A stretch of DNA of 64,000 nt from Moheibacter sediminis (GTDB taxonomy: Bacteria > Bacteroidota > Bacteroidia > Flavobacteriales > Weeksellaceae). The position numbers and the translations under genes are program-made. The notes beneath the pieces were generated by a model. The model ran no database searches, was not told the origin of the DNA, and saw only the letters and a program-made list of their open reading frames with translations. The first letter of the stretch is position 1. Every line of letters begins with the position of its first letter. Location of the stretch: assembly GCF_900176425.1 (NCBI RefSeq), contig NZ_FWXS01000003.1, positions 124,001-188,000 on the forward strand, read 5' to 3'. This document shows, piece after piece, positions 1-64,000 of this stretch.

Positions 1-450
1 CAGATTAACTTAGAAGTTAGTAAAAATTTCCTTACACCATTTGACCGCGAAGATATCTATGCTTTGGCCAATAAAATGAATGATGTAACCGATTTCATCG
101 ATGCAAGTGCAAGCCGTATGCAGCTTTATCAGGTAGAAAAAGTAAAAAAATCTATCCGAAAAATGACTGAAGCAAACTTAGAAGCTTGTCAGAATATCCA
201 GGAAGCATTGTTTTCTTTGGAGAATTCTAAGGATTTGAAAAATGTATTCAAATGTTGTGAGCGAATCAACAAATTGGAAAACAAAGTTGACAACATCTAT
301 GATAAAGAGATTTTTGAAATATTTGACCAATACGAAAACGTAAAAGAAATCATCATCTACAAAGAAGTATTTTCTGCATTGGAAACTACAACCGACAAAT
401 GTAAAGATGTTGCAGACGTTTTGGAATCTATTGCAGTTAAACACTCTTAA
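1..450 (+). CDS. DUF47 family protein (PhoU-like phosphate transport regulator), 5' truncated
   Basis: The reading frame is open from base 1 and ends at a TAA at 448-450, so the gene begins before the window; 149 residues are visible. The segment is helical and charged, and it matches the C-terminal part of DUF47/PhoU-like proteins, with phrases such as SRMQLYQVEK and the final CKDVADVLESIAVKHS. Proteins of this family sit beside PiT transporters and are thought to modulate phosphate uptake. The PiT gene starts nine bases after this stop, so the two are almost certainly one operon. The TTG at 64 is not a credible start because upstream codons remain in frame and look coding. Confidence 0.88.
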   Translation, partial: QINLEVSKNFLTPFDREDIYALANKMNDVTDFIDASASRMQLYQVEKVKKSIRKMTEANLEACQNIQEALFSLENSKDLKNVFKCCERINKLENKVDNIYDKEIFEIFDQYENVKEIIIYKEVFSALETTTDKCKDVADVLESIAVKHS

Positions 451-458
451 TTTACAAA

Positions 459-1523
459 ATGGATTCCCAACTCATACTCCTGATTGTAATCATCGTTCTG
501 GCGCTTGTTTTTGATTTTATCAACGGATTTCATGACGCAGCCAACGCGATTGCAACCATCGTAGCCACAAGAGTTTTGACCCCTTTTCAGGCGGTTTTGT
601 GGGCAGCGAGTTTTAATTTTGCGGCTTATTTCATTTCCAAATACTGGATAGGAGAATTTAAAATCGGTAATACGATTGCCAAGACCGTAAACGAAAACTT
701 CATTACTTTAGAAGTAATTCTGGCAGGTATCATCGCCGCGATTATATGGAACCTGATCACTTGGTGGTTTGGAATTCCATCTTCCTCTTCACACACCTTG
801 ATTGGTGGTTTCATGGGTGCAGCAATTGCGCATGCAGGAGCTTTGGCCAGTCAGGGAGTAGATGTAATTAATTATGTAAAAGTTCTTCCGATATTTTTAT
901 TCATATTTCTGGCACCTTTTATAGGGATGGTCGTCGCATACTTCATAACCATCATCATCATGAATATCTGCCGCAGGTCAACGCATAAAAAAGCAGAAAA
1001 ATGGTTCAAACGCTTGCAGTTGGTATCATCGGCTTTATTCAGTTTGGCCCATGGCGGAAACGATGCGCAGAAAGTGATGGGTATCATCGGTGCGGCTGTG
1101 ATATTTTACCATGTACAGCAGGGTGATGCAGATTGGGTAAATGCACCTGACAGATTTAAATATTTCGTAGAAGACTACTGGTGGGTTCCATTTACGAGTT
1201 TCTTGGTAATTGGTTTAGGAACCATGAGTGGTGGATGGAAAATCGTAAAAACGATGGGTACAAAGATCACAAAAGTAACGCCATTGGAAGGTGTTTCTGC
1301 TGAAACAGCAGGTGCGCTTACGCTTTACCTTACCGAATTTTTAGCGATTCCGGTTTCTACAACGCATACCATTACAGGATCTATCATCGGTGTTGGGATT
1401 ACAAAAAGAGTTTCAGCTGTTCGCTGGGGTGTGACCATCAATTTGCTTTGGGCTTGGGTTCTTACAATTCCAATTTCAGCTTTGGTTGCAGCATTGATTT
1501 ATTATTTTATAATGTTATTTTAA
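459..1523 (+). CDS. PiT family inorganic phosphate transporter
   Basis: This 354-residue, strongly hydrophobic protein is a sodium- or proton-coupled phosphate permease of the inner membrane. Both PiT signature repeats are visible: GFHDAANAIAT near residues 23-33 and AHGGNDAQKVMG near 197-208, the inverted duplicate typical of the family. About ten membrane segments can be read. Length is at the short end for PiT, as is usual for Bacteroidetes members lacking a long central loop. It lies nine bases after the DUF47 gene, which supports a phosphate uptake pair with its regulator. Confidence 0.95.
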   Translation: MDSQLILLIVIIVLALVFDFINGFHDAANAIATIVATRVLTPFQAVLWAASFNFAAYFISKYWIGEFKIGNTIAKTVNENFITLEVILAGIIAAIIWNLITWWFGIPSSSSHTLIGGFMGAAIAHAGALASQGVDVINYVKVLPIFLFIFLAPFIGMVVAYFITIIIMNICRRSTHKKAEKWFKRLQLVSSALFSLAHGGNDAQKVMGIIGAAVIFYHVQQGDADWVNAPDRFKYFVEDYWWVPFTSFLVIGLGTMSGGWKIVKTMGTKITKVTPLEGVSAETAGALTLYLTEFLAIPVSTTHTITGSIIGVGITKRVSAVRWGVTINLLWAWVLTIPISALVAALIYYFIMLF

Positions 1524-1558
1524 TGTATTAATTTTATCAAAACCAATAAAGATAAGTT

Positions 1559-2203
1559 ATGAAATTAATATTTGCAGTTCTTTTAACCTTGAGCACAATT
1601 TCCAGCTTTTCCCAAACAAGTGGCTCTGGAGGTTACTCTACTTTTAATACTCCTACAAAAGGAGACTTGGAAGGATCTATGTATTCCAACGATAAATTTT
1701 CTACACTTAAAGTTAATGGAGAGGATCATACAGGAAAAGTAAGATACAATGCACTTGATGACAAGATGGAATTCAGTGACAATTCATTTTATGGATTCAA
1801 GACAGGTGATGAATTAAATTTAATTGATGTTAAAAAGAAGTATTTATATGCTGATTATAAAGATGTAAAAGAGAACAACGTAAGCGGATTTTTAGTAGAA
1901 TCACAATCAGGAAAAAAAATCCGATTATATAAAAAAGAAAAAGTTAAGTTTGTAAAAGGAAGTGTTGCAAAATCTAGTTACGACAAAACAATTCCCGATA
2001 AATACGTTAAAGAAAAAGATGTTTTTTTCTTACGAATTAATGATGAAGAAATTACATTACTTCCAAGCTCCAGAAAAGATTTCTCAAAATTATTCGGAGA
2101 TAAAGAAAAGGAAGTAATGGATTATTTAAAAAAGAACAACAGTTCTCTAAATGCAGAAAATGATTTGAAAATCGTATTCAATTACCTCAATACAATTCTA
2201 TAA
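1559..2203 (+). CDS. exported protein of unknown function
   Basis: The 214-residue product starts with a clear signal peptide (MKLIFAVLLTLSTISSFSQ, cleavage probably after the SFSQ region), so it is periplasmic or surface located. The mature part is rich in Lys, Asp and Gly, has no Cys, and resembles no family I recognise. It includes KIRLYKKEKVKFVKG, suggesting a beta-rich fold. It follows the phosphate transporter by 35 bases but has its own Shine-free A/T-rich leader, and it is closed by a strong hairpin terminator, so it may share or follow the phosphate transcript. Confidence 0.75.
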   Translation: MKLIFAVLLTLSTISSFSQTSGSGGYSTFNTPTKGDLEGSMYSNDKFSTLKVNGEDHTGKVRYNALDDKMEFSDNSFYGFKTGDELNLIDVKKKYLYADYKDVKENNVSGFLVESQSGKKIRLYKKEKVKFVKGSVAKSSYDKTIPDKYVKEKDVFFLRINDEEITLLPSSRKDFSKLFGDKEKEVMDYLKKNNSSLNAENDLKIVFNYLNTIL

Positions 2204-2225
2204 GAAAATAAATTTCTTCATAATA

Positions 2226-2263
2226 AAAGAAGGATCAATACGAAAGGGTTGATCCTTCTTTTT
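2226..2263 (+). terminator. intrinsic terminator after the exported protein gene
   Basis: AAGAAGGATCAA (from 2227) pairs with TTGATCCTTCTT (2249-2260) around a 10-base loop, and the right arm runs into a T tract. Confidence 0.85.
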
Positions 2264-2326
2264 GTTTTATCTGTTTTGGATTTAGACTTAATTCAAAAAA
2301 AGATTGAAAAAATTTATACCTTCTCC

Positions 2327-2340
2327 CAACCTTTCGGTTG
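2327..2340 (+). promoter_or_regulatory. small hairpin in the sigma-factor leader
   Basis: CAACC-TTTC-GGTTG forms a short stem 34 bases before the ECF sigma start. It has no T run, so it is not a terminator. It may affect leader structure or translation, but nothing more can be said. Confidence 0.3.
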
Positions 2341-2374
2341 AAATGCTTCTCTATATAAGTAGAACCCTGTAAGT

Positions 2375-2911
2375 ATGGACAAACAAATTTTACAATCTTG
2401 CAAAAAAATGGACCGCAATGCGCAGCGTAAAGTTTACGACGCCTTGTATCCTAAACTGCATTTCATATGCAGGCGCTATTTAAAATCGGAGGAAGATATA
2501 GAAGAAGCAATGGCCGATGCTTTTTTTACCATCTTTTCAAAAATCAATCAACTCAATGATTTAGATGCTTTTTACGCGTGGAGCAGAAAAATCATGGTCA
2601 ACCAATGCCTCGCCTACCTCAAGAAAAAAGTGGATTTTGAAACCTATATAGATGATAATCAAAAAGAAATTGCTTATGTAAATGCGGATTACGCAAATAC
2701 ATTAAACGAACAAGACCTGATGGGATTTCTCGATAAGATTCCGGAGGGCTGCAAGACAATCTTTAATCTGTTTGTTGTCGAAGGTTTTTCGCACAAGGAA
2801 ATCGCTGCAGAACTCAACATTTCTGTAGGGACTTCCAAGTCACAGCTCAACGTTGCGAAAACTAAACTGCAGGGTCTGGTTAATATGTATTACTATTCAA
2901 AAGCCAATTAA
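2375..2911 (+). CDS. ECF-type RNA polymerase sigma factor
   Basis: This 178-residue protein has the two-domain ECF sigma plan: region 2 around residues 24-58 (LHFICRRYLKSEEDIEEAMADAFF) and region 4 around 135-170, with the helix-turn-helix HKEIAAELNISVGTSKSQL. ECF factors redirect RNA polymerase to a small regulon and are normally held by an anti-sigma factor encoded downstream. Here the next gene begins one base after this stop and starts with an anti-sigma-like membrane region, so the two should be co-transcribed and translationally coupled. The regulon cannot be deduced from the window. Confidence 0.92.
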   Translation: MDKQILQSCKKMDRNAQRKVYDALYPKLHFICRRYLKSEEDIEEAMADAFFTIFSKINQLNDLDAFYAWSRKIMVNQCLAYLKKKVDFETYIDDNQKEIAYVNADYANTLNEQDLMGFLDKIPEGCKTIFNLFVVEGFSHKEIAAELNISVGTSKSQLNVAKTKLQGLVNMYYYSKAN

Positions 2912-2912
2912 A

Positions 2913-5492
2913 ATGAAAAATTCAAACGAAATAAAAGATATTTTCAAACAACTTGAACATGGAGAGTCAAAAGACCTTTCATGCAAAGAAAATGTTTGGG
3001 ACAAACTTGAACAAAAATTAGACAAAAATGAAAACAAAACCAAAGTTTTCCCGATTTGGAAAATCAGCGGAATTGCAGCTTCTTTTGTCATCTTTGCGAC
3101 AGCCATTTATTTCTTTACAAAAGAAGATAAAATAAATGTTCAGAATGATGATGCCTTACCATCAATAACAAAATCAGATGAAGCTCCAAAAAGTGATGAA
3201 ATCACAAAAGAAAACATTTTAGTCGACAACGAAAATGATTCAGTAGAAATTAAACCCAAAACAAAAAAAACTTCAACTAAAAATCAGGGAACATTCATTG
3301 TGAAATCTGAAGAAATAAAAATAAAAGAAACCAAATTTTCAATTAATTTCCCAACAATTCAAGGTGTAGTTTTAGATACTGATGGCTTTCCAATTCCTGA
3401 CGCAGAAATTGTTCTACGAGGTGAAGGTGAGTCAACATTTACTGACGAAAACGGAAAATTCAATATTAAAGCCAAAGTTGGAGATGTATTGACTATTACC
3501 GATATGTTTGGAATTTCTGAAGATTATGCAATCAATAAACCAAATATGGGAGAGTTGAAAATAGGGAAGCCAATTCAACTTGAAGGAGTAGCTTTAGTAG
3601 GCGGTATTAAAATAGACCCTCCGCAGAAAGTTGGCTCCTACACAGTAGTGAAAAACACTGAATATACTACTGATAAGTATGAAATTAAGAAAAAACAAGC
3701 ATCTTCAATTGACGAAGTGCTGTCAGGAAGAGTAGCCGGACTGTCATTTTCAAACAACAACGGAAAACCGGGTGCTGAAAACAAAGTTGTTATAAGAGGT
3801 GTAAGCTCATATGTACAAACAACAGATCCGCTTTATGTAGTAGATGGAGTTGTGATGAATCCCAAAGCATTTAATTTAATTGACCCTAATAAGATTCAAG
3901 GTGTTTCTGTGCTCAAAGATGCTTCAGCAACAGCCTTGTATGGTTCACGTGGTGCAAATGGTGTCATAGTAATTACCACAAAAGGTCTCACCAAAAAAGA
4001 ACTTCGCAAAATCAAACGCCAAAACAGAAAGAATCGCAAAGAAAATATAGAAATTTCCTACGTAGCTCCGGTTATACAATCCGTTGAAGTCTCCAGCGAA
4101 GAATATTCATCTTTTGTAGAAAACAAATTCGAAAATCCCGCTATGAATCCCCTTTCGACCTTCTCAGTAGATGTGGACAAAGCCGCCTACAGCAATATAA
4201 GGAGGTTTCTGAACAATGGACAAACCGTTCCCAAAGATGCCGTGCGCATAGAGGAGATGATCAATTATTTCCACTACAATTATCCGCAGCCAAAGGACAG
4301 ACATCCGTTTTCAATCAATACCGAATACAGCGATGCACCATGGAATCCCGGACATAAACTCCTCAAAATCGGGCTGCAGGGCAAAAACCTTCCAGTAGAG
4401 AATTTGCCCAATTCCAATCTTGTTTTCCTGATAGATGTTTCAGGTTCCATGAATGACGAAAACAAACTTCCATTGCTCAAAAAGTCACTCGAACTGCTCG
4501 TAAACAACCTGCGCGACAAGGACAAAGTATCCATCGTCGTATACGCAGGAGCAGCGGGAATGGTGTTGCCGCCGACTTCGGGAACCGATAAAACCACGAT
4601 TCTCAATGCCCTCAACAACCTTTCCGCGGGTGGCAGTACCGCCGGAGCAGCAGGGATTGAACTCGCTTACCAACTCGCGCAGGAAAATTTCATCAAAAAC
4701 GGAAACAACCGCGTCATTCTTGCCACAGACGGCGATTTCAATGTGGGAAGTTCATCAGTTGGCGATTTGGAAACATTGATTTCAGACAAACGCAAAACAG
4801 GCATCTTCCTCACTTGTCTCGGTTATGGAATGGGCAATTACAAAGACAATCGTATGGAAACCCTTGCCAACAAAGGAAACGGGAATTACGCTTACATAGA
4901 CAACCTGCAGGAAGCGAACAAATTCCTCGTGAGAGAATTCTCAGGCACGCTTTTCACCATCGCCAAAGATGTCAAGATTCAGATAGAGTTCAATCCGCAG
5001 TTCGTGCAGTCTTACCGTTTGATTGGTTATGAAACCCGTTTGCTCAACGATGAAGACTTTGTCAACGACGCCATAGATGCAGGCGAAATAGGAGCAGGGC
5101 ATCAGGTAACGGCTTTGTATGAAATCATTCCCGCAAGTGCTCAAAGCAGTTATACAGTACCAAATCAGGATCTGAAATATTCCCGATACAAAGCAAATAA
5201 TTCATTTGGAAACGAACTCGCAACTGTGAAGTTCAGGTACAAAAAGCCCGATGGAGAGAAAAGCACAGAAATCGTTCAGCTGATAAACAACCAATCCATT
5301 CCGCTCAAAGATGCCAGCGAAGATTTCATATTCGCTACTGACGTAGCATGGTTCGGACTAAAGCTCCGCGATTCCGAATACATAGAAATCAAAGACAAAA
5401 ACAAAATCATCGAACTCGGGAAACAAGCCATGAAAAACGATAAAGAAGGCTACAAAAGCGAATTCCTGAGATTAGTAGAATTAGTGAAATAA
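2913..5492 (+). CDS. membrane-anchored anti-sigma-like/carboxypeptidase-regulatory/SusC-plug/VWA fusion protein
   Basis: The ATG at 2913 (859 residues) is preferred over the in-frame ATG at 2853, which lies inside the sigma gene. Order of parts: a cytoplasmic segment of about 45 residues like short ECF anti-sigma factors; one membrane helix (46-69); a low-complexity linker; a carboxypeptidase-D regulatory-like domain (about 148-225); a SusC/RagA-type TonB plug (about 253-359) with DPLYVVDGVVM and SRGANGVIVITTKG; then a YfbK-like VWA region, with FSVDVDKAAYSNIRRFLNNG near 415, the MIDAS motif DVSGS near 510, and a C-terminal DUF3520-like part. There is no outer-membrane barrel. The first half is A+T-rich and the VWA half clearly richer in G+C. 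The combination suggests a periplasmic sensor controlling the sigma factor; that role is inferred. Confidence 0.85.
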   Translation: MKNSNEIKDIFKQLEHGESKDLSCKENVWDKLEQKLDKNENKTKVFPIWKISGIAASFVIFATAIYFFTKEDKINVQNDDALPSITKSDEAPKSDEITKENILVDNENDSVEIKPKTKKTSTKNQGTFIVKSEEIKIKETKFSINFPTIQGVVLDTDGFPIPDAEIVLRGEGESTFTDENGKFNIKAKVGDVLTITDMFGISEDYAINKPNMGELKIGKPIQLEGVALVGGIKIDPPQKVGSYTVVKNTEYTTDKYEIKKKQASSIDEVLSGRVAGLSFSNNNGKPGAENKVVIRGVSSYVQTTDPLYVVDGVVMNPKAFNLIDPNKIQGVSVLKDASATALYGSRGANGVIVITTKGLTKKELRKIKRQNRKNRKENIEISYVAPVIQSVEVSSEEYSSFVENKFENPAMNPLSTFSVDVDKAAYSNIRRFLNNGQTVPKDAVRIEEMINYFHYNYPQPKDRHPFSINTEYSDAPWNPGHKLLKIGLQGKNLPVENLPNSNLVFLIDVSGSMNDENKLPLLKKSLELLVNNLRDKDKVSIVVYAGAAGMVLPPTSGTDKTTILNALNNLSAGGSTAGAAGIELAYQLAQENFIKNGNNRVILATDGDFNVGSSSVGDLETLISDKRKTGIFLTCLGYGMGNYKDNRMETLANKGNGNYAYIDNLQEANKFLVREFSGTLFTIAKDVKIQIEFNPQFVQSYRLIGYETRLLNDEDFVNDAIDAGEIGAGHQVTALYEIIPASAQSSYTVPNQDLKYSRYKANNSFGNELATVKFRYKKPDGEKSTEIVQLINNQSIPLKDASEDFIFATDVAWFGLKLRDSEYIEIKDKNKIIELGKQAMKNDKEGYKSEFLRLVELVK

Positions 5493-5514
5493 AAACTGAT
5501 TTCACCGAAAAGAT

Positions 5515-5553
5515 AAACCTCCAAAGTTTCCATAACCTTGGAGGTTTGTTTAT
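5515..5553 (+). terminator. intrinsic terminator after the VWA fusion gene
   Basis: AAACCTCCAA (5515-5524) pairs with TTGGAGGTTT (5538-5547), followed by a T-rich stretch. The same AACCTC...GAGGTT style recurs at 18124-18150 and 56925-56957. Confidence 0.8.
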
Positions 5554-5581
5554 ATTTTTCAAAACCAATTAAAAATCTCTT

Positions 5582-5632
5582 TGTCATTCTGAATATTTGA
5601 GATTAAGAAAATAAATGATTTGTGAAGAATCT
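5582..5632. repeat. GTCATTCTGA...GAATCT dispersed repeat, degenerate copy
   Basis: TTGTCATTCTGA opens and GAAGAATCT closes this stretch. Related copies lie at 15454-15502, 34075-34114 and 46671-46697. Such short intergenic repeats are common in Flavobacteria. Confidence 0.45.
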
Positions 5633-6254
5633 ACTCCCACTTATATTTCTCCTGTAGAGGAATTTGATAACCTTTTACAATTCCCAAAATAGAATCGTTT
5701 GTATCATTTTGATTTTTGTCTAATGCTAAATCTATAATCATTTCACTCAATTGGAACTGCTTTTTATTGGGAATGTTCATAGGATTAATTTCTTTAAATT
5801 CATTGTTCGAATATAGAATTTGATACGAATAACACATTCCATCAAACATCACTTTACTCAAATCAACTTCATAGTCTTTAGCTGAAAAACCATTAATCAA
5901 TTGGATGATTGGATTGACCTCATCAATCGAAAGTTTCGAATGAAATGGAACAATAGAATAGTTCCCCTTTGATGATAAACTAAATTGCTTATCAACGATT
6001 TTGTCGTGTCCACCGGCTTGATTGAGTTTTTCATAAACATACGGTGAAGCATTATAAACCAAAAGATACCTTTCTTCGAGATTGATCAATACCTCAGCAG
6101 GCTGGTCAAACGAAGGATATAATCCCAATTTTATAAATACAGGATGATTCTGAGTCTTATCAATTATGATTGCTTCTTTCTTCTCAGAATTCTCACAACC
6201 CATCACAAAAGTAAGCGTGAGCACAAAAACAAAAAATCGAGTATGCATTGACAA
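5631..6254 (-). CDS. lipoprotein of unknown function
   Basis: The 207-residue product has a lipoprotein signal peptide ending in VMGC (Cys20), followed by a charged ENSEKKEA linker, so it is probably anchored to a membrane facing the periplasm or outside. The mature part has no motif I recognise; it includes the phrase SPYVYEKLNQAGGHDK. Either of two nearby Met codons (residue 1 or 3) could start it. It converges on the VWA gene and stands alone, with no operon partners visible. Confidence 0.7.
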   Translation of the reverse strand: MSMHTRFFVFVLTLTFVMGCENSEKKEAIIIDKTQNHPVFIKLGLYPSFDQPAEVLINLEERYLLVYNASPYVYEKLNQAGGHDKIVDKQFSLSSKGNYSIVPFHSKLSIDEVNPIIQLINGFSAKDYEVDLSKVMFDGMCYSYQILYSNNEFKEINPMNIPNKKQFQLSEMIIDLALDKNQNDTNDSILGIVKGYQIPLQEKYKWE

Positions 6255-6317
6255 ATAAGTTTTAGTTCTTCTAACCTAACTTATAAAATGAAACTTTATT
6301 TCATCCAGCCAATTCGT

Positions 6318-6548
6318 CTACTTACTATTCTCATCCTTTATCCCTTTCAAAATCGCGTACACAGCCATCGCATGACCATGTCCCAGCCCGAAATCCCCTT
6401 TCAGCCAATCCACGATTTCCCCCGCTTTCACTTCAGGCTTCAGCAAACCATCCACCGAAAAAGCCTTTTCATCAGCAAGATCCCTGAATTCCTGAGCCCC
6501 ATTTCCCGTTTTTTCTTTGATTGTTTTTAGATATGCTTGGAATGACAT
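6318..6548 (-). CDS. DUF4287 domain protein
   Basis: This 76-residue cytoplasmic protein matches the DUF4287 family: MSFQAYLKTIKEKTGNG at the start, a central KAGEIVDWLKGDFGLGHGHAMA core with the conserved GHGHAMA, and an end close after AILKGIK. The family is small and widespread, sometimes attached to DUF5655 domains; its biochemical role is not established. Length equals the stand-alone form. It is monocistronic as far as can be seen. Confidence 0.88.
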   Translation of the reverse strand: MSFQAYLKTIKEKTGNGAQEFRDLADEKAFSVDGLLKPEVKAGEIVDWLKGDFGLGHGHAMAVYAILKGIKDENSK

Positions 6549-6679
6549 ATAATTATTGTTTTTGATTTTTAAATTGAGATCGTTTAGCTTTAAAGACTGT
6601 TATAATTTAATGAAAATGGATTGATTTTTAAGCTGAAGGATAAGTATTATAAAGTATTATAAAGTTTAAGATTTTTGAC

Positions 6680-6943
6680 TTATTCAGCTGAATTTTCAAC
6701 TGCTTCCCCAGACTCATCTCCACTATCTTCCTCTTCAATGAAAATTTCTTTTATTTGTTCTAGCATTTCCACAATTTTACTTGTTTCTTCTTCATCTAAA
6801 TTATTGAAATCTGAATCCTCAATATTTGGGTTTTCTAATAATTGCTTAACCATTTCTATGTAGCTAAAATCTGTTGTAATGGTTCCTTGTTGAATTTGAG
6901 ATTTTATATCTCCATTTGTCTCTTTTGTAAACAGTAGTTTCAT
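6680..6943 (-). CDS. small acidic partner protein of the PHP-ATPase
   Basis: This 87-residue protein is not recognised. It is strongly acidic, especially the C-terminal third (FIEEEDSGDESGEAVENSAE), with a helical middle (EETSKIVEMLEQIKEIF). Its ATG shares one base with the stop of the upstream PHP-ATPase gene (TAATG at 6943), so translation is probably coupled and the two products likely work together. It could be an inhibitor, a nucleic-acid mimic or an adaptor; the sequence does not decide among these. Composition is A+T-rich like its partner. Confidence 0.7.
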   Translation of the reverse strand: MKLLFTKETNGDIKSQIQQGTITTDFSYIEMVKQLLENPNIEDSDFNNLDEEETSKIVEMLEQIKEIFIEEEDSGDESGEAVENSAE

Positions 6944-9252
6944 TATTCATTAAATTTTTTAAGGTTATACTTTTTAACTCGTTTTTTTATAGATGATTTT
7001 CCGCCATCAGTTATTTCAGCTATATAATCTACCACACTTTTTTCTTCTATATTTCCCTCTAATGCACATGATATAATTTTAATTTTATTATTCTCAATGT
7101 TTCTACACAATATGATATTTTGAGCATCTGCCAACATAGGAATTGTTGCATTATGCGAAACTAATATGACTTGTTTTTTAGATTTAATTTTTTTGATTGC
7201 ATTAACAAGACCTTTATTTATATAGTTAGTAGCTAAATTGTCTTCTGGCTGATCAATAATTATCGGAGAGATGTCTTCTTCATAACCTAATATTAAATCT
7301 AAGATAATGGAAGTTTTCCAACCCGGGCTTAAGGAATCAAAATCTTTCCCATCTTTAGTTATTATTTTATACTTTTTTCGATTTAAATCTTCAAAGTCAC
7401 TATAAATTTTCTTTTCTAAATCATCATAACTATGCACTTTAGGATTTTGTTTTTTATGGTTTATATCAAAGAAAATATTTGGAGTTATATCTTCAAATCT
7501 ATCAATTTTTGTTTTTAAATATTTGTTAGAAACATCTATAAATTTATCTTTATTTAATTTAAAATCATTTTCAATATGTAGTTTATGCCCCATTGATTCT
7601 ATAACTTCAGATTCAAAGTTTAATGAGTAGTTTGCTATTTTATCTAAAATTTCATCAAATCTTTTAGTAGCTTTAATATACTTCTTTAAAGAAATTATTA
7701 GCTTTTCAAAATGTAATTTTTTACTTTGATCTTCCGAATTATTTTCTCGAAGTATACTATCATAATTTGTTTTTGAACTGGTTACGATATTTCTTATTTC
7801 ACTCTCTTTCAAACTACTATTGTAAGCAAAATTTAGTTCAGACCTCAATCTTGTCATTAGTGTATCATCATGAATTACGAAAGGATATTTACTAAGGAAT
7901 TCGTCTATTTCATTCAAATTATTTATGAATTCATAATATTTTGCACTCCCAAACTCTAATTTAGTTTCATCAATGTCAGAAGGTAAAATATTTTTAAAGG
8001 GATTGGTGCGCAAATTTTTATTCACAATCAATCGGGAAATTATAGGTATTGTATTTAAATTCTGTACTTCATTATCAATGATTTTCACATTTTTAATAAG
8101 TTCTTGAATATCTTTTTTTAAGATAAGCAATCCATTATTTATTTGTTCTTTTATGTTTGCATCACCAGGAAAAACATTTTTTATTATATCAATGTCATCA
8201 ATTTTATTTTCTGAGATGTTGTTTACAACACTCATTATATAATTTTGAGACAAAAAATGTGGAGTCATCCCCGATGGGTTTATAATTTCTGCTTTGTCAA
8301 TTTCATATTGTTCTAAATAAATAGATGATTGAGTTGTTGCTGAAATGTTTTTATGTATAGAATCTACTAAAAGAGATTTTCCACTTGAAGAGCTACCAAT
8401 AACAACATTTAATCCTGCTGTTAGTTCAACATCAATATCAATATTTGATTTATGAAGTTTGACGCTCTTTATATTCTCTGACCAAAATTCAGGTTTTGTT
8501 TCTGAGTAAATAAGCCTTGAAGATTCTGATAAAGATAATCTCAACCCATTAAAAGTCGGCTTAGCTAACATCCAAGTAGGCACGTATGGATTTTTATCTT
8601 TACCATTTGGATAACTTGTAGGCTCATAATTATCACTGCACGTAATCAGATTCACAAATTCATTTATTCCAAGTTTAGTAAAATATTCTTGAGTTCTTTC
8701 TAATCCTCTATTCCCTCTAGCAGTAAATCCATCAAACTGATTGTAGTAAATGCTTTTTTCTAAAGTAGTATCAAATTTTACTCCTGTTGGTATTGAAGTA
8801 TCAAATGTCGCATGAGATTGACCACCATGGGGTAAAAGTAGAAAATCATAATTGTCAAATTCATTAATTATTTGTTGAATTGTTGGTATGGTTGGGTCTA
8901 ATTTTTCGACAACCTTATCAGGATATAGTTTGTCAAGTTTCTTATTTACATCATCAATTATTTCGGAATTCAATTCAACAACATCAAAGTATATATGACA
9001 ATGATAAGCAGGGCAATTATCATAATTTTTGATATGGAGTTCAACCCCCAATATTATATTTAAATTTAATTCTTTGGCTTTTAAATATGCTTTCTTGTTT
9101 ATGGTATTATGATCAGTTAAAGAAATTAGGAAATCAGAATTATTAGTGAAATTATTAATTTTTTCAACTAATAATTCAATAGGATAATTATCAACTAAAT
9201 TATTGGCATTATCTGAAGTATGAATATGAATGTCGACGAAAATTGGATTCAT
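6943..9252 (-). CDS. PHP-domain protein fused to an SMC/RecF-like ABC ATPase
   Basis: The 769-residue protein begins with a PHP metal-dependent phosphoesterase domain: VDIHIHTSD (His9, His11), SLTDHNT (Asp47, His48), GVELHI (Glu71), YHCHIYFD (His84, His86) and a later LLPHGG. A Walker A motif GSSSSGKS lies near residue 285, followed by a long Asn/Lys/Ile-rich helical, probably coiled-coil, segment. Then come an ABC signature-like LSPGWKTS, a Walker B PIIIDQPEDN and an H-loop ILVSHN near the C terminus. A nuclease-like domain on an ABC ATPase is a layout often met in mobile defence genes, but I cannot assign a named system. G+C is very low (7 of 60 bases at 7501-7560), suggesting horizontal acquisition. 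One base overlaps the small downstream gene. Confidence 0.85.
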   Translation of the reverse strand: MNPIFVDIHIHTSDNANNLVDNYPIELLVEKINNFTNNSDFLISLTDHNTINKKAYLKAKELNLNIILGVELHIKNYDNCPAYHCHIYFDVVELNSEIIDDVNKKLDKLYPDKVVEKLDPTIPTIQQIINEFDNYDFLLLPHGGQSHATFDTSIPTGVKFDTTLEKSIYYNQFDGFTARGNRGLERTQEYFTKLGINEFVNLITCSDNYEPTSYPNGKDKNPYVPTWMLAKPTFNGLRLSLSESSRLIYSETKPEFWSENIKSVKLHKSNIDIDVELTAGLNVVIGSSSSGKSLLVDSIHKNISATTQSSIYLEQYEIDKAEIINPSGMTPHFLSQNYIMSVVNNISENKIDDIDIIKNVFPGDANIKEQINNGLLILKKDIQELIKNVKIIDNEVQNLNTIPIISRLIVNKNLRTNPFKNILPSDIDETKLEFGSAKYYEFINNLNEIDEFLSKYPFVIHDDTLMTRLRSELNFAYNSSLKESEIRNIVTSSKTNYDSILRENNSEDQSKKLHFEKLIISLKKYIKATKRFDEILDKIANYSLNFESEVIESMGHKLHIENDFKLNKDKFIDVSNKYLKTKIDRFEDITPNIFFDINHKKQNPKVHSYDDLEKKIYSDFEDLNRKKYKIITKDGKDFDSLSPGWKTSIILDLILGYEEDISPIIIDQPEDNLATNYINKGLVNAIKKIKSKKQVILVSHNATIPMLADAQNIILCRNIENNKIKIISCALEGNIEEKSVVDYIAEITDGGKSSIKKRVKKYNLKKFNE

Positions 9253-9318
9253 GATTTATATGTTTTAGTAGATAGTTTTTAATTTTTTTCAAATCTAATC
9301 AATCTGATTTAAAATATT

Positions 9319-9334
9319 TTACGGAAAACCGTAA
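9319..9334. promoter_or_regulatory. palindrome upstream of the PHP-ATPase gene
   Basis: TTACGG-AAAA-CCGTAA lies 67 bases before the start codon of the minus-strand PHP-ATPase gene. It has no T tract, so it is more likely an operator or leader hairpin than a terminator. Confidence 0.35.
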
Positions 9335-9395
9335 TCGCTCCGATTTCCAAAAAAAATCAAAAATTCAGATTCCGTACAGCCCAATTCCTCCAACT

Positions 9396-9740
9396 ATCCC
9401 AACCCTAAATTCCCTTAAATCCTCAACATTGCAAAACAAATCCCCAAACTTCCTGATTCCAACCCAATACATTACAGATTTATCCCCATTTTCTTACATT
9501 AGATCCCCATAATTCTCAATAGTATCCCCAAAACTGTACTAAGTATCCCCATACTTTTCCAAAGCATCCCCAGAATTAAACTGAGTATCCCTTTACTTTT
9601 CCATTACATCCCTGGAATTAAACCAAGCATCACCCTAGTTAGCATCCCCCTGAACTGAACATAGCATCCCCAGACTTGGCGATGGCATCCCTAAAATTCT
9701 ACAGATATATCTCAGAAATAAATTTGCAATCCTTAATGGA
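9396..9740. repeat. degenerate 21-bp-period tandem array (ATCCCCA units)
   Basis: Heptamers of the form ATCCCCA or close variants start at 9419, 9440, 9482, 9503, 9524, 9545, 9566, 9587, 9608, 9629, 9644, 9666, 9687 and 9709. The step is 21 bases almost throughout; 9461 is a degenerate unit and 9644 is shifted. Read on the minus strand in one frame the units encode heptads such as ALEKYGD, TIENYGD, TQFNSGD and AWFNSRD, interrupted by stops. The array fills most of the 504-base gap between the glycosylase and the PHP-ATPase gene. Nothing else was seen in that gap except the palindrome at 9319. Confidence 0.8.
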
Positions 9741-9756
9741 AGATTCTCAAAAAAAC

Positions 9757-10374
9757 TTAATAAACCGCCGTTTTACCCCTTTTACACAAGTAATGATGCC
9801 ACATAAAGTACGTAGCAAGTGAACGGCAGGGCTGCCACCGCACAGCAACTTCCAGAATTTCCTCATGCGAAGTCACTTCATACAACGCTTTGATGGTATT
9901 TACTACCGCTATATCCCCGATTGGAAAGATATCCTTATGCTGCAGACAAAACAAAAGATAAACATCCGCAGTCCAGTTTCCGATTCCTTTGATGGAAATT
10001 AATTTCTTCCGAACCGTCGGCTCATCCATCCCGATCAATTCCTCCAAAACCAATTCCCCACTTACAAGGGCAACAGAAAGATTGCGCAGATATTTCGCTT
10101 TTTGCCAGCTGATATGACAATTCCGCATTTCCTCATCAGAAAGCAGTAAAATATTCTCAGGCGAGAACGATTTGATATAACCATTTAACCTTTCAAAGTG
10201 AGCCTTCGCCGAAGCTAGACTGACCTGTTGCTCCAAAATAATCTTCGACAACGAAATGAAATCAGCACTTCTCTCCCAGTTAGGAGGCGCACCATATAAC
10301 GCATAAATTTCACGGATAATTTCATCCTTCTCCAAAAGAAAATCCAAATCTTTTTGATTAACAATCTTATCCAT
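9757..10374 (-). CDS. DNA-3-methyladenine glycosylase II (AlkA-like, HhH-GPD)
   Basis: The 205-residue protein is a helix-hairpin-helix base-excision glycosylase. The hairpin and catalytic region is clear: LISIKGIGNWTADVYLLF followed by FPIGDIAV, whose Asp is the expected catalytic residue of the GPD superfamily. ILEQQVSLASAKAHFERL near residues 47-64 matches the conserved N-terminal helices. It lacks the extra N-terminal domain of E. coli AlkA, as most short bacterial forms do, and has no Fe-S cluster motif. It excises alkylated purines. It appears monocistronic and its stop abuts the 21-bp repeat array. Confidence 0.88.
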   Translation of the reverse strand: MDKIVNQKDLDFLLEKDEIIREIYALYGAPPNWERSADFISLSKIILEQQVSLASAKAHFERLNGYIKSFSPENILLLSDEEMRNCHISWQKAKYLRNLSVALVSGELVLEELIGMDEPTVRKKLISIKGIGNWTADVYLLFCLQHKDIFPIGDIAVVNTIKALYEVTSHEEILEVAVRWQPCRSLATYFMWHHYLCKRGKTAVY

Positions 10375-10405
10375 TTTAAAACTAGTGGCTATTGCCTAAT
10401 TACTT

Positions 10406-11278
10406 TTAGTAAGTCTTTGTCATATCCGTCGGGAAAACCAAGTTGTATTCCGTCGGAAAGAAATCTTCTTTCGGAAGTGAAAGTTTACCATCTTCCGATT
10501 CAAATACCGAAATCACAGCAATCTTCAAATCCGGATTCAACTTTTTCAAATACCAGAAGATTCCGCCATATTGTTTGCTGTGAAAATCACCCTGATAATG
10601 TAAAAGTAAATGACCTTGTTTCCAGTTTTGTAGAATAGATTCCGCCATAGTTGCATCTTTCACCGCTTGTGCTGCAACAAAGTTCATTGCACTTGGACCT
10701 GCGTGGTCTCCCATCATTTCCAACATTTCAGGATAGCCCGGTGTGTCCAATGTCACTTCCACAGGAAGTTTCATCATATAAGTTTTTTCTTTCGGAGTAA
10801 CAGTATTCAAACTATCCAATCCCTTTTTGGAAACGATGGAAGCATATCTTCTCGGAATATTTGTCGCGATGAAATTCAATTTTTTATCTTTTGCAAAATC
10901 AACCAAAGGTTTATAATCAGTAGTGAAATTATTCCACAAACGCATCGAATCTTTCAACACTTTCTCGCTCAATTTCCCGGATAAATAATCATTTAATTGA
11001 GATTGATTGTCACGTTCAAACATTTCTGCACCTAAAACCAGACTTGATTTTTTCTTGTCATAAAGTGCTTTGGTCAATTGTAATTGAAGCCAGTGATTGA
11101 TGGAATTATTGTGGTGTTCACCAAAAAGCACGATGTCATAATTTGCAAGGTCATTTACAATCTTATCAAATTTCACTTCTTTTCCTTTCTTATTGTAGAA
11201 TTGAAAAGGCTTTACATCTTGTGCAGATAGGATTGTAAACTGAAATATGAAGATGAAAAAAAGAATATATTTCGTCAT
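10406..11278 (-). CDS. ChaN-like exported iron/haem-associated protein
   Basis: I place the start at the ATG at 11278 (290 residues), because MTKYILFFIFIFQFTILSAQ is a good signal peptide, whereas starting nine codons earlier adds a polar extension. The mature protein carries the ChaN (Tiki/EreA-like superfamily) signature VLFGEHHNNSINHWLQ, and later GDHAGPSAMNFVAAQAVKDATMA and LLHYQGDFHSKQYGG, all typical of the family. Campylobacter ChaN binds haem cofacially and is linked to iron uptake; the hmu operon lies 1.2 kb away, though in a separate transcript. The actual ligand here is not proven. Confidence 0.85.
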   Translation of the reverse strand: MTKYILFFIFIFQFTILSAQDVKPFQFYNKKGKEVKFDKIVNDLANYDIVLFGEHHNNSINHWLQLQLTKALYDKKKSSLVLGAEMFERDNQSQLNDYLSGKLSEKVLKDSMRLWNNFTTDYKPLVDFAKDKKLNFIATNIPRRYASIVSKKGLDSLNTVTPKEKTYMMKLPVEVTLDTPGYPEMLEMMGDHAGPSAMNFVAAQAVKDATMAESILQNWKQGHLLLHYQGDFHSKQYGGIFWYLKKLNPDLKIAVISVFESEDGKLSLPKEDFFPTEYNLVFPTDMTKTY

Positions 11279-11471
11279 GACTGAATTAAATTGAATGAGC
11301 TGCAAATGAACATTAGAATTGTCGAATGAACAAATATTTGGTTGAGATATTTATCATTGAATCAATTGGTTTTGAAATAATTTAAGATAATTTTAAATCT
11401 GTTTATTGTAATTTTTTAAATGAATGGCTTTATTTTTAAGGAAATTGAATTTAACGATAAAATATTTACAA

Positions 11472-11903
11472 ATGAAAAAAGCACTGGTAACATTAGATTT
11501 AAGGAAAGACAGCGAGAAATTAGTACAAACGGCAATTGACTGGGCAAAAGCTTTTGATGCACAAATCATTTTATTGCATGTGGAATTGTTGGATTCGGAC
11601 AACAAATCTCTCGATACTTATTCGCAGGAAGACAAAGAAAAAATCATGATGCGTGATGAAAACATGAACAAGATTTTGGAGTTGGAACAAAGACTAACAG
11701 AAAATGGAATTGGTTTTGCACGTGTCATCAGATTTGGAAATCCGCAAGATGTAATTTTGGACGTAGCGAAATCTGAAAACGTAGATTTAATTTTTATGGG
11801 ATTGAACAAACATTCTGCAGCTTATAAATTCCTCATCGGAAGTGTTGCAGATTTGGTTGTTAAGAAAACGGATGTTCTGGTTTTATTGATTCCAAATGAT
11901 TAA
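11472..11903 (+). CDS. universal stress protein (UspA family)
   Basis: The start at 11472 (143 residues) fits the family, which begins with a first beta strand like MKKALVTLDL; the earlier in-frame ATG at 11424 adds 16 unlikely residues. The single Usp domain ends with the nucleotide-binding motif GLNKHSAAYKFLIGSVADLVVKKTDVLVLLI, which corresponds to the G-2x-G-9x-G(S/T) loop in a variant form. It is cytoplasmic, and members respond to growth arrest and stress. It is monocistronic and followed by a terminator. Confidence 0.9.
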   Translation: MKKALVTLDLRKDSEKLVQTAIDWAKAFDAQIILLHVELLDSDNKSLDTYSQEDKEKIMMRDENMNKILELEQRLTENGIGFARVIRFGNPQDVILDVAKSENVDLIFMGLNKHSAAYKFLIGSVADLVVKKTDVLVLLIPND

Positions 11904-11928
11904 TAAAATTAATTTTCTATTATAATTA

Positions 11929-11954
11929 AGGCCTCGATTTAGAGGCTTTTTTGT
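11929..11954 (+). terminator. intrinsic terminator after the Usp gene
   Basis: GCCTC-GATTTA-GAGGC followed by TTTTTTG. Confidence 0.75.
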
Positions 11955-11988
11955 TTAACAATTGACTCTAAAGTCTTGGTGAAAATTA

Positions 11989-11996
11989 TATATTTG
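11989..11996 (+). promoter_or_regulatory. candidate -7 box for the glycine-zipper protein gene
   Basis: TATATTTG matches the Bacteroidetes TAnnTTTG -7 element and lies 13 bases before the ATG at 12010; a TTG at 11962-11964 could serve as the upstream element. Confidence 0.45.
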
Positions 11997-12009
11997 GCAA
12001 AAAAACTAA

Positions 12010-12447
12010 ATGAAAAGATTATTGTATTTATGTTTATTTCTAGGGAGTTTGTCCTTTGCACAAGAATTTAAACAAATAAAGGTTACTGATGAAAACAGCT
12101 CAAAAACCCTGAAAAATGTTTCTGTGAATTTTGAAACGAATTTGTTGAGTTACAACGATGAAAATGGACAATTTGTGACCGAAAACATAGATAAGTACGA
12201 GAAAATTCAAGTTAAAAAAGGAACAAATTGGTTAGCTGGAATGTTAGGAGGAATGGCCGGAGGATTCTTGGGAAATGCTATTTCACGAGGTAAAGATGAA
12301 GAAATCTGGTATGGTGCTGGTCCGGCAATTTTGATTGGTGCAGGTATAGGAGCGATTGTGGGTACACTCTCTCCTCGATACAAAGTTTTGAAAAAAGAAA
12401 ATACTTCTATTTCGTTAGGCTTAAATTCTGTAAAATATACATTTTAG
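12010..12447 (+). CDS. exported glycine-zipper protein of unknown function
   Basis: This 145-residue protein has a signal peptide (MKRLLYLCLFLGSLSFAQ). A short beta-rich part resembling a carboxypeptidase-regulatory fold follows (KTLKNVSVNFETNLLSYNDENGQFVT). Two glycine-rich hydrophobic stretches come next (GMLGGMAGGFLGNAI and AILIGAGIGAIVGTL), typical of membrane-inserting glycine zippers. It is likely associated with the outer membrane or periplasm. I know of no characterised homologue. A candidate promoter lies directly upstream and a bidirectional terminator directly downstream, so it is a single-gene unit. Confidence 0.72.
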   Translation: MKRLLYLCLFLGSLSFAQEFKQIKVTDENSSKTLKNVSVNFETNLLSYNDENGQFVTENIDKYEKIQVKKGTNWLAGMLGGMAGGFLGNAISRGKDEEIWYGAGPAILIGAGIGAIVGTLSPRYKVLKKENTSISLGLNSVKYTF

Positions 12448-12465
12448 AAAATATTTTTAATAAAA

Positions 12466-12487
12466 AAAGCCCCTTAATTGGGGCTTT
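12466..12487. terminator. bidirectional terminator between glycine-zipper gene and hmuS
   Basis: AAAGCCCC-TTAATT-GGGGCTTT separates two convergent genes, with A and T tracts on either side. Confidence 0.8.
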
Positions 12488-12496
12488 AATTTTATC

Positions 12497-13525
12497 TTAT
12501 TTTTCTAATTCTCCAACGAGTTTTCTCCATTCTTCCAATTCAGGAATTCCTGGTTTTCTCTTTCCAAAGAACTGAACGATGATTTCTCCTTCAGAATTAA
12601 ATACTTCAATTGCTGTTACCAATCCGTCTTCAGTTGGTTTTCTTACTACCCAGGTCTCAGCAATTTTTGCAGTATCCAAATGCAAATTGAAATTCGGATC
12701 CATCACATTGAACCATGTTCCGTGCCACATCGTTTTCTTTACATTTCCGGTATGGATCTGGATATTTCCTCTGTTTCCAACAAAAACCATGATAGGTAAA
12801 TTTCTTTCAGAAGCCTGTTCAAGCATCTTAGAAATTTTTTCATTGTCAATCTTTCTGGCAAAGGTCTGATCCGGAGCCAAACGTAAAGCCTGCAATCTGC
12901 TTACGCCGAACTGACGCAACATCATGAAGAAATTATGCGTGTCTTTCAATTCTCTCCAAGCCGTTTGGAAACCTTCTACATCGATTTCAGAATCAGGTTT
13001 TTCTTCTGCTTTCGGAGCGATTGCTTCTGTTTCGATTCCTGTCGATTGATCTTCAGCTTTGAACTTTTCAACCAAAGCATCAAATGCTGCTTCGTTGCTG
13101 TCTTTAGTTAAATATATTTTATGAATTGCCAATCCGTCTTTCCCAAAGAATTGCAATGATTTTTTATCTCCTTCAACCACTGCGAAGGCATATTTCCAAT
13201 GAGAACCAAAAATTCTCAAATCGATGTCTTCTCCTACGAAAAGCTGTGCATGCGGATTGCTGAAATCTCCGTTCAAATAAACCCCTTTTCTTTCATGAAC
13301 ACATTCATCGTTACGTGTCAAAGCCATTACTTTTCCCAAAGATTCAACTTCAGAAAGTATTGCAGGAATGTCAGAACTCAATTTCGTAGCGCCTTCATTT
13401 ACAGTAGTTGAAAGTAATTCTCCCTCGCTAACTCCCAATGCATCAGCAGCATTTCTGATTCGCAAATGAGGTTGCTCTGCTTTCAGCGCATTCCATTTTT
13501 CTTTTAGTGTATCAGTACTTGTCAT
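12497..13525 (-). CDS. hmuS: hemin-degrading factor (HmuS/HemS family)
   Basis: The 342-residue cytoplasmic protein has the duplicated HemS/ChuX-like fold: the N-terminal half opens with LKEKWNALKAEQPHLRIRNAADALGVSEGELL and the second half with FQTAWRELKDTHNFFMML. Conserved haem-protein phrases NRGNIQIHTGNVKKT and MWHGTWFNVMDPNFNLHLD are visible. Members bind and degrade imported haem or pass it on. It is the last gene of the hmuTUVS cluster, separated from hmuV by a 103-base spacer containing a repeat, so its expression may be partly independent. Confidence 0.93.
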   Translation of the reverse strand: MTSTDTLKEKWNALKAEQPHLRIRNAADALGVSEGELLSTTVNEGATKLSSDIPAILSEVESLGKVMALTRNDECVHERKGVYLNGDFSNPHAQLFVGEDIDLRIFGSHWKYAFAVVEGDKKSLQFFGKDGLAIHKIYLTKDSNEAAFDALVEKFKAEDQSTGIETEAIAPKAEEKPDSEIDVEGFQTAWRELKDTHNFFMMLRQFGVSRLQALRLAPDQTFARKIDNEKISKMLEQASERNLPIMVFVGNRGNIQIHTGNVKKTMWHGTWFNVMDPNFNLHLDTAKIAETWVVRKPTEDGLVTAIEVFNSEGEIIVQFFGKRKPGIPELEEWRKLVGELEK

Positions 13526-13555
13526 ATTGTGTTATTTGTTAAAAGTTCTATATTA

Positions 13556-13626
13556 TGTATTAAGTATCAAGAAGTAGGTATCAAGTATTAATCTAGCTTA
13601 TATTCTTACTTACGTCTCGTGTCTAA
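13556..13626. repeat. GTATTAAGTATCAAG-type dispersed repeat inside the hmu operon
   Basis: The hmuV-hmuS spacer has repeated GTATCAAG and GTATTAA words followed by TTACTTACGTCTCGTGTCTA. This resembles short repeats widespread between flavobacterial genes; I recognise the type but cannot name it. Confidence 0.4.
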
Positions 13627-13628
13627 AA

Positions 13629-14408
13629 TTAATTTCCAAAGATAATCATCGGATTCTGGGTAATCGGATTGGCGCAAATGGCACAAGGAAAATTATACGC
13701 TTCGCTGATGATTTTCTCATTGAAAACTTCTTCAGGTTTTCCATGTGCAGCCACCTTTCCGTTTTTCATTAATAAAATATTGTCTGCAAACTGTGCAGCC
13801 AGATTCAAATCGTGTAAAACAACAATCGCGGTATTGGCTTTTTCTGTAAAATCTTTTATAGTTTTAAGTGCTTTGTGCTGGTGTTTGATGTCGAGGTTAT
13901 TCAACGGTTCATCCAAAAACAAAAGTTTGTGCGTGACATCATTTTTCAATTGTGCCAATGCCCTTGCCAAATGAACCCTTTGTTTTTCTCCACCCGAAAG
14001 TGTATTGTATTCGCGGTCTCTCAGATGCAAAATATCAGTTTCCTGCATGGAATTTTCGGCCGCTTCTAAATCCTCAGCTCTTGGTGTGGAATTGAAATAA
14101 GGATAACGCCCCATCATCACAACATCTTTGATCAACAAAGGAATTTCGTTGCTATTGTGTTGGGAAAATTTTGCCTTGTTTTTAGCTAAATCTTTTAAAT
14201 CCCAATCTTTAAATAATTTATTCTTGAAAAGAACAGATTGTTTTTGTTTGGATGAAGTTTCATTTGCCAAAACACTCAAAAGTGTAGATTTTCCGGCACC
14301 GTTTGGACCCACGATTGCTAAGAATTCTCCATATTCAACTGACACATCAATATCATTTAATATTGAAAATTTTTTATGCGAATAATTTATCTGATGGCCT
14401 TTGATCAT
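13629..14408 (-). CDS. hmuV: haem ABC transporter ATP-binding protein
   Basis: This 259-residue ATPase has Walker A GPNGAGKST near residue 34, the Q-loop region, signature LSGGEKQRVHLARAL, Walker B LLFLDEPLNNLD and an H-loop (VVLHDLNLAAQ). These and the length fit HmuV of haem importers. Its ATG shares one base with the hmuU stop codon (TAATG at 14408), so the two are translationally coupled. It energises import of haem across the inner membrane. Confidence 0.95.
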   Translation of the reverse strand: MIKGHQINYSHKKFSILNDIDVSVEYGEFLAIVGPNGAGKSTLLSVLANETSSKQKQSVLFKNKLFKDWDLKDLAKNKAKFSQHNSNEIPLLIKDVVMMGRYPYFNSTPRAEDLEAAENSMQETDILHLRDREYNTLSGGEKQRVHLARALAQLKNDVTHKLLFLDEPLNNLDIKHQHKALKTIKDFTEKANTAIVVLHDLNLAAQFADNILLMKNGKVAAHGKPEEVFNEKIISEAYNFPCAICANPITQNPMIIFGN

Positions 14409-15442
14409 TACATCGAATTTTTAAATCTAATTAAAATTGCAATGAAAACCGGTGCTCCTAAAAATGCGGTAATTACACCTATCGGAATTTCCGATGGCGC
14501 AACAATTGTTCGGCTGAACGTATCGGCAACCAACAATAAAATACTTCCCATCACAGCTGACATCGGAAGGATGATTTGGTAATTGGATTTAAAAATTAAC
14601 CTTAAAATGTAAGGAACGATCAATCCTACAAACCCTATTGTACCTGAAAAGGCGACGCAAGATCCAACCATCAATGCAGTTAAAACTACGATTTGTTTTT
14701 TAATTTTTTCAATATTAATTCCCAAATGTTCAGCGTCTTTTTCTCCCAACATCATTGCGTTTAATGCTTTTCCTCTGTGAATTAAAAGCGAATAAGAAAG
14801 AATCATTACTGCAAATAAAATTCCGTTTTTGGTCCAGGTTGCTCCACCTAAACTTCCTAAATTCCAAAACGTCAAATCGCGTAATTGCTCGTCCTTGGAC
14901 AGATAAATTAAAAACCCAACGCATGCAAAACCTAAAGCCGAAATCGCTACTCCTGAAAGTAACATGATGACTACGTTGGTCTTACCTTGAGTTGTGGACA
15001 TTTTATAAACCATGATTGTTGTAAGCAAAGCGCCAATAAATGCTGCGATGCTAATCAATGAAAATTGTAAAAAATCCGGTAAAAAGTCACGAAAAAATGA
15101 GCCTAATACAATAGTGATTGCTGCCATCAAAGTAGCTCCGGCTGTGATTCCGATTAAATCAGGTGTTGCAAGCGGATTGCGAAACATACCTTGCATAGAA
15201 GTTCCTGCAACTGCCAAAATACTTCCGATGAGAATTGCCATGACTATCCTTGCCATACGCACGTCCCAAATCACATATTTTTCGCTCAATGAAACGTTAG
15301 GACTTCCCGAAATTACCTCTCCTAAAACGGTAATCGGAGATTTTCCGCCAAAATCATATACCCCCATAAATAAAGCTCCTATTGTTAATGTGATGAGTAA
15401 CAGGATGCTTGTAGAAAGGTATATTGCTAATTTGTTCTGCAT
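14408..15442 (-). CDS. hmuU: FecCD-family haem/iron ABC permease
   Basis: The 344-residue membrane protein belongs to the BtuC/FecCD permease family: about ten hydrophobic helices, with the hallmark LAVAGTSMQGMFRNPLATPDLIGITAGATL near residues 80-108 and GTIGFVGLIVPYILRL near 258. It forms the channel with HmuV and takes haem from HmuT. It is separated from hmuT by a 67-base spacer holding a long GTCATT-type hairpin, which could lower read-through or stabilise the upstream message. Confidence 0.95.
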   Translation of the reverse strand: MQNKLAIYLSTSILLLITLTIGALFMGVYDFGGKSPITVLGEVISGSPNVSLSEKYVIWDVRMARIVMAILIGSILAVAGTSMQGMFRNPLATPDLIGITAGATLMAAITIVLGSFFRDFLPDFLQFSLISIAAFIGALLTTIMVYKMSTTQGKTNVVIMLLSGVAISALGFACVGFLIYLSKDEQLRDLTFWNLGSLGGATWTKNGILFAVMILSYSLLIHRGKALNAMMLGEKDAEHLGINIEKIKKQIVVLTALMVGSCVAFSGTIGFVGLIVPYILRLIFKSNYQIILPMSAVMGSILLLVADTFSRTIVAPSEIPIGVITAFLGAPVFIAILIRFKNSM

Positions 15443-15453
15443 TTAAATGTATT

Positions 15454-15502
15454 TGTCATTTCGAGGCACGAGAAATCTTTTTCTTCGTACCTCAGAATGA
15501 CA
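15454..15502. repeat. palindromic GTCATT repeat between hmuT and hmuU
   Basis: TGTCATTTCGAGGCACGA (15454-15471) and TCGTACCTCAGAATGACA (15485-15502) form an 18-bp imperfect inverted repeat around a 13-base loop. It is the best preserved member of the GTCATT family here. Confidence 0.65.
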
Positions 15503-15509
15503 TTTAAAA

Positions 15510-16388
15510 TTATTTCGTTGCTTCGATCAACTTTTTGTTCAATTCCAAAGCAGCTTCACCCGTTCTTGGTCCAAAGTTCGAGATCAAACCTCCGTCCATA
15601 GTGATGATTTTTTTGTTTTTTCCAGCATTCGTTTGTTCCATTCCAGGAATTTTTAAAACACCTTCCAAACCTCCTAAGCTCTGGCTTCCTGAATCGAACA
15701 TTAAAATAATGTCGGGATTACCTTGAATTAAAGACTCAGGTGTTAAAGTTTTAAAATCAGAAAATCCAGTTACTGCATTTTCACCTCCTGCAATTTTAAT
15801 CAAAGCATCCATTGGAGTTCCTGTTCCTGATACATTTAACATATGTGTTCCGCGTGCATAAATGAAAAGTACTTTTGGTTTTTTCTCAATTGGTTGAACT
15901 TGTGCGATGTCCGCATCGATTTTGTCATTCAATTTCTGAACATCAGCATTGCCTAAGATTTCAGCAACTTTTTTGATTAAGTTTTTAGCACCTTCTACTG
16001 AATATTCTTGATTTACCAATTCTAATTTAATTCCAGATTCTTTAATTTTTGTCATTAAGTCTGGATTTTCTTCTTTTGCCGTTCCAATAATAAGTGTTGG
16101 ATTTACAGACATGATTCCTTCAATAGTCATTCCTCTACCTACGTGACCCAAATCTTTTGCAGTCAAATCAGTAGGGAAAGTACTTGTAACATCTCTACCT
16201 ACAAGTTGGTCCGCGTGTCCCAAAGCTGCGATGGTTTCAGAAATTGCACCGTTCAAGGAAACGATTTTAGCATCAGATTTAACTTCTTGTTGAGTCGTTT
16301 CCGGAGATTCAGTAGTTGCGTCTTTTTTACAAGCTGTGAAAGTAATAGCAACAGCAAGCGCCAGGATTAAATTTATTTTTTTACTCAT
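15510..16388 (-). CDS. hmuT: haem ABC transporter substrate-binding lipoprotein
   Basis: I place the start at the ATG at 16388 (292 residues), giving the lipoprotein signal MSKKINLILALAVAITFTAC directly; in-frame ATGs at 16394 and 16436 are alternatives. The mature part is a class III periplasmic-binding fold: KIVSLNGAISETIAALGHADQLVGRDVTSTFP at the N terminus, with the Tyr-free haem pocket region, and KVLFIYARGTHMLNVSGTGTPMDALI in the second lobe, as in HmuT/HutB proteins. It captures haem and delivers it to HmuUV. It is first in the operon. A -7 box TAGTTTTG lies upstream on the same strand. Confidence 0.92.
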   Translation of the reverse strand: MSKKINLILALAVAITFTACKKDATTESPETTQQEVKSDAKIVSLNGAISETIAALGHADQLVGRDVTSTFPTDLTAKDLGHVGRGMTIEGIMSVNPTLIIGTAKEENPDLMTKIKESGIKLELVNQEYSVEGAKNLIKKVAEILGNADVQKLNDKIDADIAQVQPIEKKPKVLFIYARGTHMLNVSGTGTPMDALIKIAGGENAVTGFSDFKTLTPESLIQGNPDIILMFDSGSQSLGGLEGVLKIPGMEQTNAGKNKKIITMDGGLISNFGPRTGEAALELNKKLIEATK

Positions 16389-16471
16389 AGTCATTTTTGT
16401 TTTTTTATTATTGTATTCGTAAATCTTCGATTTCATAGTGGATTATAATTTTTATTAAATCTAAATAAGCG

Positions 16472-16497
16472 CAAAACTAATGATTATATCTAAATTG
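16472..16497 (-). promoter_or_regulatory. hmu operon promoter with candidate iron-regulator site
   Basis: On the minus strand TAGTTTTG (16479-16472) matches TAnnTTTG. It is preceded by GATATAATCATTAG, which resembles half of a classical Fur box. Iron control of a haem operon is expected, but this site call is weak. Confidence 0.35.
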
Positions 16498-16572
16498 AAA
16501 GATGTCATTCATCATAAATAGTTGTGAAATTTTAACTGATTCATTTCATAGCAACCGCAAAAACAAAATCTT

Positions 16573-16580
16573 TAACTTTG
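16573..16580 (+). promoter_or_regulatory. -7 box for the Cys-rich/SCO/YHS gene set
   Basis: TAACTTTG matches the Bacteroidetes TAnnTTTG -7 element 22 bases before the TTG start at 16603. Confidence 0.5.
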
Positions 16581-16602
16581 TGCAAATCATTCAGATAATT
16601 AT

Positions 16603-16974
16603 TTGAAAATCATCGGCATCATATCATTTGTGTTTTTTTTTGCGTTTCGGCCATTGGTTCCCGTTGTGGAATATGTATTGAATTACGACCAGATTGTGAG
16701 AGAATTCTGCATCAACCGCGAAAAGGTGGAAATGATGTGTAACGCCAAATGTTATTTGTTTGGTGAATTGGCAAAAACTTCAGATGCCGATACTTCCGAT
16801 GGCGTTTCATCTCAGACAGTGAAAATTCAGGAAATTTATATTTATTCGGAAAGTTTAAATCTAAATGAGATTGAATTGGAGACTTCCGAAAAGAAATCCA
16901 TTCCTAATGACTTTCAAAACCTCTACGACTTCAGGCTTTTGGAATCTGTTTTTCATCCGCCGCTTTACATTTAA
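16603..16974 (+). CDS. exported or membrane-tethered Cys-motif protein, probably copper related
   Basis: This 123-residue protein starts at a TTG (no upstream ATG in frame fits). It opens with a hydrophobic stretch (IIGIISFVFFFAF) followed by an extracytoplasmic region with three cysteines in EFCINREKVEMMCNAKCYL (Cys36, Cys46, Cys50). That C-x9-C-x3-C pattern looks like a metal site. It stands 91 bases before an SCO gene and upstream of a YHS lipoprotein, so a role in copper handling is a fair inference. The C-terminal part is acidic and unrecognised. Confidence 0.7.
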   Translation: MKIIGIISFVFFFAFRPLVPVVEYVLNYDQIVREFCINREKVEMMCNAKCYLFGELAKTSDADTSDGVSSQTVKIQEIYIYSESLNLNEIELETSEKKSIPNDFQNLYDFRLLESVFHPPLYI

Positions 16975-17064
16975 TTCTATATTAATGTAAATCAAATTTG
17001 TCGGCAAATGATTTTTTTCATTTGTTTCGACATCATTAAAATTCTAAAATAAATTCATTTAATT

Positions 17065-17721
17065 ATGAAAAAACAATTAATTGTCGGAATCGTCATTACA
17101 GCTCTGGTTGCCACTTTGGTGCTTACGTATAAGTTGCTGAATAAGGACAAATTGTTCACAGTAATGGAAGTTCCAAAATTTGAGCTGACCAATCAAAATA
17201 ACCAAACGATTTCTGAAAAGGATATGCTCGGGAAAGTTTATGTGGTCGAATTTTTCTTTGCCAATTGCCCTACGATTTGTCCCGTGATGAATCAGAATTT
17301 AAAAGCTGTCGAAAAAGAAATCAACCATCCGGATTTTGGTGTCATTTCCATCACGATTGACCCAAAACGCGACACACCGGAAAACTTGAAAATCCATGCC
17401 GGGCACTTGGAAATCACCAATCCGAACTGGTATTTTCTAAGTGGCGACCGCGATTATATCTATGAGTTGAGCAAAAAATTCAACATTTATGTGGGCGAAG
17501 ACGAAACTACTGCAGAAGGTTTGAACCACAGCGGAAAATTTGCTTTGATTGACAAAAAAGGAAACATCCGTTCAAGATTTGACGAACGCGGAATGCCGAT
17601 TTTGTATTATTCAGGATTGAATTATTCTGATCCGCAAGGCAAAAAAGAAAGCCTCGGTGGCACTTTTCATCCGCAAGTGGAATGGATCAAAGAAGACATC
17701 AAGAAATTATTAAACGAATAA
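17065..17721 (+). CDS. SCO1/SenC family copper chaperone-like protein
   Basis: The 218-residue protein has an N-terminal membrane anchor (LIVGIVITALVATLVLTY) and a thioredoxin-like SCO domain with the CxxxC copper motif in FFFANCPTICPVMNQNL (near residues 67-83). The conserved downstream His lies in GLNHSGKFALID. SCO proteins insert copper into the CuA site of cytochrome c oxidase or handle periplasmic copper and redox. The C-terminal HPQVEWIKEDIKKLL is typical of Bacteroidetes members. It is probably co-transcribed with the Cys-motif gene before it and the YHS gene after it. Confidence 0.93.
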   Translation: MKKQLIVGIVITALVATLVLTYKLLNKDKLFTVMEVPKFELTNQNNQTISEKDMLGKVYVVEFFFANCPTICPVMNQNLKAVEKEINHPDFGVISITIDPKRDTPENLKIHAGHLEITNPNWYFLSGDRDYIYELSKKFNIYVGEDETTAEGLNHSGKFALIDKKGNIRSRFDERGMPILYYSGLNYSDPQGKKESLGGTFHPQVEWIKEDIKKLLNE

Positions 17722-17802
17722 ATTTTACAACTATGAAGAAGTTAAGAAAATTAAGCAAATCTTATGAGTTTAATTTCTTAATAGTATTAATTAAAACAAA
17801 TT

Positions 17803-18096
17803 ATGAAAACAATTACAATTATTACAACAGCCATTATCGCGACATCAATTTTTTCCTGCAAAGAAAAACAAGAACAAATCGAAGTGAAAAACGCCGATGA
17901 ACATATCATGCACGCCTCGCAAAATTTAGATGTGAAAGTCGATAACAAAATCGATCCGATTTGCGAAATGGAAACTGCAGGTCATGTTTCGGATACGATT
18001 CATTACGACGGCAAAATTTACGGTTTCTGCAGTTCCGGATGCAAAGAGGAGTTTTCTAAAAATCCGCAGCAGTATTTGTCAAAATTAGGAAACTAA
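17803..18096 (+). CDS. YHS-domain lipoprotein
   Basis: This 97-residue protein has a lipoprotein signal ending SIFSC (Cys19) and then a YHS domain: DPICEMETAG followed by IHYDGKIYGFCSSGCKEEFSKNPQQYL. YHS domains bind transition metals and occur in copper-transporting ATPases, where they accept or hand over copper. Its position 81 bases after the SCO gene, and the preceding His-rich HIMHASQNLD segment, support a copper-binding role in the periplasm. A terminator closes the group. Confidence 0.9.
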   Translation: MKTITIITTAIIATSIFSCKEKQEQIEVKNADEHIMHASQNLDVKVDNKIDPICEMETAGHVSDTIHYDGKIYGFCSSGCKEEFSKNPQQYLSKLGN

Positions 18097-18121
18097 ATTT
18101 TGCATCGATAAATAATCAAGT

Positions 18122-18157
18122 TTACCTCTAAGTTTCAAAACCTTAGAGGTTTTTTTA
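18122..18157 (+). terminator. intrinsic terminator after the YHS gene
   Basis: ACCTCTAAG (18124-18132) pairs with CTTAGAGGT (18142-18150), followed by a T run. Confidence 0.82.
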
Positions 18158-18225
18158 TTTAATCTGTTACATTTACAAAAAATCAACTACTAACAATTAC
18201 AGGATCTAAATTCTAAAATCTTTTT

Positions 18226-19122
18226 ATGGAAAAAGTACTTGAAATCAATCACCTCACCAAAACATTCGGCAAGCTGACCGCGGTCAATGATTTGAGTTTT
18301 TCGGTAGAAAAAGGAAATGTTTACGGACTTCTCGGTCCCAATGGAAGCGGAAAGTCAACAACTCTTGGGATGATCCTCGATGTTGTCAATCCCACTCATG
18401 GCGACTGGCGTTGGTTCGGACAGGAACATTCGACCGATTCTCTCAAAAAAGTAGGAGCCATCATCGAACGCCCAAATTTCTACCCATACCTTTCAGCGGG
18501 TAAAAATCTTGAAATCGTTGCACAGATCAAAGGTGCCCATCCTTCTAAAATAGATGAAAAACTAAAAATCGTTGGACTTTTAGAACGTAAAAAAGATAAA
18601 TTCTCCACCTTTTCATTGGGCATGAAACAGCGTTTGGCGATAGCAGCAGCATTGCTCAACGATCCGCATGTTCTGATTTTGGATGAACCTACCAACGGAC
18701 TCGATCCGCAGGGAATAATCCAGATACGTGAAATCATTTTACAGATTGCATCTCAGGGAACGACCATCATTTTGGCGAGCCACCTTTTGGACGAAGTGGA
18801 AAAAGTTTGTTCACACGTGGTGATTCTTGAAAGAGGGAAAACACTTTACAGCGGGCGTGTAGATGAAATGACGGCAAGCTTCGGATATTTTGAGTTAAGT
18901 TCAAGTGACAATGATAAACTGAATGAAGTATTAAATTCCATGAATTATTTCGAAAAAATTGTTCAAAACGGAAACCAGTTAAAAGGAATCCTTAGAGAAG
19001 ATTTAAGCGCAGAAAGTTTAAACAGATTACTTTTTGAAAGAGGAATTGTGCTTAACCATTTGGTGAAACGAAGAGAAAGTCTCGAACAGCAATTTTTACA
19101 AATCACTCAAAACAAAAACTGA
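18226..19122 (+). CDS. ABC transporter ATP-binding protein
   Basis: The 298-residue ATPase shows Walker A GPNGSGKST (near 37), signature FSLGMKQRLAIA, Walker B VLILDEPTNGLDP and H-loop ILASHLLDEVE. The NatA/CcmA-type layout with an extra C-terminal domain of about 80 residues is that of ABC-2 exporters. The next gene, two bases downstream, encodes the membrane partner. The cargo is unknown; bacitracin-type or lipid export and membrane stress roles are common in this family. Confidence 0.93.
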   Translation: MEKVLEINHLTKTFGKLTAVNDLSFSVEKGNVYGLLGPNGSGKSTTLGMILDVVNPTHGDWRWFGQEHSTDSLKKVGAIIERPNFYPYLSAGKNLEIVAQIKGAHPSKIDEKLKIVGLLERKKDKFSTFSLGMKQRLAIAAALLNDPHVLILDEPTNGLDPQGIIQIREIILQIASQGTTIILASHLLDEVEKVCSHVVILERGKTLYSGRVDEMTASFGYFELSSSDNDKLNEVLNSMNYFEKIVQNGNQLKGILREDLSAESLNRLLFERGIVLNHLVKRRESLEQQFLQITQNKN

Positions 19123-19124
19123 TT

Positions 19125-19973
19125 ATGCTACGATTACTCAAAATAGAATGGAATAAAATTTACTATTACAAAACCGCACGGATTTTTACGATTTTGTATT
19201 TTCTTTTGCTTTCGATAATTGGAGGCTCTTTCTTTCTGATTTTTAAATTTATACTTAAAGACCGTTTAGGATTTTCAATTGACATTTCGCAGACCGGCTT
19301 TTTTGATTTTCCTGTCATTTGGCAAAACATGAGTTATTTATTGATATTTGGTAAAATATTTTTAGCTGTCATCATCATAACTAATATTACAAATGAATAT
19401 TCTAACAAGACTATTAAACAAAATCTGATTGATGGTCTAAGTAAAAAAGAATTTCTAACATCTAAATTATTATCAAATTTTCTGTTAGGACTCATTTCTA
19501 CATTATTTGTTTTTGTGATTTGTTTTATACTAGGAAATATTTACTCAAAATCTGAGTCAAGTTTTTATCATGGATTGGAATATGTAGGAGGATATTTACT
19601 CAATATCTCTTTCTTTTTTGTGTTCTGTACCTTCATATCAATTCTTGTGCGAAAGAGTGCATTTGCATTATTATTGATATTTATCTGGTGGGTATTTGAG
19701 TGGATTTTAATTTTTACCGAAGTTTATTTGCGAGGATTTACCAGCTCATCTCAACAGCTGACAGAAAAACCACTACTTATTACTGAATATTTGCCGTTGA
19801 GCAGTGCATCGAGTGTATTACAGTTTTCAGATGCAAAAATTCAAGGTTTTGTAATGGGTGGATCCATATTTTCATACACGCCTCTAGATTGGAAGTTTGT
19901 AGTAGCTACACTTGTCTATATAATCATCTTTATATTCTTTTCGTACAAATTGTTGAAAAAAAGAGATTTATAA
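19125..19973 (+). CDS. ABC-2 type transporter permease
   Basis: This 282-residue protein has six probable membrane helices, beginning near residue 20 (IFTILYFLLLSIIGGSFFLIF), and the ABC-2 feature ITNEYSNKTIKQNLIDGLSKKEFLTSKL between helices 2 and 3. It starts two bases after the ATPase stop, so the pair forms one exporter. Sequence composition is more A+T-rich than the ATPase gene. It is followed directly by a hairpin terminator. Confidence 0.9.
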   Translation: MLRLLKIEWNKIYYYKTARIFTILYFLLLSIIGGSFFLIFKFILKDRLGFSIDISQTGFFDFPVIWQNMSYLLIFGKIFLAVIIITNITNEYSNKTIKQNLIDGLSKKEFLTSKLLSNFLLGLISTLFVFVICFILGNIYSKSESSFYHGLEYVGGYLLNISFFFVFCTFISILVRKSAFALLLIFIWWVFEWILIFTEVYLRGFTSSSQQLTEKPLLITEYLPLSSASSVLQFSDAKIQGFVMGGSIFSYTPLDWKFVVATLVYIIIFIFFSYKLLKKRDL

Positions 19974-20000
19974 CAATACCTTACATTGCTTTAAATAAGA

Positions 20001-20040
20001 AAAACCTTGTCAAGAACAGTACCTTGACGAGGTTTTTTTA
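20001..20040 (+). terminator. intrinsic terminator after the ABC exporter
   Basis: AAACCTTGTCAAG pairs with CTTGACGAGGTTT, followed by a T run. Confidence 0.85.
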
Positions 20041-20068
20041 TTCATGTTTTTCTAAGTCTTTTTTAAAT

Positions 20069-20126
20069 GAAAAAACACCCTCATCCATAATAGACGACGG
20101 TGTTTTTTTCTAACCAACCTAAACCT
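20069..20126 (-). ncRNA. predicted small RNA, copy 1 of a two-copy cassette
   Basis: On the minus strand a -7 box TACCTTTG (20138-20131) precedes a transcript expected to start near 20126. It begins AGGTTTAGGTTGGTTA, identical over 16 bases to copy 2 at 58233-58248. It ends in a hairpin ACACCGTC...GAGGGTGT with a run of T. Size is about 58 nt. No ribosome site with a sensible coding frame is seen. It lies in a convergent gap between the ABC permease and the MFS gene, as an independent unit. Confidence 0.65.
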
Positions 20127-20160
20127 GAAGCAAAGGTATATGGGCAGAATCATATATACC

Positions 20161-20178
20161 ATACCAAGATCTTGGTAT
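20161..20178. promoter_or_regulatory. palindromic operator-like site of small RNA copy 1
   Basis: ATACCAAGATCTTGGTAT is a perfect 18-bp palindrome. It lies exactly 22 bases upstream of the -7 box, the same distance as the related palindrome of copy 2. Confidence 0.65.
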
Positions 20179-20253
20179 TTTTAATGAAATCACATTTTTA
20201 AAACCTAAATTCTGAAAATAGATTTAATTTTTATATATGTCTTAATGGGAAAA

Positions 20254-21501
20254 TTAATCTAATTCCACCTTTCGAATCGCTTTGATTGCAATCGCAATTA
20301 CAATCACGGTAATGATGGTCATTGTTCCGCCAAACAAAATAGCAGGCACCAATCCCATAAATGTAGCAGCTAATCCACTTTCGAAAGCACCCAACTCATT
20401 GGAGCTGCTTACGAAAATACTATTGACCGAAGAAACACGTCCTTTGAGGTGTTCGGGCGTTTTGTATTGGAGGATGCTTTGTCTGATGATCATGGAAACG
20501 GCATCGAATGCACCGCCGAGCATTAATACAAAAAAGGACAGATAAACATTTTTAGAGATCCCAAATATGATGATGCACAGTCCAAACATCGCTACGCTGT
20601 AAAGCAGTTTCGGTCCGACTTTACTTTTCAGGAGCGGTAGCGAGGACAGGAACAACATCATGATGAGTGAACCGATTCCGTGCGCTGAACGGAGCCAGCC
20701 AAATTCTATGGAACCTGCATTCAACACTTTTTCCACGACCGCAGGAAGCAAGGATTCTGCACCGCCAAAAAACACAGCAAACATATCCAGGCTCAAAACT
20801 GCCAGAATGATAGGGGTTGCCAAGATGAATTTGAATCCTTCTTTGATGCGCTGGAGTGGGGTTTCGGTAGATTCTATCTGTGCTTGTTCGGCAGGTTTGG
20901 GAGATATTCGCAATATCATCACCATCGAGATGCACATGAGTACAAAGGCAGTCCCCAATGCGGCTTCGATTCCAAATGCTGCCAATATCAGTCCACCCGC
21001 CAGAGGTCCTAAAACGGAACCAATCATAAATGCGGATGAACTTATCGGTATCGCTTTCTGGTAATTTTCTTTGCGGACAACGAGTGCCAGCAATGAAAAT
21101 ACTGCCGGTCCGCTGAAGGCTCTGGTTAATCCCAGAATAAAGAAAGCAAGGTAACAAACGACCAGATAAATGGTTGTGCCGGTGGCTTCACGTATCTGCG
21201 GGAAATTGATGAGCATCAGTACAAATGATGCGAGCATAAATGAGCCGATGCAGATTTTGATGACGTGGCGTTTGTCGAGTTTGTCGACCAACTGACCTGC
21301 ATACACGGCAGTGAGCAGGATAGGTGCGAATTCAAACAGACCTATCAATCCAAGATATATTTCTTGTTTGGTGATGCGGAAGATTTCAAATGCGACGGAT
21401 GTGCTTTGGATGAAAAGTGCAAATATGAGCGAGAAACGCAGGAATATAAATGCTTTGAACTCTTTGTTTTTCCAGACCGATGGGACTTGTTGGTCTTCCA
21501 T
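20254..21501 (-). CDS. MFS transporter (EntS/MFS_3-like)
   Basis: The 415-residue protein has twelve hydrophobic segments and the MFS loop motif YAGQLVDKLDKRHVIKI between helices 2 and 3, with a related motif (EHLKGRVSSVNSIF) in the second half. The fold resembles the MFS_3 group (EntS and macrolide exporters). A central charged loop separates the two halves. The start MEDQQVPSVWKNKEFKAFIFLRF gives the usual short cytoplasmic N terminus. Substrate is not deducible. It is separated by 51 bases from the upstream TPM-domain gene on the same strand; co-transcription is possible. Confidence 0.9.
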   Translation of the reverse strand: MEDQQVPSVWKNKEFKAFIFLRFSLIFALFIQSTSVAFEIFRITKQEIYLGLIGLFEFAPILLTAVYAGQLVDKLDKRHVIKICIGSFMLASFVLMLINFPQIREATGTTIYLVVCYLAFFILGLTRAFSGPAVFSLLALVVRKENYQKAIPISSSAFMIGSVLGPLAGGLILAAFGIEAALGTAFVLMCISMVMILRISPKPAEQAQIESTETPLQRIKEGFKFILATPIILAVLSLDMFAVFFGGAESLLPAVVEKVLNAGSIEFGWLRSAHGIGSLIMMLFLSSLPLLKSKVGPKLLYSVAMFGLCIIIFGISKNVYLSFFVLMLGGAFDAVSMIIRQSILQYKTPEHLKGRVSSVNSIFVSSSNELGAFESGLAATFMGLVPAILFGGTMTIITVIVIAIAIKAIRKVELD

Positions 21502-21552
21502 TTTGTTGATGATGATTTATGGGGCGAATGTAATGAGTTTTGGTTTATGAAA

Positions 21553-22068
21553 TTAATTCCATTCTATGATAATTCTCTCTATTCCTGATTTAATTCCCGA
21601 GTAATAATTTTCTTGTTTAAATTCAGGAATAATTGTTTCATCAATAATTTTTTTCAGAAAAGAATCGCTCAGAATTTCCTCAGTTCCTAATCCTGAAGAA
21701 ATTCTAATCGTTCTATTTGACATATCCATTACGATAATCAAACCATTGTCTTTTTCTCTTGTTCCCACTCCCCAAAAATTACCTATATCCTTTGCATAAT
21801 CTGAAATATCAGTGTAAGGCTCTATATTTTTGACTGTTACGATCGCAATTTGATTCGTGGTTTTTTGAGAATAATCAAAAAGCAACTTTTCTAATTCGTT
21901 TCTTTCATGTTGATTAAATACAAAACTAAAATCATTAACTAGACCAATTGGTTTTGGTAAAATAGTTTCAGCCTCTTTGTATGTGTAATCAAATTTTTTA
22001 GTTTCATTCTTTTGTGAAATACAATTAATGAAACTAAACGCGAATAAAACTAGAATTATATTTTTCAC
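21553..22068 (-). CDS. TPM-domain lipoprotein
   Basis: This 171-residue protein has a lipoprotein-like signal (IILVLFAFSFINC, Cys16) and one TPM domain (formerly DUF477): GLVNDFSFVFNQHERNELEKLL, QIAIVTVKNIEPY and GTREKDNGLIIVMDMSNRTIRISSGLGTEE. TPM domains occur in photosystem II assembly factors and in bacterial periplasmic proteins, some with phosphatase activity. This one lacks the membrane C-terminal tail of longer relatives. It is ten bases downstream of menB on the same strand and may be co-transcribed with it. Confidence 0.9.
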   Translation of the reverse strand: MKNIILVLFAFSFINCISQKNETKKFDYTYKEAETILPKPIGLVNDFSFVFNQHERNELEKLLFDYSQKTTNQIAIVTVKNIEPYTDISDYAKDIGNFWGVGTREKDNGLIIVMDMSNRTIRISSGLGTEEILSDSFLKKIIDETIIPEFKQENYYSGIKSGIERIIIEWN

Positions 22069-22078
22069 TTAAATTTAA

Positions 22079-22912
22079 TTATCTGAACCTATCAAAATCC
22101 CGCTTTCTTTTTTCGAGAAAAGCATTTCTACCTTCCTCTGCTTCATCGGTTCCATACGCCAAACGCGTTGCCTCTCCGGCAAAAACCTGCTGCCCCACCA
22201 ATCCATCATCGATTAGATTAAAAGAAAACTTCAGCATTTTGATGGCGGTCGGAGATTTCGTCAGTATTTCCTGTCCCCAGTCAAACGCAAACTGCTCCAA
22301 CTCTTTGTGCGGAACCACTGCATTGACCATTCCCATATCATAAGCTTCCTGTGCCGAATAATTCAATCCTAAAAAGAAAATTTCACGCGCACGTTTCTGA
22401 CCAACCTGTCTTGCCAGATACGCAGAACCAAATCCACCGTCGAAGCTTGCCACATCTGCATCCGTCTGTTTGAAAATCGCATGTTCTTTCGAAGCAATTG
22501 TCATATCACAAACTACATGGAGCGAATGCCCGCCGCCTACTGCCCAGCCATTTACAACTGCAATCACCACCTTGGTGGAAAAACGAATCAATCGCTGTAC
22601 TTCCAGGATGTTCAATCTCCCCACACGGTCTTCTCCCTCATATCCGAACTTACCGCGAACGCGCTGGTCACCTCCTGAACAAAATGCCCAGCCGTCATCT
22701 TTGGGCGAAGGACCTTCGCCGGTCAGTAAGATCACACCGATTTCGCGGTCTTCCTCTGCACGCTGAAATGCATCGAGCAATTCAAAAACCGTTTTCGGGC
22801 GGAAAGCATTTCTGACTTCCGGACGGTTAAACGCGATGCGTGCTACTCCATCAGATTTTTTGAACGTGATGTCTTCGTATTCCTTTATAGTTTGCCAATT
22901 GATTGTGCTCAT
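22079..22912 (-). CDS. menB: 1,4-dihydroxy-2-naphthoyl-CoA synthase
   Basis: The 277-residue crotonase-fold enzyme catalyses ring closure of o-succinylbenzoyl-CoA in menaquinone synthesis. MenB-specific features are visible: WAFCSGGDQRVRGKFGY, VVNGWAVGGGHSLHVVCDMTIAS, ADVASFDGGFGSAYLARQVGQKRAREIFFLG and the conserved end FLEKRKRDFDRFR. Length and start are normal. Menaquinone is the main respiratory quinone of Flavobacteria. The other men genes are not in the window. Confidence 0.97.
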   Translation of the reverse strand: MSTINWQTIKEYEDITFKKSDGVARIAFNRPEVRNAFRPKTVFELLDAFQRAEEDREIGVILLTGEGPSPKDDGWAFCSGGDQRVRGKFGYEGEDRVGRLNILEVQRLIRFSTKVVIAVVNGWAVGGGHSLHVVCDMTIASKEHAIFKQTDADVASFDGGFGSAYLARQVGQKRAREIFFLGLNYSAQEAYDMGMVNAVVPHKELEQFAFDWGQEILTKSPTAIKMLKFSFNLIDDGLVGQQVFAGEATRLAYGTDEAEEGRNAFLEKRKRDFDRFR

Positions 22913-23046
22913 TTCTAAAATTTGGTTAAAAGTAATAGTTGTTTTAGTGGTTTCAAAATCAGATGCAGATAAATTACATAATAGCCGTTGGTAAATTTAT
23001 TCTTACCATTCATGAAATCTTACTTTAATTAAGTGACCTGCAAAAT

Positions 23047-23054
23047 TATTTTTG
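23047..23054 (+). promoter_or_regulatory. -7 box before a T9SS substrate gene
   Basis: TATTTTTG matches TAnnTTTG about 52 bases before the start at 23107; no clear upstream TTTG element was found. Confidence 0.4.
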
Positions 23055-23106
23055 CTTCAAATTAATTTTAAACTCAATAGAGTAGTAACAATTAAAAAGT
23101 ATAACA

Positions 23107-24078
23107 ATGAAAAAAACATTTACAATTTTAAGTTTAGGGTTATTGACGCAGCTATTTTCTCAATATGACAACGGACCTCTTTCGACTGGAACTATTGCTG
23201 AAAATGGAACACCGGCTCCAAACGGTTATACATTTAGTGAGCTTCAGTCAGATGGTATAGATGTAAATAATACTGCAGGCTATACAGGAGATCAGGCACA
23301 AAATTACATGTTATCTGATGATTTCAGGGTTCCCGACGGTGAATCATGGGGAGTAAGCTCAGTGGAATTATTTGTATATAAAACGGATTACTTGGGGAAC
23401 TGCCCTATTGTATCCACGAATGTATTCTTTTTTGATCACATCCATGGTTCAAATGTTACTTTTCCACAGTCCGTTTCCTCTTGTCAAAATACGCAGATGC
23501 TAAGAGTGTTTAATTCTGTAAAGGAAGCCGGTATTTTTGATGCCAATATCACAAAGAGACAAATCTATAAATTTACAATTCCGGTTAGCAATGTGAATTT
23601 GGAACCGGGTTATTATTCACTTAGATTTCAGACGCAGGCAGGAGGTACGCATTTTTATCCGGCAGTGACGGTTCCGGGAGCGAGAAACAACATCACGGAA
23701 TTGCCGGCGCAGCAATCCAGTGACAATGGCGTGAACTGGACAAACATTATCGATCCGGGTTATGCAAATATAGAAGCCGAACAGGATTTGCCATTTATTA
23801 TCAACTATTCAGCGCTTGGTACCAATGAAATGATGAGTTTGGATAACAGAATCAAATTGTATCCGAACCCGGCAAAAGAGCATTTTTCTGCATTTCTTCC
23901 TGATAATTTCAATAGGAATAATTTGAAAATAAGCGTAAAAGATTTGACCGGAAAGATGGTGATGAACTTCACTCAGTTTCAGGAAGAATTTAATATCAGT
24001 TCATTACCAAAAGGAATCTATGTCGTGACGGTTTCTGATGGTAAAAATATCAATACTAATAAATTAATCAAGCAATAA
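23107..24078 (+). CDS. secreted protein with type IX sorting domain
   Basis: The 323-residue protein starts with a signal peptide (MKKTFTILSLGLLTQLFSQ). It ends with a type A T9SS sorting domain: IKLYPNPAKEHFSAFLPD, DLTGKMVMNF, ISSLPKGIYVVTVSDG and a final NKLIKQ. The central part (about 20-245) is beta-rich with no motif I recognise; the phrase MLSDDFRVPDGESWGVSSVELFVYKTDY suggests a jelly-roll-like surface domain. It is exported through the outer membrane and probably attached to the surface. Single gene, closed by a strong terminator. Confidence 0.85.
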   Translation: MKKTFTILSLGLLTQLFSQYDNGPLSTGTIAENGTPAPNGYTFSELQSDGIDVNNTAGYTGDQAQNYMLSDDFRVPDGESWGVSSVELFVYKTDYLGNCPIVSTNVFFFDHIHGSNVTFPQSVSSCQNTQMLRVFNSVKEAGIFDANITKRQIYKFTIPVSNVNLEPGYYSLRFQTQAGGTHFYPAVTVPGARNNITELPAQQSSDNGVNWTNIIDPGYANIEAEQDLPFIINYSALGTNEMMSLDNRIKLYPNPAKEHFSAFLPDNFNRNNLKISVKDLTGKMVMNFTQFQEEFNISSLPKGIYVVTVSDGKNINTNKLIKQ

Positions 24079-24103
24079 ATCTATTTACCTATTTGTGTTA
24101 ATG

Positions 24104-24135
24104 AAAAAGTCCCGAATTGCTTCGGGACTTTAAGT
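24104..24135. terminator. bidirectional terminator between T9SS protein and dnaJ
   Basis: AAAGTCCCGAA (24106-24116) pairs with TTCGGGACTTT (24121-24131), a tight four-base loop. Confidence 0.88.
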
Positions 24136-24170
24136 TTATTTTTTTGCGAATTTGGATGTTCAAATTTTGT

Positions 24171-25298
24171 TTAATTAAACATCTCCTTCACTCTGTCAAA
24201 AAAGGATTTGTCATTTTTAGAAGGATGCGGAGAAAAACTCTCGTCATCTTTCATTTTTTCGAAATATGCTTCTTGTTCTTTGCTCAATTTATCCGGCGTC
24301 CAAACGTTAATGTGAATGAATAAATCACCGTTTCCATAGCTGTTTAAACTTGGCAATCCCTGACCTTTCAATCTCAAAACTTTTCCTGATTGCGTTCCTT
24401 TTTCCACTTTCACACGGACTTTTCCGGTAACTGTCGGAATTTCTTTCGAAGCACCTAAAATTGCTTCAGGGATGGAAACATATAAATCGTAATGTAAGTT
24501 GTTTCCGTCACGCTTCAATTCATTGTGCACTTCCTCGTCGATGATGACTAATAAATCTCCCGGAATTCCGTCAAACGGCGCATCATTTCCTTTGCCTGAA
24601 ACCTGTAATTGAATTCCTTCGCGAACACCAGCAGGAATTTTGATGTCAATCGTTTCTTCGATTTTGGTTAACCCCTGATTGTTGGCTCCCGGAGGAACGT
24701 GGTCAGCAATTTTCCCGATTCCCTGACAGCTTCCGCAGGCAACGGTTTGCTGCATCTGCCCTAAAAATGTATTGGTCACACGGGTTTGATAACCAGATCC
24801 GCCACAAGTAGGACAAGTTTTGAAAGTCACGCCCTGTGCTTGTTTGAAGCGTTTTACTTTTACTTTTTTGGTGGTTCCGCTCATCATTTCTTCCAGATTG
24901 AGTTTCACACGGATTCTCAAATCTGAACCCTTCATTCGTCTTGGTCCGCGTTGCTGCTGTCCGAATCCGCCAAATCCGCCTCCACCGAAAATATCACCAA
25001 ACTGGGAGAATATGTCTTCCATATTCATGCCGCCACCGCCGAAACCACCGCCAAATCCGCCTCCAGCTGCACCTCCAACGCCTGCATGACCGTACTGGTC
25101 ATAACGTGCTTTTTTATTGGGGTCGCTCAAGACTTCGTAAGCTTCGGCTGCTTCTTTGAATTTTTCTTCGGCAGCTTTATCGCCCGGATTTTTGTCAGGA
25201 TGGTGTTTCAATGCCATTTTGCGGTAGGCTTTTTTGATTTCCTCCGCGCTGGCTGATTTCGACACTTCCAGTATTTCGTAATAATCTCTTTTTGACAT
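24171..25298 (-). CDS. dnaJ: chaperone DnaJ with a reduced zinc region
   Basis: The 375-residue co-chaperone has a J domain with the HPD motif ([13 protein letters not shown]), a long Gly/Phe-rich linker ([14 protein letters not shown]), a zinc region and the C-terminal substrate domains. Only two CxxCxGxG repeats remain (CPTCGGSG and CGSCQGIG); the places where the first and fourth repeats belong read [10 protein letters not shown] and VPPGANNQG. So only one of the two zinc sites of canonical DnaJ can form. It stimulates DnaK ATPase. It lies ten bases after grpE on the same strand, the usual pair. Confidence 0.96.
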
Positions 25299-25308
25299 TT
25301 TTCTTTAT

Positions 25309-25845
25309 TTATTGACCAATTACCACTTTCGCGAAGCGGATGATTTTATCATTAAGTGCATAACCTGTTTCCACAACATCTACGATTTTTCCTTTCAAAT
25401 CTTCTGTAGGCGCAGGAATCTGCGTGATGGCTTCGTGCTTGTCGGTATCGAAATCGTCTCCGGCATTTACTTCAACAGGTTTCAAACCTTTTGCACGAAG
25501 TGTTTCATTTAATTTATTATGAATAAGTTGAATTCCCGTGAAAAGTTCATTGTTTTCAGACTTTTCAATTTCTTTCATTCCTCTTTCGAAATCGTCCAAA
25601 ACCGGAATCAATGCGGAAATCACTTCAGCATTGGCAGTTTTGAAAATATCGAATCGTTCTTTGCTCGTTCTTTTTTTGAAATTGTCAAATTCGGCAAACA
25701 AACGTAAATATTGGTCTTTTTCTTTTTGTAATTCTTCTTTTAAAATTTCTACTTCTGATTTTTCAGTAACCATGTTCTCAGACGCAGTTTCCTGATTTTC
25801 AGAAATTTCATTGTTCAAATCTTCGTTAATCGTATTTTCTGACAT
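25309..25845 (-). CDS. grpE: nucleotide exchange factor GrpE
   Basis: The 178-residue protein has a long Glu-rich N-terminal region, then the GrpE coiled coil (EKDQYLRLFAEFDNFKKRTSKER). Its C-terminal beta domain carries DKHEAITQIPA and VVETGYALNDKIIRFAKVVIGQ. It drives ADP release from DnaK. It is first in a grpE-dnaJ operon on the minus strand. A CIRCE or heat-shock operator was not seen. Confidence 0.97.
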   Translation of the reverse strand: MSENTINEDLNNEISENQETASENMVTEKSEVEILKEELQKEKDQYLRLFAEFDNFKKRTSKERFDIFKTANAEVISALIPVLDDFERGMKEIEKSENNELFTGIQLIHNKLNETLRAKGLKPVEVNAGDDFDTDKHEAITQIPAPTEDLKGKIVDVVETGYALNDKIIRFAKVVIGQ

Positions 25846-25986
25846 TTTGGTTGAAATTTTTTCAATTCAATTAGTCAAATAGTTTGCCAATTGGATTTTT
25901 GTGACAGTTTGGCAGGAGTGAAATTTTTTTTAAATTTTGAATGCTGAATTTTAAATGTTTACTTTTAATTTATGAATGAACAAAAA

Positions 25987-26709
25987 ATGAAACTTGAAAT
26001 CGTTTCCACTTCCGTACAGTCCGCTATCCATGCTGAAAAAGGCAGGGCAGACCGCATAGAACTTTGTTCGGAATTGACGGTTGGGGGAATTACCCCTTCG
26101 TATGGTTTGATTCGTCAGGTTTTGGAAAAGATTTCTATTCCGGTTTTTGTATTGATTCGTCCTCGAAGCGGAAATTTTGTGTATTCAGATGATGAATTTG
26201 AAATCCTCAAAAAAGACATTCAAATTTGTAAAGATTTAGGATGCGCAGGAATTGTTTCAGGAGTATTAAATGAAGATAATTCTGTTGATTTTATTCGGAC
26301 AAAAAAATTGATTGAACTCTCCAGACCTTTGTCATTTACGTTTCACAGGGCGTTTGATTTGACGCCGCATCCTTTTGATGATTTGGATAAATTAATTGAA
26401 ATCGGAGCGGAAAGAATTCTTACTTCAGGACAAAATGATTCTGCTGAAAAAGGTTTAAAGATTTTGGTTAAATTAAAGGAAAAAGCACAAAACAGAATTA
26501 CGATTTTGCCGGGGGGAGGAATCAATGCAGGAAATGTACATTTGTTCAAAGAAAATGGATTTACGGAAATTCATGCTTCTGCAAGCTCGGTTTATCATCA
26601 AGACGAGCCTTTTAAAATCAAATTGAACAGTGAGAAATTCTTTGACGAAACGAAGTTGTTTGAGTCTGATTTGGAGAAGATTAAGGTGTTAACTCAAATA
26701 ATTAATTAA
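25987..26709 (+). CDS. cutC: CutC family protein
   Basis: I choose the ATG at 25987 (240 residues), since family members begin with this beta strand (MKLEIVST); an ATG five codons earlier at 25972 is possible. The TIM-barrel CutC motifs are clear: GRADRIELCSELTVGGITPS, FVLIRPRSGNFVYSDDE, FHRAFDLTPHPFDDLDKLIEIGAERILTSG and ILPGGGINAGNV. Once named for copper homeostasis, its enzymatic function is unsettled. It lies one base before the glycosylasparaginase gene, so the two form an operon. Confidence 0.95.
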   Translation: MKLEIVSTSVQSAIHAEKGRADRIELCSELTVGGITPSYGLIRQVLEKISIPVFVLIRPRSGNFVYSDDEFEILKKDIQICKDLGCAGIVSGVLNEDNSVDFIRTKKLIELSRPLSFTFHRAFDLTPHPFDDLDKLIEIGAERILTSGQNDSAEKGLKILVKLKEKAQNRITILPGGGINAGNVHLFKENGFTEIHASASSVYHQDEPFKIKLNSEKFFDETKLFESDLEKIKVLTQIIN

Positions 26710-26710
26710 A

Positions 26711-27697
26711 ATGAACCGTAGAAAATTCATACAAAACACAGCACTTTCAGGGTTGGGATTGACAGTTGGAGCATCAGTCTTAGCAAATGAAATTCCGCTT
26801 ACGAATTCAAACACAGAATTAAACATTAATAATTATCCGCTTGTCATAGCAACCTGGGATGTGAAAAATGCGACTGCAAAAGCCTGGGATGTTTTGCAAA
26901 AAGGCGGTTCAGCTATGGATGCAGTAGAAAAAGGCTGCAATGTCGAAGAAGAAGACCCTGCGAATTCTTCTGTCGGATATGGCGGATTGCCCGACCGCGA
27001 AGGCAAAGTTACACTCGATGCGTGCATCATGGACGAAAAAGGAAATTACGGTTCTGTTGTCTTCCTGCATAATATTGTCAATGCGATTTCCGTCGCCCGC
27101 AAAGTCATGGAAAAAACGCCCCATGTTTTACTAGCGGGAAAAGGTGCGGAAGAATTTGCTCTTTCACAAGGATTTAAATCTCAAAATCTGCTTACCGAGA
27201 ATGCCAAAAAAGCTTGGGAAGAATGGAAAGTAAAATCAGAATACAAACCCATCATCAACATCGAAAACCACGATACCATCGGTATGCTGACCATGGATAA
27301 AAACGGAAATCTTTCCGGGGGGTGTACTACCAGTGGACTGGCTTTTAAAATGCACGGCCGGGTAGGGGATTCACCTATAATCGGTTCGGGATTGTTTGTG
27401 GACAATGAGATTGGTGCCGCCACCGCAACAGGTTTGGGAGAAGAGGTGTTGAAAACCGTCGGAAGCTTTTTGGTAGTAGAACTTATGCGCCAAGGCAAAA
27501 CGCCTCAACAAGCCTGTGAAGAAGCGGTTCATAGAATTATGAAAAAGCAACCCGACCGCAAAGATTTTCAGGTTGGGTACATCGCTGTCAATAAAAAAGG
27601 CGAAATCGGAGCTTACGCTATTCACCCCGGATTTTCTTATACTGTTTATCAAAATGGACAAAATAACAACGTCATTCCAAAAACCTATTTTTCATAA
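26711..27697 (+). CDS. N4-(beta-N-acetylglucosaminyl)-L-asparaginase (glycosylasparaginase)
   Basis: The 328-residue Ntn-hydrolase closely follows the well-studied Elizabethkingia enzyme: SVGYGGLPDREGKVTLDACIMD, VMEKTPHVLLAGKGAEEFALSQGF, then the autoprocessing site NHDTIGM with the nucleophile Thr, and MHGRVGDSPIIGSGLFVDNEIGAA for substrate binding. It cleaves the GlcNAc-Asn link left after N-glycoprotein breakdown. The N terminus MNRRKFIQNTALSGLGLTVG is a twin-arginine signal, so it is exported folded. It is encoded one base after cutC. Confidence 0.96.
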   Translation: MNRRKFIQNTALSGLGLTVGASVLANEIPLTNSNTELNINNYPLVIATWDVKNATAKAWDVLQKGGSAMDAVEKGCNVEEEDPANSSVGYGGLPDREGKVTLDACIMDEKGNYGSVVFLHNIVNAISVARKVMEKTPHVLLAGKGAEEFALSQGFKSQNLLTENAKKAWEEWKVKSEYKPIINIENHDTIGMLTMDKNGNLSGGCTTSGLAFKMHGRVGDSPIIGSGLFVDNEIGAATATGLGEEVLKTVGSFLVVELMRQGKTPQQACEEAVHRIMKKQPDRKDFQVGYIAVNKKGEIGAYAIHPGFSYTVYQNGQNNNVIPKTYFS

Positions 27698-27730
27698 GCT
27701 TTATCACAGGAAAAAGCCAAATGGAAACAA

Positions 27731-27760
27731 AAAAGGGAAAGCCCTGAAGCCTTCCCCTTT
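27731..27760. terminator. bidirectional terminator
   Basis: AAAAGGGAAAG and CTTCCCCTTT pair with one wobble, between two convergent genes. Confidence 0.7.
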
Positions 27761-27786
27761 CATTAGGATATTAAACAAAGTAATTA

Positions 27787-30700
27787 TTATTTCTTGATAA
27801 CTTTTACAGTTTTGACCTGATTGTTTGAAACAATTTTAACTATATAAGTTGCAGAAGCCAAATGTGATAAATTTAACTCCACAGATTTAGCATTTGCTTT
27901 TTTCTCCAAAATCAATTGACCTGAGAGATTAAATACCAATACATTGTCAATTTGATTTGTGTTTGAAATATGAAGAATGCTTTTCACAGGATTTGGATAA
28001 TAATTGAAATTAGCGAAATCAGCATCCTTAACACTCAATTCTTCTGTTTCGATTGCAGTTTTCTCACTTTCACATCCATTGATAGTTTGAGTTACATAGT
28101 AAACTTCTCCGTCAACCAGTGGTGTAGATGGATCTAATATATTGCCCTCCTCATCATACCATGTAAGATTTTCTCCTTCTACATCCAAATCGGCCAATGT
28201 CGCTCCCGCCTCAAATTCCTGCAAATCAAACGCAATAGGTGCTCCTGGAATTTCATTGATGGTAACTTCAACCGCAGTTCGTTCACTTTCGCAAGTTTCA
28301 GAAGACTGAGCCACGTAATAAGTTCCTGAAGTCAATTCAGTTTCAGCAGTTAAAGCCTCAGTAGAATCTTCTGTCGCATACCAAGCTAAATTTGTTCCTT
28401 CTGCAGTTAAATCAGCAACTGTAGCTGTTCCACAGAAATCTTGCGCTTCAGCAGTTGGAGCCGCAGGGATTTCATTGATGGTAACTTCAACTGCAGTTCT
28501 TTCACTTGTACAATCATTTGCAGATTGAGCAACATAGTATGTTCCTGAGGTTAATTCAGTTTCTTCAGTCAAAGCTTCAGTAGAATCTTCTGTCGCATAC
28601 CAAGCTAAATTTGTTCCTTCCGCAGTTAAATCAGCAACTGTAGCTGTTCCACAGAAATCTTGCGCTTCAGCAGTTGGAGCCGCAGGGATTTCATTGATGG
28701 TAACTTCAACTGCAGTTCTTTCACTTGTACAATCATTTGCAGATTGAGCAACATAGTATGTTCCTGAGGTTAATTCAGTTTCTTCAGTCAAAGCTTCAGT
28801 AGAATCTTCTGTCGCATACCAAGCTAAATTTGTTCCTTCCGCAGTTAAATCAGCAACTGTAGCTGTTCCACAGAAATCTTGCGCTTCAGCAGTTGGAGCC
28901 GCAGGGATTTCATTGATGGTGATTTCAACCGCAGTTCTTTCACTTGTACAATCATTTGCAGATTGAGCAACATAGTATGTTCCTGAGGTTAATTCGGTTT
29001 CTTCAGTCAAAGCTTCATTCGCATCAATTGCATCATACCAAGTTAAATTAGTTCCTTCTGCAACTAAATCAACAATAGTTGTAGTTCCACAGAAAACTTG
29101 CGCTTCAGCAGTTGGAGCCGCAGGGATTTCATTGATGGTGACTTCAACCGCAGTTCTTGGACTTTCACATCCGTTTACAGTTTGTGAAACATAATAGGTT
29201 CCTGTTTCAAGCGGTGTTTCATTTGAAAGAACATCCGTAGAAGTTTCAGATGCATACCATGAAATGTTATTGTCCGTTGTATTTGTCTGGTAAAAAGTAA
29301 CGTTATCAATGTAAGCAGTAGGAAAAGTGTCTTGTCCTACAAATTTAATCTTAATATTTTCAGACAATTCATTTACATTGATTGTGTATAATTGAAAATC
29401 ACCCGGCTGAAGTGTAATCGTTTGTAAGTGAGATTCATTTCCGTTTACGATTTTTGATATGCTCAATGTTTTGTCAGCAGTAGCTTTTCCATAAAATGAA
29501 ACAGAAACAATGCTGTCGAATTCTGGCGATATCATAGTCGGGAAGAAATTGAAACGGGCAGCATAACCTGAAATAGAATTGCCCGGTTCATTATTTGTTC
29601 CTACATTTTGTGTAGCCCATATTCCTAAATCATAAGGAGCATTGCCCGTAATACTTCCCGGTACATCTGCTTCGAAACCTTCTACCAAAGGAGCCGTTCC
29701 GCCTGCAGAGGCAGGAATCAAATCAGCAACTGTAGCCGTACCACAGAAAGCTTGTGCTTCTGCAACTGGAGCAGCAGGAATATCGTTTACTGTAATTTCA
29801 ACTGGAGTTCTTGAGCTTTCGCATCCGTTTCTTGATTTAGAAACATAATAAGTTCCTGTCGATAATTGCGTATCAGCCGATAATGGTGTTCCTCCATCAG
29901 CTACATCATACCAGTTGATGGTGATTGCTTCATTAAATTTAACATTATCTAAATTAACGTCTCCTGATTGGCTTGCAAACAATATCTGGGCATCTTCATT
30001 TTCATTTACATCAACATTGAATAAAGTATATTCTGTAACATTGTTAAGGTTGATTTGTTCCAGAGTCGTTTCTACTCCATTTACAAGTTTTGAAACTCTA
30101 AGTGCTGGATTTTGTTGAGTGCCACGTTTTGCATAAAAACTTACAGTGTGAATTCCTTCGAAAACAGGAGATTTGATAGAACCTTTCAACGGATCGAAAT
30201 TATTATACATACGAACCGCACAGCCTTCATAAGCATTTGCATCACAAATATGTCTTACATTTCTGTTGACAACGGTCCATTCTAAATCAAAATTATGTTG
30301 GCCTGCAGGAAGTTCCGCGCGTTCCGTTTCTAGATTAAAGCTTTCGCTACGGTCTGTAACTACGCTTGGAATTAAATCTGATACCGTAGCCGATCCACAG
30401 AAAGACTGAGCTTGAGCGACCGGAGCCACAGGGATATCATTGACAGTAATTTCAATCTGAGTTCTAGGACTTGGACAATTGTTTACAGTTTGAGAAACAT
30501 AATAAGTTCCTGTTTGCAATTGCGTTTCAGCTGTAAGTGGGGTAGTAGAATTCGCTGAATTGTACCAATTTAAATTTGTTCCTTCTGCGATTAAATCTGC
30601 AACAGTAGCCGATCCGCAAAAAGACTGCGCTTCAGCAACTGGAGCTTCAGGAGCAGGCTGAACTGAGATTTCAACTGGAGCTTTTTCGCTTTCACAGTTA

Positions 30701-31473
30701 TTTACAGTTTGGGTAACATAATAAGTACCTGTCTGCAAAAGTGAATCTGTGGTCAATGCTGTAGTAGCATCTTGAGAATCATACCATTTAATGTTTTCTC
30801 CATCTGCAAACAAATCATTTACTGTAGCAGTGCTGCAGAAGAACTGCGGTTCACTTATCGGAGCGTCAGGAGGTGTGCACGCTGTTTTTATAGATTCAAC
30901 TTTTATATTATTGAATCCGATCATTGGAGAAGACTGGCTTCCTGTTCCTCTATCAGAATTAAAAGTTACAGTAAAATTAGTTCCGTTGGGAATATTTACC
31001 GGAGAAGTAAATGTTTTGGTTGCACTTGCCTGATCAGAGCACCAATTCAAATTAGTTCCGAAAACTCCTGAACTTACATTTACAGTCCAGCAAGGGTTTC
31101 GGGCGTCTCTGTGTACAATTTTAAATGCATCATAAGTAATCTTAAGTTCGGTAATCGTTTCGCCGGTATTATTTCTAAAAGTTCCCGTAACTGAAGTAGT
31201 CTGAGCGGAAGCATTGCTCGAAGGCTGGTATCCAAAGCCTCTGTTAGGGATAGCGTATACTCCACCTGTTGTCGATTCTGATGTTCCTACATAATTGTTG
31301 TTGGCAGATCTCGTAAATCCGTTTGGCATATTGCCATTCCATCCGTTGAAATTTGTATTTACGGAAGTATTGTGTGCAGAAATGGCGACCTGTTGCGCTC
31401 TGACCTGCATTCCAAAAAGAGTAAATGCCAAGAGGCAAATACTTAAAAAAAAGAAAGTTCCTGTTTTTTTCAT
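27787..31473 (-). CDS. large surface protein with Ig-like repeats and type IX sorting domain
   Basis: The 1228-residue protein has a signal peptide (FFFLSICLLAFTLFGMQVRAQ), an N-terminal jelly-roll-like part, about nine Ig-like repeats and a type A T9SS sorting domain (FNYYPNPVKSILHIS ... KTVKVIKK). Each repeat follows the plan AEAQxFCGxATVADL ... WYxxxxxxxxL ... SGTYYVxQ ... CxSxRTAVEVTIN, with one Cys pair per unit. Two longer beta insertions sit within repeats (near residues 360-540 and 590-740). The last repeats are almost identical at the DNA level with a 219-bp period. It is probably a surface adhesin; the ligand is unknown. Confidence 0.88.
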   Translation of the reverse strand: MKKTGTFFFLSICLLAFTLFGMQVRAQQVAISAHNTSVNTNFNGWNGNMPNGFTRSANNNYVGTSESTTGGVYAIPNRGFGYQPSSNASAQTTSVTGTFRNNTGETITELKITYDAFKIVHRDARNPCWTVNVSSGVFGTNLNWCSDQASATKTFTSPVNIPNGTNFTVTFNSDRGTGSQSSPMIGFNNIKVESIKTACTPPDAPISEPQFFCSTATVNDLFADGENIKWYDSQDATTALTTDSLLQTGTYYVTQTVNNCESEKAPVEISVQPAPEAPVAEAQSFCGSATVADLIAEGTNLNWYNSANSTTPLTAETQLQTGTYYVSQTVNNCPSPRTQIEITVNDIPVAPVAQAQSFCGSATVSDLIPSVVTDRSESFNLETERAELPAGQHNFDLEWTVVNRNVRHICDANAYEGCAVRMYNNFDPLKGSIKSPVFEGIHTVSFYAKRGTQQNPALRVSKLVNGVETTLEQINLNNVTEYTLFNVDVNENEDAQILFASQSGDVNLDNVKFNEAITINWYDVADGGTPLSADTQLSTGTYYVSKSRNGCESSRTPVEITVNDIPAAPVAEAQAFCGTATVADLIPASAGGTAPLVEGFEADVPGSITGNAPYDLGIWATQNVGTNNEPGNSISGYAARFNFFPTMISPEFDSIVSVSFYGKATADKTLSISKIVNGNESHLQTITLQPGDFQLYTINVNELSENIKIKFVGQDTFPTAYIDNVTFYQTNTTDNNISWYASETSTDVLSNETPLETGTYYVSQTVNGCESPRTAVEVTINEIPAAPTAEAQVFCGTTTIVDLVAEGTNLTWYDAIDANEALTEETELTSGTYYVAQSANDCTSERTAVEITINEIPAAPTAEAQDFCGTATVADLTAEGTNLAWYATEDSTEALTEETELTSGTYYVAQSANDCTSERTAVEVTINEIPAAPTAEAQDFCGTATVADLTAEGTNLAWYATEDSTEALTEETELTSGTYYVAQSANDCTSERTAVEVTINEIPAAPTAEAQDFCGTATVADLTAEGTNLAWYATEDSTEALTAETELTSGTYYVAQSSETCESERTAVEVTINEIPGAPIAFDLQEFEAGATLADLDVEGENLTWYDEEGNILDPSTPLVDGEVYYVTQTINGCESEKTAIETEELSVKDADFANFNYYPNPVKSILHISNTNQIDNVLVFNLSGQLILEKKANAKSVELNLSHLASATYIVKIVSNNQVKTVKVIKK
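28260..29135. repeat. 219-bp tandem repeats within the Ig-like surface protein gene
   Basis: The marker CACAGAAA recurs at 28431, 28650, 28869 and 29088, each exactly 219 bases (73 codons) apart. The two middle units are nearly identical in DNA, which points to recent duplication and possible copy-number change. Confidence 0.9.
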
Positions 31474-31673
31474 CTATTAATTAATTAAAAATTTGTTTTA
31501 GCGATAGTTGAATTGGTAGATGCCAAAAATAGAACTGTAAGTTGTTGTGAAACTTATTGAAAGGTTATGAAAAAGACACGAAAAAGTTAGGAAAGTTAAC
31601 TCAATGAAAAATCGATCTGAGAATTTACTTTGATTTTTTGCCTTAATAATGAATGTACACCAGGGATAATGAA

Positions 31674-31706
31674 TAAAAAAAAACTGCGGAGGTTTGCCGC
31701 AGTTTT
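31674..31706 (-). terminator. strong hairpin terminator on the minus strand
   Basis: CCGCAGTTTT (31697-31706) and AAAACTGCGG (31680-31689) pair around a 7-base loop, and the minus strand then has at least nine consecutive T. No coding gene ends here. Confidence 0.85.
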
Positions 31707-31870
31707 AGTAGAACGATTTAGGTATGGCAACTGCACAGTTTGTTTAATATAAAAAACGAGTTTTCTTTATTTTTTTGTGTATTAATCTTTGAAAACTTAA
31801 CTGTGCAATTGAAATATTTTTAAAAGAATATTGTCTTGCTTTCAATATCAAAATTCTGAGTGAATTTTGA
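31674..31870 (-). ncRNA. predicted structured RNA upstream of the Ig-like surface gene
   Basis: A minus-strand transcript starting near 31870 would contain a 13-bp stem made by CAATTGCACAGTT and AACTGTGCAGTTG (complement of 31799-31811 and 31728-31740, one G-U pair). It would end at the terminator AAAACTGCGG...CCGCAGTTTT with a T run at 31683-31674. It could be an independent RNA of about 200 nt, or an attenuated leader of the surface gene that starts 200 bases further on. Confidence 0.5.
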
Positions 31871-31875
31871 TAGGA

Positions 31876-31908
31876 CAAATATGATGATGAAATGAATTTC
31901 GTCCAAAA
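31876..31908 (-). promoter_or_regulatory. promoter-like pair for the predicted RNA
   Basis: On the minus strand TTTTG (31908-31904), 20 bases, then CATATTTG (31883-31876), one base off the TAnnTTTG consensus. Confidence 0.45.
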
Positions 31909-31914
31909 TTATTA

Positions 31915-31956
31915 TGTTCCGATTTCAGGAAAAAGTGTTCCGATTTCAGGAAAATT
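31915..31956. promoter_or_regulatory. two 21-bp direct repeats, candidate activator half-sites
   Basis: TGTTCCGATTTCAGGAAAA occurs at 31915 and again at 31936, a period of exactly 21 bases, and ends 6 bases upstream of the promoter-like element. Two-turn direct repeats at such a place are typical AraC-family half-sites, and an AraC-type gene begins its 3' end 96 bases away. Confidence 0.6.
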
Positions 31957-32051
31957 CAGGGTTGTAGCGTTGTTTTACAAAATGTGCTCTAAAAAAATCA
32001 ATTTAATTGAGTAAATAATAAAGAAATGTAAATCTTGTTTTTGTAGGGAAA

Positions 32052-33917
32052 TTAAGATGCCAAAATAAGTTCGGTTTCACCCATTTCCTTAAATTGTTTT
32101 GGAGACAAACCGGTGTGTTTTTTGAAGGCATTGTAAAATGTAGTTCTTGAATTAAATCCACAAGTATGCATCACTTCATTTAGGTTAAAATGTCCATCTT
32201 CATAAATGAGACGTTTGGCCTCGTTGATTCTATAAAAATTAATGAAATTTGAATAATTCATATTGGCATTTTCAGCAATTGCAGCAGATACATATTTATC
32301 GTTACTCTTTACATGTTCGGCAGTTTCAGAAAGAGAAAGAGTAGGATTGGTATAAATTTTTTCTTTTTCCAATGCATACAGAATTCTGTCAAAAATCTTT
32401 TTGAGGTTGTCTTCGTTTTCCACAGTGATTTCTGTTACTTCTTCCAATTCATCTTCTTCATTTGCTTTGAACTGGAAGTTTTTCATCAATTCTATATTTC
32501 TTTCATAGAGTTGTTTGAGTGTACGGTTTCGATAAATGAGGAAGAAAATGATAAATCCGGCAATCAATATCAAAAGAACAACACCTAAAATTAATAAACC
32601 ATTTTCAGCTTTTTTGGTGGCAAGTGATTGATTGATTTGTGCAATCTTTTGGTCTTTGAGTTCCGTTTCGTATTTGATTTCTAGTTCGGAAAGCGTTTTG
32701 TGCTTTTCTTCATTCATGACTTCCTTCTCCAATTCATGGTATTTGGTATAAGATGCATAAGCTTTTTCGAAATTTCTCGTGGCTTCATAAACATCTGAAA
32801 AACTGTAATGGATGCCCAATTCTATGTCTTTCGCCTCCATCGCTTTTGCAAAATAAAGTGCACTGTCAAGCGCAGAGATGGCTTTGTTGTATTGTTTGGT
32901 TTCGATGTAACCCTTTCCTATATTGTAGTAAACGTGCATCTTTCCGAAGTCTATGTTATATTCATTGCAGATTTCAAGCGCTTGCTCGTAACTTTCAAAA
33001 GCTTTTGTGAAATTTTTTTGTTTGGCAAATACATTTCCGCGGTTGAGCAGGTTCCGCGCCATGTCCGGAACGTTGTTGGTTTTTTTGAGGATTTCTAAAT
33101 TTTTATCGTAATAATAAATTGCTTTGTCCAACGAATCTACTTTCTGATAAAGGTTTCCCATGTTTAAATACAAAACCGTGAGATCTCTTTGGCTGTTGGC
33201 TTTGAGCGCAAGGCTGAGTCCCATTTTGTAATATTTTATAGCTTTAGGGAAATCTTCTATAGCATGATTGAGCATGCCCAAACGGTTGTAAGTGGTAATT
33301 ATATTGGCTTCGTTTTTAAGTTTTTCATAAAGGCGCAATGAGGTGTAATAATCTTTTGCAGCCAAATCATAATTCCCTTTGTCCATATTGATTCCACCAC
33401 TGAAAGAATAAAGCGTCGCTTTGTGCAAATCATTTTTGGTCTGTGGGAGAAGTTTTTTGATGAGCGTCAAGGCTTCGTCATTCATATCGACTTGTTCCAA
33501 AAATCGAACATTGAGAATCTGGAGTTTAATCCATTCTTCTTCCGAAAATTTATCTTTGTACTTGTCCGCAATTTTGTTGGCGATATCTATTCCCGTTTGC
33601 GTTTCGCCTTTGATCATATAAGCCAAACTTATTTTCTCAGCATATTCAGTCAGGAAAAAATAATCTTTTTGTTTTTCGAAATGTTTAGCTGCTTTGTTGA
33701 GGTATTCAATAGTGGCATTTAAATCATAATTCTGAGCCCGGTCGCTGATTTTGAGCATTTCCCGAAGCTCTTCCTGATTTAGTTCTGATTTTTTGTCAAG
33801 GGTTTCAAAACGTTTTTTTTCTGTTTCAGGATTAATTTGAGCAGCTAAAGAATTAATAAAAAAAATAAATATGATAGGTAGGTAAATTTTTGCAGCAGAG
33901 AGTTTAAACAAATTCAT
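32052..33917 (-). CDS. TPR-repeat membrane regulator with C-terminal AraC-type DNA-binding domain
   Basis: The 621-residue protein has an N-terminal signal or anchor (IYLPIIFIFFINSLAAQ), about seven to eight TPR-type repeats (residues 90-400, e.g. ATLYSFSGGINMDKGNYDLAAKDYYTSLRLY and NRLGMLNHAIEDFPKAIKYYKMGL), a coiled coil, and one membrane helix near 440-465 (LLILGVVLLILIAGFIIFFLIY). A cytoplasmic AraC helix-turn-helix pair follows (about 510-610, ending in NAFKKHTGLSPKQFKEMG). This periplasmic-sensor-to-DNA layout is common in Chryseobacterium-like bacteria. The ligand is unknown. It probably acts on nearby targets, possibly the repeats at 31915-31956. Confidence 0.88.
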   Translation of the reverse strand: MNLFKLSAAKIYLPIIFIFFINSLAAQINPETEKKRFETLDKKSELNQEELREMLKISDRAQNYDLNATIEYLNKAAKHFEKQKDYFFLTEYAEKISLAYMIKGETQTGIDIANKIADKYKDKFSEEEWIKLQILNVRFLEQVDMNDEALTLIKKLLPQTKNDLHKATLYSFSGGINMDKGNYDLAAKDYYTSLRLYEKLKNEANIITTYNRLGMLNHAIEDFPKAIKYYKMGLSLALKANSQRDLTVLYLNMGNLYQKVDSLDKAIYYYDKNLEILKKTNNVPDMARNLLNRGNVFAKQKNFTKAFESYEQALEICNEYNIDFGKMHVYYNIGKGYIETKQYNKAISALDSALYFAKAMEAKDIELGIHYSFSDVYEATRNFEKAYASYTKYHELEKEVMNEEKHKTLSELEIKYETELKDQKIAQINQSLATKKAENGLLILGVVLLILIAGFIIFFLIYRNRTLKQLYERNIELMKNFQFKANEEDELEEVTEITVENEDNLKKIFDRILYALEKEKIYTNPTLSLSETAEHVKSNDKYVSAAIAENANMNYSNFINFYRINEAKRLIYEDGHFNLNEVMHTCGFNSRTTFYNAFKKHTGLSPKQFKEMGETELILAS

Positions 33918-34074
33918 TAAAGAGGGCCTTTTAGTTTAATTTAAATGAATGAATTCCAGATATATCCAAAATTCAAAAAGGAGAAAGTGCTTAGTGATGA
34001 TAAATGTAAAAATCTCTGCTGAAATATGAACTATTTTGAATTAAATTTTTTAATATTTTATTACTGTTATCAAT

Positions 34075-34114
34075 TGTCATTCTAAATGTAGTATAACTAA
34101 ATTAAGAATCTTTT
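34075..34114. repeat. GTCATTCT...GAATCT dispersed repeat, degenerate copy
   Basis: TTGTCATTCTAA near 34075 and AAGAATCTTTT near 34106 match the ends of the family seen at 15454 and 5582. Confidence 0.4.
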
Positions 34115-34205
34115 ACCGAGCCTTCGGTTCTCCTTTTAATTTCAAATCTCCCTTGTCGAAAATCGTAGATTCGATGAGGTCAATGATAAAGGCAATTATT
34201 AATTA

Positions 34206-34236
34206 AATAAAAAGGACTGCCGTTGAGCAATCCTTT
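34206..34236 (-). terminator. terminator of the TonB receptor gene
   Basis: On the minus strand AAAGGATTGC pairs with GCAGTCCTTT around TCAACG with one mismatch, then TTATTT. Confidence 0.7.
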
Positions 34237-34261
34237 CTATAATATTTTTATGGAATTAATT

Positions 34262-36718
34262 TTAGAATTTCATTCTCAATTTCGCATTGATGAATCTTCC
34301 CGTCAAACGGTTTGGTACACCATAAATCTGTGAGGTATTTACATCGCGAACCCAAGTATTGCTGATTTCGTTTCTGATGTCGAAGATGTTGAACAAATCA
34401 ACTCCGATGGATAATTCTTTAAATTTACCCCAGAAATCTCCTGATTTTTTCAAATCTCCTTGGTTGATAAATTCTTTCATAAATCCGATGTCAACACGTT
34501 TGTAATCCGTTAAATAATTCTGGAATTCATAAGGATCTGTAAATGGCGGTGCTCCGTTCGGTAAACCTGAAGCATATACCAAATTCACATTTACTTTGAA
34601 TGAAGGCCACATCGGCATATAATCCTGGAAGAAAATTGATGCTTTAAATCTCGGATCTGTCGGCATCGGAATATCTCCGCGTCCGTCAATATTCTGATAA
34701 GCTCTCGCATAAGACAAACTCAACCAAGAATCCACGCCCGGTACAAATTCACCGAACAAACGTGCATCGACTCCATAAGCATAACCTTGGGCATTATTGT
34801 CAGCCGTGTAACGGATTCTCACGTTGTCAACAAAATATGGATTGATGTCATTTAAGATTTTATAATAAGCTTCTGTGGTCAATTTAAATTTGCGTTCCAT
34901 CCATTCGAACTCATAATCATTTCCTAAAATGAAATGAATTGATTGCTGAGATTTTACATCGTTAACCAATTCTCCCGAAAGATTTCTGATTTCTCTGTAG
35001 AAAGGCGGCTGGTAATAAACTCCTGTCGCAAAACGGAACAACATATCCATGTCCCATTCAGGTTTGATGGCGATTTGTGCGCGAGGGCTGATATTCAATT
35101 CTTCATTGAAATCCCAGTAAGTTGCACGGACACCTCCGTTGACCATCACTTTCGAACTACCCCACATGAATTTTTTCGTGTATTGCCCGTAACCTGAAAA
35201 ACGATTGGAAGTCAGTTCGTTTTTGGCATTTACATAATTATTTAGAAATAAATCTCCCGGATCAACCTGTCCCGGAATGAAAGTATTTGGAAGGGAAAAA
35301 CCTGTGGAATCAATGTATTGCCACTCATTCAATAAGTCACGAATGTCTTCTCTTTGGTATTTCAAGCCCCATTCGATATCGTTGTTAGAATTAAATCTAT
35401 AGCTTCCTTTGTGTTGAATTCCTGCAACCAAAACATCGAAATTATTTCTTGCGTGGTCGATCTGGCTTCCGATGTCATAAGTCATCGAAGCATTTCCTTC
35501 GCCATCCAATTCGTTGATACGGTATGCGCCGTAAATGTCAAAATATTCTTGTTCTTTTGAATGAAATCCAAATGCATCGAAAATTAAATCCAATTTTCTG
35601 TTCGGCTTGTGGCGTAGTGACAATGAAACTGTTTCCGTAGCGAATTTGTCTTCTTCATTTCCTTCGTAAAAAACAGTCAAACTCATTGGATTGTCTAATC
35701 CTCCGAATTTGGTTTCACGTGTTTTCGGAGCCAAATCAAATTTGCTTTGGGTCATCGTTCCCAGGAAATTCAATTCCCATTTTGAGTTGAATTTATAATT
35801 CAAATTTGCCTGAAAATCATAATAAACCGGATTGAAATCACTTTCTCCGTCCAATGTATTCAAAACTAAATTTCTATTCTGATAACGCGCTCCAACGATT
35901 GCGGAGAATTTCTGATTTTTGCTTGCTCCTCCAACTGTCAACGCACCGCCCATTAAACTTGCCTCCAAAGAAGCTTCAAATTCTTTAGGTCTTTTATAAA
36001 TGATGTCCAAAACACTCGACATTTTATCCCCGTATTTCGCTTCCCAGCCACCGGCAGAAAAGTTAATTGCCTCTGTCATATAAGGATTTACAAAACCTAA
36101 ACCCTCTTGTTCGCCTGAACGGATCAATTGTGGTCTGTAAACTTCAATTCCATTTACATAAACTAAATTTTCGTCATAATTTCCTCCGCGAACGCGGTAT
36201 TGAGAACTTAATTCTGAAGCTGAACTTACTGAGGGTAAACTTTGAAGCATTTCAGTTACACCTCCCGTCACACCTACAATTGTTTGCATTTCTTCCGGTT
36301 TGAATGAAATACTTGTGAGTGGCTTTTCTGTTTTTTTGGTAAAAATGATAGCTTGATCTAGTTCTACACTGGCAATTTCTTCAGAAACCAACATGACATT
36401 GAAATCGAATCTTTCACCGTTGGAAAGGTTTAAATTTTGATTGTATATCACGTGTCCTTCTTTTTGGAAGCTGATTTGTAAATCGGTTTCGGCAGGAATT
36501 TCCAATGTGAAATCTCCATCCGAATTGGAAAAAGTAGTATAAGTTCCGGTATTGTCCGTGACCAAAACGTCCATGATGGGCATTTTGTACTCGTCGATAA
36601 TTTTTCCATTGATGGTAGCTTGTCCTTTTGCAAATCCGATTAATAAAATTGCAAATAAAAGGGTACTAAGCGCCTTTGCTGAAATTTGCGGTATAAGTTG
36701 CTGTGTTGTTTTTTTCAT
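34262..36718 (-). CDS. TonB-dependent outer-membrane receptor
   Basis: The 818-residue protein has a signal peptide (LSTLLFAILLIGFAKGQ), a carboxypeptidase-regulatory-like domain (about 34-115, TINGKIIDEYKMPIMDVLVTDN), a plug domain (about 135-230, LPSVSSASELSSQYRVRGGNYDENLVYVNGIEVYRP) and a 22-strand-type barrel ending in NAKLRMKF. It is an energy-driven importer of an unidentified ligand; no SusD partner is adjacent, so it is not a Sus-type pair. The start overlaps the upstream M23 peptidase gene by 53 bases, and the signal peptide makes the early start credible. Confidence 0.93.
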   Translation of the reverse strand: MKKTTQQLIPQISAKALSTLLFAILLIGFAKGQATINGKIIDEYKMPIMDVLVTDNTGTYTTFSNSDGDFTLEIPAETDLQISFQKEGHVIYNQNLNLSNGERFDFNVMLVSEEIASVELDQAIIFTKKTEKPLTSISFKPEEMQTIVGVTGGVTEMLQSLPSVSSASELSSQYRVRGGNYDENLVYVNGIEVYRPQLIRSGEQEGLGFVNPYMTEAINFSAGGWEAKYGDKMSSVLDIIYKRPKEFEASLEASLMGGALTVGGASKNQKFSAIVGARYQNRNLVLNTLDGESDFNPVYYDFQANLNYKFNSKWELNFLGTMTQSKFDLAPKTRETKFGGLDNPMSLTVFYEGNEEDKFATETVSLSLRHKPNRKLDLIFDAFGFHSKEQEYFDIYGAYRINELDGEGNASMTYDIGSQIDHARNNFDVLVAGIQHKGSYRFNSNNDIEWGLKYQREDIRDLLNEWQYIDSTGFSLPNTFIPGQVDPGDLFLNNYVNAKNELTSNRFSGYGQYTKKFMWGSSKVMVNGGVRATYWDFNEELNISPRAQIAIKPEWDMDMLFRFATGVYYQPPFYREIRNLSGELVNDVKSQQSIHFILGNDYEFEWMERKFKLTTEAYYKILNDINPYFVDNVRIRYTADNNAQGYAYGVDARLFGEFVPGVDSWLSLSYARAYQNIDGRGDIPMPTDPRFKASIFFQDYMPMWPSFKVNVNLVYASGLPNGAPPFTDPYEFQNYLTDYKRVDIGFMKEFINQGDLKKSGDFWGKFKELSIGVDLFNIFDIRNEISNTWVRDVNTSQIYGVPNRLTGRFINAKLRMKF

Positions 36719-38372
36719 CCCAAACTTTTAATTCTAATTGGTGTTTCCCATCGGCGATTCCTTCTTTTTGCAAATCAATCGTCAGGCTTTTTGATTTTTG
36801 ATCGTAATTGGTCAGAATCCATTTTCCGTCTACATACGCTGCAAATCCTTTTATCCCTGACTGACTGTCGCTTATCGTAAAACGAACCACACTTTTGGAA
36901 GCCGTAAATGTACTATTTTCTTTGATATTGACAGGATTTATTACAGGTTTTGTATCATCTATGATGACTGAGAAAACGCCAAAGTCTCTTGCTTCACCGA
37001 TGACCTTGCCATTTTTGTATTCCGCCGTGATGTATTCCGTTTTCCAAGCGCCGCGCTGTTGGTACTCTCTGAGTAAAATGGCTTTGTCAAGTTGAGCGGT
37101 TGGAATTCCTTCAGGCTCAATCGAAACGGTATAATAAGTATGAACTGGAACATTCCAGTCATGAACGTAATGTTTGCCTTTGTCCGTTTTTTTATGGGTG
37201 AAATTCAAATCTTCATATATAGTCCCTTTCGGCATAACGATTTCGATTCCGTCTTTTTTGAAATAATTTTCTTTGTTCCATCGGAAAACATTTTCACCTT
37301 CCATTTTTGGGGCATCTGCCGGAGGTGTTTTTCCTGCTAATTTGTATTTGGCTTCTTTTTTATTTCCTGCATAATCCAAAACCTCAATTCTGATTGCATA
37401 TTCTTTTCCTTCTTCCAAATCGATGATTCCATTATTTTTCACATTTGAAAACATATGCAAAGGATTTCCTTCGGAAAGAAATAATTGATAAACCCAACTG
37501 TTGTTTTTCATTCGGTCTTCATAATCAACCAAACAATTGATGGCGCGCGTCGTGGAAAAATTCAATCTTTCATTGGTATAAGTGAAGTGCGGTTCTTCAT
37601 TTACAAAAATATTTATCTGATAAATTCCATTTAAATTATCTGCACCATTGTGTTTGTCGTAAGCTTTAATTCCCAATCCAACTTTTCCAGAAGCTGAAAC
37701 CGTAGTTCCGGCAGTAACTGCTTGACGCGTAGTTTTTCCATTGACATTTCCATGAATCGGATAAATGTAAAGACCGTTGATGAGTGGCGCGCTCGTGTCA
37801 GGAACATCAAATCCAAACAAAAAAGGATTGATGGGTTCTTCTGTTTTGGTATCACGGATTTCGAAGTGAAGATGCGGTCCTGCTGATCCACCGGAATTTC
37901 CGGAAAGTGCAATGATGTCGCCTGATTTTACAATCAATTCATCTTTTTTAGGATAAATTTCAACGGTGAATTCTTCATTTTTGTATTGATATTCGCGGGT
38001 ATATTTTTCAATTACATCATTAAATTTTTGCAAATGCCCGTAAACCGAAGTGTAACCATTTACGTGATCAATGTAAATCGCGTTTCCATAACCGCGTGGT
38101 GAAATATTAATTCTTGAAACATATCCGTCTCCGACAGCATAAATATTGTAGCCTTCTTTTTGATTGGTTTTGATGTCGATGCCGCTGTGGAAGTGATTGT
38201 TTCTTAATTCTCCGAAATTTCCAGCCAGATAATTGGTGATTCCCATCGGATTTCTGAAATCAGATTTCGGATATTCTTTTTTTTGTTGATTATTACTATC
38301 TTTATTTTCAGCGGATTGGGCGCACGCATACAGATTCATGGAGAGTACAATCAGTAAGGCTAAATTTTTCAT
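36666..38372 (-). CDS. M23 family metallopeptidase lipoprotein
   Basis: The 568-residue protein has a short signal ending LYAC (Cys17). The M23/LytM domain shows both zinc motifs: NNHFHSGIDIKTN (His62, Asp66) and SGGSAGPHLHFEIRD (near 160-172). After about residue 210 come beta-rich Ig-like domains, ending with FAAYVDGKWILTNYDQ and a WDEKNNTATYTANF segment, which resemble sensor or cell-wall-binding domains. It probably trims peptidoglycan peptide bridges at the envelope. It overlaps the TonB receptor gene by 53 bases, so the two are likely co-transcribed. Confidence 0.9.
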   Translation of the reverse strand: MKNLALLIVLSMNLYACAQSAENKDSNNQQKKEYPKSDFRNPMGITNYLAGNFGELRNNHFHSGIDIKTNQKEGYNIYAVGDGYVSRINISPRGYGNAIYIDHVNGYTSVYGHLQKFNDVIEKYTREYQYKNEEFTVEIYPKKDELIVKSGDIIALSGNSGGSAGPHLHFEIRDTKTEEPINPFLFGFDVPDTSAPLINGLYIYPIHGNVNGKTTRQAVTAGTTVSASGKVGLGIKAYDKHNGADNLNGIYQINIFVNEEPHFTYTNERLNFSTTRAINCLVDYEDRMKNNSWVYQLFLSEGNPLHMFSNVKNNGIIDLEEGKEYAIRIEVLDYAGNKKEAKYKLAGKTPPADAPKMEGENVFRWNKENYFKKDGIEIVMPKGTIYEDLNFTHKKTDKGKHYVHDWNVPVHTYYTVSIEPEGIPTAQLDKAILLREYQQRGAWKTEYITAEYKNGKVIGEARDFGVFSVIIDDTKPVINPVNIKENSTFTASKSVVRFTISDSQSGIKGFAAYVDGKWILTNYDQKSKSLTIDLQKEGIADGKHQLELKVWDEKNNTATYTANFSKGA

Positions 38373-38450
38373 TTATAGAATTAATTTGAACAAAAATATA
38401 AAAACCAAATTTAGCCTTTAAATTGTAATGAAATTAAATCGAAAATCAGA

Positions 38451-38481
38451 TTTGAACTAAAATAAAAAAAGGTTAACTTTG
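38451..38481 (+). promoter_or_regulatory. promoter of the coiled-coil/zapA operon
   Basis: TTTG (38451-38454), 19 bases, then TAACTTTG (38474-38481): an exact fit to the Bacteroidetes primary sigma consensus, 35 bases before the start at 38517. Confidence 0.75.
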
Positions 38482-38516
38482 CACTAATAAGTTAGAACTA
38501 TAAAAGTTCTCTTTAA

Positions 38517-38816
38517 ATGAATCAAAGTGAATCAAATTTTATAAAACTCGAACAAAAGCTCCATCAATTGTTGGTTGCTTATAAAGATATTAAAAAAGAA
38601 AAAAGTTCACTAAAAGAAGAAATTGAAGCATTAAAACAAGGATTAAAAGAATCCAGAATCGAAACCGTACGGCTGAAAGATGAGAATGACAGGTTGAAAG
38701 TAGCCAACGCAATGTTAGGCGAAAATGAACACCGTAGGTTAATGAAGTTGAGAGTCAACAGACTCATAAAAGAATTGGATGTGTGCATGGCACAAATTAA
38801 AAATACAAAAGGATGA
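38517..38816 (+). CDS. small coiled-coil protein before zapA
   Basis: This 99-residue protein is almost wholly a coiled coil (FIKLEQKLHQLLVAYKDIKKEKSSLKE ... LKDENDRLKVANAML). It has no enzyme motif. Its stop overlaps the zapA start by four bases (ATGA at 38813), so translation is coupled, and a role in Z-ring work like that of ZapB in Proteobacteria is a fair inference, without detectable sequence identity. A consensus promoter lies just upstream. Confidence 0.82.
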   Translation: MNQSESNFIKLEQKLHQLLVAYKDIKKEKSSLKEEIEALKQGLKESRIETVRLKDENDRLKVANAMLGENEHRRLMKLRVNRLIKELDVCMAQIKNTKG

Positions 38817-39103
38817 GCAGCTTAAAAGTGAAAGTTAACATAGCAGGCAGGCAGTATCCTTTGTCCATTAATGCTGATGAAGAGGAAGCAGTGAGGAATG
38901 CAGGGAAGGAAATTAATACATTGATAAAAGAATTTGAGGAGCGTTACGCCGTGACAGATAAACAAGATGCGCTCTCGATGGTCGCTTTGCAAATGGCTTC
39001 AAAATACCATTTGCTGAAGCAGTCAGGAACAGGTTCAGACAATGAGTTAAATGAAAAATTGGGGAAACTCACAGATTTGATTGAAAGAGAATTGAATAAT
39101 TAA
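38813..39103 (+). CDS. zapA: cell division protein ZapA
   Basis: The 96-residue protein matches ZapA: the N-terminal beta hairpin (KVKVNIAGRQYPLSINADEEEAVRNAGKEIN) and the long C-terminal helix (DALSMVALQMASKYHLLKQ). ZapA tetramers bind and bundle FtsZ filaments at mid-cell. It is directly followed by the 6S RNA gene, an arrangement also found in Proteobacteria, and by rny. Confidence 0.93.
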   Translation: MSSLKVKVNIAGRQYPLSINADEEEAVRNAGKEINTLIKEFEERYAVTDKQDALSMVALQMASKYHLLKQSGTGSDNELNEKLGKLTDLIERELNN

Positions 39104-39143
39104 ATTAAAGACGCTCAGCTGTTTAAATACAGTAAAAATATTT

Positions 39144-39335
39144 ATCCTACATTAGTTCTAACATTTTTGGTAAACTCAACACGAAGTTTTTAAACGAGTG
39201 AAAGTCGTCCGGAAAGCAGGCCGTAGCAACTTAGGTTGTTCAAATTATTTGACAGCGGAATCTTGACTGGCGGAATAGCTCAAAACCTGTTTTATGGAGT
39301 TTACGTAAAACACTTGGACTGATGTAGGATTTTTT
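39144..39335 (+). ncRNA. ssrS: 6S RNA
   Basis: The zapA-rny gap contains a roughly 190-base RNA closed by a 15-bp terminal stem, from ATCCTACATTAGT (39144) to ACTGATGTAGGAT (ending 39330), with G-U pairs, followed by T residues. The interior has long irregular paired arms and a large central bulge, as expected for 6S RNA, which mimics an open promoter and sequesters RNA polymerase. Position after zapA is the classical location. The call rests on structure and position. Confidence 0.75.
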
Positions 39336-39368
39336 ATGAAATAAACTCAAAGTTATACATATATATAA

Positions 39369-40940
39369 ATGGATATTATCAGCATAATCATAGGAATTGT
39401 TGCATTGCTCATCGGAGCAGCCATCGGATATTTTTTATCAAAAAAATCTGTTGACCAGCAAAATCAAATATTGGTAGATACCGCAAACAGTAAAGCCAAA
39501 GAAATCATAAGCGAAGCAGAACGCGAAGGGGAAACAATTAAAAAAGAAAAAATATTTCAGGCAAAAGAAAAATTTCTTGAATTGAAAGCTGCTCATGAAG
39601 AGTCTGTCAATCAAAGAGAAAGGAAAATTGCCGATTCGGAATTGAAAGTAAAAGAAAGAGAAGACAGAAATAAATTGGATTTTTCTGAATTGCAAAGACA
39701 AAAAGATTTGTTGAAAAACGAGACCAGTAATCTGCAATCTCGCCAAGATAAGTTAAACCTCAAACAAAAAGAGGTAGACACCATGCATAAAAAGCAGGTA
39801 GAAGTTTTGGAGAAAGTGGCCAATTATACTGCGGAAGAAGCCAAACAAGAATTGCTTGAAACCCTGAAAGACGAAGCCAAAACCAAGGCGCAGTCACATA
39901 TTCAGGAAATCATGGAAGAGGCAGAATTGAACGCAAAAAACGAAGCCAAAAAAATCATCATCCAATCCATTCAAAGAATCGGAACAGAGCAAGCGGTAGA
40001 AAATGCTGTTTCAGTTTTCAATATTGAATCAGACGAAGTAAAAGGAAGAATCATCGGTCGTGAAGGTCGAAACATCCGTGCGATTGAGGCTGCAACAGGT
40101 GTTGAAATCATTGTGGACGATACGCCGGAAGCGATTATTTTATCGTGTTTTGATCCGGTTAGAAGAGAAATTGCACGTTTGTCGTTGCACCGTTTGGTGA
40201 CTGACGGACGTATTCACCCAGCTAGAATTGAAGAAGTCGTAGCTAAAACAACCAAACAAATTGATGATGAAATCATTGAAGTAGGTAAGAAAACTATTCT
40301 CGATTTAGGGATTCACGGATTGCACAAAGATTTGGTAAAAATTGTAGGGAGAATGAAATACCGTTCATCTTACGGGCAAAACTTATTACAGCACTCCAGA
40401 GAGGTAGCGCATCTTGCAGGAACGATGGCTGCTGAACTCGGTTTGAATGCGAAGCTGGCTAAAAGAGCAGGTCTATTGCATGATATTGGGAAAGTACCGG
40501 AGCAGGAATCGGAGCTGCCTCACGCTATTTTAGGTATGCAGTGGGCAGAAAAGTACGGAGAGCATCCGGATGTTGTCAATGCAATCGGTGCACACCACGA
40601 CGAAATCGAAATGACATCCTTGTTATCCCCGATAATTCAAGTTTGTGACGCGATCAGCGGTGCAAGACCAGGCGCGAGAAGACAAGTAGTAGAATCCTAC
40701 ATCCAGCGTTTAAAAGATTTAGAAACAACTGCTTTAAGTTTCGATGGTGTTGAAAAAGCATTTGCAATCCAGGCAGGACGTGAATTACGCGTAATGGTGG
40801 AAAGCGACAGGGTAGATGATGCGAAGGCCTCTGAACTGTCATTTTTGATTACAGATAAAATTCAAAACGAATTAACTTACCCGGGACAAGTTCGCGTAAC
40901 GGTAATTCGTGAAACCCGCGCAGTGAATATTGCAAGATAA
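39369..40940 (+). CDS. rny: ribonuclease Y
   Basis: The 523-residue endoribonuclease has an N-terminal membrane anchor ([21 protein letters not shown]), a long charged coiled coil (about 30-200), a KH domain ([26 protein letters not shown] near 228-253) and an HD domain with [10 protein letters not shown] and [10 protein letters not shown]. It ends with the conserved [20 protein letters not shown]. RNase Y starts mRNA decay at the membrane. Length is standard. Confidence 0.98.
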
Positions 40941-41333
40941 GATCAAATTTAAGTTTATAAATTGTTAAAATCCTGAATGAGAATTCAGGATTTTTTTGTG
41001 ACATCCATCATGTTTGAAACGCTTTGTTGGTAACTGTTTGAGCGTGATTTTTATATAAATTTATACAAGTTTAAGCTTATGTTAAATAATTGATTTTCAA
41101 TTTTATAACATCTTTGTTGATAACATCTCAATATCTTTTGGTACAATTATAACGAATAAATTTTTCAATCGTTTAATTTTGAATATACCAAAACATCCTA
41201 CAGAAAAACCTTTAAAGTTTTGAAAATAAATGAGTTCATTTTTTACAAGTGGACAGGATATTTTTGACTCTTGATTTTTCTGACGGTTTTTAGGTAAAAA
41301 CAACAAAAATAATTACTGAAAAAAATTCATTTT
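40941..41333. other. 393-base gap upstream of nrdB
   Basis: After the rny terminator this A+T-rich gap shows a direct repeat ATAACATCT (near 41105 and 41119) and a TAATTTTG box at 41174-41181 as a possible -7 element. No NrdR-type box, riboswitch or coding gene could be supported. Confidence 0.4.
40967..40997 (+). terminator. intrinsic terminator after rny
   Basis: AAATCCTGAAT (40968-40978) pairs with ATTCAGGATTT (40983-40993), then a T run. Confidence 0.88.
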
Positions 41334-42308
41334 ATGTCCATATTTGATAAAAGAGTTAATTACAAACCGTTTGAATATCCCGGAATATTTCAATTTACGG
41401 AAGCCATCAATAAATCATTTTGGGTGCATAGTGAAGTAGATTTCACAGCAGATACACAAGATTTTCATTCACACTTGACAGTAGCGGAACGCATCGCCAT
41501 CAAAAACAGTTTGCTGGCAATTGCACAAATCGAAGTAGCGGTAAAAACTTTTTGGGGAGACATTTACCAGCATTTTCCGAAACCTGAATTTAATGGATTG
41601 GGCGCAACTTTTGCTGAATGTGAATTTCGTCATTCAGAAGCTTATTCAAGACTTTTGGAAGTTTTAGGTTACAATGATGAATTCGAAAACTTGTTGGAAG
41701 TTCCGGTTATCAAAGAAAGAATCGAATACCTTTCTGCTGCTTTGAAAGATGCAAGATCACAAGACCGCAAGAAATATGTAGTTTCATTGATTTTGTTCTC
41801 AATTTTGATTGAAAATGTTTCATTGTTCAGCCAATTTGGGATTATCCTTTCTTTTACAAAATTCAAAGGATATATGAAAAATGTGAGCAACATCATTGCC
41901 TGGACTTCGGTTGATGAGCAGATTCACGCCAATGCAGGGATTTATATAGTCAATAAAATCCGTGAAGAATTCCCTGATTTCTTTGATGATGAAATGATTG
42001 GCCACATCCATGCAACCGTTGAAAATTCAATCGATATAGAAGAAAGAATTTTAGACTGGATTTTCATCGAAGGCAATATTGAAACTGTAAACAAGACCGA
42101 TTTGCTCAATTTCATGAAATTCAGAGTAGATGACAGTATGAGAAAAATCGGATTGAAACCGGTTTACAATATTTCTCAAGAATTGTACAAGCCAATGGCT
42201 TGGTTCGAAGAAGAAGTTTTTGCCAACAGCTTAGACGATTTCTTTGCAAAACGTCCAACAGATTACACCAAACACGATAAACCAATTACCGCTAACGATT
42301 TATTTTAA
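41334..42308 (+). CDS. nrdB: ribonucleotide reductase class I, beta subunit
   Basis: The 324-residue ferritin-like subunit holds the metal-radical site. Visible ligands: Glu67 (where E. coli has Asp84), Glu97 and His100 in ECEFRHSEAY, a Glu in LIENVSLF, and Glu/His in SVDEQIHANAG. Tyr104, four residues after His100, matches the radical Tyr122 of E. coli, so the radical site looks canonical. There is no N-terminal ATP-cone. It is followed 19 bases later by nrdA, in beta-then-alpha order. Confidence 0.96.
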   Translation: MSIFDKRVNYKPFEYPGIFQFTEAINKSFWVHSEVDFTADTQDFHSHLTVAERIAIKNSLLAIAQIEVAVKTFWGDIYQHFPKPEFNGLGATFAECEFRHSEAYSRLLEVLGYNDEFENLLEVPVIKERIEYLSAALKDARSQDRKKYVVSLILFSILIENVSLFSQFGIILSFTKFKGYMKNVSNIIAWTSVDEQIHANAGIYIVNKIREEFPDFFDDEMIGHIHATVENSIDIEERILDWIFIEGNIETVNKTDLLNFMKFRVDDSMRKIGLKPVYNISQELYKPMAWFEEEVFANSLDDFFAKRPTDYTKHDKPITANDLF

Positions 42309-42327
42309 ACTAAAAGCCACTCAATAT

Positions 42328-44028
42328 ATGGAACTACAAGACAAAGAACTACCGATACAGACAACACTTCAGCCCGAGTTAAGAGAAAAACTTTGGTGGA
42401 AAAATGAAGAAAGTGAACAAATACTCAACAGAGGATATTTACTAAAAGGTGAAACTGTAGAAGGTGCAATCGAACGCATCTGTGGAGCTGCTGCAAAACG
42501 TCTTTACAAACCGGAATTGAAAGAATCTTTCATGGAAATGGTAGAGCGCGGTTGGATGAGTTTGAGTTCGCCGATTTGGGCAAACATGGGAACAGAAAGA
42601 GGTTTGCCGATTTCGTGTTTCAATGTTCACATTCCGGACAGCATCGAAGGAATTACCCATAAATTAGGAGAAGTAATCATGCAGACCAAAATCGGAGGGG
42701 GAACTTCAGGTTATTTTGGTTCTTTGAGAGAAAGAGGAAGTGCAGTGACGGACAACGGAAAGAGTAGTGGAGCCGTTAGTTTTATGAAACTGTTTGATAC
42801 TGCGATGGATACGATTTCACAAGGTGGTGTGAGAAGAGGTGCTTTTGCCGCTTATATTGACATTGACCATGCAGATATTGATGAATTTTTGAAAATTAAA
42901 AATATCGGAAATCCAATTCAGAACTTGTTTACAGGAGTTTGTGTTCCTGATTATTGGATGCAGGAAATGGTAGATGGTGATATGGAAAAACGCCAGGTTT
43001 GGGCGAAAATTTTAGAAAGCCGCCAGCAAAAAGGATTACCGTATATTTTGTTTTCTGATAATGTGAATCGTAATAAGCCACAGGTTTATAAAGATTTAAA
43101 TATGAGAATCAATGCAAGTAATTTGTGTTCAGAGATCATGTTGCCTTCCAATGAAGATGAGTCATTCATTTGTTGTCTATCTTCCATGAATTTGGAACTA
43201 TATGACGAATGGAAAGATACGGAAGCAGTGAAATTGGCGATTTTCTTCTTAGATGCAGTTTTACAGGAATTTATCGAAAAAACAGAAGGAAACCATTATT
43301 TAGCATCTGCAAACCGTTTCGCGAAAAGACACAGAGCGCTTGGTTTAGGCGTTTTAGGGTGGCATTCATATTTACAAAAAAACATGATTCCATTCGAAGG
43401 ATTGGAAGCTAAAATGTTGACAACTGAAATATTCAAGCACATCCAGGACAGAGCAGACAAAGCAACTCAGGAATTGGCTAGAATCTATGGAGAGCCGGAA
43501 TTGTTGAAAGAATACGGACGAAGAAACACCACGACATTGGCGATTGCTCCGACAACTTCTTCTTCTGCAATTTTAGGACAGACTTCTCCGGGAATTGAGC
43601 CGTTCAGCAGCAATTATTACAAAGCGGGACTATCCAAAGGAAATTTCATGCGTAAAAACAAATATCTGGCTAAATTATTGATTGAAAAAGGTTTAGATAA
43701 CGAAGACACTTGGAGAAACATCATGTTGAACGGAGGAAGCGTACAGCAAGTAGATGGATTGACAGACCATGAAAAAGCGGTCTTCAAAACATTCAAAGAA
43801 ATCAGCCAGCTGGAAATTATTCAGCAAGCATCCATTCGCCAGAAATATGTGGACCAGTCACAAAGTTTAAACTTGAACATTCCTTCGGAATTGCCGATCA
43901 AGGATGTAAATAATTTATTGATCGAAGCATGGAAATTAGGAGTGAAAACACTTTATTACCAAAGAAGCCAAAGCGTTTCCAAAGAAATGGTTACGAACTT
44001 GGTAAGCTGCAGCAGCTGTGAATCATAG
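42328..44028 (+). CDS. nrdA: ribonucleotide reductase class I, alpha subunit (short form)
   Basis: The start at 42328 (566 residues) is chosen because the earlier in-frame ATG lies inside nrdB. Catalytic features are present: GLPISCFNVHIPD (Cys97), NLCSEIMLPS, SFICCLSSMNL and a C-terminal CSSC pair for re-reduction, plus GGGTSGYFGSLRERG and PTTSSSAILGQTSPGIEP. It is about 200 residues shorter than E. coli NrdA; the N-terminal ATP-cone is absent. Since NrdB also lacks one, the usual dATP off-switch is not encoded here. Confidence 0.96.
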   Translation: MELQDKELPIQTTLQPELREKLWWKNEESEQILNRGYLLKGETVEGAIERICGAAAKRLYKPELKESFMEMVERGWMSLSSPIWANMGTERGLPISCFNVHIPDSIEGITHKLGEVIMQTKIGGGTSGYFGSLRERGSAVTDNGKSSGAVSFMKLFDTAMDTISQGGVRRGAFAAYIDIDHADIDEFLKIKNIGNPIQNLFTGVCVPDYWMQEMVDGDMEKRQVWAKILESRQQKGLPYILFSDNVNRNKPQVYKDLNMRINASNLCSEIMLPSNEDESFICCLSSMNLELYDEWKDTEAVKLAIFFLDAVLQEFIEKTEGNHYLASANRFAKRHRALGLGVLGWHSYLQKNMIPFEGLEAKMLTTEIFKHIQDRADKATQELARIYGEPELLKEYGRRNTTTLAIAPTTSSSAILGQTSPGIEPFSSNYYKAGLSKGNFMRKNKYLAKLLIEKGLDNEDTWRNIMLNGGSVQQVDGLTDHEKAVFKTFKEISQLEIIQQASIRQKYVDQSQSLNLNIPSELPIKDVNNLLIEAWKLGVKTLYYQRSQSVSKEMVTNLVSCSSCES

Positions 44029-44059
44029 AAAATTTAATTACTCTTATAGTTAATTTCTT

Positions 44060-44098
44060 ACAACCCTGATTTTCATTAAAAATCAGGGTTGTATTTTT
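44060..44098 (+). terminator. intrinsic terminator after nrdA
   Basis: ACAACCCTGATTTT (44060-44073) pairs with AAAATCAGGGTTGT (44078-44091), then TATTTTTTC. Confidence 0.9.
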
Positions 44099-44161
44099 TC
44101 TCAAGGCTTGAATGGAACAATATTTGCAGTTTGTAATTTTTGGGCAAAGGGAAAATAGCAG

Positions 44162-44980
44162 ATGAAAATTACTCGTTTAATACCGATTATACTTATACCA
44201 ATTATTTCTTGTAATACAATGAACCGCGGTGGCTCGCAGTCTTATGAATCATTGAGTATGGTGGAATCGACGCCGATGATCAATGATTATGGCCGAACAA
44301 TTCTTGCAAGATTTGATGTACCGGCAGGCTACGAAAGAACTCAACTAAAGTCAGGTTCGTTTGGGGAATATTTACGCACTTTAAATTTAAAACCCGAAGG
44401 GGCTCCTGCCCGAATGTACGACGGGAAAATTAAGCCCAATCCCAATATTTATGTGTCAGTAATAGACATGCCCATTTCCCCAAAAGACTTACAATCCTCT
44501 GCTGATGCGGTTATCCGTTTAAAATCAGAATATTTATTTGCCAATCAAAATTTCGATAAAATATCTTTTCACGGAAACCAAACCAAATATTCATTTGCTG
44601 AATTTTCTAATGGCGATACTTCAAAATCTAAATTCAATGAATACCTGGATTATGTAATGGAAAAAGTTTCCACACCCAGTTTTTGTTCCGATTTGACTTC
44701 GGTTAAATTAAAAGACATTCAGGTTGGAGACGTATTTGTTCAGCAAAGCAGTCCCAATGGACATGCTGTGATAGTGGTAGATTTAGCCAAAAATGCCCGA
44801 GGAGAAAAAGTTTTTTTATTGGCCCAAAGTTATCAGCCTGCACAGGAAATACAGATTATAGCCAATCCTTCTCGTGATGACATCAGTCCTTGGTATGAAG
44901 CGAAAGAAGGTTCAATGTTGACCCCGGAATGGCGTTTCCTAACTACAGACTTGATGAGATTCAAAGATTTGAAAGACTAA
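44162..44980 (+). CDS. DUF4846 domain lipoprotein
   Basis: The 272-residue protein has a lipoprotein signal ending PIISC (Cys17) and a single DUF4846 domain: ILARFDVPAGYERTQLKSGSFGEYLRTLNL, then RMYDGKIKPNPNIYVSVIDM, and the C-terminal VGDVFVQQSSPNGHAVIVVDLA with the conserved His. The late GHAVIVV phrase recalls NlpC/P60-like or papain-like folds, but no assignment is made. Function of the family is unknown. Single gene with its own leader. Confidence 0.85.
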   Translation: MKITRLIPIILIPIISCNTMNRGGSQSYESLSMVESTPMINDYGRTILARFDVPAGYERTQLKSGSFGEYLRTLNLKPEGAPARMYDGKIKPNPNIYVSVIDMPISPKDLQSSADAVIRLKSEYLFANQNFDKISFHGNQTKYSFAEFSNGDTSKSKFNEYLDYVMEKVSTPSFCSDLTSVKLKDIQVGDVFVQQSSPNGHAVIVVDLAKNARGEKVFLLAQSYQPAQEIQIIANPSRDDISPWYEAKEGSMLTPEWRFLTTDLMRFKDLKD

Positions 44981-45034
44981 TAATTCTCCGCGTCCGAAAT
45001 TTATTCCTTAAATTTGAAGGAAATTTCACGCACA

Positions 45035-45502
45035 ATGAATCATAAATTAATATTCACATTTATACTTGGAATTACAATGCTTTTAAGTGCTTGTAACAAT
45101 TCCAAAGTGACTTCAAAAGAGGGAAAAGAAATGTCTGACTTTGAAATAGTTTTCGAATCCGAATACGGAGGAACCGGACAAGAAGAAACAAAAGTAATAG
45201 AAAATCAAGGAGAATTTGCAGAATTATGGGTACAAGTTACCATGCAGCCTGCACAAAGTGCTCCTCACATTGATTTTTCCAAAAAAATCATCATTGCAAA
45301 ACATTTCCAAAGTAAAAACAGCGGCGGAACTGAATACAAAATCGAGTCAGTTTTCCAAAAAGGAAGTACCATTGAAGTGCATTACAGCGCAACAGGGCCT
45401 GAAGGCATGGCAACCATGGCAATCACCAATCCATTGATGATTTTGTCAGTTGACAAAGTGGAGAATCCCAAAGTAGAATTCATTAATCACAACGGAAATT
45501 AA
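45035..45502 (+). CDS. PrcB-like lipoprotein
   Basis: Starting at the ATG at 45035 (155 residues) gives a direct lipoprotein signal, MNHKLIFTFILGITMLLSAC. The mature part matches the PrcB C-terminal domain family: ESEYGGTGQEETKVIENQGEFAELW, IDFSKKIIIAKHFQSKNSGGTEYKIESV and a closing LSVDKVENPKVEF. PrcB was described as a component of the Treponema dentilisin protease complex; most members have no proven role. A TAAATTTG sequence at 45009 may be its -7 box. The next gene starts one base after its stop. Confidence 0.85.
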   Translation: MNHKLIFTFILGITMLLSACNNSKVTSKEGKEMSDFEIVFESEYGGTGQEETKVIENQGEFAELWVQVTMQPAQSAPHIDFSKKIIIAKHFQSKNSGGTEYKIESVFQKGSTIEVHYSATGPEGMATMAITNPLMILSVDKVENPKVEFINHNGN

Positions 45503-45503
45503 G

Positions 45504-46697
45504 ATGCAGCGCGTATATTTAGACAATGCGGCTACAACGCCGATGCACAAAGAAGTGATTGATACAATGACACAGTGCATGCACAACATTTACGGAAATC
45601 CTTCATCTACACACGTTTTTGGAAGAGAGGCAAAAGCACAGATGGAACTTTCCCGTAAAAAAATTGCCGAATTATTAAACGTTTCTTCGTCAGAAATTGT
45701 ATTCACATCTTGCGGTACGGAATCCAACAATTTCATCATCCGCTCTTGCGTTGACCATTTGGGAGTGACTCGAATTATAACTTCAACATTAGAACACAAA
45801 TGCGTTCAGGAAACCGTTGCAGAAATGGAATCCAACCGAAAAGTAGAAGTCATAAGAGTTAAATTAGACCCAAGTGGTTCAGTCGATTATGATGAATTGG
45901 AAAGAATTTTACAAGTTTCCGACAAAAAAACTTTGGTAACGCTCATGCACGCCAATAACGAAATAGGAAATTTGTTAGACGTCGAAAAAGTACAGCAATT
46001 GTGCGAAGAAAATAATGCGCTTTTCCACACAGATACCGTTCAGACATTGGGACATTATCCGATGGATTTGAGCAAATTAAAAATTGATTTCGCATCTTGC
46101 AGTGCGCACAAATTACACGGACCCAAAGGAATAGGATTTGCATTTGTCAGGAAATCATTACAATTCAAACCACAGATTACAGGAGGCGGACAAGAACGAA
46201 ACCTGCGTTCTGGAACCGAAAATGTTTATGGCGTAGTGGGATTGGCAAAAGCATTTGAAATGTCATTGAATGATTTGGACAAACATCGTGCACACATCGA
46301 AGATTTGAAATCCTACACAATTCAAAAATTGCAGGAAGAAATTCCGGGCGTTGAATTCAACGGACTTTCTGCAGATTTGGACAAAAGTCTTTATACCGTT
46401 TTAAATGTACGTTTGCCGTTCAAAGATGCTTTAATCGGATTTGAATTGGAACTTAAAGGAATCGCCGTTTCACAAGGAAGCGCATGCAGTTCGGGCGCGT
46501 CCAAAGTTTCTACAGTTATTCAGTCTGTTTTAGATGCAGAAACTATTGAGAGAATCACACCCGTTCGCGTATCGTACAGCTGCTACAACACACGTGAAGA
46601 CATAGACCGTTTGGTAAATGTCATCAAACAAATCAGCGAAAAACATTTGGTTGCACATTATACGTTTAAATGTCATTCCGATGAAGGAGGAATCTAA
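45504..46697 (+). CDS. cysteine desulfurase family protein (NifS/IscS-like)
   Basis: The 397-residue PLP enzyme removes sulfur from cysteine for Fe-S clusters or thiolation. Seen: the N-terminal VYLDNAATTPMHKEV, the PLP lysine in CSAHKLHGPKGIGF, the pocket HTDTVQTLGHYP and the active-site cysteine in SQGSACSSGASKVS. The last nine residues (CHSDEGGI and the preceding Lys) are encoded by a GTCATTCCGA...GAATCT dispersed repeat that supplies the stop codon, so the C terminus is probably not native. No isc or suf genes accompany it. Confidence 0.95.
   Translation: MQRVYLDNAATTPMHKEVIDTMTQCMHNIYGNPSSTHVFGREAKAQMELSRKKIAELLNVSSSEIVFTSCGTESNNFIIRSCVDHLGVTRIITSTLEHKCVQETVAEMESNRKVEVIRVKLDPSGSVDYDELERILQVSDKKTLVTLMHANNEIGNLLDVEKVQQLCEENNALFHTDTVQTLGHYPMDLSKLKIDFASCSAHKLHGPKGIGFAFVRKSLQFKPQITGGGQERNLRSGTENVYGVVGLAKAFEMSLNDLDKHRAHIEDLKSYTIQKLQEEIPGVEFNGLSADLDKSLYTVLNVRLPFKDALIGFELELKGIAVSQGSACSSGASKVSTVIQSVLDAETIERITPVRVSYSCYNTREDIDRLVNVIKQISEKHLVAHYTFKCHSDEGGI
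46671..46697. repeat. GTCATTCCGA...GAATCT repeat forming the 3' end of the desulfurase gene
   Basis: TGTCATTCCGATGAAGGAGGAATCT followed by AA; in frame it encodes CHSDEGGI and the TAA stop. Confidence 0.6.
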
Positions 46698-46721
46698 TGC
46701 AATGATAAACTAAAACCAAAA

Positions 46722-47192
46722 GTGAACGGGCTCGACATCGCACTCGCAATCATCCTAGTTATTGGGCTTGCCGGCGGATTCCAGAAAGGATTTATTAAAT
46801 CCCTGTCAGGATTCATCGGGATTGGGATTGCCATTTGGATAGGCTTCAACTTTTCTAATCTCCTCGAAGCATTCGTGATTGAACAAGACTTCATCCCCGG
46901 CGCATTGGTCAAAATCGTATCTCTGATTCTTACAATTGTACTCGTCGTCATCGCCATAAAAATCATTTCCAAAATTCTGCACGAAGTCGTTCACGGTGTA
47001 GGATTAGGTATATTCAATCGGCTCGGAGGTGCCGTCTTCGGATTTCTCATCAATCTCCTCGTATTAAGCGCAATTATTTATTACACCTATCCATTCATAA
47101 GTAAAATCGGAGAACCGGAAATTTGGGAACAAAGTCAACTTACTCCATATCTGTTGGAAATCGCAGAACTTCTCAAAATAAATTTCTTTTAA
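46722..47192 (+). CDS. CvpA family membrane protein
   Basis: The 156-residue protein, read from a GTG at 46722, has four hydrophobic helices and the CvpA opening NGLDIALAIILVIGLAGGFQKGFIKSLSG, then a second signature GLGIFNRLGGAVFGFLINLLVLSAI. CvpA-like proteins are inner-membrane proteins first linked to colicin V production and later to envelope stress. It starts 24 bases after the desulfurase stop, so co-transcription is likely. Confidence 0.9.
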   Translation: MNGLDIALAIILVIGLAGGFQKGFIKSLSGFIGIGIAIWIGFNFSNLLEAFVIEQDFIPGALVKIVSLILTIVLVVIAIKIISKILHEVVHGVGLGIFNRLGGAVFGFLINLLVLSAIIYYTYPFISKIGEPEIWEQSQLTPYLLEIAELLKINFF

Positions 47193-47209
47193 AATTTCTC
47201 CTTTGGATG

Positions 47210-47300
47210 TTAGGAGCTGGGCGCCTTAACGGGCTGGCGGCACTCGCTTCCCGATAAAAATCGGGAGAGCTCAGACAAATGCCTTCATCCCGGGCGCTAA
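47210..47300. repeat. G+C-rich intergenic repeat, type A
   Basis: A G+C-rich stretch running from TTAGGAGCTGGGCGCC to CCCGGGCGCTAA, containing the hairpin TTCCCGATAAAAATCGGGA. Its composition is unlike the flanks. It resembles in style the block at 57983-58075; such blocks recur between genes in Flavobacteria. Confidence 0.5.
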
Positions 47301-47426
47301 TTCGTTATCCAAATAATTATGGAATCGATGTAATTAAGAATAAATTTCACCGAAAAATTAATCCTAATTAGGTATATTCCAACGAAAAAATCTATTTTCG
47401 TCCCCAGAATTAAAACAAACAATAAT

Positions 47427-48569
47427 ATGGATTTTCAACTATCAGAAGAACATTTGATGATACGACAGGCGGCAAGAGACTTTGCTCAAACAGAACTACT
47501 TCCCGGAGTCATCGAACGCGACGAACACCAAAAATTCCCAACCGAACAAATCAAAAAAATGGGCGAACTCGGATTCCTCGGAATGATGGTTGACCCTAAA
47601 TACGGCGGAAGCGGACTCGACACCATGTCTTACGTTCTCGCAATGGAAGAAATTTCGAAAGTCGATGCTTCAGCTTCAGTAGTGATGTCCGTAAACAACT
47701 CACTCGTTTGTTGGGGAATCGAAAAATTCGGATCAGAAGAACAAAAACAAAAATACCTTACCAAATTAGCAACGGGCGAACAAATCGGTGCTTTCTGTCT
47801 TTCTGAGCCGGAAGCAGGTTCAGACGCAACTTCTCAAAGAACTACCGCAGAAGATAAAGGCGATTATTACTTATTAAACGGAACGAAGAACTGGATTACC
47901 AACGGTAGTACAGCTTCCGTCTATTTGGTAATTGCACAAACCAACCCAGAATTGGGACACAAAGGAATCAACTGTTTGATAGTTGAAAAAGGAATGGAAG
48001 GCTTCCAAGTCGGTTTGAAAGAAAATAAATTGGGAATCCGTGGTTCTGACACGCATTCATTGATGTTCACAGACGTGAAAGTTCCAAAAGAAAACAGAAT
48101 CGGTGAAGACGGTTTCGGATTCAAATTCGCAATGCAGACACTTTCAGGTGGTAGAATCGGAATTGCATCTCAGGCATTGGGAATCGCGAGCGGTGCCTAT
48201 GAATTGGCATTGAAGTATTCACAGGAAAGAAAAGCTTTCGGAAAAACAATTTCAGAACATCAAGCCATCGCTTTCAAATTGGCAGATATGGCGACCAATA
48301 TCGACGCAGCAAGACACCTTTGTATGCATGCTGCCTGGTTGAAAGACCAAAAACAAAACTTCGATAAAGAAGGAGCAATGGCAAAATTGTTCGCTTCTAA
48401 AACGGCGATGGACGTAACGGTTGAAGCTGTTCAAATCCATGGTGGATACGGTTTCGTGAAAGAATACCACGTTGAGCGTTTGATGCGCGATGCGAAAATT
48501 ACACAGATTTACGAAGGAACTTCTGAAATTCAGAAAATTGTGATTTCCCGCTCTGTATTGAAGGGATAA
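47427..48569 (+). CDS. acyl-CoA dehydrogenase
   Basis: The 380-residue flavoenzyme has the full three-part ACAD fold. Visible: GAFCLSEPEAGSDATSQRTTA (signature 1), NGTKNWITNG, GFGFKFAMQTLSGGRIGIASQALG, and signature 2 at the C terminus, with catalytic Glu in IYEGTSEIQKIVISR. It is closest in pattern to short-chain (butyryl-type) dehydrogenases. It acts on fatty acids or branched-chain acyl-CoA; the branched-chain E1 gene 10 kb away would feed such an enzyme. A TATTTTCG -7-like box lies upstream. Confidence 0.96.
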   Translation: MDFQLSEEHLMIRQAARDFAQTELLPGVIERDEHQKFPTEQIKKMGELGFLGMMVDPKYGGSGLDTMSYVLAMEEISKVDASASVVMSVNNSLVCWGIEKFGSEEQKQKYLTKLATGEQIGAFCLSEPEAGSDATSQRTTAEDKGDYYLLNGTKNWITNGSTASVYLVIAQTNPELGHKGINCLIVEKGMEGFQVGLKENKLGIRGSDTHSLMFTDVKVPKENRIGEDGFGFKFAMQTLSGGRIGIASQALGIASGAYELALKYSQERKAFGKTISEHQAIAFKLADMATNIDAARHLCMHAAWLKDQKQNFDKEGAMAKLFASKTAMDVTVEAVQIHGGYGFVKEYHVERLMRDAKITQIYEGTSEIQKIVISRSVLKG

Positions 48570-48596
48570 TAATTAAAAATATATTGAAATAAATGT

Positions 48597-48624
48597 AGAG
48601 ACGGACAATTGTCCGTCTTTTTTA
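48597..48624 (+). terminator. intrinsic terminator after the acyl-CoA dehydrogenase gene
   Basis: AGACGGACAATTGTCCGTCT (48599-48618) is a perfect palindrome followed by a T run. Confidence 0.88.
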
Positions 48625-49080
48625 TACCAATCCAAATTGTTTAAAATGATGTGCGAAATGTTTACTGTGAAAAACAATCCATTCATCATAATTCAATAAT
48701 CCCAAAGCCGGATGCATCATTGATTTTTCTTTATCATCCTTATAAAATTCCTCAAAAATTTTAAGTTCATTTTCTAATTTCTCAATGGCTTTCTGCAAAT
48801 TTTCATAACGAAGTTCGGGCAAAGTATTTTCTTCCTGACCCGGAACTCTGATTCCCATTGGAAATTCCATGTCGGTATAAATCAAACCTTGTTTCCATTT
48901 TACAGCCGTTTCTTCACTCCGCATCAATTGTCCTTTGATGCCGCCATTGGAAAGTTTTGCCAATAAAATCAAATGTTCAATCATGTGTTGCGATGTCATG
49001 ATGCCGAAAACAGGTTGAGTTTCAGGGTTTAATTTTTTCAATAAATTAGAAATTACCGGATGGTTTTGAATGTCAATCAT
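48622..49080 (-). CDS. DUF1569/DinB-like protein
   Basis: The 152-residue cytoplasmic protein resembles DUF1569 members of the DinB-like four-helix fold: MTSQHMIEHLILLAKLSNGG near residues 28-47 and MHPALGLLNYDEWIVFHSKHFAHHFKQFGL at the end. Spaced histidines (in SQHMIEH, FHSKH and AHHF) could bind a metal as in DinB enzymes. Its function is not known. It converges on the acyl-CoA dehydrogenase and is divergent from the Crp/Fnr gene. Confidence 0.82.
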   Translation of the reverse strand: MIDIQNHPVISNLLKKLNPETQPVFGIMTSQHMIEHLILLAKLSNGGIKGQLMRSEETAVKWKQGLIYTDMEFPMGIRVPGQEENTLPELRYENLQKAIEKLENELKIFEEFYKDDKEKSMMHPALGLLNYDEWIVFHSKHFAHHFKQFGLV

Positions 49081-49145
49081 AGAATTTTATTTAATGCTGA
49101 TGAATGTACAAATATTGCCGTAAATTGAGCCAAAATTCAACCGGA

Positions 49146-49742
49146 ATGTTTGAAGAAATAATCGAATATTTTCAAGGAAAATCAGTTGACATAACACCTG
49201 AGCTCAGAAAAGTTGTACAGGAAAACCTCATCGAGAAAAAAGTAAAAAAGAACGAAGTGATTTTACGTCAAGGCGAATCCTGCCTGCACACTTTTTTTGT
49301 TGCCAAAGGTTTGCTTCGTGCCTACACGATTGACAATCACGGAAAAGAACATATTTTACAGTTTGCACCCGAAAACTGGTTAATTTCTGACCGTTCGAGT
49401 GTTCTGTTTCATGATACTTCCGAGCAATACATCGAAGCGGTGGAAGATTCTAAAATCGTGATGATGAACGAGGCTTTTTTTGAAAAAATTTCTGAATTAA
49501 GCCCTTCATTCAGAACTTATAATTTATTTGCACTCAACAATCACATTCGTCATTTACACAAAAGAATCAATCTTCTTTTAAGCGCAACCGCCGAGGTTCG
49601 GTATTTAGATTTTATTAAATTGTATCCGGATGTTACCCTTCGTGTGCCGCAATGGATGATTGCTTCTTATTTGGGAATCACACCCGAATCTTTGAGTCGT
49701 GTCCGTAAAGAATTGGCGCACAAAAACTTCAAACCAGGGTAA
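49146..49742 (+). CDS. Crp/Fnr family transcription regulator
   Basis: I take the ATG at 49146 (198 residues), since the earlier in-frame ATG at 49104 adds a tail unlike the family. A cyclic-nucleotide-binding beta barrel (KNEVILRQGESCLHTFFVAKGLLRAYTID) is followed by a helix-turn-helix (VTLRVPQWMIASYLGITPESLSRVRKELA). No Fnr-type cysteine cluster is present, so it is not an oxygen sensor of the Fnr kind. It stands 112 bases before the pirin cluster in the same direction and may control it. Confidence 0.92.
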   Translation: MFEEIIEYFQGKSVDITPELRKVVQENLIEKKVKKNEVILRQGESCLHTFFVAKGLLRAYTIDNHGKEHILQFAPENWLISDRSSVLFHDTSEQYIEAVEDSKIVMMNEAFFEKISELSPSFRTYNLFALNNHIRHLHKRINLLLSATAEVRYLDFIKLYPDVTLRVPQWMIASYLGITPESLSRVRKELAHKNFKPG

Positions 49743-49854
49743 TTATTATTATAAATTTTTAATTTTTATAAATAATTCAAAATATTCTTAATTATCCTAC
49801 ATCAATGTATATCTTTTGATTTGATACTAATTTTGTTTCAAATCTTATTCAAAG

Positions 49855-50733
49855 GTGAAAACAAAAAATATAGAATTGGTCATCGCACCGCCCGCAGCAC
49901 ATTTTGTGGGTGATGGTTTCAGAGTTCACAATTTTATTCCAAACGCTATCGGTTTGGACATGAAACGTATGAATCCTTTTATAATGTTGGACTACAATTC
50001 TAAATATTATTTTCCCGCGACTGATGGTCAGAGAGGTGTTGGTGTGCATCCACATCGTGGATTTGAAACAGTGACAATTGCTTATCAAGGAAAAGTGGCA
50101 CACCATGATAGCGCAGGCGGTGGAGGCGTAATTGGTGAAGGAGATGTTCAGTGGATGACGGCAGCTTCGGGTGTTTTGCATAAAGAATACCATGAAGAAA
50201 ATTTCGCTAAACAAGGCGGTGATTTCCAAATGGTACAGCTTTGGGTCAATCTTCCCGCAAAAGATAAAATGTCCAAACCAAAATACCAAGCCATTTCGAA
50301 CGAACAAATTATAAAAGTTGAATTGCCTGAAAACGCAGGCTTAATCGAAGTGATTGCAGGAAAATTTAATGACATAACAGGAACTGCCAGCACATTTACA
50401 CCGGTTCATTTACAAAATGCAAAATTGAATTCTGGCGGAAAAGCACGCTTTAATTTTCCTGCGAATTATAATACTGCAGCATTAATAGTGGAAGGAAAAG
50501 TGAAAATAAACGAAAGCGAAGTAATTTCGGAAGACCATTTTGTTTTGTTTAAAAATGAAGGAGAAGAATTCACAGTCGAAGCATTGGAAAATTCAGTTGT
50601 TTTGATTTTGAGTGGTGAGCCGATTGACGAACCGATTGTTTCTCACGGTCCGTTTGTGATGAATTCCAGAGAAGAAATCATGGCAGCTTTCAACGATTAT
50701 AATACCGGAAAATTTGGTTATTTAGAGAGTTAA
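49855..50733 (+). CDS. pirin family protein (first copy)
   Basis: The 292-residue bicupin starts at a GTG. Metal ligands are visible in the N-terminal cupin: VGVHPHRGFETVTIAYQGKVAHHDSAGG, and later ASGVLHKEYHEE. The C-terminal half is the pirin-associated cupin. Some bacterial pirins (YhhW) oxidise quercetin; others act as redox-sensing co-regulators. It opens a cluster with two pirins, two small GNAT proteins, OsmC and a YjdI-like ferredoxin. Confidence 0.93.
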   Translation: MKTKNIELVIAPPAAHFVGDGFRVHNFIPNAIGLDMKRMNPFIMLDYNSKYYFPATDGQRGVGVHPHRGFETVTIAYQGKVAHHDSAGGGGVIGEGDVQWMTAASGVLHKEYHEENFAKQGGDFQMVQLWVNLPAKDKMSKPKYQAISNEQIIKVELPENAGLIEVIAGKFNDITGTASTFTPVHLQNAKLNSGGKARFNFPANYNTAALIVEGKVKINESEVISEDHFVLFKNEGEEFTVEALENSVVLILSGEPIDEPIVSHGPFVMNSREEIMAAFNDYNTGKFGYLES

Positions 50734-50846
50734 GGTGCAATGCCTGAAGTTCAATTAATTTGAGAATTAATAATTCTATATAAATTTAATTTTAATGCAA
50801 GGGGGAATTTTCGTAATTTCCCCTTATTCCAAAAAAAGATTGAAAT

Positions 50847-51161
50847 ATGAAGCCAGAACACATAGAAATTCAGTTAGTGAAAAATGAAGAAAATAAACGT
50901 TTCGAGTTAGAAGTGGAAGGTCACATTGCTTTCATTGACTACAAAGAACGAGACAGTAAAATAACTTTGACGCATACAGAAGTTCCTTTGGAATTGGAAG
51001 GAAAAGGTGTCGGAAATGCAGTCGTAGAAAAGACTTTGGATTATTTAGAACAAAATAATTATGTGTTGATTCCGCTTTGTCCGTTTGTTTTTGCTTATAT
51101 CAAAAGGCATCCGGAATGGAAAAGAATCATAGACCCTGACTTTAAAAAAATGGAAATTTAA
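50847..51161 (+). CDS. small GNAT-fold N-acetyltransferase (YjdJ-like, first copy)
   Basis: The 104-residue protein is the minimal GNAT fold: beta strands FELEVEGHIAFIDYKERDSKITLTHTEVP, the acetyl-CoA loop ELEGKGVGNAVVEKTLDYL, and the family end VLIPLCPFVFAYIKRHPEWKRI. It is shorter than usual acetyltransferases, as in the YjdJ group. It is paralogous to the gene at 52669. It starts 113 bases after the first pirin and is two bases from the second. Confidence 0.92.
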   Translation: MKPEHIEIQLVKNEENKRFELEVEGHIAFIDYKERDSKITLTHTEVPLELEGKGVGNAVVEKTLDYLEQNNYVLIPLCPFVFAYIKRHPEWKRIIDPDFKKMEI

Positions 51162-51163
51162 TC

Positions 51164-52057
51164 ATGTCAAACATTCAGTTAATCATAGAAGAAAGAGCCG
51201 CAGATATTGGCAATTTCATGGTAGGGAGGTTGCTTCCGTTCAAACAAAAAAGATCTGTCGGGCCCTTTGTGTTCATTGACCACATGGGACCTGCACAGCT
51301 CAAAGATTATCAAAATCTCGATGTTGCTCCGCATCCGCACATCGGACTTTCCACTTTGACTTATTTGTTTGAAGGTGCAATTATGCACCGTGACAGCATA
51401 GGTTCAGAAGTTGAAATCCAGCCGGGTGCAGTGAATTGGATGACTGCCGGAAAAGGCGTTGTGCATTCAGAAAGAACGCCGGAATATCTGAGAACTTCCG
51501 AAAAAAGTCTGCACGGATTGCAGATTTGGGTGGCTTTGCCCAAAGAACTGGAAGAAGTTGAATCAAGCTTTACACACATCGAAGCTGATACAATTCCGCA
51601 TTGGGAACAGGATGGCGTTGAAATTAAATTGATTGCAGGAAAAGCTTTTGGTCATACATCGCCGGTTCCGGTTTATAGTCCGCTTTATTTCATCGAAATT
51701 AAAAGTAAGGAAGCCGCAAAGTTGAGTATCGGAGATGATTTGTTTGGTGAAAGCGCTCTTTATATTCTCGAAGGAAGTATCAAAAGTGAAGGAAACACTT
51801 ACGAACCGAAACATATTTTGATTGCGAAAGATGCCAAATTGTGTGAATTTGAAATGACTGAAAATACGACGGTTTACATTTTTGGAGGAGAAGCATTTCC
51901 GGAAGAAAGATTCATCTACTGGAATTTTGTTTCAAGCGAAAGAGAAAAAATTGAACAGGCAAAACAAGATTGGTTAGAACAGAAATTTCCGAAAGTTCCG
52001 GGCGAGACTGATTTTGTTCCTCTTCCGCCACAGAATCCAAATATCAAAATGAAATAA
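51164..52057 (+). CDS. pirin family protein (second copy)
   Basis: The 297-residue bicupin has the pirin metal motifs DVAPHPHIGLSTLTYLFEGAIMHRDS and GKGVVHSERTPE. It differs from the first copy in sequence; the two are not a recent duplication. Its TAA overlaps the OsmC start by one base (TAATG at 52057), so they are coupled. The protein is cytoplasmic and iron-dependent by family knowledge. Confidence 0.93.
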   Translation: MSNIQLIIEERAADIGNFMVGRLLPFKQKRSVGPFVFIDHMGPAQLKDYQNLDVAPHPHIGLSTLTYLFEGAIMHRDSIGSEVEIQPGAVNWMTAGKGVVHSERTPEYLRTSEKSLHGLQIWVALPKELEEVESSFTHIEADTIPHWEQDGVEIKLIAGKAFGHTSPVPVYSPLYFIEIKSKEAAKLSIGDDLFGESALYILEGSIKSEGNTYEPKHILIAKDAKLCEFEMTENTTVYIFGGEAFPEERFIYWNFVSSEREKIEQAKQDWLEQKFPKVPGETDFVPLPPQNPNIKMK

Positions 52058-52452
52058 TGAGCACAAGCGTAAAAGCCAGGATAGGAAAGGAAAATTACCG
52101 AACAGTGGTTGTAAGTGATTCGCATAATTTTGTGATTGACGAACCCATTTCCGCAGGAGGAAAAGATTTAGGGCCAAATCCCGGAGAATTACTTTCGGCA
52201 GCATTGGCGACTTGTTCGACCGCGACTGTGAAAATGTATGCTGACCGAAAAGGCTGGAATGTGGATGAGGTAACAATTGAAGTTGATTTTAAAAGAAATT
52301 TGAAATTAGACACGACCACATTTACTAAAAACATAAAAATCACCGGAGATTTGACAGATGAACAAATCCATAAGCTACATGAAATTTCAGGGAGATGTCC
52401 CGTTCATAAAATGCTGGCAGGAAACATTGAAATTAAAAGTGAATTAATTTAA
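52057..52452 (+). CDS. OsmC family protein
   Basis: The 131-residue protein fits the OsmC/YhfA group: FVIDEPISAGGKDLGPNPGELLSAALATCSTATVKMYADRKGW with the first reactive cysteine, and EISGRCPVHKMLAG with the second. Such two-cysteine members reduce organic hydroperoxides. Overlap with the second pirin and short gaps to the next genes indicate one operon, in line with an oxidative or electrophile-stress role. Confidence 0.93.
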   Translation: MSTSVKARIGKENYRTVVVSDSHNFVIDEPISAGGKDLGPNPGELLSAALATCSTATVKMYADRKGWNVDEVTIEVDFKRNLKLDTTTFTKNIKITGDLTDEQIHKLHEISGRCPVHKMLAGNIEIKSELI

Positions 52453-52463
52453 AAATTCATGAT

Positions 52464-52667
52464 ATGGACACAAAAGAATATTCAAACGGCGAAATCACAA
52501 TTTTGTGGAAACCTAAATTGTGTACCCATTCAGGAAAGTCTGTCAAAACACTTCCAAACGTTTATTTTCCAAAAGAAAAGCCTTGGCTGAGAATGGAAAA
52601 TGCAACGAGCGAACAATTAATCAAACAAGTAGCAATCTGCCCATCGGGTGCATTAAGTATAAAATAA
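52464..52667 (+). CDS. YjdI-like (4Fe-4S) mono-cluster ferredoxin-like protein with a missing cysteine
   Basis: This 67-residue protein matches the YjdI/Fer4_19 family: LCTHSGKSVKTLPNVYF, EKPWLRMENATSEQLIKQV and ICPSGALSIK. The cysteine expected six residues after the first one (CxHSGxC in E. coli YjdI) is a Ser here (codon TCT), leaving two cysteines. Cluster binding is therefore doubtful, or needs another ligand. It lies 11 bases after osmC and one base before the second GNAT gene, the same partner YjdJ has in E. coli. Confidence 0.9.
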   Translation: MDTKEYSNGEITILWKPKLCTHSGKSVKTLPNVYFPKEKPWLRMENATSEQLIKQVAICPSGALSIK

Positions 52668-52668
52668 T

Positions 52669-52950
52669 ATGAAAATAGAAAGACAAGACGACGGCAAAAA
52701 AGGAGGTTTTGCTGCAATTGAAAATGATATTCAAGCGGGTTTGATGACTTATACTTGGGCGGGAGCTGATAAATTTATCATAGACCACACAGAAGTAAAT
52801 CCCGATTTCAGCGGGCAGGGAGTCGGCAAAAAAATGGTGATGGCAGCGGTGGAATTTGCACGTGAAAAAGATTTGAAAATCATTCCGCTTTGTCCCTTTG
52901 CAAAAAGCGTTTTTGATAAAGTGGCTGAGATCAGGGATGTGTTGAGTTAA
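52669..52950 (+). CDS. small GNAT-fold N-acetyltransferase (YjdJ-like, second copy)
   Basis: The 93-residue minimal GNAT protein has FIIDHTEVNPDFSGQGVGKKMVMAAVEFAREKDLKIIPLCPFAKSVFDK, the hallmark acetyl-CoA loop and the LCPF end. It matches E. coli YjdJ, whose gene is also next to yjdI. It is last in the pirin cluster. Substrate unknown. Confidence 0.93.
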   Translation: MKIERQDDGKKGGFAAIENDIQAGLMTYTWAGADKFIIDHTEVNPDFSGQGVGKKMVMAAVEFAREKDLKIIPLCPFAKSVFDKVAEIRDVLS

Positions 52951-52963
52951 TTCAATTTAAATT

Positions 52964-52997
52964 TTGAATTAATTTTAATTTCAAATCCTTACTTTTG
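52964..52997 (+). promoter_or_regulatory. promoter-like pair before the T9SS plug gene
   Basis: TTG at 52964-52966 and TACTTTTG at 52990-52997, the latter an exact TAnnTTTG match; the spacing of 23 is somewhat long. Confidence 0.45.
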
Positions 52998-53087
52998 AAA
53001 ATAAGAAATGCGAATTGATACAATTTATCGTTAGCATTCCACGTGCCTATCTGTATATAGGTTTGGCAAAAAAAATAAAAAGAACAG

Positions 53088-54338
53088 ATGAAATTAATTC
53101 TCACCCTTATATCGCTTTGTGTTTCGTTCATTTTAAGTGCACAAAAATATTCTGAAGTTTTACCACCTGAAAGCATCAGAACCGTCCAGCTGTTCAATCC
53201 ACAGACCAATGATCAAATGCCATTGATTCGTTTGGGGAGCGAATATCTGATTCTGTCTTTTGATGATTTAAATGCAGGATTTCAGGAATATAATTATAAA
53301 ATTGAACATTACAACGCCGATTGGACACCTTCAGGAATTTTCCAGTCTGAATTTTTGGACGGATACAGTTCAGATTATATCCGTACTTACAGAAATTCAT
53401 TTAATACTTATCAGATTTATACGCATTACCAATTGCAAATTCCAAATCGCGATACACGTCTGAAAGTTGCCGGAAATTATGTTATTAAAGTTTATACAAA
53501 AGACGAAAACAATCCGGTTTTTACCCGAAGATTTGCCGTTTATGACGAAAGAAAAGTTTCACTCGGAGTACAGACAGAACGTGCCATCGGAAGTAAAGAT
53601 TTGACACAAAGGGTAAATGTATTGGTGTCAAGTCCGCAGATGAACCTGACCGAAACACCTGATGGAGCGACGCTCTTCATCATGAAAAATAACAACTGGG
53701 AAGATAATTTAACTATTAAAAAACCACAATTCACCCAAAATAACCAACTCACTTACCGCGACCAAAATAATTTATTCGAAGGCGGAAGTGAATACCTTTG
53801 GTTTGATACCAAAACATTGGAAGTTCCTGCTTTGACGACTGAGCGTGTTTTTAGACAAGACAGTTTATACCATGCGGTGATTCGTGCTGATTTTCAAAAA
53901 CACAACTTAAGTTATTTTGATGACCGCGATGTGAACGGAGCTTTTTATATAAGAAATGCAAGACTGATGGACCAGACCATGTCTAGTTCCGAGGCCGATT
54001 ATGTCTGGGTTCATTTTGCTTTGGATGAATTCAACGATGCAGGAGGAAACAAGGAGTTATACATTGTAGGCTCATTCAACAACTGGCAGATTGCACCACA
54101 ATATCAATTGAAAAAGACGGATGCTGATATGTGGGAAGCAGCAGTTTTGTTGAAACAAGGTTATTACAATTATCAGTACGCAGTTTATGACAATTCCACC
54201 CAAAAAATAAGTATGTCCGAAATCAACGGAAGTTTCTGGCAGACGGAAAATCTTTATCAGGCACTTTTTTATTACCGTCCCTGGGGAGTTCGTTATGATG
54301 TATTGATGGGATACGGAGAAGCAAATACGAGGAATTAA
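53088..54338 (+). CDS. type IX secretion plug protein (DUF5103 family)
   Basis: The 416-residue protein has a signal peptide (LILTLISLCVSFILSAQ) and the DUF5103 pattern: LPPESIRTVQLFNPQTNDQMPLIRLGSEYLILSFDDL, YNYKIEHYNADWTPS, FLDGYSSDYIRTYRNSFNTYQIYTHYQLQIPN and the C-terminal YVWVHFALDEFNDAGGNKELYIVGSFNNW. In Flavobacterium the corresponding Plug protein closes the periplasmic end of the SprA translocon. The window also carries three T9SS substrates, so this fits the organism. Confidence 0.88.
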   Translation: MKLILTLISLCVSFILSAQKYSEVLPPESIRTVQLFNPQTNDQMPLIRLGSEYLILSFDDLNAGFQEYNYKIEHYNADWTPSGIFQSEFLDGYSSDYIRTYRNSFNTYQIYTHYQLQIPNRDTRLKVAGNYVIKVYTKDENNPVFTRRFAVYDERKVSLGVQTERAIGSKDLTQRVNVLVSSPQMNLTETPDGATLFIMKNNNWEDNLTIKKPQFTQNNQLTYRDQNNLFEGGSEYLWFDTKTLEVPALTTERVFRQDSLYHAVIRADFQKHNLSYFDDRDVNGAFYIRNARLMDQTMSSSEADYVWVHFALDEFNDAGGNKELYIVGSFNNWQIAPQYQLKKTDADMWEAAVLLKQGYYNYQYAVYDNSTQKISMSEINGSFWQTENLYQALFYYRPWGVRYDVLMGYGEANTRN

Positions 54339-54339
54339 A

Positions 54340-54358
54340 AAAAGCTCCCGGAGGAGCC
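54340..54358 (-). terminator. terminator of the minus-strand lipoprotein gene
   Basis: GCTCC-CGGA-GGAGC (54344-54357), with an A run on its plus-strand left side that reads as T on the minus strand. Confidence 0.7.
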
Positions 54359-54365
54359 AGTTGAA

Positions 54366-55151
54366 TTATAATTCAGTGTATTCATACTCAAAGGAAACAT
54401 AAAAACTTCCATTGGAATCATATCTTCCTTCATGTTTTTTCAGATAATCATCTTCAGTATAAGTGTTTGTATAATTGATTAAACTTCCGTTATAATCTGT
54501 TTGCGAAGTATAATTATTTTTACTTAATGCTGCATTAACCATATCTTTTAATAAAATTCTGGTTACCTCATCATAGTTTGTAAATGGATTCTTTTTGTCA
54601 TCGTAAGTATAATTATAAGTTGTAATTGTCGGAGTTCCAAATATGACCATTGAATTTACTTCTTGAACGATGTTGTCATTTTGAAACGTAAATTCAGTAT
54701 AACTATTGTTATTGGTGCAAGGTTCTGTGCCACTGCATTGTTGAGTCCTTTTTAATTTCCCATCATTGGAGTAAGTATAATCAATTCTGAACTTATACCC
54801 CGAATCATCTGCAAGTGTATGCGTTAATAGTTCTCCGTTATAAACTAATTCACCGCTTGAATTGATATTTCCATCACTATAATTAGCATACGAAACTATC
54901 TTTCCATTTAAATACTCTAATTCAGTATATCCATTTCCACTAATTATTTTTTTTAATTGATTACCTTCATATTCAAAATCAACCAAAAAAGTTTCAGTAG
55001 TTCCATCAGAATCAGCCAATGCTACATTGATTATTTTTTTGATGTAAATTTTTGGTTCTGCAGGTTCGTCTACGATTGGAGACGAACCATCGTCATTACT
55101 ACAACTTATCATAAAAATCGCCGAGGTAAACAAGAAAAATAATTTTTTCAT
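54366..55151 (-). CDS. lipoprotein of unknown function
   Basis: The 261-residue protein has a lipoprotein signal MKKLFFLFTSAIFMISC (Cys17) followed by SNDDGSS, the acidic tether common in surface lipoproteins of Bacteroidetes. The body is a chain of short beta strands of the type FEYEGNQLKKI, LVYNGELLTH, YTYSNDGKLKR and YNYTYDDKKNPF, like the YD-type repeat of secreted Bacteroidetes proteins. Function unknown. It is divergent from pruA. Confidence 0.8.
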   Translation of the reverse strand: MKKLFFLFTSAIFMISCSNDDGSSPIVDEPAEPKIYIKKIINVALADSDGTTETFLVDFEYEGNQLKKIISGNGYTELEYLNGKIVSYANYSDGNINSSGELVYNGELLTHTLADDSGYKFRIDYTYSNDGKLKRTQQCSGTEPCTNNNSYTEFTFQNDNIVQEVNSMVIFGTPTITTYNYTYDDKKNPFTNYDEVTRILLKDMVNAALSKNNYTSQTDYNGSLINYTNTYTEDDYLKKHEGRYDSNGSFYVSFEYEYTEL

Positions 55152-55239
55152 AAATTAAATTTTTTTAAAGTCTGCAAATTTATACTTTTTCAAATAAAAA
55201 CTTTAAACCCTCAAACCTAAACTTTAAACTTTTAGTTCT

Positions 55240-55247
55240 TACCTTTG
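55240..55247 (+). promoter_or_regulatory. -7 box of pruA
   Basis: TACCTTTG matches TAnnTTTG 27 bases before the pruA start. Confidence 0.5.
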
Positions 55248-55274
55248 TGCAACAATTTTTAAAAGCAAAACAAA

Positions 55275-56906
55275 ATGCCAAAAGGAATTTACCAAGTCCC
55301 TTTCGTGGGCAATGAGCCTGTAAAATCTTATGCACCGGGTTCATCTGAACGCAAAGAATTACTTGCCACTTACAAAAAAATGTACAAAGAAACCATCGAA
55401 GTACCTCAGTACATCGGTAGTGAAGAAATATTCAGCGGAAACAAAAAAGAAATCCGTCCCCCGCATGACCATCAGCACATTGTAGGTTACTACCATGCAG
55501 GTCAGGCATCAGATGTGGCCAAAGCAATTGACGCCGCTTTGAAAGCGCGCAAAAACTGGGCAGATATGTCTTGGGAAAACCGCGCAGCGATTTTCCTGAA
55601 AGCAGCTGACTTGATTGCCGGACCTTACCGTGCCAGAATCAACGCTGCAACTATGATCGGGCAATCCAAAAATGCTTTCCAGGCAGAAATTGATGCAGCT
55701 TGTGAATATATCGATTTCCTACGTTTCAATGTGGAGTTCATGACACAGATTTATGCAGACCAGCCGATTTCATCAGATGGAATCTGGAACCGTGTTGAAT
55801 ACAGGCCATTGGAAGGATTCACATTTGCGATTACACCATTCAATTTCACGGCGATTTCAGGAAATCTTCCTGCTTCTATGGCATTGATGGGGAACGTGGT
55901 AGTTTGGAAACCATCTGACAAGCAGGTTTATTCAGCTCAAGTAATCATGGAAGTCTTCAAAGAAGCAGGTTTGCCGGACGGGGTTATCAATATGATTTTG
56001 ACAGGAGGTGCTGAAACAGCAAAAATTTGTATCGAGCACCCGGATTTTGCAGGATTACATTTCACGGGTTCCACTTCTGTATTCAAATCATTGTGGAAAC
56101 AAATCGGAGAAAACATCAATACGCACAAAACATACCCAAGAATCGTTGGAGAAACAGGAGGAAAAGATTTCGTGGTTGCGCACAAATCTGCAAATCCTGA
56201 AGAAGTTGCTACAGCATTGATTCGTGGCGCATTTGAATACCAGGGACAAAAATGTTCCGCCGCTTCCAGAGCTTATATTTCAAAAAGCCTTTGGACGAAA
56301 GTTCAGAAAGAAATGAAAAAAGCATTAGATACCATTACAGTGGGAAGTCCTGAAGATTTTTCAAACTTCGTGACAGCCGTAATTGATGCCAACTCATTCA
56401 AGAAAAGTAAAGGTTACATCGACAGAGCGAAGAAAAGCAAAGAAGCTGAAGTTGTTTTTGGAGGAAAATGTGATGACAAAGTTGGTTATTTTATCGAGCC
56501 AACGGTTATCTTGACGACCAATCCAAAATACGAAAGCATGGTAGAAGAAATCTTCGGACCAGTTTTGACGATTTATGTTTTCGCAGACAAAGACTGGGAC
56601 AAAACATTGGAATTGGTGGATACAACTTCTGATTATGCATTGACAGGAGCGATTTTCGCAAAAGACCGTTATGTATTGAACCAAGGAATCAAAGCACTGG
56701 AAAATTCTGCAGGGAATTTCTATATAAACGATAAACCGACAGGAGCAGTTGTAGGGCAGCAGCCATTTGGTGGAGCTCGTGCTTCGGGAACCAACGACAA
56801 AGCAGGCTCTGCGATGAACCTCATGCGTTGGGTTTCCGTCCGAACAGTCAAGGAAACTTTCGTTCCTGCTAAAGACTACAGATATCCATTCTTAGCAAAA
56901 GATTAA
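55275..56906 (+). CDS. pruA: L-glutamate gamma-semialdehyde dehydrogenase (P5C dehydrogenase)
   Basis: The 543-residue aldehyde dehydrogenase matches the group I P5C dehydrogenases by length and by ITPFNFTAISGNLPASMALMGN, the general base in VGETGGKDFVVAH, the catalytic cysteine in GQKCSAASRAYI and the NAD/cofactor end QQPFGGARASGTNDKAGS. It oxidises the proline breakdown intermediate to glutamate. No PutA-type fusion is present. It is monocistronic, with a promoter box and terminator. Confidence 0.97.
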   Translation: MPKGIYQVPFVGNEPVKSYAPGSSERKELLATYKKMYKETIEVPQYIGSEEIFSGNKKEIRPPHDHQHIVGYYHAGQASDVAKAIDAALKARKNWADMSWENRAAIFLKAADLIAGPYRARINAATMIGQSKNAFQAEIDAACEYIDFLRFNVEFMTQIYADQPISSDGIWNRVEYRPLEGFTFAITPFNFTAISGNLPASMALMGNVVVWKPSDKQVYSAQVIMEVFKEAGLPDGVINMILTGGAETAKICIEHPDFAGLHFTGSTSVFKSLWKQIGENINTHKTYPRIVGETGGKDFVVAHKSANPEEVATALIRGAFEYQGQKCSAASRAYISKSLWTKVQKEMKKALDTITVGSPEDFSNFVTAVIDANSFKKSKGYIDRAKKSKEAEVVFGGKCDDKVGYFIEPTVILTTNPKYESMVEEIFGPVLTIYVFADKDWDKTLELVDTTSDYALTGAIFAKDRYVLNQGIKALENSAGNFYINDKPTGAVVGQQPFGGARASGTNDKAGSAMNLMRWVSVRTVKETFVPAKDYRYPFLAKD

Positions 56907-56924
56907 AATTAGACAGATAAAACA

Positions 56925-56960
56925 AAAACCTCAAAGAAAATCAAACTTTGAGGTTTTTTA
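56925..56960 (+). terminator. intrinsic terminator after pruA
   Basis: AAAACCTCAAAG (56925-56936) pairs with CTTTGAGGTTTT (56946-56957), then T. Confidence 0.85.
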
Positions 56961-56983
56961 ATACAAATAATTCCAAATAACAC

Positions 56984-57862
56984 ATGAGTTCAAAGACCGC
57001 TATACGAACTTCCGTTTTCAGCATCATCGGAAATTTATTTTTCGTTTTGATCAAAGGAGCAGCAGGTATTTTAGGAAATTCCTATGCATTGATTGCCGAT
57101 GCGATAGAATCCACTGCTGATGTATTTTCATCCATTTTGGTTTTGATTGGACTCAAATATTCCACCAAACCCGCAGATGAAAACCACCCGTACGGACACG
57201 GAAGATTCGAAACCCTGACCACATTTGCAGTTATCGGATTTCTCGTCGTTTCTGCTACCATCATTGCTTACGAAAGCATCCAAAACATCAAAACCCCGCA
57301 CGAAGGACCCAAAACGTTCACCTTATTTGTGCTAGGAGGAATTATCATATTCAAAGAATTATCCTACCAATATGTCATCCGCAAAAGCCGTGAAACCCAC
57401 AGCTCCTCGCTCAAAGCCGACGCATGGCACCACAGGAGCGACGCCATCACATCCGTTATGGCATTCATCGGTATCGCCATTGCCATTTTCATGGGAGATG
57501 GATTTGAAGCAGCTGATGACTGGGCCGCCCTGATTGCATCAGGAATTATCATTTTCAACGCTTACAAAATATTCCGTCCCGTTCTCAGAGAGATTTCGGA
57601 CGAACAAATCTATGATGATTTGATTATCCAAATCCGTGAAATTGCAGTGACGGTAAGTGGAGTAGTTGACACCGAAAAGTGCCACGTCCGCAAGATGGGG
57701 ATGACTTATTACGTCGATTTACATATGATTGTCGATGGCAACATTTCCGTCATAGAAGGCCATAAAATTGCACACGACCTCAAAGACGAAATCCAGAAGC
57801 AAATTCCGCAAGTCGCCGACGTCTTAGTGCACACCGAACCGGATAGGGTAACGATGATATAA
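56984..57862 (+). CDS. cation diffusion facilitator family transporter
   Basis: The 292-residue efflux protein has six membrane helices. Metal-site motifs lie in helix 2 (LIADAIESTADVFSS) and helix 5 (KADAWHHRSDAITSV), giving an Asp-Asp-His-Asp-type site, plus the HPYGHGRFE loop. The cytoplasmic C-terminal domain (about 200-292) ends with VADVLVHTEPD. Zinc or iron/manganese is the usual cargo; the sequence does not tell which. Alone in its transcript. Confidence 0.95.
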   Translation: MSSKTAIRTSVFSIIGNLFFVLIKGAAGILGNSYALIADAIESTADVFSSILVLIGLKYSTKPADENHPYGHGRFETLTTFAVIGFLVVSATIIAYESIQNIKTPHEGPKTFTLFVLGGIIIFKELSYQYVIRKSRETHSSSLKADAWHHRSDAITSVMAFIGIAIAIFMGDGFEAADDWAALIASGIIIFNAYKIFRPVLREISDEQIYDDLIIQIREIAVTVSGVVDTEKCHVRKMGMTYYVDLHMIVDGNISVIEGHKIAHDLKDEIQKQIPQVADVLVHTEPDRVTMI

Positions 57863-57982
57863 TTGTTACAATCATATTTTACCTTGGAGAACTTCGTAAA
57901 AACTTATTATTTATTCTGGTTCAAATATTTTATACATAGACTTTATTTCTGTCTTTTGCCTTTTTGCTTTTTTTCTCATTTT

Positions 57983-58075
57983 TAGGCACCTGCCGGGCTG
58001 CTCCGGGCTTCGCTTCGCTACGGTGCTTCATTGCATTTCGCACCGCTCCTTAAAGTCGCGCCCTGCATATCCCTG
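57983..58075. repeat. G+C-rich intergenic repeat, type B
   Basis: Runs from TTAGGCACCTGCCGGGCTG through GGGCTTCGCTTCGCTACGG to a CGCGCCCTGCATATCCC end. Composition and style are like the 47210 block, and this wording recurs in flavobacterial intergenic repeats as I know them. Confidence 0.5.
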
Positions 58076-58188
58076 GTGCAGATTCTTTATAAAACTGAAT
58101 TCGATAGAGAAAAGATGTGGGTCTTTGAGATTAGGAGAAGAACTGAAAGTCCGGTTATTTAATGAAAAGTTGTTGCAAAATTTATAAA

Positions 58189-58248
58189 ACAAAAAACACC
58201 GTCATCCATTACAGAAGACGGTGTTTTTATTTTAACCAACCTAAACCT
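58189..58248 (-). ncRNA. predicted small RNA, copy 2 of a two-copy cassette
   Basis: On the minus strand a -7 box TATCTTTG (58260-58253) leads to a transcript from about 58248, starting AGGTTTAGGTTGGTTA (identical to copy 1 over 16 bases). It ends in the perfect hairpin ACACCGTC...GACGGTGT with a T run. The 13-base loop shares ATGGAT with copy 1. It lies between convergent genes. Confidence 0.65.
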
Positions 58249-58282
58249 GAGGCAAAGATAAAGGCGTATAAACAAATACAAC

Positions 58283-58300
58283 ATACCAAATTCTTGGTAT
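58283..58300. promoter_or_regulatory. palindromic operator-like site of small RNA copy 2
   Basis: ATACCAA-ATTC-TTGGTAT has the same 7-bp arms and 4-base spacer as the site at 20161-20178, and is again 22 bases from the -7 box. Confidence 0.65.
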
Positions 58301-58389
58301 TTTTCAAATTTTCTTAATCTATACCTGCTTTTTTTTCGATAAAACACCAAACAACCTGATGAAGAGACCAAGTTTTGTCTCTGATCTGG

Positions 58390-58524
58390 TTATGTCTTGC
58401 ACATTCCCATCCCAAATTTTGCACTCACTTCAGCATCCTCTGCAGAGTTTTCAGCAATTTCAGCAATTCTATTAGTAAGTTTTTCAAAGGCCTTTGCATT
58501 TTCTGCAGAAACTTTAGCTAACAC
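58390..58524 (-). pseudogene. short coding-like remnant
   Basis: Read from a GTG at 58524 this gives 44 residues with a natural-looking amphipathic stretch (AENAKAFEKLTNRIAEIAEN) and a stop at 58390. No start context or promoter is clear and a stop lies just upstream in frame, so it looks like the tail of a lost helical protein. It could also be a small protein gene. Confidence 0.35.
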
Positions 58525-58555
58525 AAATCATTTTAAATAAAGCAATCCGATACAT

Positions 58556-58584
58556 AATAAAAAAATCCGCTCAATGGCGGATTT
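58556..58584 (-). terminator. terminator of the E1 dehydrogenase gene
   Basis: On the minus strand AAATCCGC pairs with GCGGATTT around CATTGA, followed by a T run. Confidence 0.85.
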
Positions 58585-58613
58585 AATATATTAAAATTGA
58601 ATATTTAAATTAT

Positions 58614-61037
58614 TCAAAACAATTCAGGGAAATCATTCGGTTTCGCTTCGAGCATCAACTCATAAACCTTTTCCACGATGTCATCCACAGATGGTTTCGA
58701 AAAATAATCTCCATCCGTTGCGTAAGCAGTTCGGTGCGCTTTCGCCGCAATCGTAATTGGTTTGCTATCGAGGTGGAAATATCCGTTTTGTTCTTCCAAT
58801 ATTTGCTGCATCATAAACGCAGAAGCACCGCCCGGCACATCTTCATCAATCACAACCAGACGATTGGTTTTCTCCAAACTTTTCACGATATCATGCTTCA
58901 CATCAAACGGAAGCAAAGACTGGATATCGATAACTTCGGCATCGATTCCTAATTGAGCCAATTCCTTAGCTGCTTCAGTTACAATTCTCCATGTCGAGCC
59001 ATACGTAACCAAAGTTACATCGCTTCCTGTTTTAGTGATTTCCACCTCACCGATTGGTGTATTGAATTCACCGATATTTTGAGGCATTTTTTCTTTCAAT
59101 CGGTAGCCGTTCAAGCTTTCCACAACGATAGCTGGTTCATCACATTTCAACAAAGTATTATAAAATCCAGCTGCTTTTGTTAAATCTCTCGGCACTAAAA
59201 CATACATTCCTCGCACCAAATTCAGGATTCCACCCATTGGCGAACCTGCATGCCATACACCTTCCAATCTATGTCCGCGCGTTCTGATGATTAAAGGTGC
59301 CTTTTGCCCACCTTTTGTTCTGTATAAAACTGTCGCCAAATCATCTGACATTAATTGCAATCCATACAATACATAGTCGAGGTACTGAATTTCGGCAATA
59401 GGACGAAGCCCGCGCATTGCCATTCCGATACCTTGTCCTAAAATAGTAGCTTCACGGATTCCGGTATCAGAAACTTTTGTTTCTCCGTATTTTTCCTGCA
59501 ATCCCTCCAATCCTTGGTTCACATCACCAATGTTTCCTGCATCTTCTCCAAAGATTAAAACATTGGTATTTTGTTCAAATATTTTATCAAAATTATCTCT
59601 CACAACTACGCGTCCGTCTTCCAATAAAGGTTCTTCTGCATAGATAGGGTCAACTTTCTCCACATTCAAAGCATTCCATTGAGATTCACTATGCAAGTGC
59701 GATGAATACACATCATTTTCAATTTTCATTCTCGCTTCAAACCATTGGATTAGTTCTTTTTTAGCATTAGAATTTTCTCCTCTGGTCATTCTGAAAACCT
59801 TCCTCACAACAGAATAAACATCTTTTTTAAATGGTGTTTGTTTTGATTTTAAAGAATTAATTTCAGTTTCTATGAAAGATTTATTTGGACTTTCCGATGC
59901 AACTTTTTCCAACAATTCAACTGCATGATTTTTCAAATTCAATAATGGATTCAAATAGTCTTCCCAAGCTTGTTTCTGAGCAGTTTTAACTTCTTTTTTG
60001 GCTTCTTCTTCAATTTTATTTAATGTTTCTTCTGTTGCCAGTTTTTCATCTGCCGCATCGAAATTCAAAATCCATTCTTTAAACTTCGCAATTCCGTCAA
60101 ATTCTTTTTCCCAATCCAATCTTTCTTCAGATTTGTAGCGCTCATGCGATCCAGAAGTCGAGTGCCCTTGTGGCTGTGTACACTCTCTCACGTGGATGAT
60201 GCAAGGAATATGTTCTTCTCTTGCTAACTTTTCAGCACGTTGATAAGCATCAATCAAACCGGCATAATCCCAAGCTTTGCAAGTGATAATTTCATAACCT
60301 CTTTCATCTTCATTTCTTTGGAAACCCGATAACAATTCGCTTAAATTAGTTTTGGTTCTTTGGTATTTAGCCGGAACTGAGATTCCGTATCCGTCATCCC
60401 AAATTGAAACAATCATGGGAACCTGTAAAACGCCTCCGGCATTGATGGTTTCCCAAAAAGGGCCTTCCGAAGTACTTGCATCACCGATGGTTCCGAATGC
60501 GATTTCATTTCCTTCGATAGAAAAATTATTTTCTGTATCAGCATTTGTGATTTCGCGGTAATACTTAGAAGCCTGTGCCAACCCAAGCAATCTTGGCATT
60601 TGCCCTGAAGTCGGAGAAATATCTGAGCTCGAATTTTTTTGCTCTGTTAAATTTTTCCACGACCCATCATCATTTAAAGAACGAGTAGCAAAGTGAGAAG
60701 TCATTTGACGACCACCGGAAGCGGGTTCTTTCTCTAAATCTGTATTGGCATATAATTGTGCAAAAAACGCAGAAAGTGTCAATTGACCTATGGCCAGCAT
60801 AAAAGTTTGATCTCGGTAATATCCCGAACGAAAGTCTCCGTTCTTGAAAACACGTGCCATTGCTATTTGTGGCAATTCCTTTCCGTCACCGAAAATTCCG
60901 AATTTAGCTTTACCCGTTAAAACCTCACGTCTTCCTAAAAGACTGGTTTCTCTCGATAAAACGGCTATTTTATAATCTTCAATTATTTGTTTTTTGAACT
61001 GGTCAAAAGTTAGTTTGCTTTCAGTCTGAACTTCCAT
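58614..61037 (-). CDS. 2-oxoacid (branched-chain type) dehydrogenase E1, fused alpha and beta subunits
   Basis: The 807-residue protein joins the E1 alpha part (about 1-370) and the E1 beta part (from about 470) with a helical linker. The thiamine diphosphate motif reads IGDASTSEGPFWETIN near 190-205, and the alpha part also has CTQPQGHSTSGSHERY. The beta part has VLIFGEDAGNIGDVNQGLEGL and IDIQSLLPFDVKHDIV. It decarboxylates branched-chain 2-oxoacids (or pyruvate-like acids) for the E2 subunit, which is not in the window. Such fusions are typical of Bacteroidetes. Confidence 0.94.
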   Translation of the reverse strand: MEVQTESKLTFDQFKKQIIEDYKIAVLSRETSLLGRREVLTGKAKFGIFGDGKELPQIAMARVFKNGDFRSGYYRDQTFMLAIGQLTLSAFFAQLYANTDLEKEPASGGRQMTSHFATRSLNDDGSWKNLTEQKNSSSDISPTSGQMPRLLGLAQASKYYREITNADTENNFSIEGNEIAFGTIGDASTSEGPFWETINAGGVLQVPMIVSIWDDGYGISVPAKYQRTKTNLSELLSGFQRNEDERGYEIITCKAWDYAGLIDAYQRAEKLAREEHIPCIIHVRECTQPQGHSTSGSHERYKSEERLDWEKEFDGIAKFKEWILNFDAADEKLATEETLNKIEEEAKKEVKTAQKQAWEDYLNPLLNLKNHAVELLEKVASESPNKSFIETEINSLKSKQTPFKKDVYSVVRKVFRMTRGENSNAKKELIQWFEARMKIENDVYSSHLHSESQWNALNVEKVDPIYAEEPLLEDGRVVVRDNFDKIFEQNTNVLIFGEDAGNIGDVNQGLEGLQEKYGETKVSDTGIREATILGQGIGMAMRGLRPIAEIQYLDYVLYGLQLMSDDLATVLYRTKGGQKAPLIIRTRGHRLEGVWHAGSPMGGILNLVRGMYVLVPRDLTKAAGFYNTLLKCDEPAIVVESLNGYRLKEKMPQNIGEFNTPIGEVEITKTGSDVTLVTYGSTWRIVTEAAKELAQLGIDAEVIDIQSLLPFDVKHDIVKSLEKTNRLVVIDEDVPGGASAFMMQQILEEQNGYFHLDSKPITIAAKAHRTAYATDGDYFSKPSVDDIVEKVYELMLEAKPNDFPELF

Positions 61038-61166
61038 GATTCAATTATTTATAATGGAAACAAAAGTATAAAATCTATTTCAAATGATTTTTTAACTGAT
61101 AAAAATTTGTTTTTGAAATAAAGTTTGATAATTTTACGACTTGTAATTTTTAATAAATATAAAGAA

Positions 61167-62495
61167 ATGAAGAAAATTTATTTTTTGGCAATAGCATTAA
61201 CAGGTGTGTTAGCTAATGCTCAGGCTTGGACTCCACAAGCTACCAATTGGCCTCAAAGCTGGGGTGTAGATGAAATATCTATAGCAGATGCTAATACTGT
61301 GTGGATGACAGCTTATGATGGTACAGGAGGAGGAACTTATCCAAAAGACTTCGCTAAAACTACTGATGGTGGTTCTACTTGGGTTTCTATGACTGCTGAG
61401 GAAATTCCTTCTGGAGCTTTATTAAGTGATATAGCTGCTATTGATGGAAATACTGCTTACCTTATAACTGCTCCAAGCAGTGGAGGTGCTACTAATAATG
61501 GAATATGGAAAACTACAGATGGAGGTACTAACTGGACGAAATATTCTGGTGGAATCTTTACAGCTTCTGCTTCTTTTGCTAACCATATCTATTTTTGGGA
61601 TGCTAACAATGGATATTCAGGAGGGGATCCAGTAGCAGGTAAATTTGAAATGTACAGAACTACAGACGGAGGTGCAACTTGGACGGTTATTTCAACAGCT
61701 CCAGCTCCTCAGAATGCTGATGAGTTTACTTATGTAGGTATGAAAGATGTAGTTGGAGATAACATTTGGTTAGGAACAAGTACAGGTCGTATTTTACGTT
61801 CTAATGACAGAGGTGTTAACTGGGAAGCATTTGTAAGTCCTGCAATCGACTTTGGTGGTGTAATTACTGCTGGATCTTCTGCAGATTTTGCTTTTTCTGA
61901 TGCAAACAATGGTTTGTTAATCACAAACGATAACGGTTCAGTTTTTATCTACAAAACAACTAATGGTGGTTCAACTTGGGAAGATATCGTTCCAGAAGGT
62001 GTATGGTATCCAGGTGACATTACTCACGTTCCGGGAACAGCTAGTACATTCGTATCTTCAGGTATCAACTCTGCAGCACCAATGGGTTCTTCATACTCTA
62101 CAGATGGAGGAATGACTTGGATTGAAATTGATTCAGGAGAGCAAAGAGGTAGATTGGAGTTCTTTAATGGAACAACAGGATGGTGTGGTCAATTCAGCGA
62201 CGGACCTGGAGGTTCTATCGGAGTATTGAAATTTGACGGAAACTTGAGCATGGCAGTTTCAGATGTAAATGCTAAGTCAAACTTACAAGTTTATCCAAAC
62301 CCATCTTCTTCAGTTATCAACTTTACAGCTAAAAACGAAATTGTACAAGTTAATGTAATTGATTTGACTGGTAAAGTTGTTTCTCAAACTAAAGGAACTA
62401 AAGTAAATGTATCTTCATTGCCTGCAGGTGTATATGTTGCACAAGTTAAATATGCAAATGGTGGTGTAGAAAACACTAAAGTTGTAGTAAAATAA
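61167..62495 (+). CDS. secreted BNR-repeat protein with type IX sorting domain
   Basis: The start at 61167 (442 residues) gives the signal MKKIYFLAIALTGVLANAQ; the earlier in-frame ATG at 61125 adds a non-signal tail. The body has six Asp-box (BNR) repeats: TTDGGSTWVSM, TTDGGTNWTKY, TTDGGATWTVI, SNDRGVNWEAF, TTNGGSTWEDI and STDGGMTWIEI, indicating a beta propeller like YCF48 or sialidase-type proteins. A type A T9SS domain closes it (LQVYPNPSSSVINF ... NTKVVVK). Codons are unusually uniform (GGT, ACT, GCT), as in highly expressed genes. Confidence 0.9.
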   Translation: MKKIYFLAIALTGVLANAQAWTPQATNWPQSWGVDEISIADANTVWMTAYDGTGGGTYPKDFAKTTDGGSTWVSMTAEEIPSGALLSDIAAIDGNTAYLITAPSSGGATNNGIWKTTDGGTNWTKYSGGIFTASASFANHIYFWDANNGYSGGDPVAGKFEMYRTTDGGATWTVISTAPAPQNADEFTYVGMKDVVGDNIWLGTSTGRILRSNDRGVNWEAFVSPAIDFGGVITAGSSADFAFSDANNGLLITNDNGSVFIYKTTNGGSTWEDIVPEGVWYPGDITHVPGTASTFVSSGINSAAPMGSSYSTDGGMTWIEIDSGEQRGRLEFFNGTTGWCGQFSDGPGGSIGVLKFDGNLSMAVSDVNAKSNLQVYPNPSSSVINFTAKNEIVQVNVIDLTGKVVSQTKGTKVNVSSLPAGVYVAQVKYANGGVENTKVVVK

Positions 62496-62518
62496 TTTAC
62501 TCAAAATATAAAGTTAAT

Positions 62519-62540
62519 AAGCCCCGTCAGGGGCTTTTTT
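62519..62540 (+). terminator. intrinsic terminator after the BNR-repeat gene
   Basis: AAGCCCC-GTCA-GGGGCTT followed by TTTTT. Confidence 0.9.
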
Positions 62541-62580
62541 ATTTTTATGATAAAATTTTTAAATAATTTATTCAAAGGCA

Positions 62581-62611
62581 TTTGTGAATCCAAAATGAAT
62601 TCATACATTTG
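62581..62611 (+). promoter_or_regulatory. promoter of the rplM-rpsI operon
   Basis: TTTG (62581-62584), 19 bases, TACATTTG (62604-62611): an exact Bacteroidetes consensus, leaving a leader of about 40 bases before the GTG start of rplM. Confidence 0.75.
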
Positions 62612-62656
62612 CAACCCGAATTTCATTCAGAATATAACATAGTAAAAATCAAGATA

Positions 62657-63112
62657 GTGGATACGTTAAGTTACAAAACAATATCAGCTAATAAAGAAAC
62701 CTCTCAAAAAGAGTGGATTCAGGTTGATGCAGCCGGCCTAAGTCTAGGTAGATTAGCTTCAGGAGTTGCTAAGCTGGCAAGAGGAAAGCACAAAACAAAC
62801 TTTACACCTCACGCAGACTGCGGAGATTATGTAATCGTTGTAAATGCTGATAAAATCCAATTAACAGGAAACAAGTGGAACGATAAATTATACATTCGTC
62901 ACACAGGTTACCCAGGTGGTCAGCGTAGTTTGACTGCTCAGCAATTATTTGACAAAGACCCAATCCGTTTGATCGAAAAAGCGGTAAAAGGTATGTTGCC
63001 AAAAAATAAATTGGGAAGCCAACTTTTATCAAATGTTCATGTTTTTTCAGGAGAAGAGCATCAGCATACGGCACAAAAACCAAAGAAAATAGATATTAAC
63101 GCATATATTTAA
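62657..63112 (+). CDS. rplM: 50S ribosomal protein L13
   Basis: I choose the GTG at 62657 (151 residues), because Bacteroidetes L13 proteins begin with a (V/M)DTLSYKT-like phrase and the promoter -7 box overlaps the longer alternative at 62609. L13 motifs are clear: WIQVDAAGLSLGRLASGVAKLARGKHKTNFTPHADCGDYVIVVNA and YIRHTGYPGGQRSLTAQQLF. It is an early assembly protein of the large subunit and forms an operon with rpsI. Confidence 0.97.
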   Translation: MDTLSYKTISANKETSQKEWIQVDAAGLSLGRLASGVAKLARGKHKTNFTPHADCGDYVIVVNADKIQLTGNKWNDKLYIRHTGYPGGQRSLTAQQLFDKDPIRLIEKAVKGMLPKNKLGSQLLSNVHVFSGEEHQHTAQKPKKIDINAYI

Positions 63113-63120
63113 AATTAATT

Positions 63121-63507
63121 ATGGCAATCGTTCACAAAATAGGCCGCAGAAAAACAGCCGTTGCAAGAGTTTACTTACAAGAAGGTAACGGAGAAATTTT
63201 CGTAAATGGCCGCGAATTAAAAGAATACTTCACAACCGGAGTTTTGCAATACAAAGTAGAACAACCTTTGACTATCACTGGGACAAAAGGTAAATACAAT
63301 GTAGATATCAAAGTTTTCGGAGGTGGGATCACAGGACAAGCAGAAGCAATCCGTTTAGGGATTTCAAGAGCTTTGTGCGAGGTCGATACAGATTTCAGAG
63401 GACAATTGAAACCAGAAGGTTTGTTGACTCGTGACCCAAGAATGGTAGAGCGTAAGAAATTCGGACAGAAGAAAGCTCGTAAGAGATTCCAGTTCTCGAA
63501 ACGTTAA
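63121..63507 (+). CDS. rpsI: 30S ribosomal protein S9
   Basis: The 128-residue protein has the S9 pattern: GRRKTAVARVYLQEGNGEIFVNGR at the start, GGGITGQAEAIRLGISRAL in the middle and the basic tail ERKKFGQKKARKRFQFSKR that reaches the ribosomal P site. It begins 9 bases after rplM, the usual order. Confidence 0.98.
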   Translation: MAIVHKIGRRKTAVARVYLQEGNGEIFVNGRELKEYFTTGVLQYKVEQPLTITGTKGKYNVDIKVFGGGITGQAEAIRLGISRALCEVDTDFRGQLKPEGLLTRDPRMVERKKFGQKKARKRFQFSKR

Positions 63508-63696
63508 TACATGTTTAGAGTTTTATTTTCAATGTTTAAATTGAATTTGAAAACTTACAACTTTAAATTAAAAAATAATAAATTATAAAACCATTTTACG
63601 GTAGGTTTAGCATCTAAATGTTTAAGGCGCGAATTCATTCAACCACTCAAACATTGCTTGCAAATTAGGCAGAACGTAAACTAAAAAAACAAAAAA
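63508..63696 (+). promoter_or_regulatory. 189-base leader of rpsB
   Basis: The gap between rpsI and rpsB is long for a ribosomal operon. It holds an A+T-rich first half, then a less A+T-rich part near 63598-63672 with AATGTTT and AAACATT able to pair. It may be a separate promoter and a regulatory leader; no known motif was identified. Confidence 0.35.
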
Positions 63697-64000
63697 ATGG
63701 CAAAAGCAAATGTAAAAGAATTGTTGGAAGCCGGAGTACACTTCGGTCACTTGACAAGAAAATGGAACCCAAACATGGCTTCTTATATCTTTATGGAGAA
63801 GAACGGGATCCACATCATAGACCTTCACAAAACTGCAGTTAAATTAGAAGAAGCTTCAACAGCTTTGGGTAAAATCGCTGCATCAGGTCGTAAAATCCTT
63901 TTCGTAGCTACAAAAAAACAAGCGAAAGAAGTTGTTGCAAAACACGCGGAAAGCATCAATATGCCTTATATTACTGAACGATGGCCGGGCGGGATGCTTA
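63697..64000 (+). CDS. rpsB: 30S ribosomal protein S2, 3' truncated by the window
   Basis: The frame from the ATG at 63697 stays open to the window end; 101 residues are visible. It matches S2: VKELLEAGVHFGHLTRKWNPNMASYIFMEKNGIHIIDLHKT, ILFVATKKQAKEVV and YITERWPGGML. It is a small-subunit protein, usually followed by tsf. Confidence 0.97.
   Translation, partial: MAKANVKELLEAGVHFGHLTRKWNPNMASYIFMEKNGIHIIDLHKTAVKLEEASTALGKIAASGRKILFVATKKQAKEVVAKHAESINMPYITERWPGGML

Follow-up and report, generated by a model that had tools for sequence, protein, structure and literature searches.

A noncoding array of 21-bp direct repeats in Moheibacter sediminis as a candidate phased protein-binding platform

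The window analysed here, a 64,000-nucleotide stretch of the Moheibacter sediminis genome, carries an intergenic array of short direct repeats between a gene for a PHP-ATPase protein and one for a DNA glycosylase. The features of this region are as follows.

6943..9252, minus strand: PHP-ATPase protein, its start codon about 165 bp away from the regular part of the array (gene call and protein scan)
9319..9334, minus strand: small hairpin between the array and the PHP-ATPase start; about as many are expected by chance
9396..9418, plus strand: degenerate edge of the array on the PHP-ATPase side, with CCC words out of register (autocorrelation, word placement)
9419..9628, plus strand: ten consecutive 21-bp units, each starting with ATCCC or a one-mismatch version, 8/10 exact (autocorrelation, unit alignment, word chain)
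9629..9643, plus strand: short 15-bp unit with the word ATCAC (word chain)
9644..9707, plus strand: three more units of 22, 21 and about 21 bp, all with an exact ATCCC (word chain, unit alignment)
9708..9740, plus strand: degenerate opposite edge of the array, weak register (autocorrelation, inspection)
9757..10374, minus strand: HhH-GPD DNA glycosylase (AlkA-like), whose stop codon adjoins the array (gene call and protein scan)
10406..11305, minus strand: ChaN-like haem-binding protein, two genes upstream (protein scan)
12497..13525: HemS/ChuX gene, near the array (protein scan)

The PADLOC Ppl model matches the PHP-ATPase in its C-terminal part only; the PHP part was named in the initial annotation and by eye. 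A DUF4287 gene (6318-6548) lies downstream of this Ppl-resembling gene. Genes for a PiT-like transporter and AlkA are near neighbours in the genomes G005 and G004 whereas they are about 8 kb apart here, so that the PHP-ATPase region looks like an inserted block. The AlkA gene of these two genomes adjoins other genes than in the window. The array had been described as lying directly upstream of the PHP-ATPase module. It does lie upstream, although its regular part stops about 165 bp short of the start codon, and the implied tie with this gene is not supported because neither G006 nor the five further family genomes searched that carry arrays have the protein. Two partial, C-terminal PHP-ATPase matches occur in Capnocytophaga felis (G061), on contigs other than those carrying its arrays. 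A link with the PHP-ATPase was therefore rejected.

Fourteen ATCCC words, exact or with one mismatch, can be placed between 9419 and 9691, and 11 of them are exact. Along the array they are spaced by 21 bp ten times, then by 15, 22 and 21 bp. TRF reports a period of 21 at 9503-9577 and of 42 at 9503-9631, and autocorrelation peaks at lags 21 (0.469), 42 (0.505) and 63 (0.447) over a background of about 0.27. When one mismatch is tolerated, the pattern ATCCC-N16-ATCCC-N16-ATCCC is matched 8 times in the window, every time inside the array; this count was reached in none of 100 dinucleotide shuffles, whose maximum was 0. ATCCC words (at most one mismatch) chain furthest at spacing 21, with 11 words in 599 kb of the genome; the runner-up has 4 at spacing 19 and the remaining spacings from 12 to 40 give 2 or 3. 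An ATCCC array with a 21-bp period is thus confirmed. The initial annotation had counted about 15 units over 9396-9740, with a word every 21 bases. The periodicity stands; the clear words number 14, and the regular part covers about 9419-9707, the stretches 9396-9418 and 9708-9740 being weakly in register. The register breaks at 9629-9643 (15 bp) and at 9644-9665 (22 bp), and the 15-bp unit disrupts the helical phase. A 42-bp duplication is visible (9545-9586 and 9587-9628). These fixed-period tandem units, found above chance and in no protected reading frame, agree with a noncoding minisatellite or a set of close direct repeats. There is good support for a noncoding and degenerate array of direct repeats, each unit spanning two helical turns. 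Elsewhere in the window, two intergenic sites (31915-31954 and 55190-55229) carry short 21-bp duplications, each of 1.9 copies, and there is a 219-bp tandem repeat of 4.4 copies (28250-29204) within a gene of 1228 residues.

A period of 21 bp is a multiple of three, and the array had previously been read as a former coding repeat whose minus strand gives a heptapeptide interrupted by stops. This reading frame exists and does contain stops. However, the coding origin is not borne out. There are 3 stops in nine units of that frame, compared with 2.8 when columns are shuffled among units. With the register set so that ATC CCC reads as GD on the minus strand, divergence hardly depends on codon position (mean pairwise identities of 0.553, 0.502 and 0.537). 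Leaving out the word gives 0.324, 0.364 and 0.451 (14 columns, a weak difference), the highest value belonging to codon position 1 as read on the minus strand. The translated heptads have relatives in 1 of 197 family genomes, namely their own, match no Pfam family and find one weak place on a plasmid (E 0.5). The 22-bp spacing breaks the frame. In G006 a comparable array (described below) is spaced 21,21,20, so that two turns are held while the frame is lost every third unit. Points in favour of coding are that other arrays happen to be open in some frame and that the conserved columns of the C. felis array L200 are three apart. The open frames of several arrays probably result from the divisibility of 21 by three alone. 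With stops as frequent as in column shuffles, conservation blind to codon position and no intact relative in 197 family genomes, the decayed gene was rejected and we consider it extremely improbable. ORF callers will nevertheless find heptad "proteins" in 21-bp arrays.

Conservation within the unit is very uneven. In an alignment of 13 of the 14 units, from which the 15-bp unit was dropped and in which three units were aligned by their word, pairwise identity in the five word columns is 1.0, 0.85, 1.0, 1.0 and 0.85, and that of the other columns ranges from 0.22 to 0.72. A second, weaker conserved patch, A.TT, occupies columns 8-11. Simulations of equal decay were as uneven as the observed conservation in 0/5000 cases, under the assumption of independent units, which the real ones are not in view of the 42-bp duplication. 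Such a profile, with a word that hardly varies in a unit that is otherwise mostly near saturation, is unlike even decay. Within this one array, both the word and the helical spacing are thus kept beyond the rest of the unit.

Recurrence at every 21 bp would place ATCCC on the same side of the helix each time, so that a phased multi-site platform for a protein would be its most likely function. A two-turn protein-binding array had already been proposed as the alternative to a gene. It fits a kept word in a drifting unit, and this part of the earlier description survives as a candidate rather than as proof. A C run would be expected to decay first in an AT-rich genome, and its persistence favours a platform. 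The main rival is a neutral or selfish minisatellite, whose units, products of slippage or unequal recombination, would serve no function and simply decay. Its 21-bp period would come from the origin of the array, either through helical phase in strand exchange or as multiples of a common intergenic heptamer. The visible 42-bp duplication speaks for this rival, as do the intergenic 7-bp microsatellites built on ATCCC, which are frequent in the family. However, equal decay would not leave an invariant word beside saturated columns, and a 7-bp signal is lacking from the window array (0.213, compared with 0.274 overall). The window array also shows an elevated half-turn (10.5-bp) harmonic; as most other arrays lack this elevation, it was dropped as an argument.

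The two strands of the array are strongly asymmetric. Its GC skew is -0.55, and an absolute skew of at least 0.55 is found in only 0.8% of 606 noncoding 300-bp windows of the same genome. This asymmetry raises the possibility of an element acting as RNA, either as a C-rich, G-poor plus strand that loads Rho in antisense transcripts or as a minus-strand GGGGAU sponge for a protein. Three other arrays of this genome, presented below, are also skewed (L158 -0.35, L130 -0.40, L139 0.36). However, neither strand folds better than shuffled sequences (z 0.18 and -0.84), the orientation relative to the downstream gene varies between arrays, and the transcription direction of both neighbours puts the G-rich strand in their RNA. 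A CsrB/RsmZ-like sponge for CsrA was discarded as CsrA is absent from 21/21 genomes. RNA structure as the basis of the array was rejected on the unremarkable fold scores and on an Rfam search of the array that returned chance-level matches only. An RNA-level element is therefore improbable.

The array is not alone in its genome. A lag scan of this 3.23-Mb genome (G000) sampled 598,846 bases, of which 80,760 lie outside ORFs of 100 codons, in stretches that, the window excepted, were not picked by pattern hits. It identified 8 noncoding arrays. Half of them (4/8) have lag 21, including the three strongest, which are L158, the window array and L130. With the score threshold lowered to 20, the 16 hits over lags 10-45 include 6 at lag 21 and 4 at lag 42. 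The three other noncoding lag-21 arrays are listed with part of their consensus.

L158:6707-7016: among the three strongest, AACGTCCGTT
L130:15991-16139: among the three strongest, CTCCGTTTT
L139:11083-11212: GAGTGAAGGA

The repeated words differ among these arrays, and the uneven conservation is not significant in L130 (p 0.53) or L139 (p 0.26), with 6 units each.

The earlier description had suggested looking for the same array in relatives. Arrays with a 21-bp period exist in some of them, whereas the sequence of the window array itself has no copy in 39 other relatives. Trios of ATCCC at spacing 21 are found in 32 of 320 family genomes. These include many heptamer microsatellites such as (ATCCCTA)n, in which 21 bp is three periods. 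The backward pattern, used as a control, is hit often too, and mostly in these same genomes with heptamers, so that the raw 32 is not itself an enrichment. After removal by eye of 7-bp microsatellites and single hits, multi-unit ATCCC arrays at spacing 21 are left in six of the 320 genomes (G000, G247, G311, G203, G171 and G115), the array coordinates of G311 being those of Chryseobacterium sp. Leaf394 (G059), so that the family is the one to which Chryseobacterium belongs. One unit recurs at more than one locus in G203 and in G247. Control spacings of 22, 20 and 24 bp gave 2, 5 and 3 genomes respectively, with one match each, and the lack of multi-unit arrays at these spacings speaks against a minisatellite. 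A word shared across genomes reflects the search, since ATCCC was the query. Among the matches listed, a scan of contigs with a looser pattern returned many unrelated arrays, 7-bp microsatellites or coding repeats.

Samples from other genomes give a more irregular picture. Seven family or order genomes (760 kb), likewise not picked by pattern hits, contain 13 noncoding arrays, one with lag 21 and one with lag 62, both in G006. No lag-21 array was found in the samples of G013, G040, G045, G046, G027 and G037. The lag-62 array of G006 (L228:8741-9258, in an intergenic gap) is the one spaced 21,21,20 repeatedly; it has 24 TTCC[GT]C (TTCCGC-like) words and a higher-order unit of 62 bp. Lag 21 accounts for 1/16 arrays in Leaf394, 6/14 in C. 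felis and 2/8 in a Dysgonamonadaceae MAG, in samples partly chosen for hits (the stretches of G059, G061 and G063 were partly picked for ATCCC). In 400 kb from five genomes of other phyla, of which about 32 kb are noncoding, one array was found, with lag 20; these genomes had themselves been reached via pattern hits and were sampled away from known hit places. The class of 21-bp arrays is recurrent but patchy.

Several individual arrays deserve mention. The Leaf394 array L185:9602-10002 lies between likely homologues (judged by their first residues) of the HemS/ChuX and ChaN genes of the window. However, its distance to these genes differs from that of the window array and its orientation relative to them is opposite, and the shared neighbourhood may be a coincidence. 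C. felis has several intergenic 21-bp arrays (L208, L200 and L209). Some of their units are short palindromes, e.g. CCCTAAAGGG, and the conserved columns of L200:12273-12504 are three apart, as coding would show. At L025:1859-1983 and across the genome of the Firmicute Gracilibacillus kekensis (G064), ATCCCG words recur at intervals of 21 bp, in 39 trios distributed over both strands. These arrays are often paired, close together and in opposite orientation.

The open PubMed Central literature yielded no account of intergenic arrays with a 21-bp period in this group, and the portions of PMC5771137 and PMC5561996 that were available contain nothing on such arrays. The nearest known elements are tandem repeats of Porphyromonas gingivalis, intergenic heptamer repeats and the general class of close direct repeats. 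According to the accessible part of the source, P. gingivalis carries BrickBuilt together with other tandem repeats of 22, 23 and 41 nt (PMC4596501). They resemble the window array in lying between genes of a member of the Bacteroidota and in consisting of direct repeats in tandem, with a unit that measures about two or four helical turns (PMC4596501, same part). BrickBuilt has a period of 23 and 19 copies per genome, some with terminal inverted repeats, as far as that part goes (PMC4596501), whereas the window array has a period of 21, one copy and no clear terminal repeats. In favour of a minisatellite inside a similar miniature transposable element are the shared phylum, the intergenic location, the similar period and the fact that Leaf394, G247 and G203 have unit sequences recurring at two or three loci. 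However, only weak AT-rich pairs surround the window array in place of clear terminal inverted repeats, and it is single-copy in this genome, all eight pattern hits of G000 falling inside it. With terminal repeats missing and one copy, such an element was rejected as very improbable.

In the available extracts of a SPADE survey (PMC6344855) and of a study of TAACTGA repeats (PMC4679880), tandem heptamer repeats are, like the window array, intergenic, widespread and of unknown function. The ATCCCTA heptamers of the same family share the word of the window array. However, heptamer repeats have a period of 7 and nearly perfect units in these extracts, whereas the window array lacks the 7-bp signal. 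The counted class 6n6g24 of prokaryotic close direct repeats (PMC4060949) also consists of a short word repeated with gaps of up to 24 nt; it sets no fixed period in the part of the paper available, while the period of the window array is fixed at 21.

CRISPR repeats, in contrast, are near-identical, about 23-50 bp long and separated by unrelated spacers. Only about 5 bp of the unit are kept here, which led us to discard a CRISPR array, and no cas gene was found among six nearby proteins scanned. Plasmid iterons and partition-site arrays are protein-bound direct repeats at about two helical turns; the window array differs from them in that no rep or par gene is present among the flanking genes scanned (HhH-GPD, ChaN, HemS and PHP-ATPase). 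A G-quadruplex formed by the GGGG runs was dismissed because such structures limit the length of their spacers and those of the array are too long. A resemblance of ATCCCCA to DnaA boxes was considered by eye and dropped.

Taken with its surroundings, the locus is best read as a noncoding array of two-helical-turn units and a candidate phased platform for protein binding, a reading that we put forward tentatively and at somewhat less than even odds. The putative DNA-binding protein could use the platform as a regulator or as an architectural protein, or be titrated by it, and the bound platform would govern how the two adjoining transcription units are expressed or how the DNA between them is shaped. 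The recurrence of spacing 21 in the same genome and in multi-unit arrays of the family, where 20, 22 and 24 give single hits, argues for the platform. Against it stand the patchy occurrence, the non-significant unevenness of L130 and L139 and the 15-bp unit that is off phase. Moreover, arrays of a single genome already differ in their word, so that one sequence-specific protein cannot serve all of them. The change of word from array to array and the patchiness among relatives also agree with a neutral minisatellite, which we regard as nearly as probable as the platform.

A broader proposal, which we judge unlikely at present though worth stating, is that intergenic arrays of some Bacteroidota form a class united by a conserved 21-bp period, with a word free to vary with the array or species, the window array being one instance. 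If this is true, these genomes are subject either to an architectural protein that reads spacing or to a process that builds arrays by measuring off two turns. Two-turn spacing without a conserved sequence would then be a handle on how DNA shape or protein arrays organise intergenic gaps or, alternatively, on the birth of bacterial minisatellites.

What the first reader, a model, noticed from the sequence alone, without database searches (positions are those of the whole stretch)
20069..20178. Two-copy small RNA cassette with fixed architecture (second copy 58189-58300)
Seen: both loci, 38 kb apart, share in the same order 7-bp palindrome arms ATACCAA/TTGGTAT with a 4-base spacer, exactly 22 bases, a TAnnTTTG -7 box, an identical 16-base transcript start (AGGTTTAGGTTGGTTA) and a hairpin terminator ACACCGTC...GGTGT with a T run. 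The rest has diverged, so selection has kept the promoter, tag and terminator. Both lie in convergent gaps, away from gene promoters. Inferred: a family of about 58-nt trans-acting RNAs under one regulator that binds the palindrome; the exposed G/T-rich tag could pair with target messages.
Basis: partly seen in the sequence, partly recalled or inferred. Interest (0 to 1): 0.75.

Follow-up and report, generated by a model that had tools for sequence, protein, structure and literature searches.

The report
Multi-copy tagged small RNA family
This bacterium (by relatedness a Moheibacter, phylum Bacteroidota) carries twelve copies of a short RNA element, ten of them predicted free-standing small RNA genes and two in the tail ends of ordinary messages, all showing almost the same exposed 16-letter tag; seven are probably switched on by one two-component regulator, the family is new to the RNA database searched, and what the tag acts on is not yet known.

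Summary
The 16-base tag occurs 10 times exactly (12 members with 1-2 mismatches) in the 3.2-Mb genome. Seven of its eight perfect palindromes lie 22-23 bp from the -7 box of a tag RNA. Members are short RNAs (promoter, tag, terminator: both window copies plus two), two-hairpin RNAs (5' hairpin, exposed tag, terminator) and 3'-UTR versions. The family is found in 5 of 33 sampled Weeksellaceae genera; both hairpins covary (16 of 16 pairs) around a near-invariant unpaired tag; Rfam has nothing. The palindrome also lies 21-22 bp from the -7 box of a small secreted-protein gene divergent from a TPR-kinase/NarL-type-regulator operon in four Moheibacter genomes, and the regulator's close ortholog is confined to this genus. 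So a LuxR/NarL-type regulator very probably activates sibling small RNAs, much as CiaR does csRNAs. Ancestral copies lack the palindrome, so one regulator does not run them all. Base-pairing with messages is plausible but not shown: complementarity at start-codon regions is not significantly enriched. A diverged 8-copy family elsewhere in the order suggests the design recurs.

The parts
20161..20178 (.). copy 1: perfect palindromic operator ATACCAAGATCTTGGTAT, centre at about -43.5
20131..20138 (-). copy 1: -7 box TACCTTTG, 22 bp from the operator
20111..20126 (-). copy 1: tag AGGTTTAGGTTGGTTA, predicted first 16 nt of the RNA
20070..20108 (-). copy 1: terminator hairpin with T run
   Evidence: z = -4.8 for the whole RNA
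20069..20126 (-). copy 1: predicted small RNA, about 58 nt (class A)
   Evidence: match to model R2 (C9:144067-144145)
58283..58300 (.). copy 2: perfect palindromic operator ATACCAAATTCTTGGTAT
58253..58260 (-). copy 2: -7 box TATCTTTG, 22 bp from the operator
58233..58248 (-). copy 2: tag AGGTTTAGGTTGGTTA
58192..58228 (-). copy 2: terminator hairpin with T run
58191..58248 (-). copy 2: predicted small RNA, about 58 nt (class A)
   Evidence: match to model R2 (C9:182188-182301)

Best explanation
The two window loci are class A members of a 12-copy family of sibling regulatory RNAs. Each free-standing copy is a separate gene: promoter, an unpaired G/U-rich tag (AGGUUUAGGUUGGUUA) and an intrinsic terminator, with or without a 5' hairpin before the tag. 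Seven copies, including both in the window, are activated by a LuxR/NarL-type response regulator (P0001) that binds ATACCAA-N4-TTGGTAT as a dimer, centred at -43.5/-44.5, beside RNA polymerase; the same regulator controls a small secreted-protein gene next to its own TPR-histidine-kinase operon. Other copies, including the ancestral ones, are transcribed from promoters without the palindrome. When the kinase is stimulated the pool of identical tags rises, and the tag acts in trans, most likely by base-pairing near the start codons of several messages and blocking translation. Shown by sequence: copies, anatomy, covariation, fixed operator spacing, conservation. Inferred with good support: the identity of the regulator and activation. 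Inferred without direct support: base-pairing and the targets.
For: Tag 10x exact, 12 members in all. Free-standing copies combine a -7 box, tag and terminator; -7 box to tag is exactly 4 nt in class A, which puts +1 on the first A of the tag given the -12..-5 placement of TAnnTTTG mapped in F. psychrophilum (PMC9723704). Covariation in both helices: 16/16 pairs with changes on both sides, score 0.669 against at most 0.20 for slid pairings. Tag unpaired and nearly invariant across genera. Palindrome to -7 box gap 22 (class A), 23 (class B), 21-22 at sRNA and small-protein promoters of other Moheibacter genomes, and no full box at that spacing at the palindromes inspected in other genera. Palindrome copies mostly lack a -33 TTTG, non-palindrome copies mostly have one. 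Palindrome between the small secreted-protein gene and the TPR-HK/RR operon in 4 of 4 genomes inspected. RR = Response_reg + GerE, kinase = TPR + HisKA_3 + HATPase_c. RR orthologs at 67-73% only in the six genomes of the genus; next best 45%; palindromes per genome 8, 7, 3, 2, 1, 0 there, mostly 0-1 elsewhere. The site reads TACCAAG-AT-CTTGGTA, the 7-2-7 layout of NarL sites, and NarL can activate from a single site at -44.5 (PMC7419079).
Against: No expression data were available. Antisense matches to the tag are not enriched at start-codon regions of 862 sampled genes; in 289 ortholog pairs with M. lacus conserved pairing is only marginally above shuffled tags (P about 0.05-0.11). Five copies lack the palindrome. 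Some genomes of another genus also carry several palindromes (g10: up to 5), so the site alone is not specific. The TPR-LuxR protein P0005 also neighbours a palindrome and could be a second or alternative binder.
Confidence: 0.7

Rival explanations
1. Protein sponge: the exposed tag, with its repeated GG dinucleotides in a U-rich context, binds an RNA-binding protein, and many copies (plus 3'-UTR tags) titrate it, as CsrB/RsmZ RNAs titrate CsrA.
For: Tag identical over 16-22 nt across genera while everything else diverges; tag also present in 3' UTRs of a secreted-protein gene and just after ftsZ; no antisense enrichment at start-codon regions.
Against: Only one tag per RNA as a rule, whereas known sponges carry many sites (established knowledge); no RRM_1 protein in this genome; no candidate protein identified.
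Confidence: 0.2
2. The tag RNAs are regulated by the TPR-LuxR one-component-like protein P0005 or by several NarL-type regulators rather than by P0001.
For: A perfect palindrome lies between P0004 and P0005; copy C14:557053 lies directly behind another HK/NarL-type RR pair.
Against: The palindrome is conserved at the P0001 operon in four genomes and P0001 orthologs track the genus; at the P0004/P0005 site the correctly spaced -7 box points to P0004, not P0005; copy C14:557053 has no palindrome.
Confidence: 0.15
3. Internal part of a transposable or other repeat; promoter, tag and terminator are by-products.
For: Copy number varies between species and the sites differ; tandem copies exist.
Against: Homology between copies starts near the operator and ends at the terminator, with no shared flanks except one local tandem duplication; stems covary; no match in plasmid or phage collections.
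Confidence: 0.03
4. Short open reading frames (small peptides) rather than regulatory RNAs.
For: A reading frame happens to run across each window copy.
Against: The terminator stems change freely with compensatory changes, so there is no common peptide; the tag holds no ATG.
Confidence: 0.02

Closest known systems
csRNAs of Streptococcus (CiaRH two-component system)
   Same: Several nearly identical small RNAs switched on by one response regulator; two stem-loops flanking an unpaired conserved stretch, some with the terminator stem only; the unpaired stretch often holds CAU, a possible anti-start codon (PMC3091779). Here class B has UUUUCAU before the tag and class A only the terminator stem.
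   Different: No sequence relation shown; the regulator is LuxR/NarL type with an inverted repeat, not CiaR with a direct repeat; Bacteroidota messages lack Shine-Dalgarno sequences, so the tag is not anti-SD; targets unknown here; copies without the operator and 3'-UTR copies exist.
FopS/GibS sRNAs of Bacteroides thetaiotaomicron
   Same: Same phylum; 14 paralogs of about 65-70 nt with a shared 5' seed; one member 3'-UTR derived; the phylum's usual -7 type promoters (PMC11697453).
   Different: FopS RNAs bind the RRM-1 protein RbpB, but no RRM_1 protein was found here; an operator palindrome with a response regulator is not described for FopS; seed sequences could not be compared.
Qrr sRNAs of Vibrio (LuxO)
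   Same: Multiple sibling RNAs under one response regulator.
   Different: Qrr RNAs use sigma-54 and Hfq (established knowledge); no sequence relation expected; different phylum.
Rfp sRNAs of Flavobacterium psychrophilum
   Same: Independent small transcripts in the same order, same promoter type (PMC9723704).
   Different: Median 176 bp; no multi-copy tag family is described in the parts of the main text read.

Membership tests
Sibling sRNAs under a two-component regulator (csRNA-like design) | several small RNA genes with own promoter and terminator sharing a conserved unpaired stretch | tested here: met
   (at sequence level; no transcript data)
Sibling sRNAs under a two-component regulator (csRNA-like design) | shared operator of a response regulator at fixed position | tested here: inconclusive
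   shared operator at 21-23 bp from the -7 box is shown for 7 of 12 copies; that the response regulator binds it is inferred
Sibling sRNAs under a two-component regulator (csRNA-like design) | pairing with translation initiation regions | tested here: inconclusive
   no significant enrichment in about a third of the genome
csRNA proper (CiaR regulon) | CiaR direct repeat TTTAAG-N5-TTTAAG | tested here: not met
   the operator is an inverted repeat ATACCAA-N4-TTGGTAT; CiaR repeat from PMC3091779
FopS/GibS (Bacteroides) | shared 5' seed sequence R1/R1' | not tested
   the seed letters were not in the text passages read
FopS/GibS (Bacteroides) | binding by the RRM-1 protein RbpB | tested here: not met
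   no RRM_1 match in the genome; the same search found it in a Bacteroides control
Any Rfam 15 family | covariance-model match at gathering score | tested here: not met
   none for the window and 11 family loci
NarL-type operator | 7-2-7 inverted repeat near the promoter | tested here: met
   TACCAAG-AT-CTTGGTA centred at -43.5/-44.5 (7-2-7 and -44.5 from PMC7419079)
NarL-type operator | bound by the phosphorylated regulator | not testable with these tools
   needs EMSA, footprinting or ChIP
Transposable repeat | homology between copies beyond the gene-like module | tested here: not met

The most novel reading that the evidence does not exclude
The tag RNAs are a widespread, so far undescribed regulatory RNA class of Flavobacteriales, with one or two ancestral copies per genome, which lineages have independently amplified and placed under lineage-specific palindrome-binding regulators (NarL-type in Moheibacter, another operator in a different family), acting on many messages through one universal seed, or on an unknown RNA-binding protein, in genomes without the RRM partner known from Bacteroides.
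Probability: 0.35. Interest if true: 0.8.

Novelty: new variant of a known kind. Interest (0 to 1): 0.62.

Why it matters
Small-RNA regulation in Bacteroidota is known mostly from Bacteroides. This gives a second multi-copy family with a candidate master regulator, a consensus structure with strong covariation, a natural comparison between ancestral and regulator-driven copies of the same RNA, and a genome without RRM_1 proteins, so the question of how such RNAs find targets without the known protein partner becomes testable. It also gives a promoter class (operator 22 bp from the -7 box) from which the regulon of an unstudied two-component system can be read from sequence.

Tried and rejected
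Rfam at gathering score: nothing; the sub-threshold hits are far below their gathering scores and taken as chance. Antisense targets by near-exact match to the tag complement, genome-wide, and with the start codon included in 11 genomes: no convincing target seen. Duplex-energy scan of 862 start regions: 17 at or below -16 kcal/mol against 12.0 +/- 4.4 for shuffled seeds; exact k-mer matches not enriched. Two-genome conserved pairing: a first run with 40 shuffles looked better than the run with 140 shuffles (P 0.05-0.11), so I do not claim it. RRM_1 partner: absent. Mobile-element origin: rejected.

Full report
Observation. The predicted RNAs of 58-60 nt fold with z about -4.7 and keep the tag single-stranded.

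Genome-wide. The window is G000:C9:124001-188000 of a 3.23-Mb genome. The tag occurs 10 times exactly; with the 1-mismatch copy at C17:73056 and the 2-mismatch copy behind ftsZ (C18:24960) there are 12 members. The other 1-2 mismatch hits show no promoter-tag-terminator setting and are not counted. Perfect palindromes number eight, seven of them upstream of a tag. The eighth and a one-mismatch ninth are promoter sites of two small secreted-protein genes.

Anatomy. Class A (four copies, both window copies included) starts with the tag; by the -12..-5 placement of TAnnTTTG in flavobacteria (PMC9723704) +1 falls on the first A of the tag. Class B (five copies) has a 5' hairpin, UUUUCAU, the tag and the terminator. 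One variant, AGGTTTAAGTTGGTTAGGGGG, precedes an ECF sigma-factor gene here, in genus members and in another genus. Two tags lie in 3' UTRs: behind the small secreted-protein gene P0003 (C14) and behind ftsZ (C18; ftsZ named from its sequence); the orthologous secreted-protein gene in G005 has a double tag.

Conservation. A covariance model finds members in 30 of 198 sampled family genomes, 5 of 33 genera. An exact pattern scan of named genomes places them in Moheibacter, Empedobacter, Faecalibacter, Chishuiella and Weeksella. One ancestral locus lies beside pepP and rpsF (or argS) across genera (rpsF and argS named by eye from the sequence, pepP by Pfam). On 43 distinct sequences both helices covary: 16 of 16 pairs with two-sided changes, score 0.669 against at most 0.20 in slid controls. 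That alignment was fitted to the model, which favours the structure, but the slid controls use the same alignment. Between copies of the own genome, homology ends near operator and terminator.

Regulator. The palindrome lies between a small secreted-protein gene and a TPR-HisKA_3 kinase / LuxR-type response regulator operon in four Moheibacter genomes. A -7 box (6 of 6 or 5 of 6 positions) lies 21-23 bp from the palindrome at the sRNA copies that have it and at the secreted-protein promoters in four species, while the palindromes inspected in other genera show no full box there. The centre is therefore at about -43.5/-44.5. The site has the 7-2-7 layout of NarL sites, and NarL can activate from -44.5 (PMC7419079). 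The regulator's ortholog is found at 67-73% identity in all six genus genomes and nowhere else above 45%; palindromes are enriched there and, for unknown reasons, in some genomes of genus g10. Activation rather than repression is inferred from position and from the usual lack of a -33 element at these copies.

Function. Not shown. The conservation of the tag with free variation elsewhere says the tag is the working part. Pairing with start-codon regions was tested in 862 genes and in 289 ortholog pairs and is not significant; a handful of targets would escape such a test. No RRM_1 protein was found in the genome, so the Bacteroides RbpB/FopS arrangement does not apply as such. By analogy with csRNAs (PMC3091779) and GibS/FopS (PMC7366714, PMC11697453), trans-acting base-pairing is the leading hypothesis and protein titration the main rival.

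Recurrence. In an order-wide search (296 genomes) weak matches appear in other families. One genome, G038, holds eight copies of a related design with its own tag, TTTCATAGTTTAAATTAGTTAG, including three copies within about 400 bp, and at least three copies share a different palindrome-like block, TTTTGAATTTCAAAA, upstream. Whether this is common descent or convergence is open.

Verdict. A real, multi-copy, conserved and very probably regulated RNA family, absent from Rfam; a new variant of the design of sibling sRNAs under a response regulator; targets unknown.

Noticed in passing
G038 (loci L279-L286, L260): Another Flavobacteriales family has eight copies of a diverged tag RNA (TTTCATAGTTTAAATTAGTTAG), partly in tandem, at least three with the upstream block AAATTTTGAATTTCAAAAAATAAA, suggesting a different operator.
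   Followed up: partly
L063:9961-9976 (G000:C18:24960-24975, minus): A tag plus terminator sits directly behind the ftsZ stop codon, a possible 3'-UTR-derived RNA of ftsZ.
   Followed up: partly
L058:6961-8950 and tag at G000:C14:557053: One tag RNA without palindrome lies directly behind a different histidine kinase / NarL-type regulator pair.
   Followed up: no
L061:6437-6940 and relatives (L035, L046, L049-L051, L158): The AAGTTGGTTAGGGG variant RNA lies about 90-135 bp upstream of an ECF sigma-factor gene in several species, so it may also act on that gene in cis.
   Followed up: partly
L054:8052-8387 and relatives in L124, L125, L129: Small secreted protein of 111-113 aa divergent from the kinase operon, weak similarity to a type IX secretion sorting domain, very short predicted 5' leader; conserved part of the regulon, function unknown.
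   Followed up: partly
window 57985-58080: G+C-rich stretch (CACCTGCCGGGCTGCTCCGGGCTTCGCTTCGCTACGG...) near copy 2 that looks like a dispersed repeat.
   Followed up: no
genus g10 genomes (G065, G081, G103): TACCAA-N4-TTGGTA is also over-represented (4-5 per genome), although these genomes gave no tag RNA match; reason unknown.
   Followed up: no
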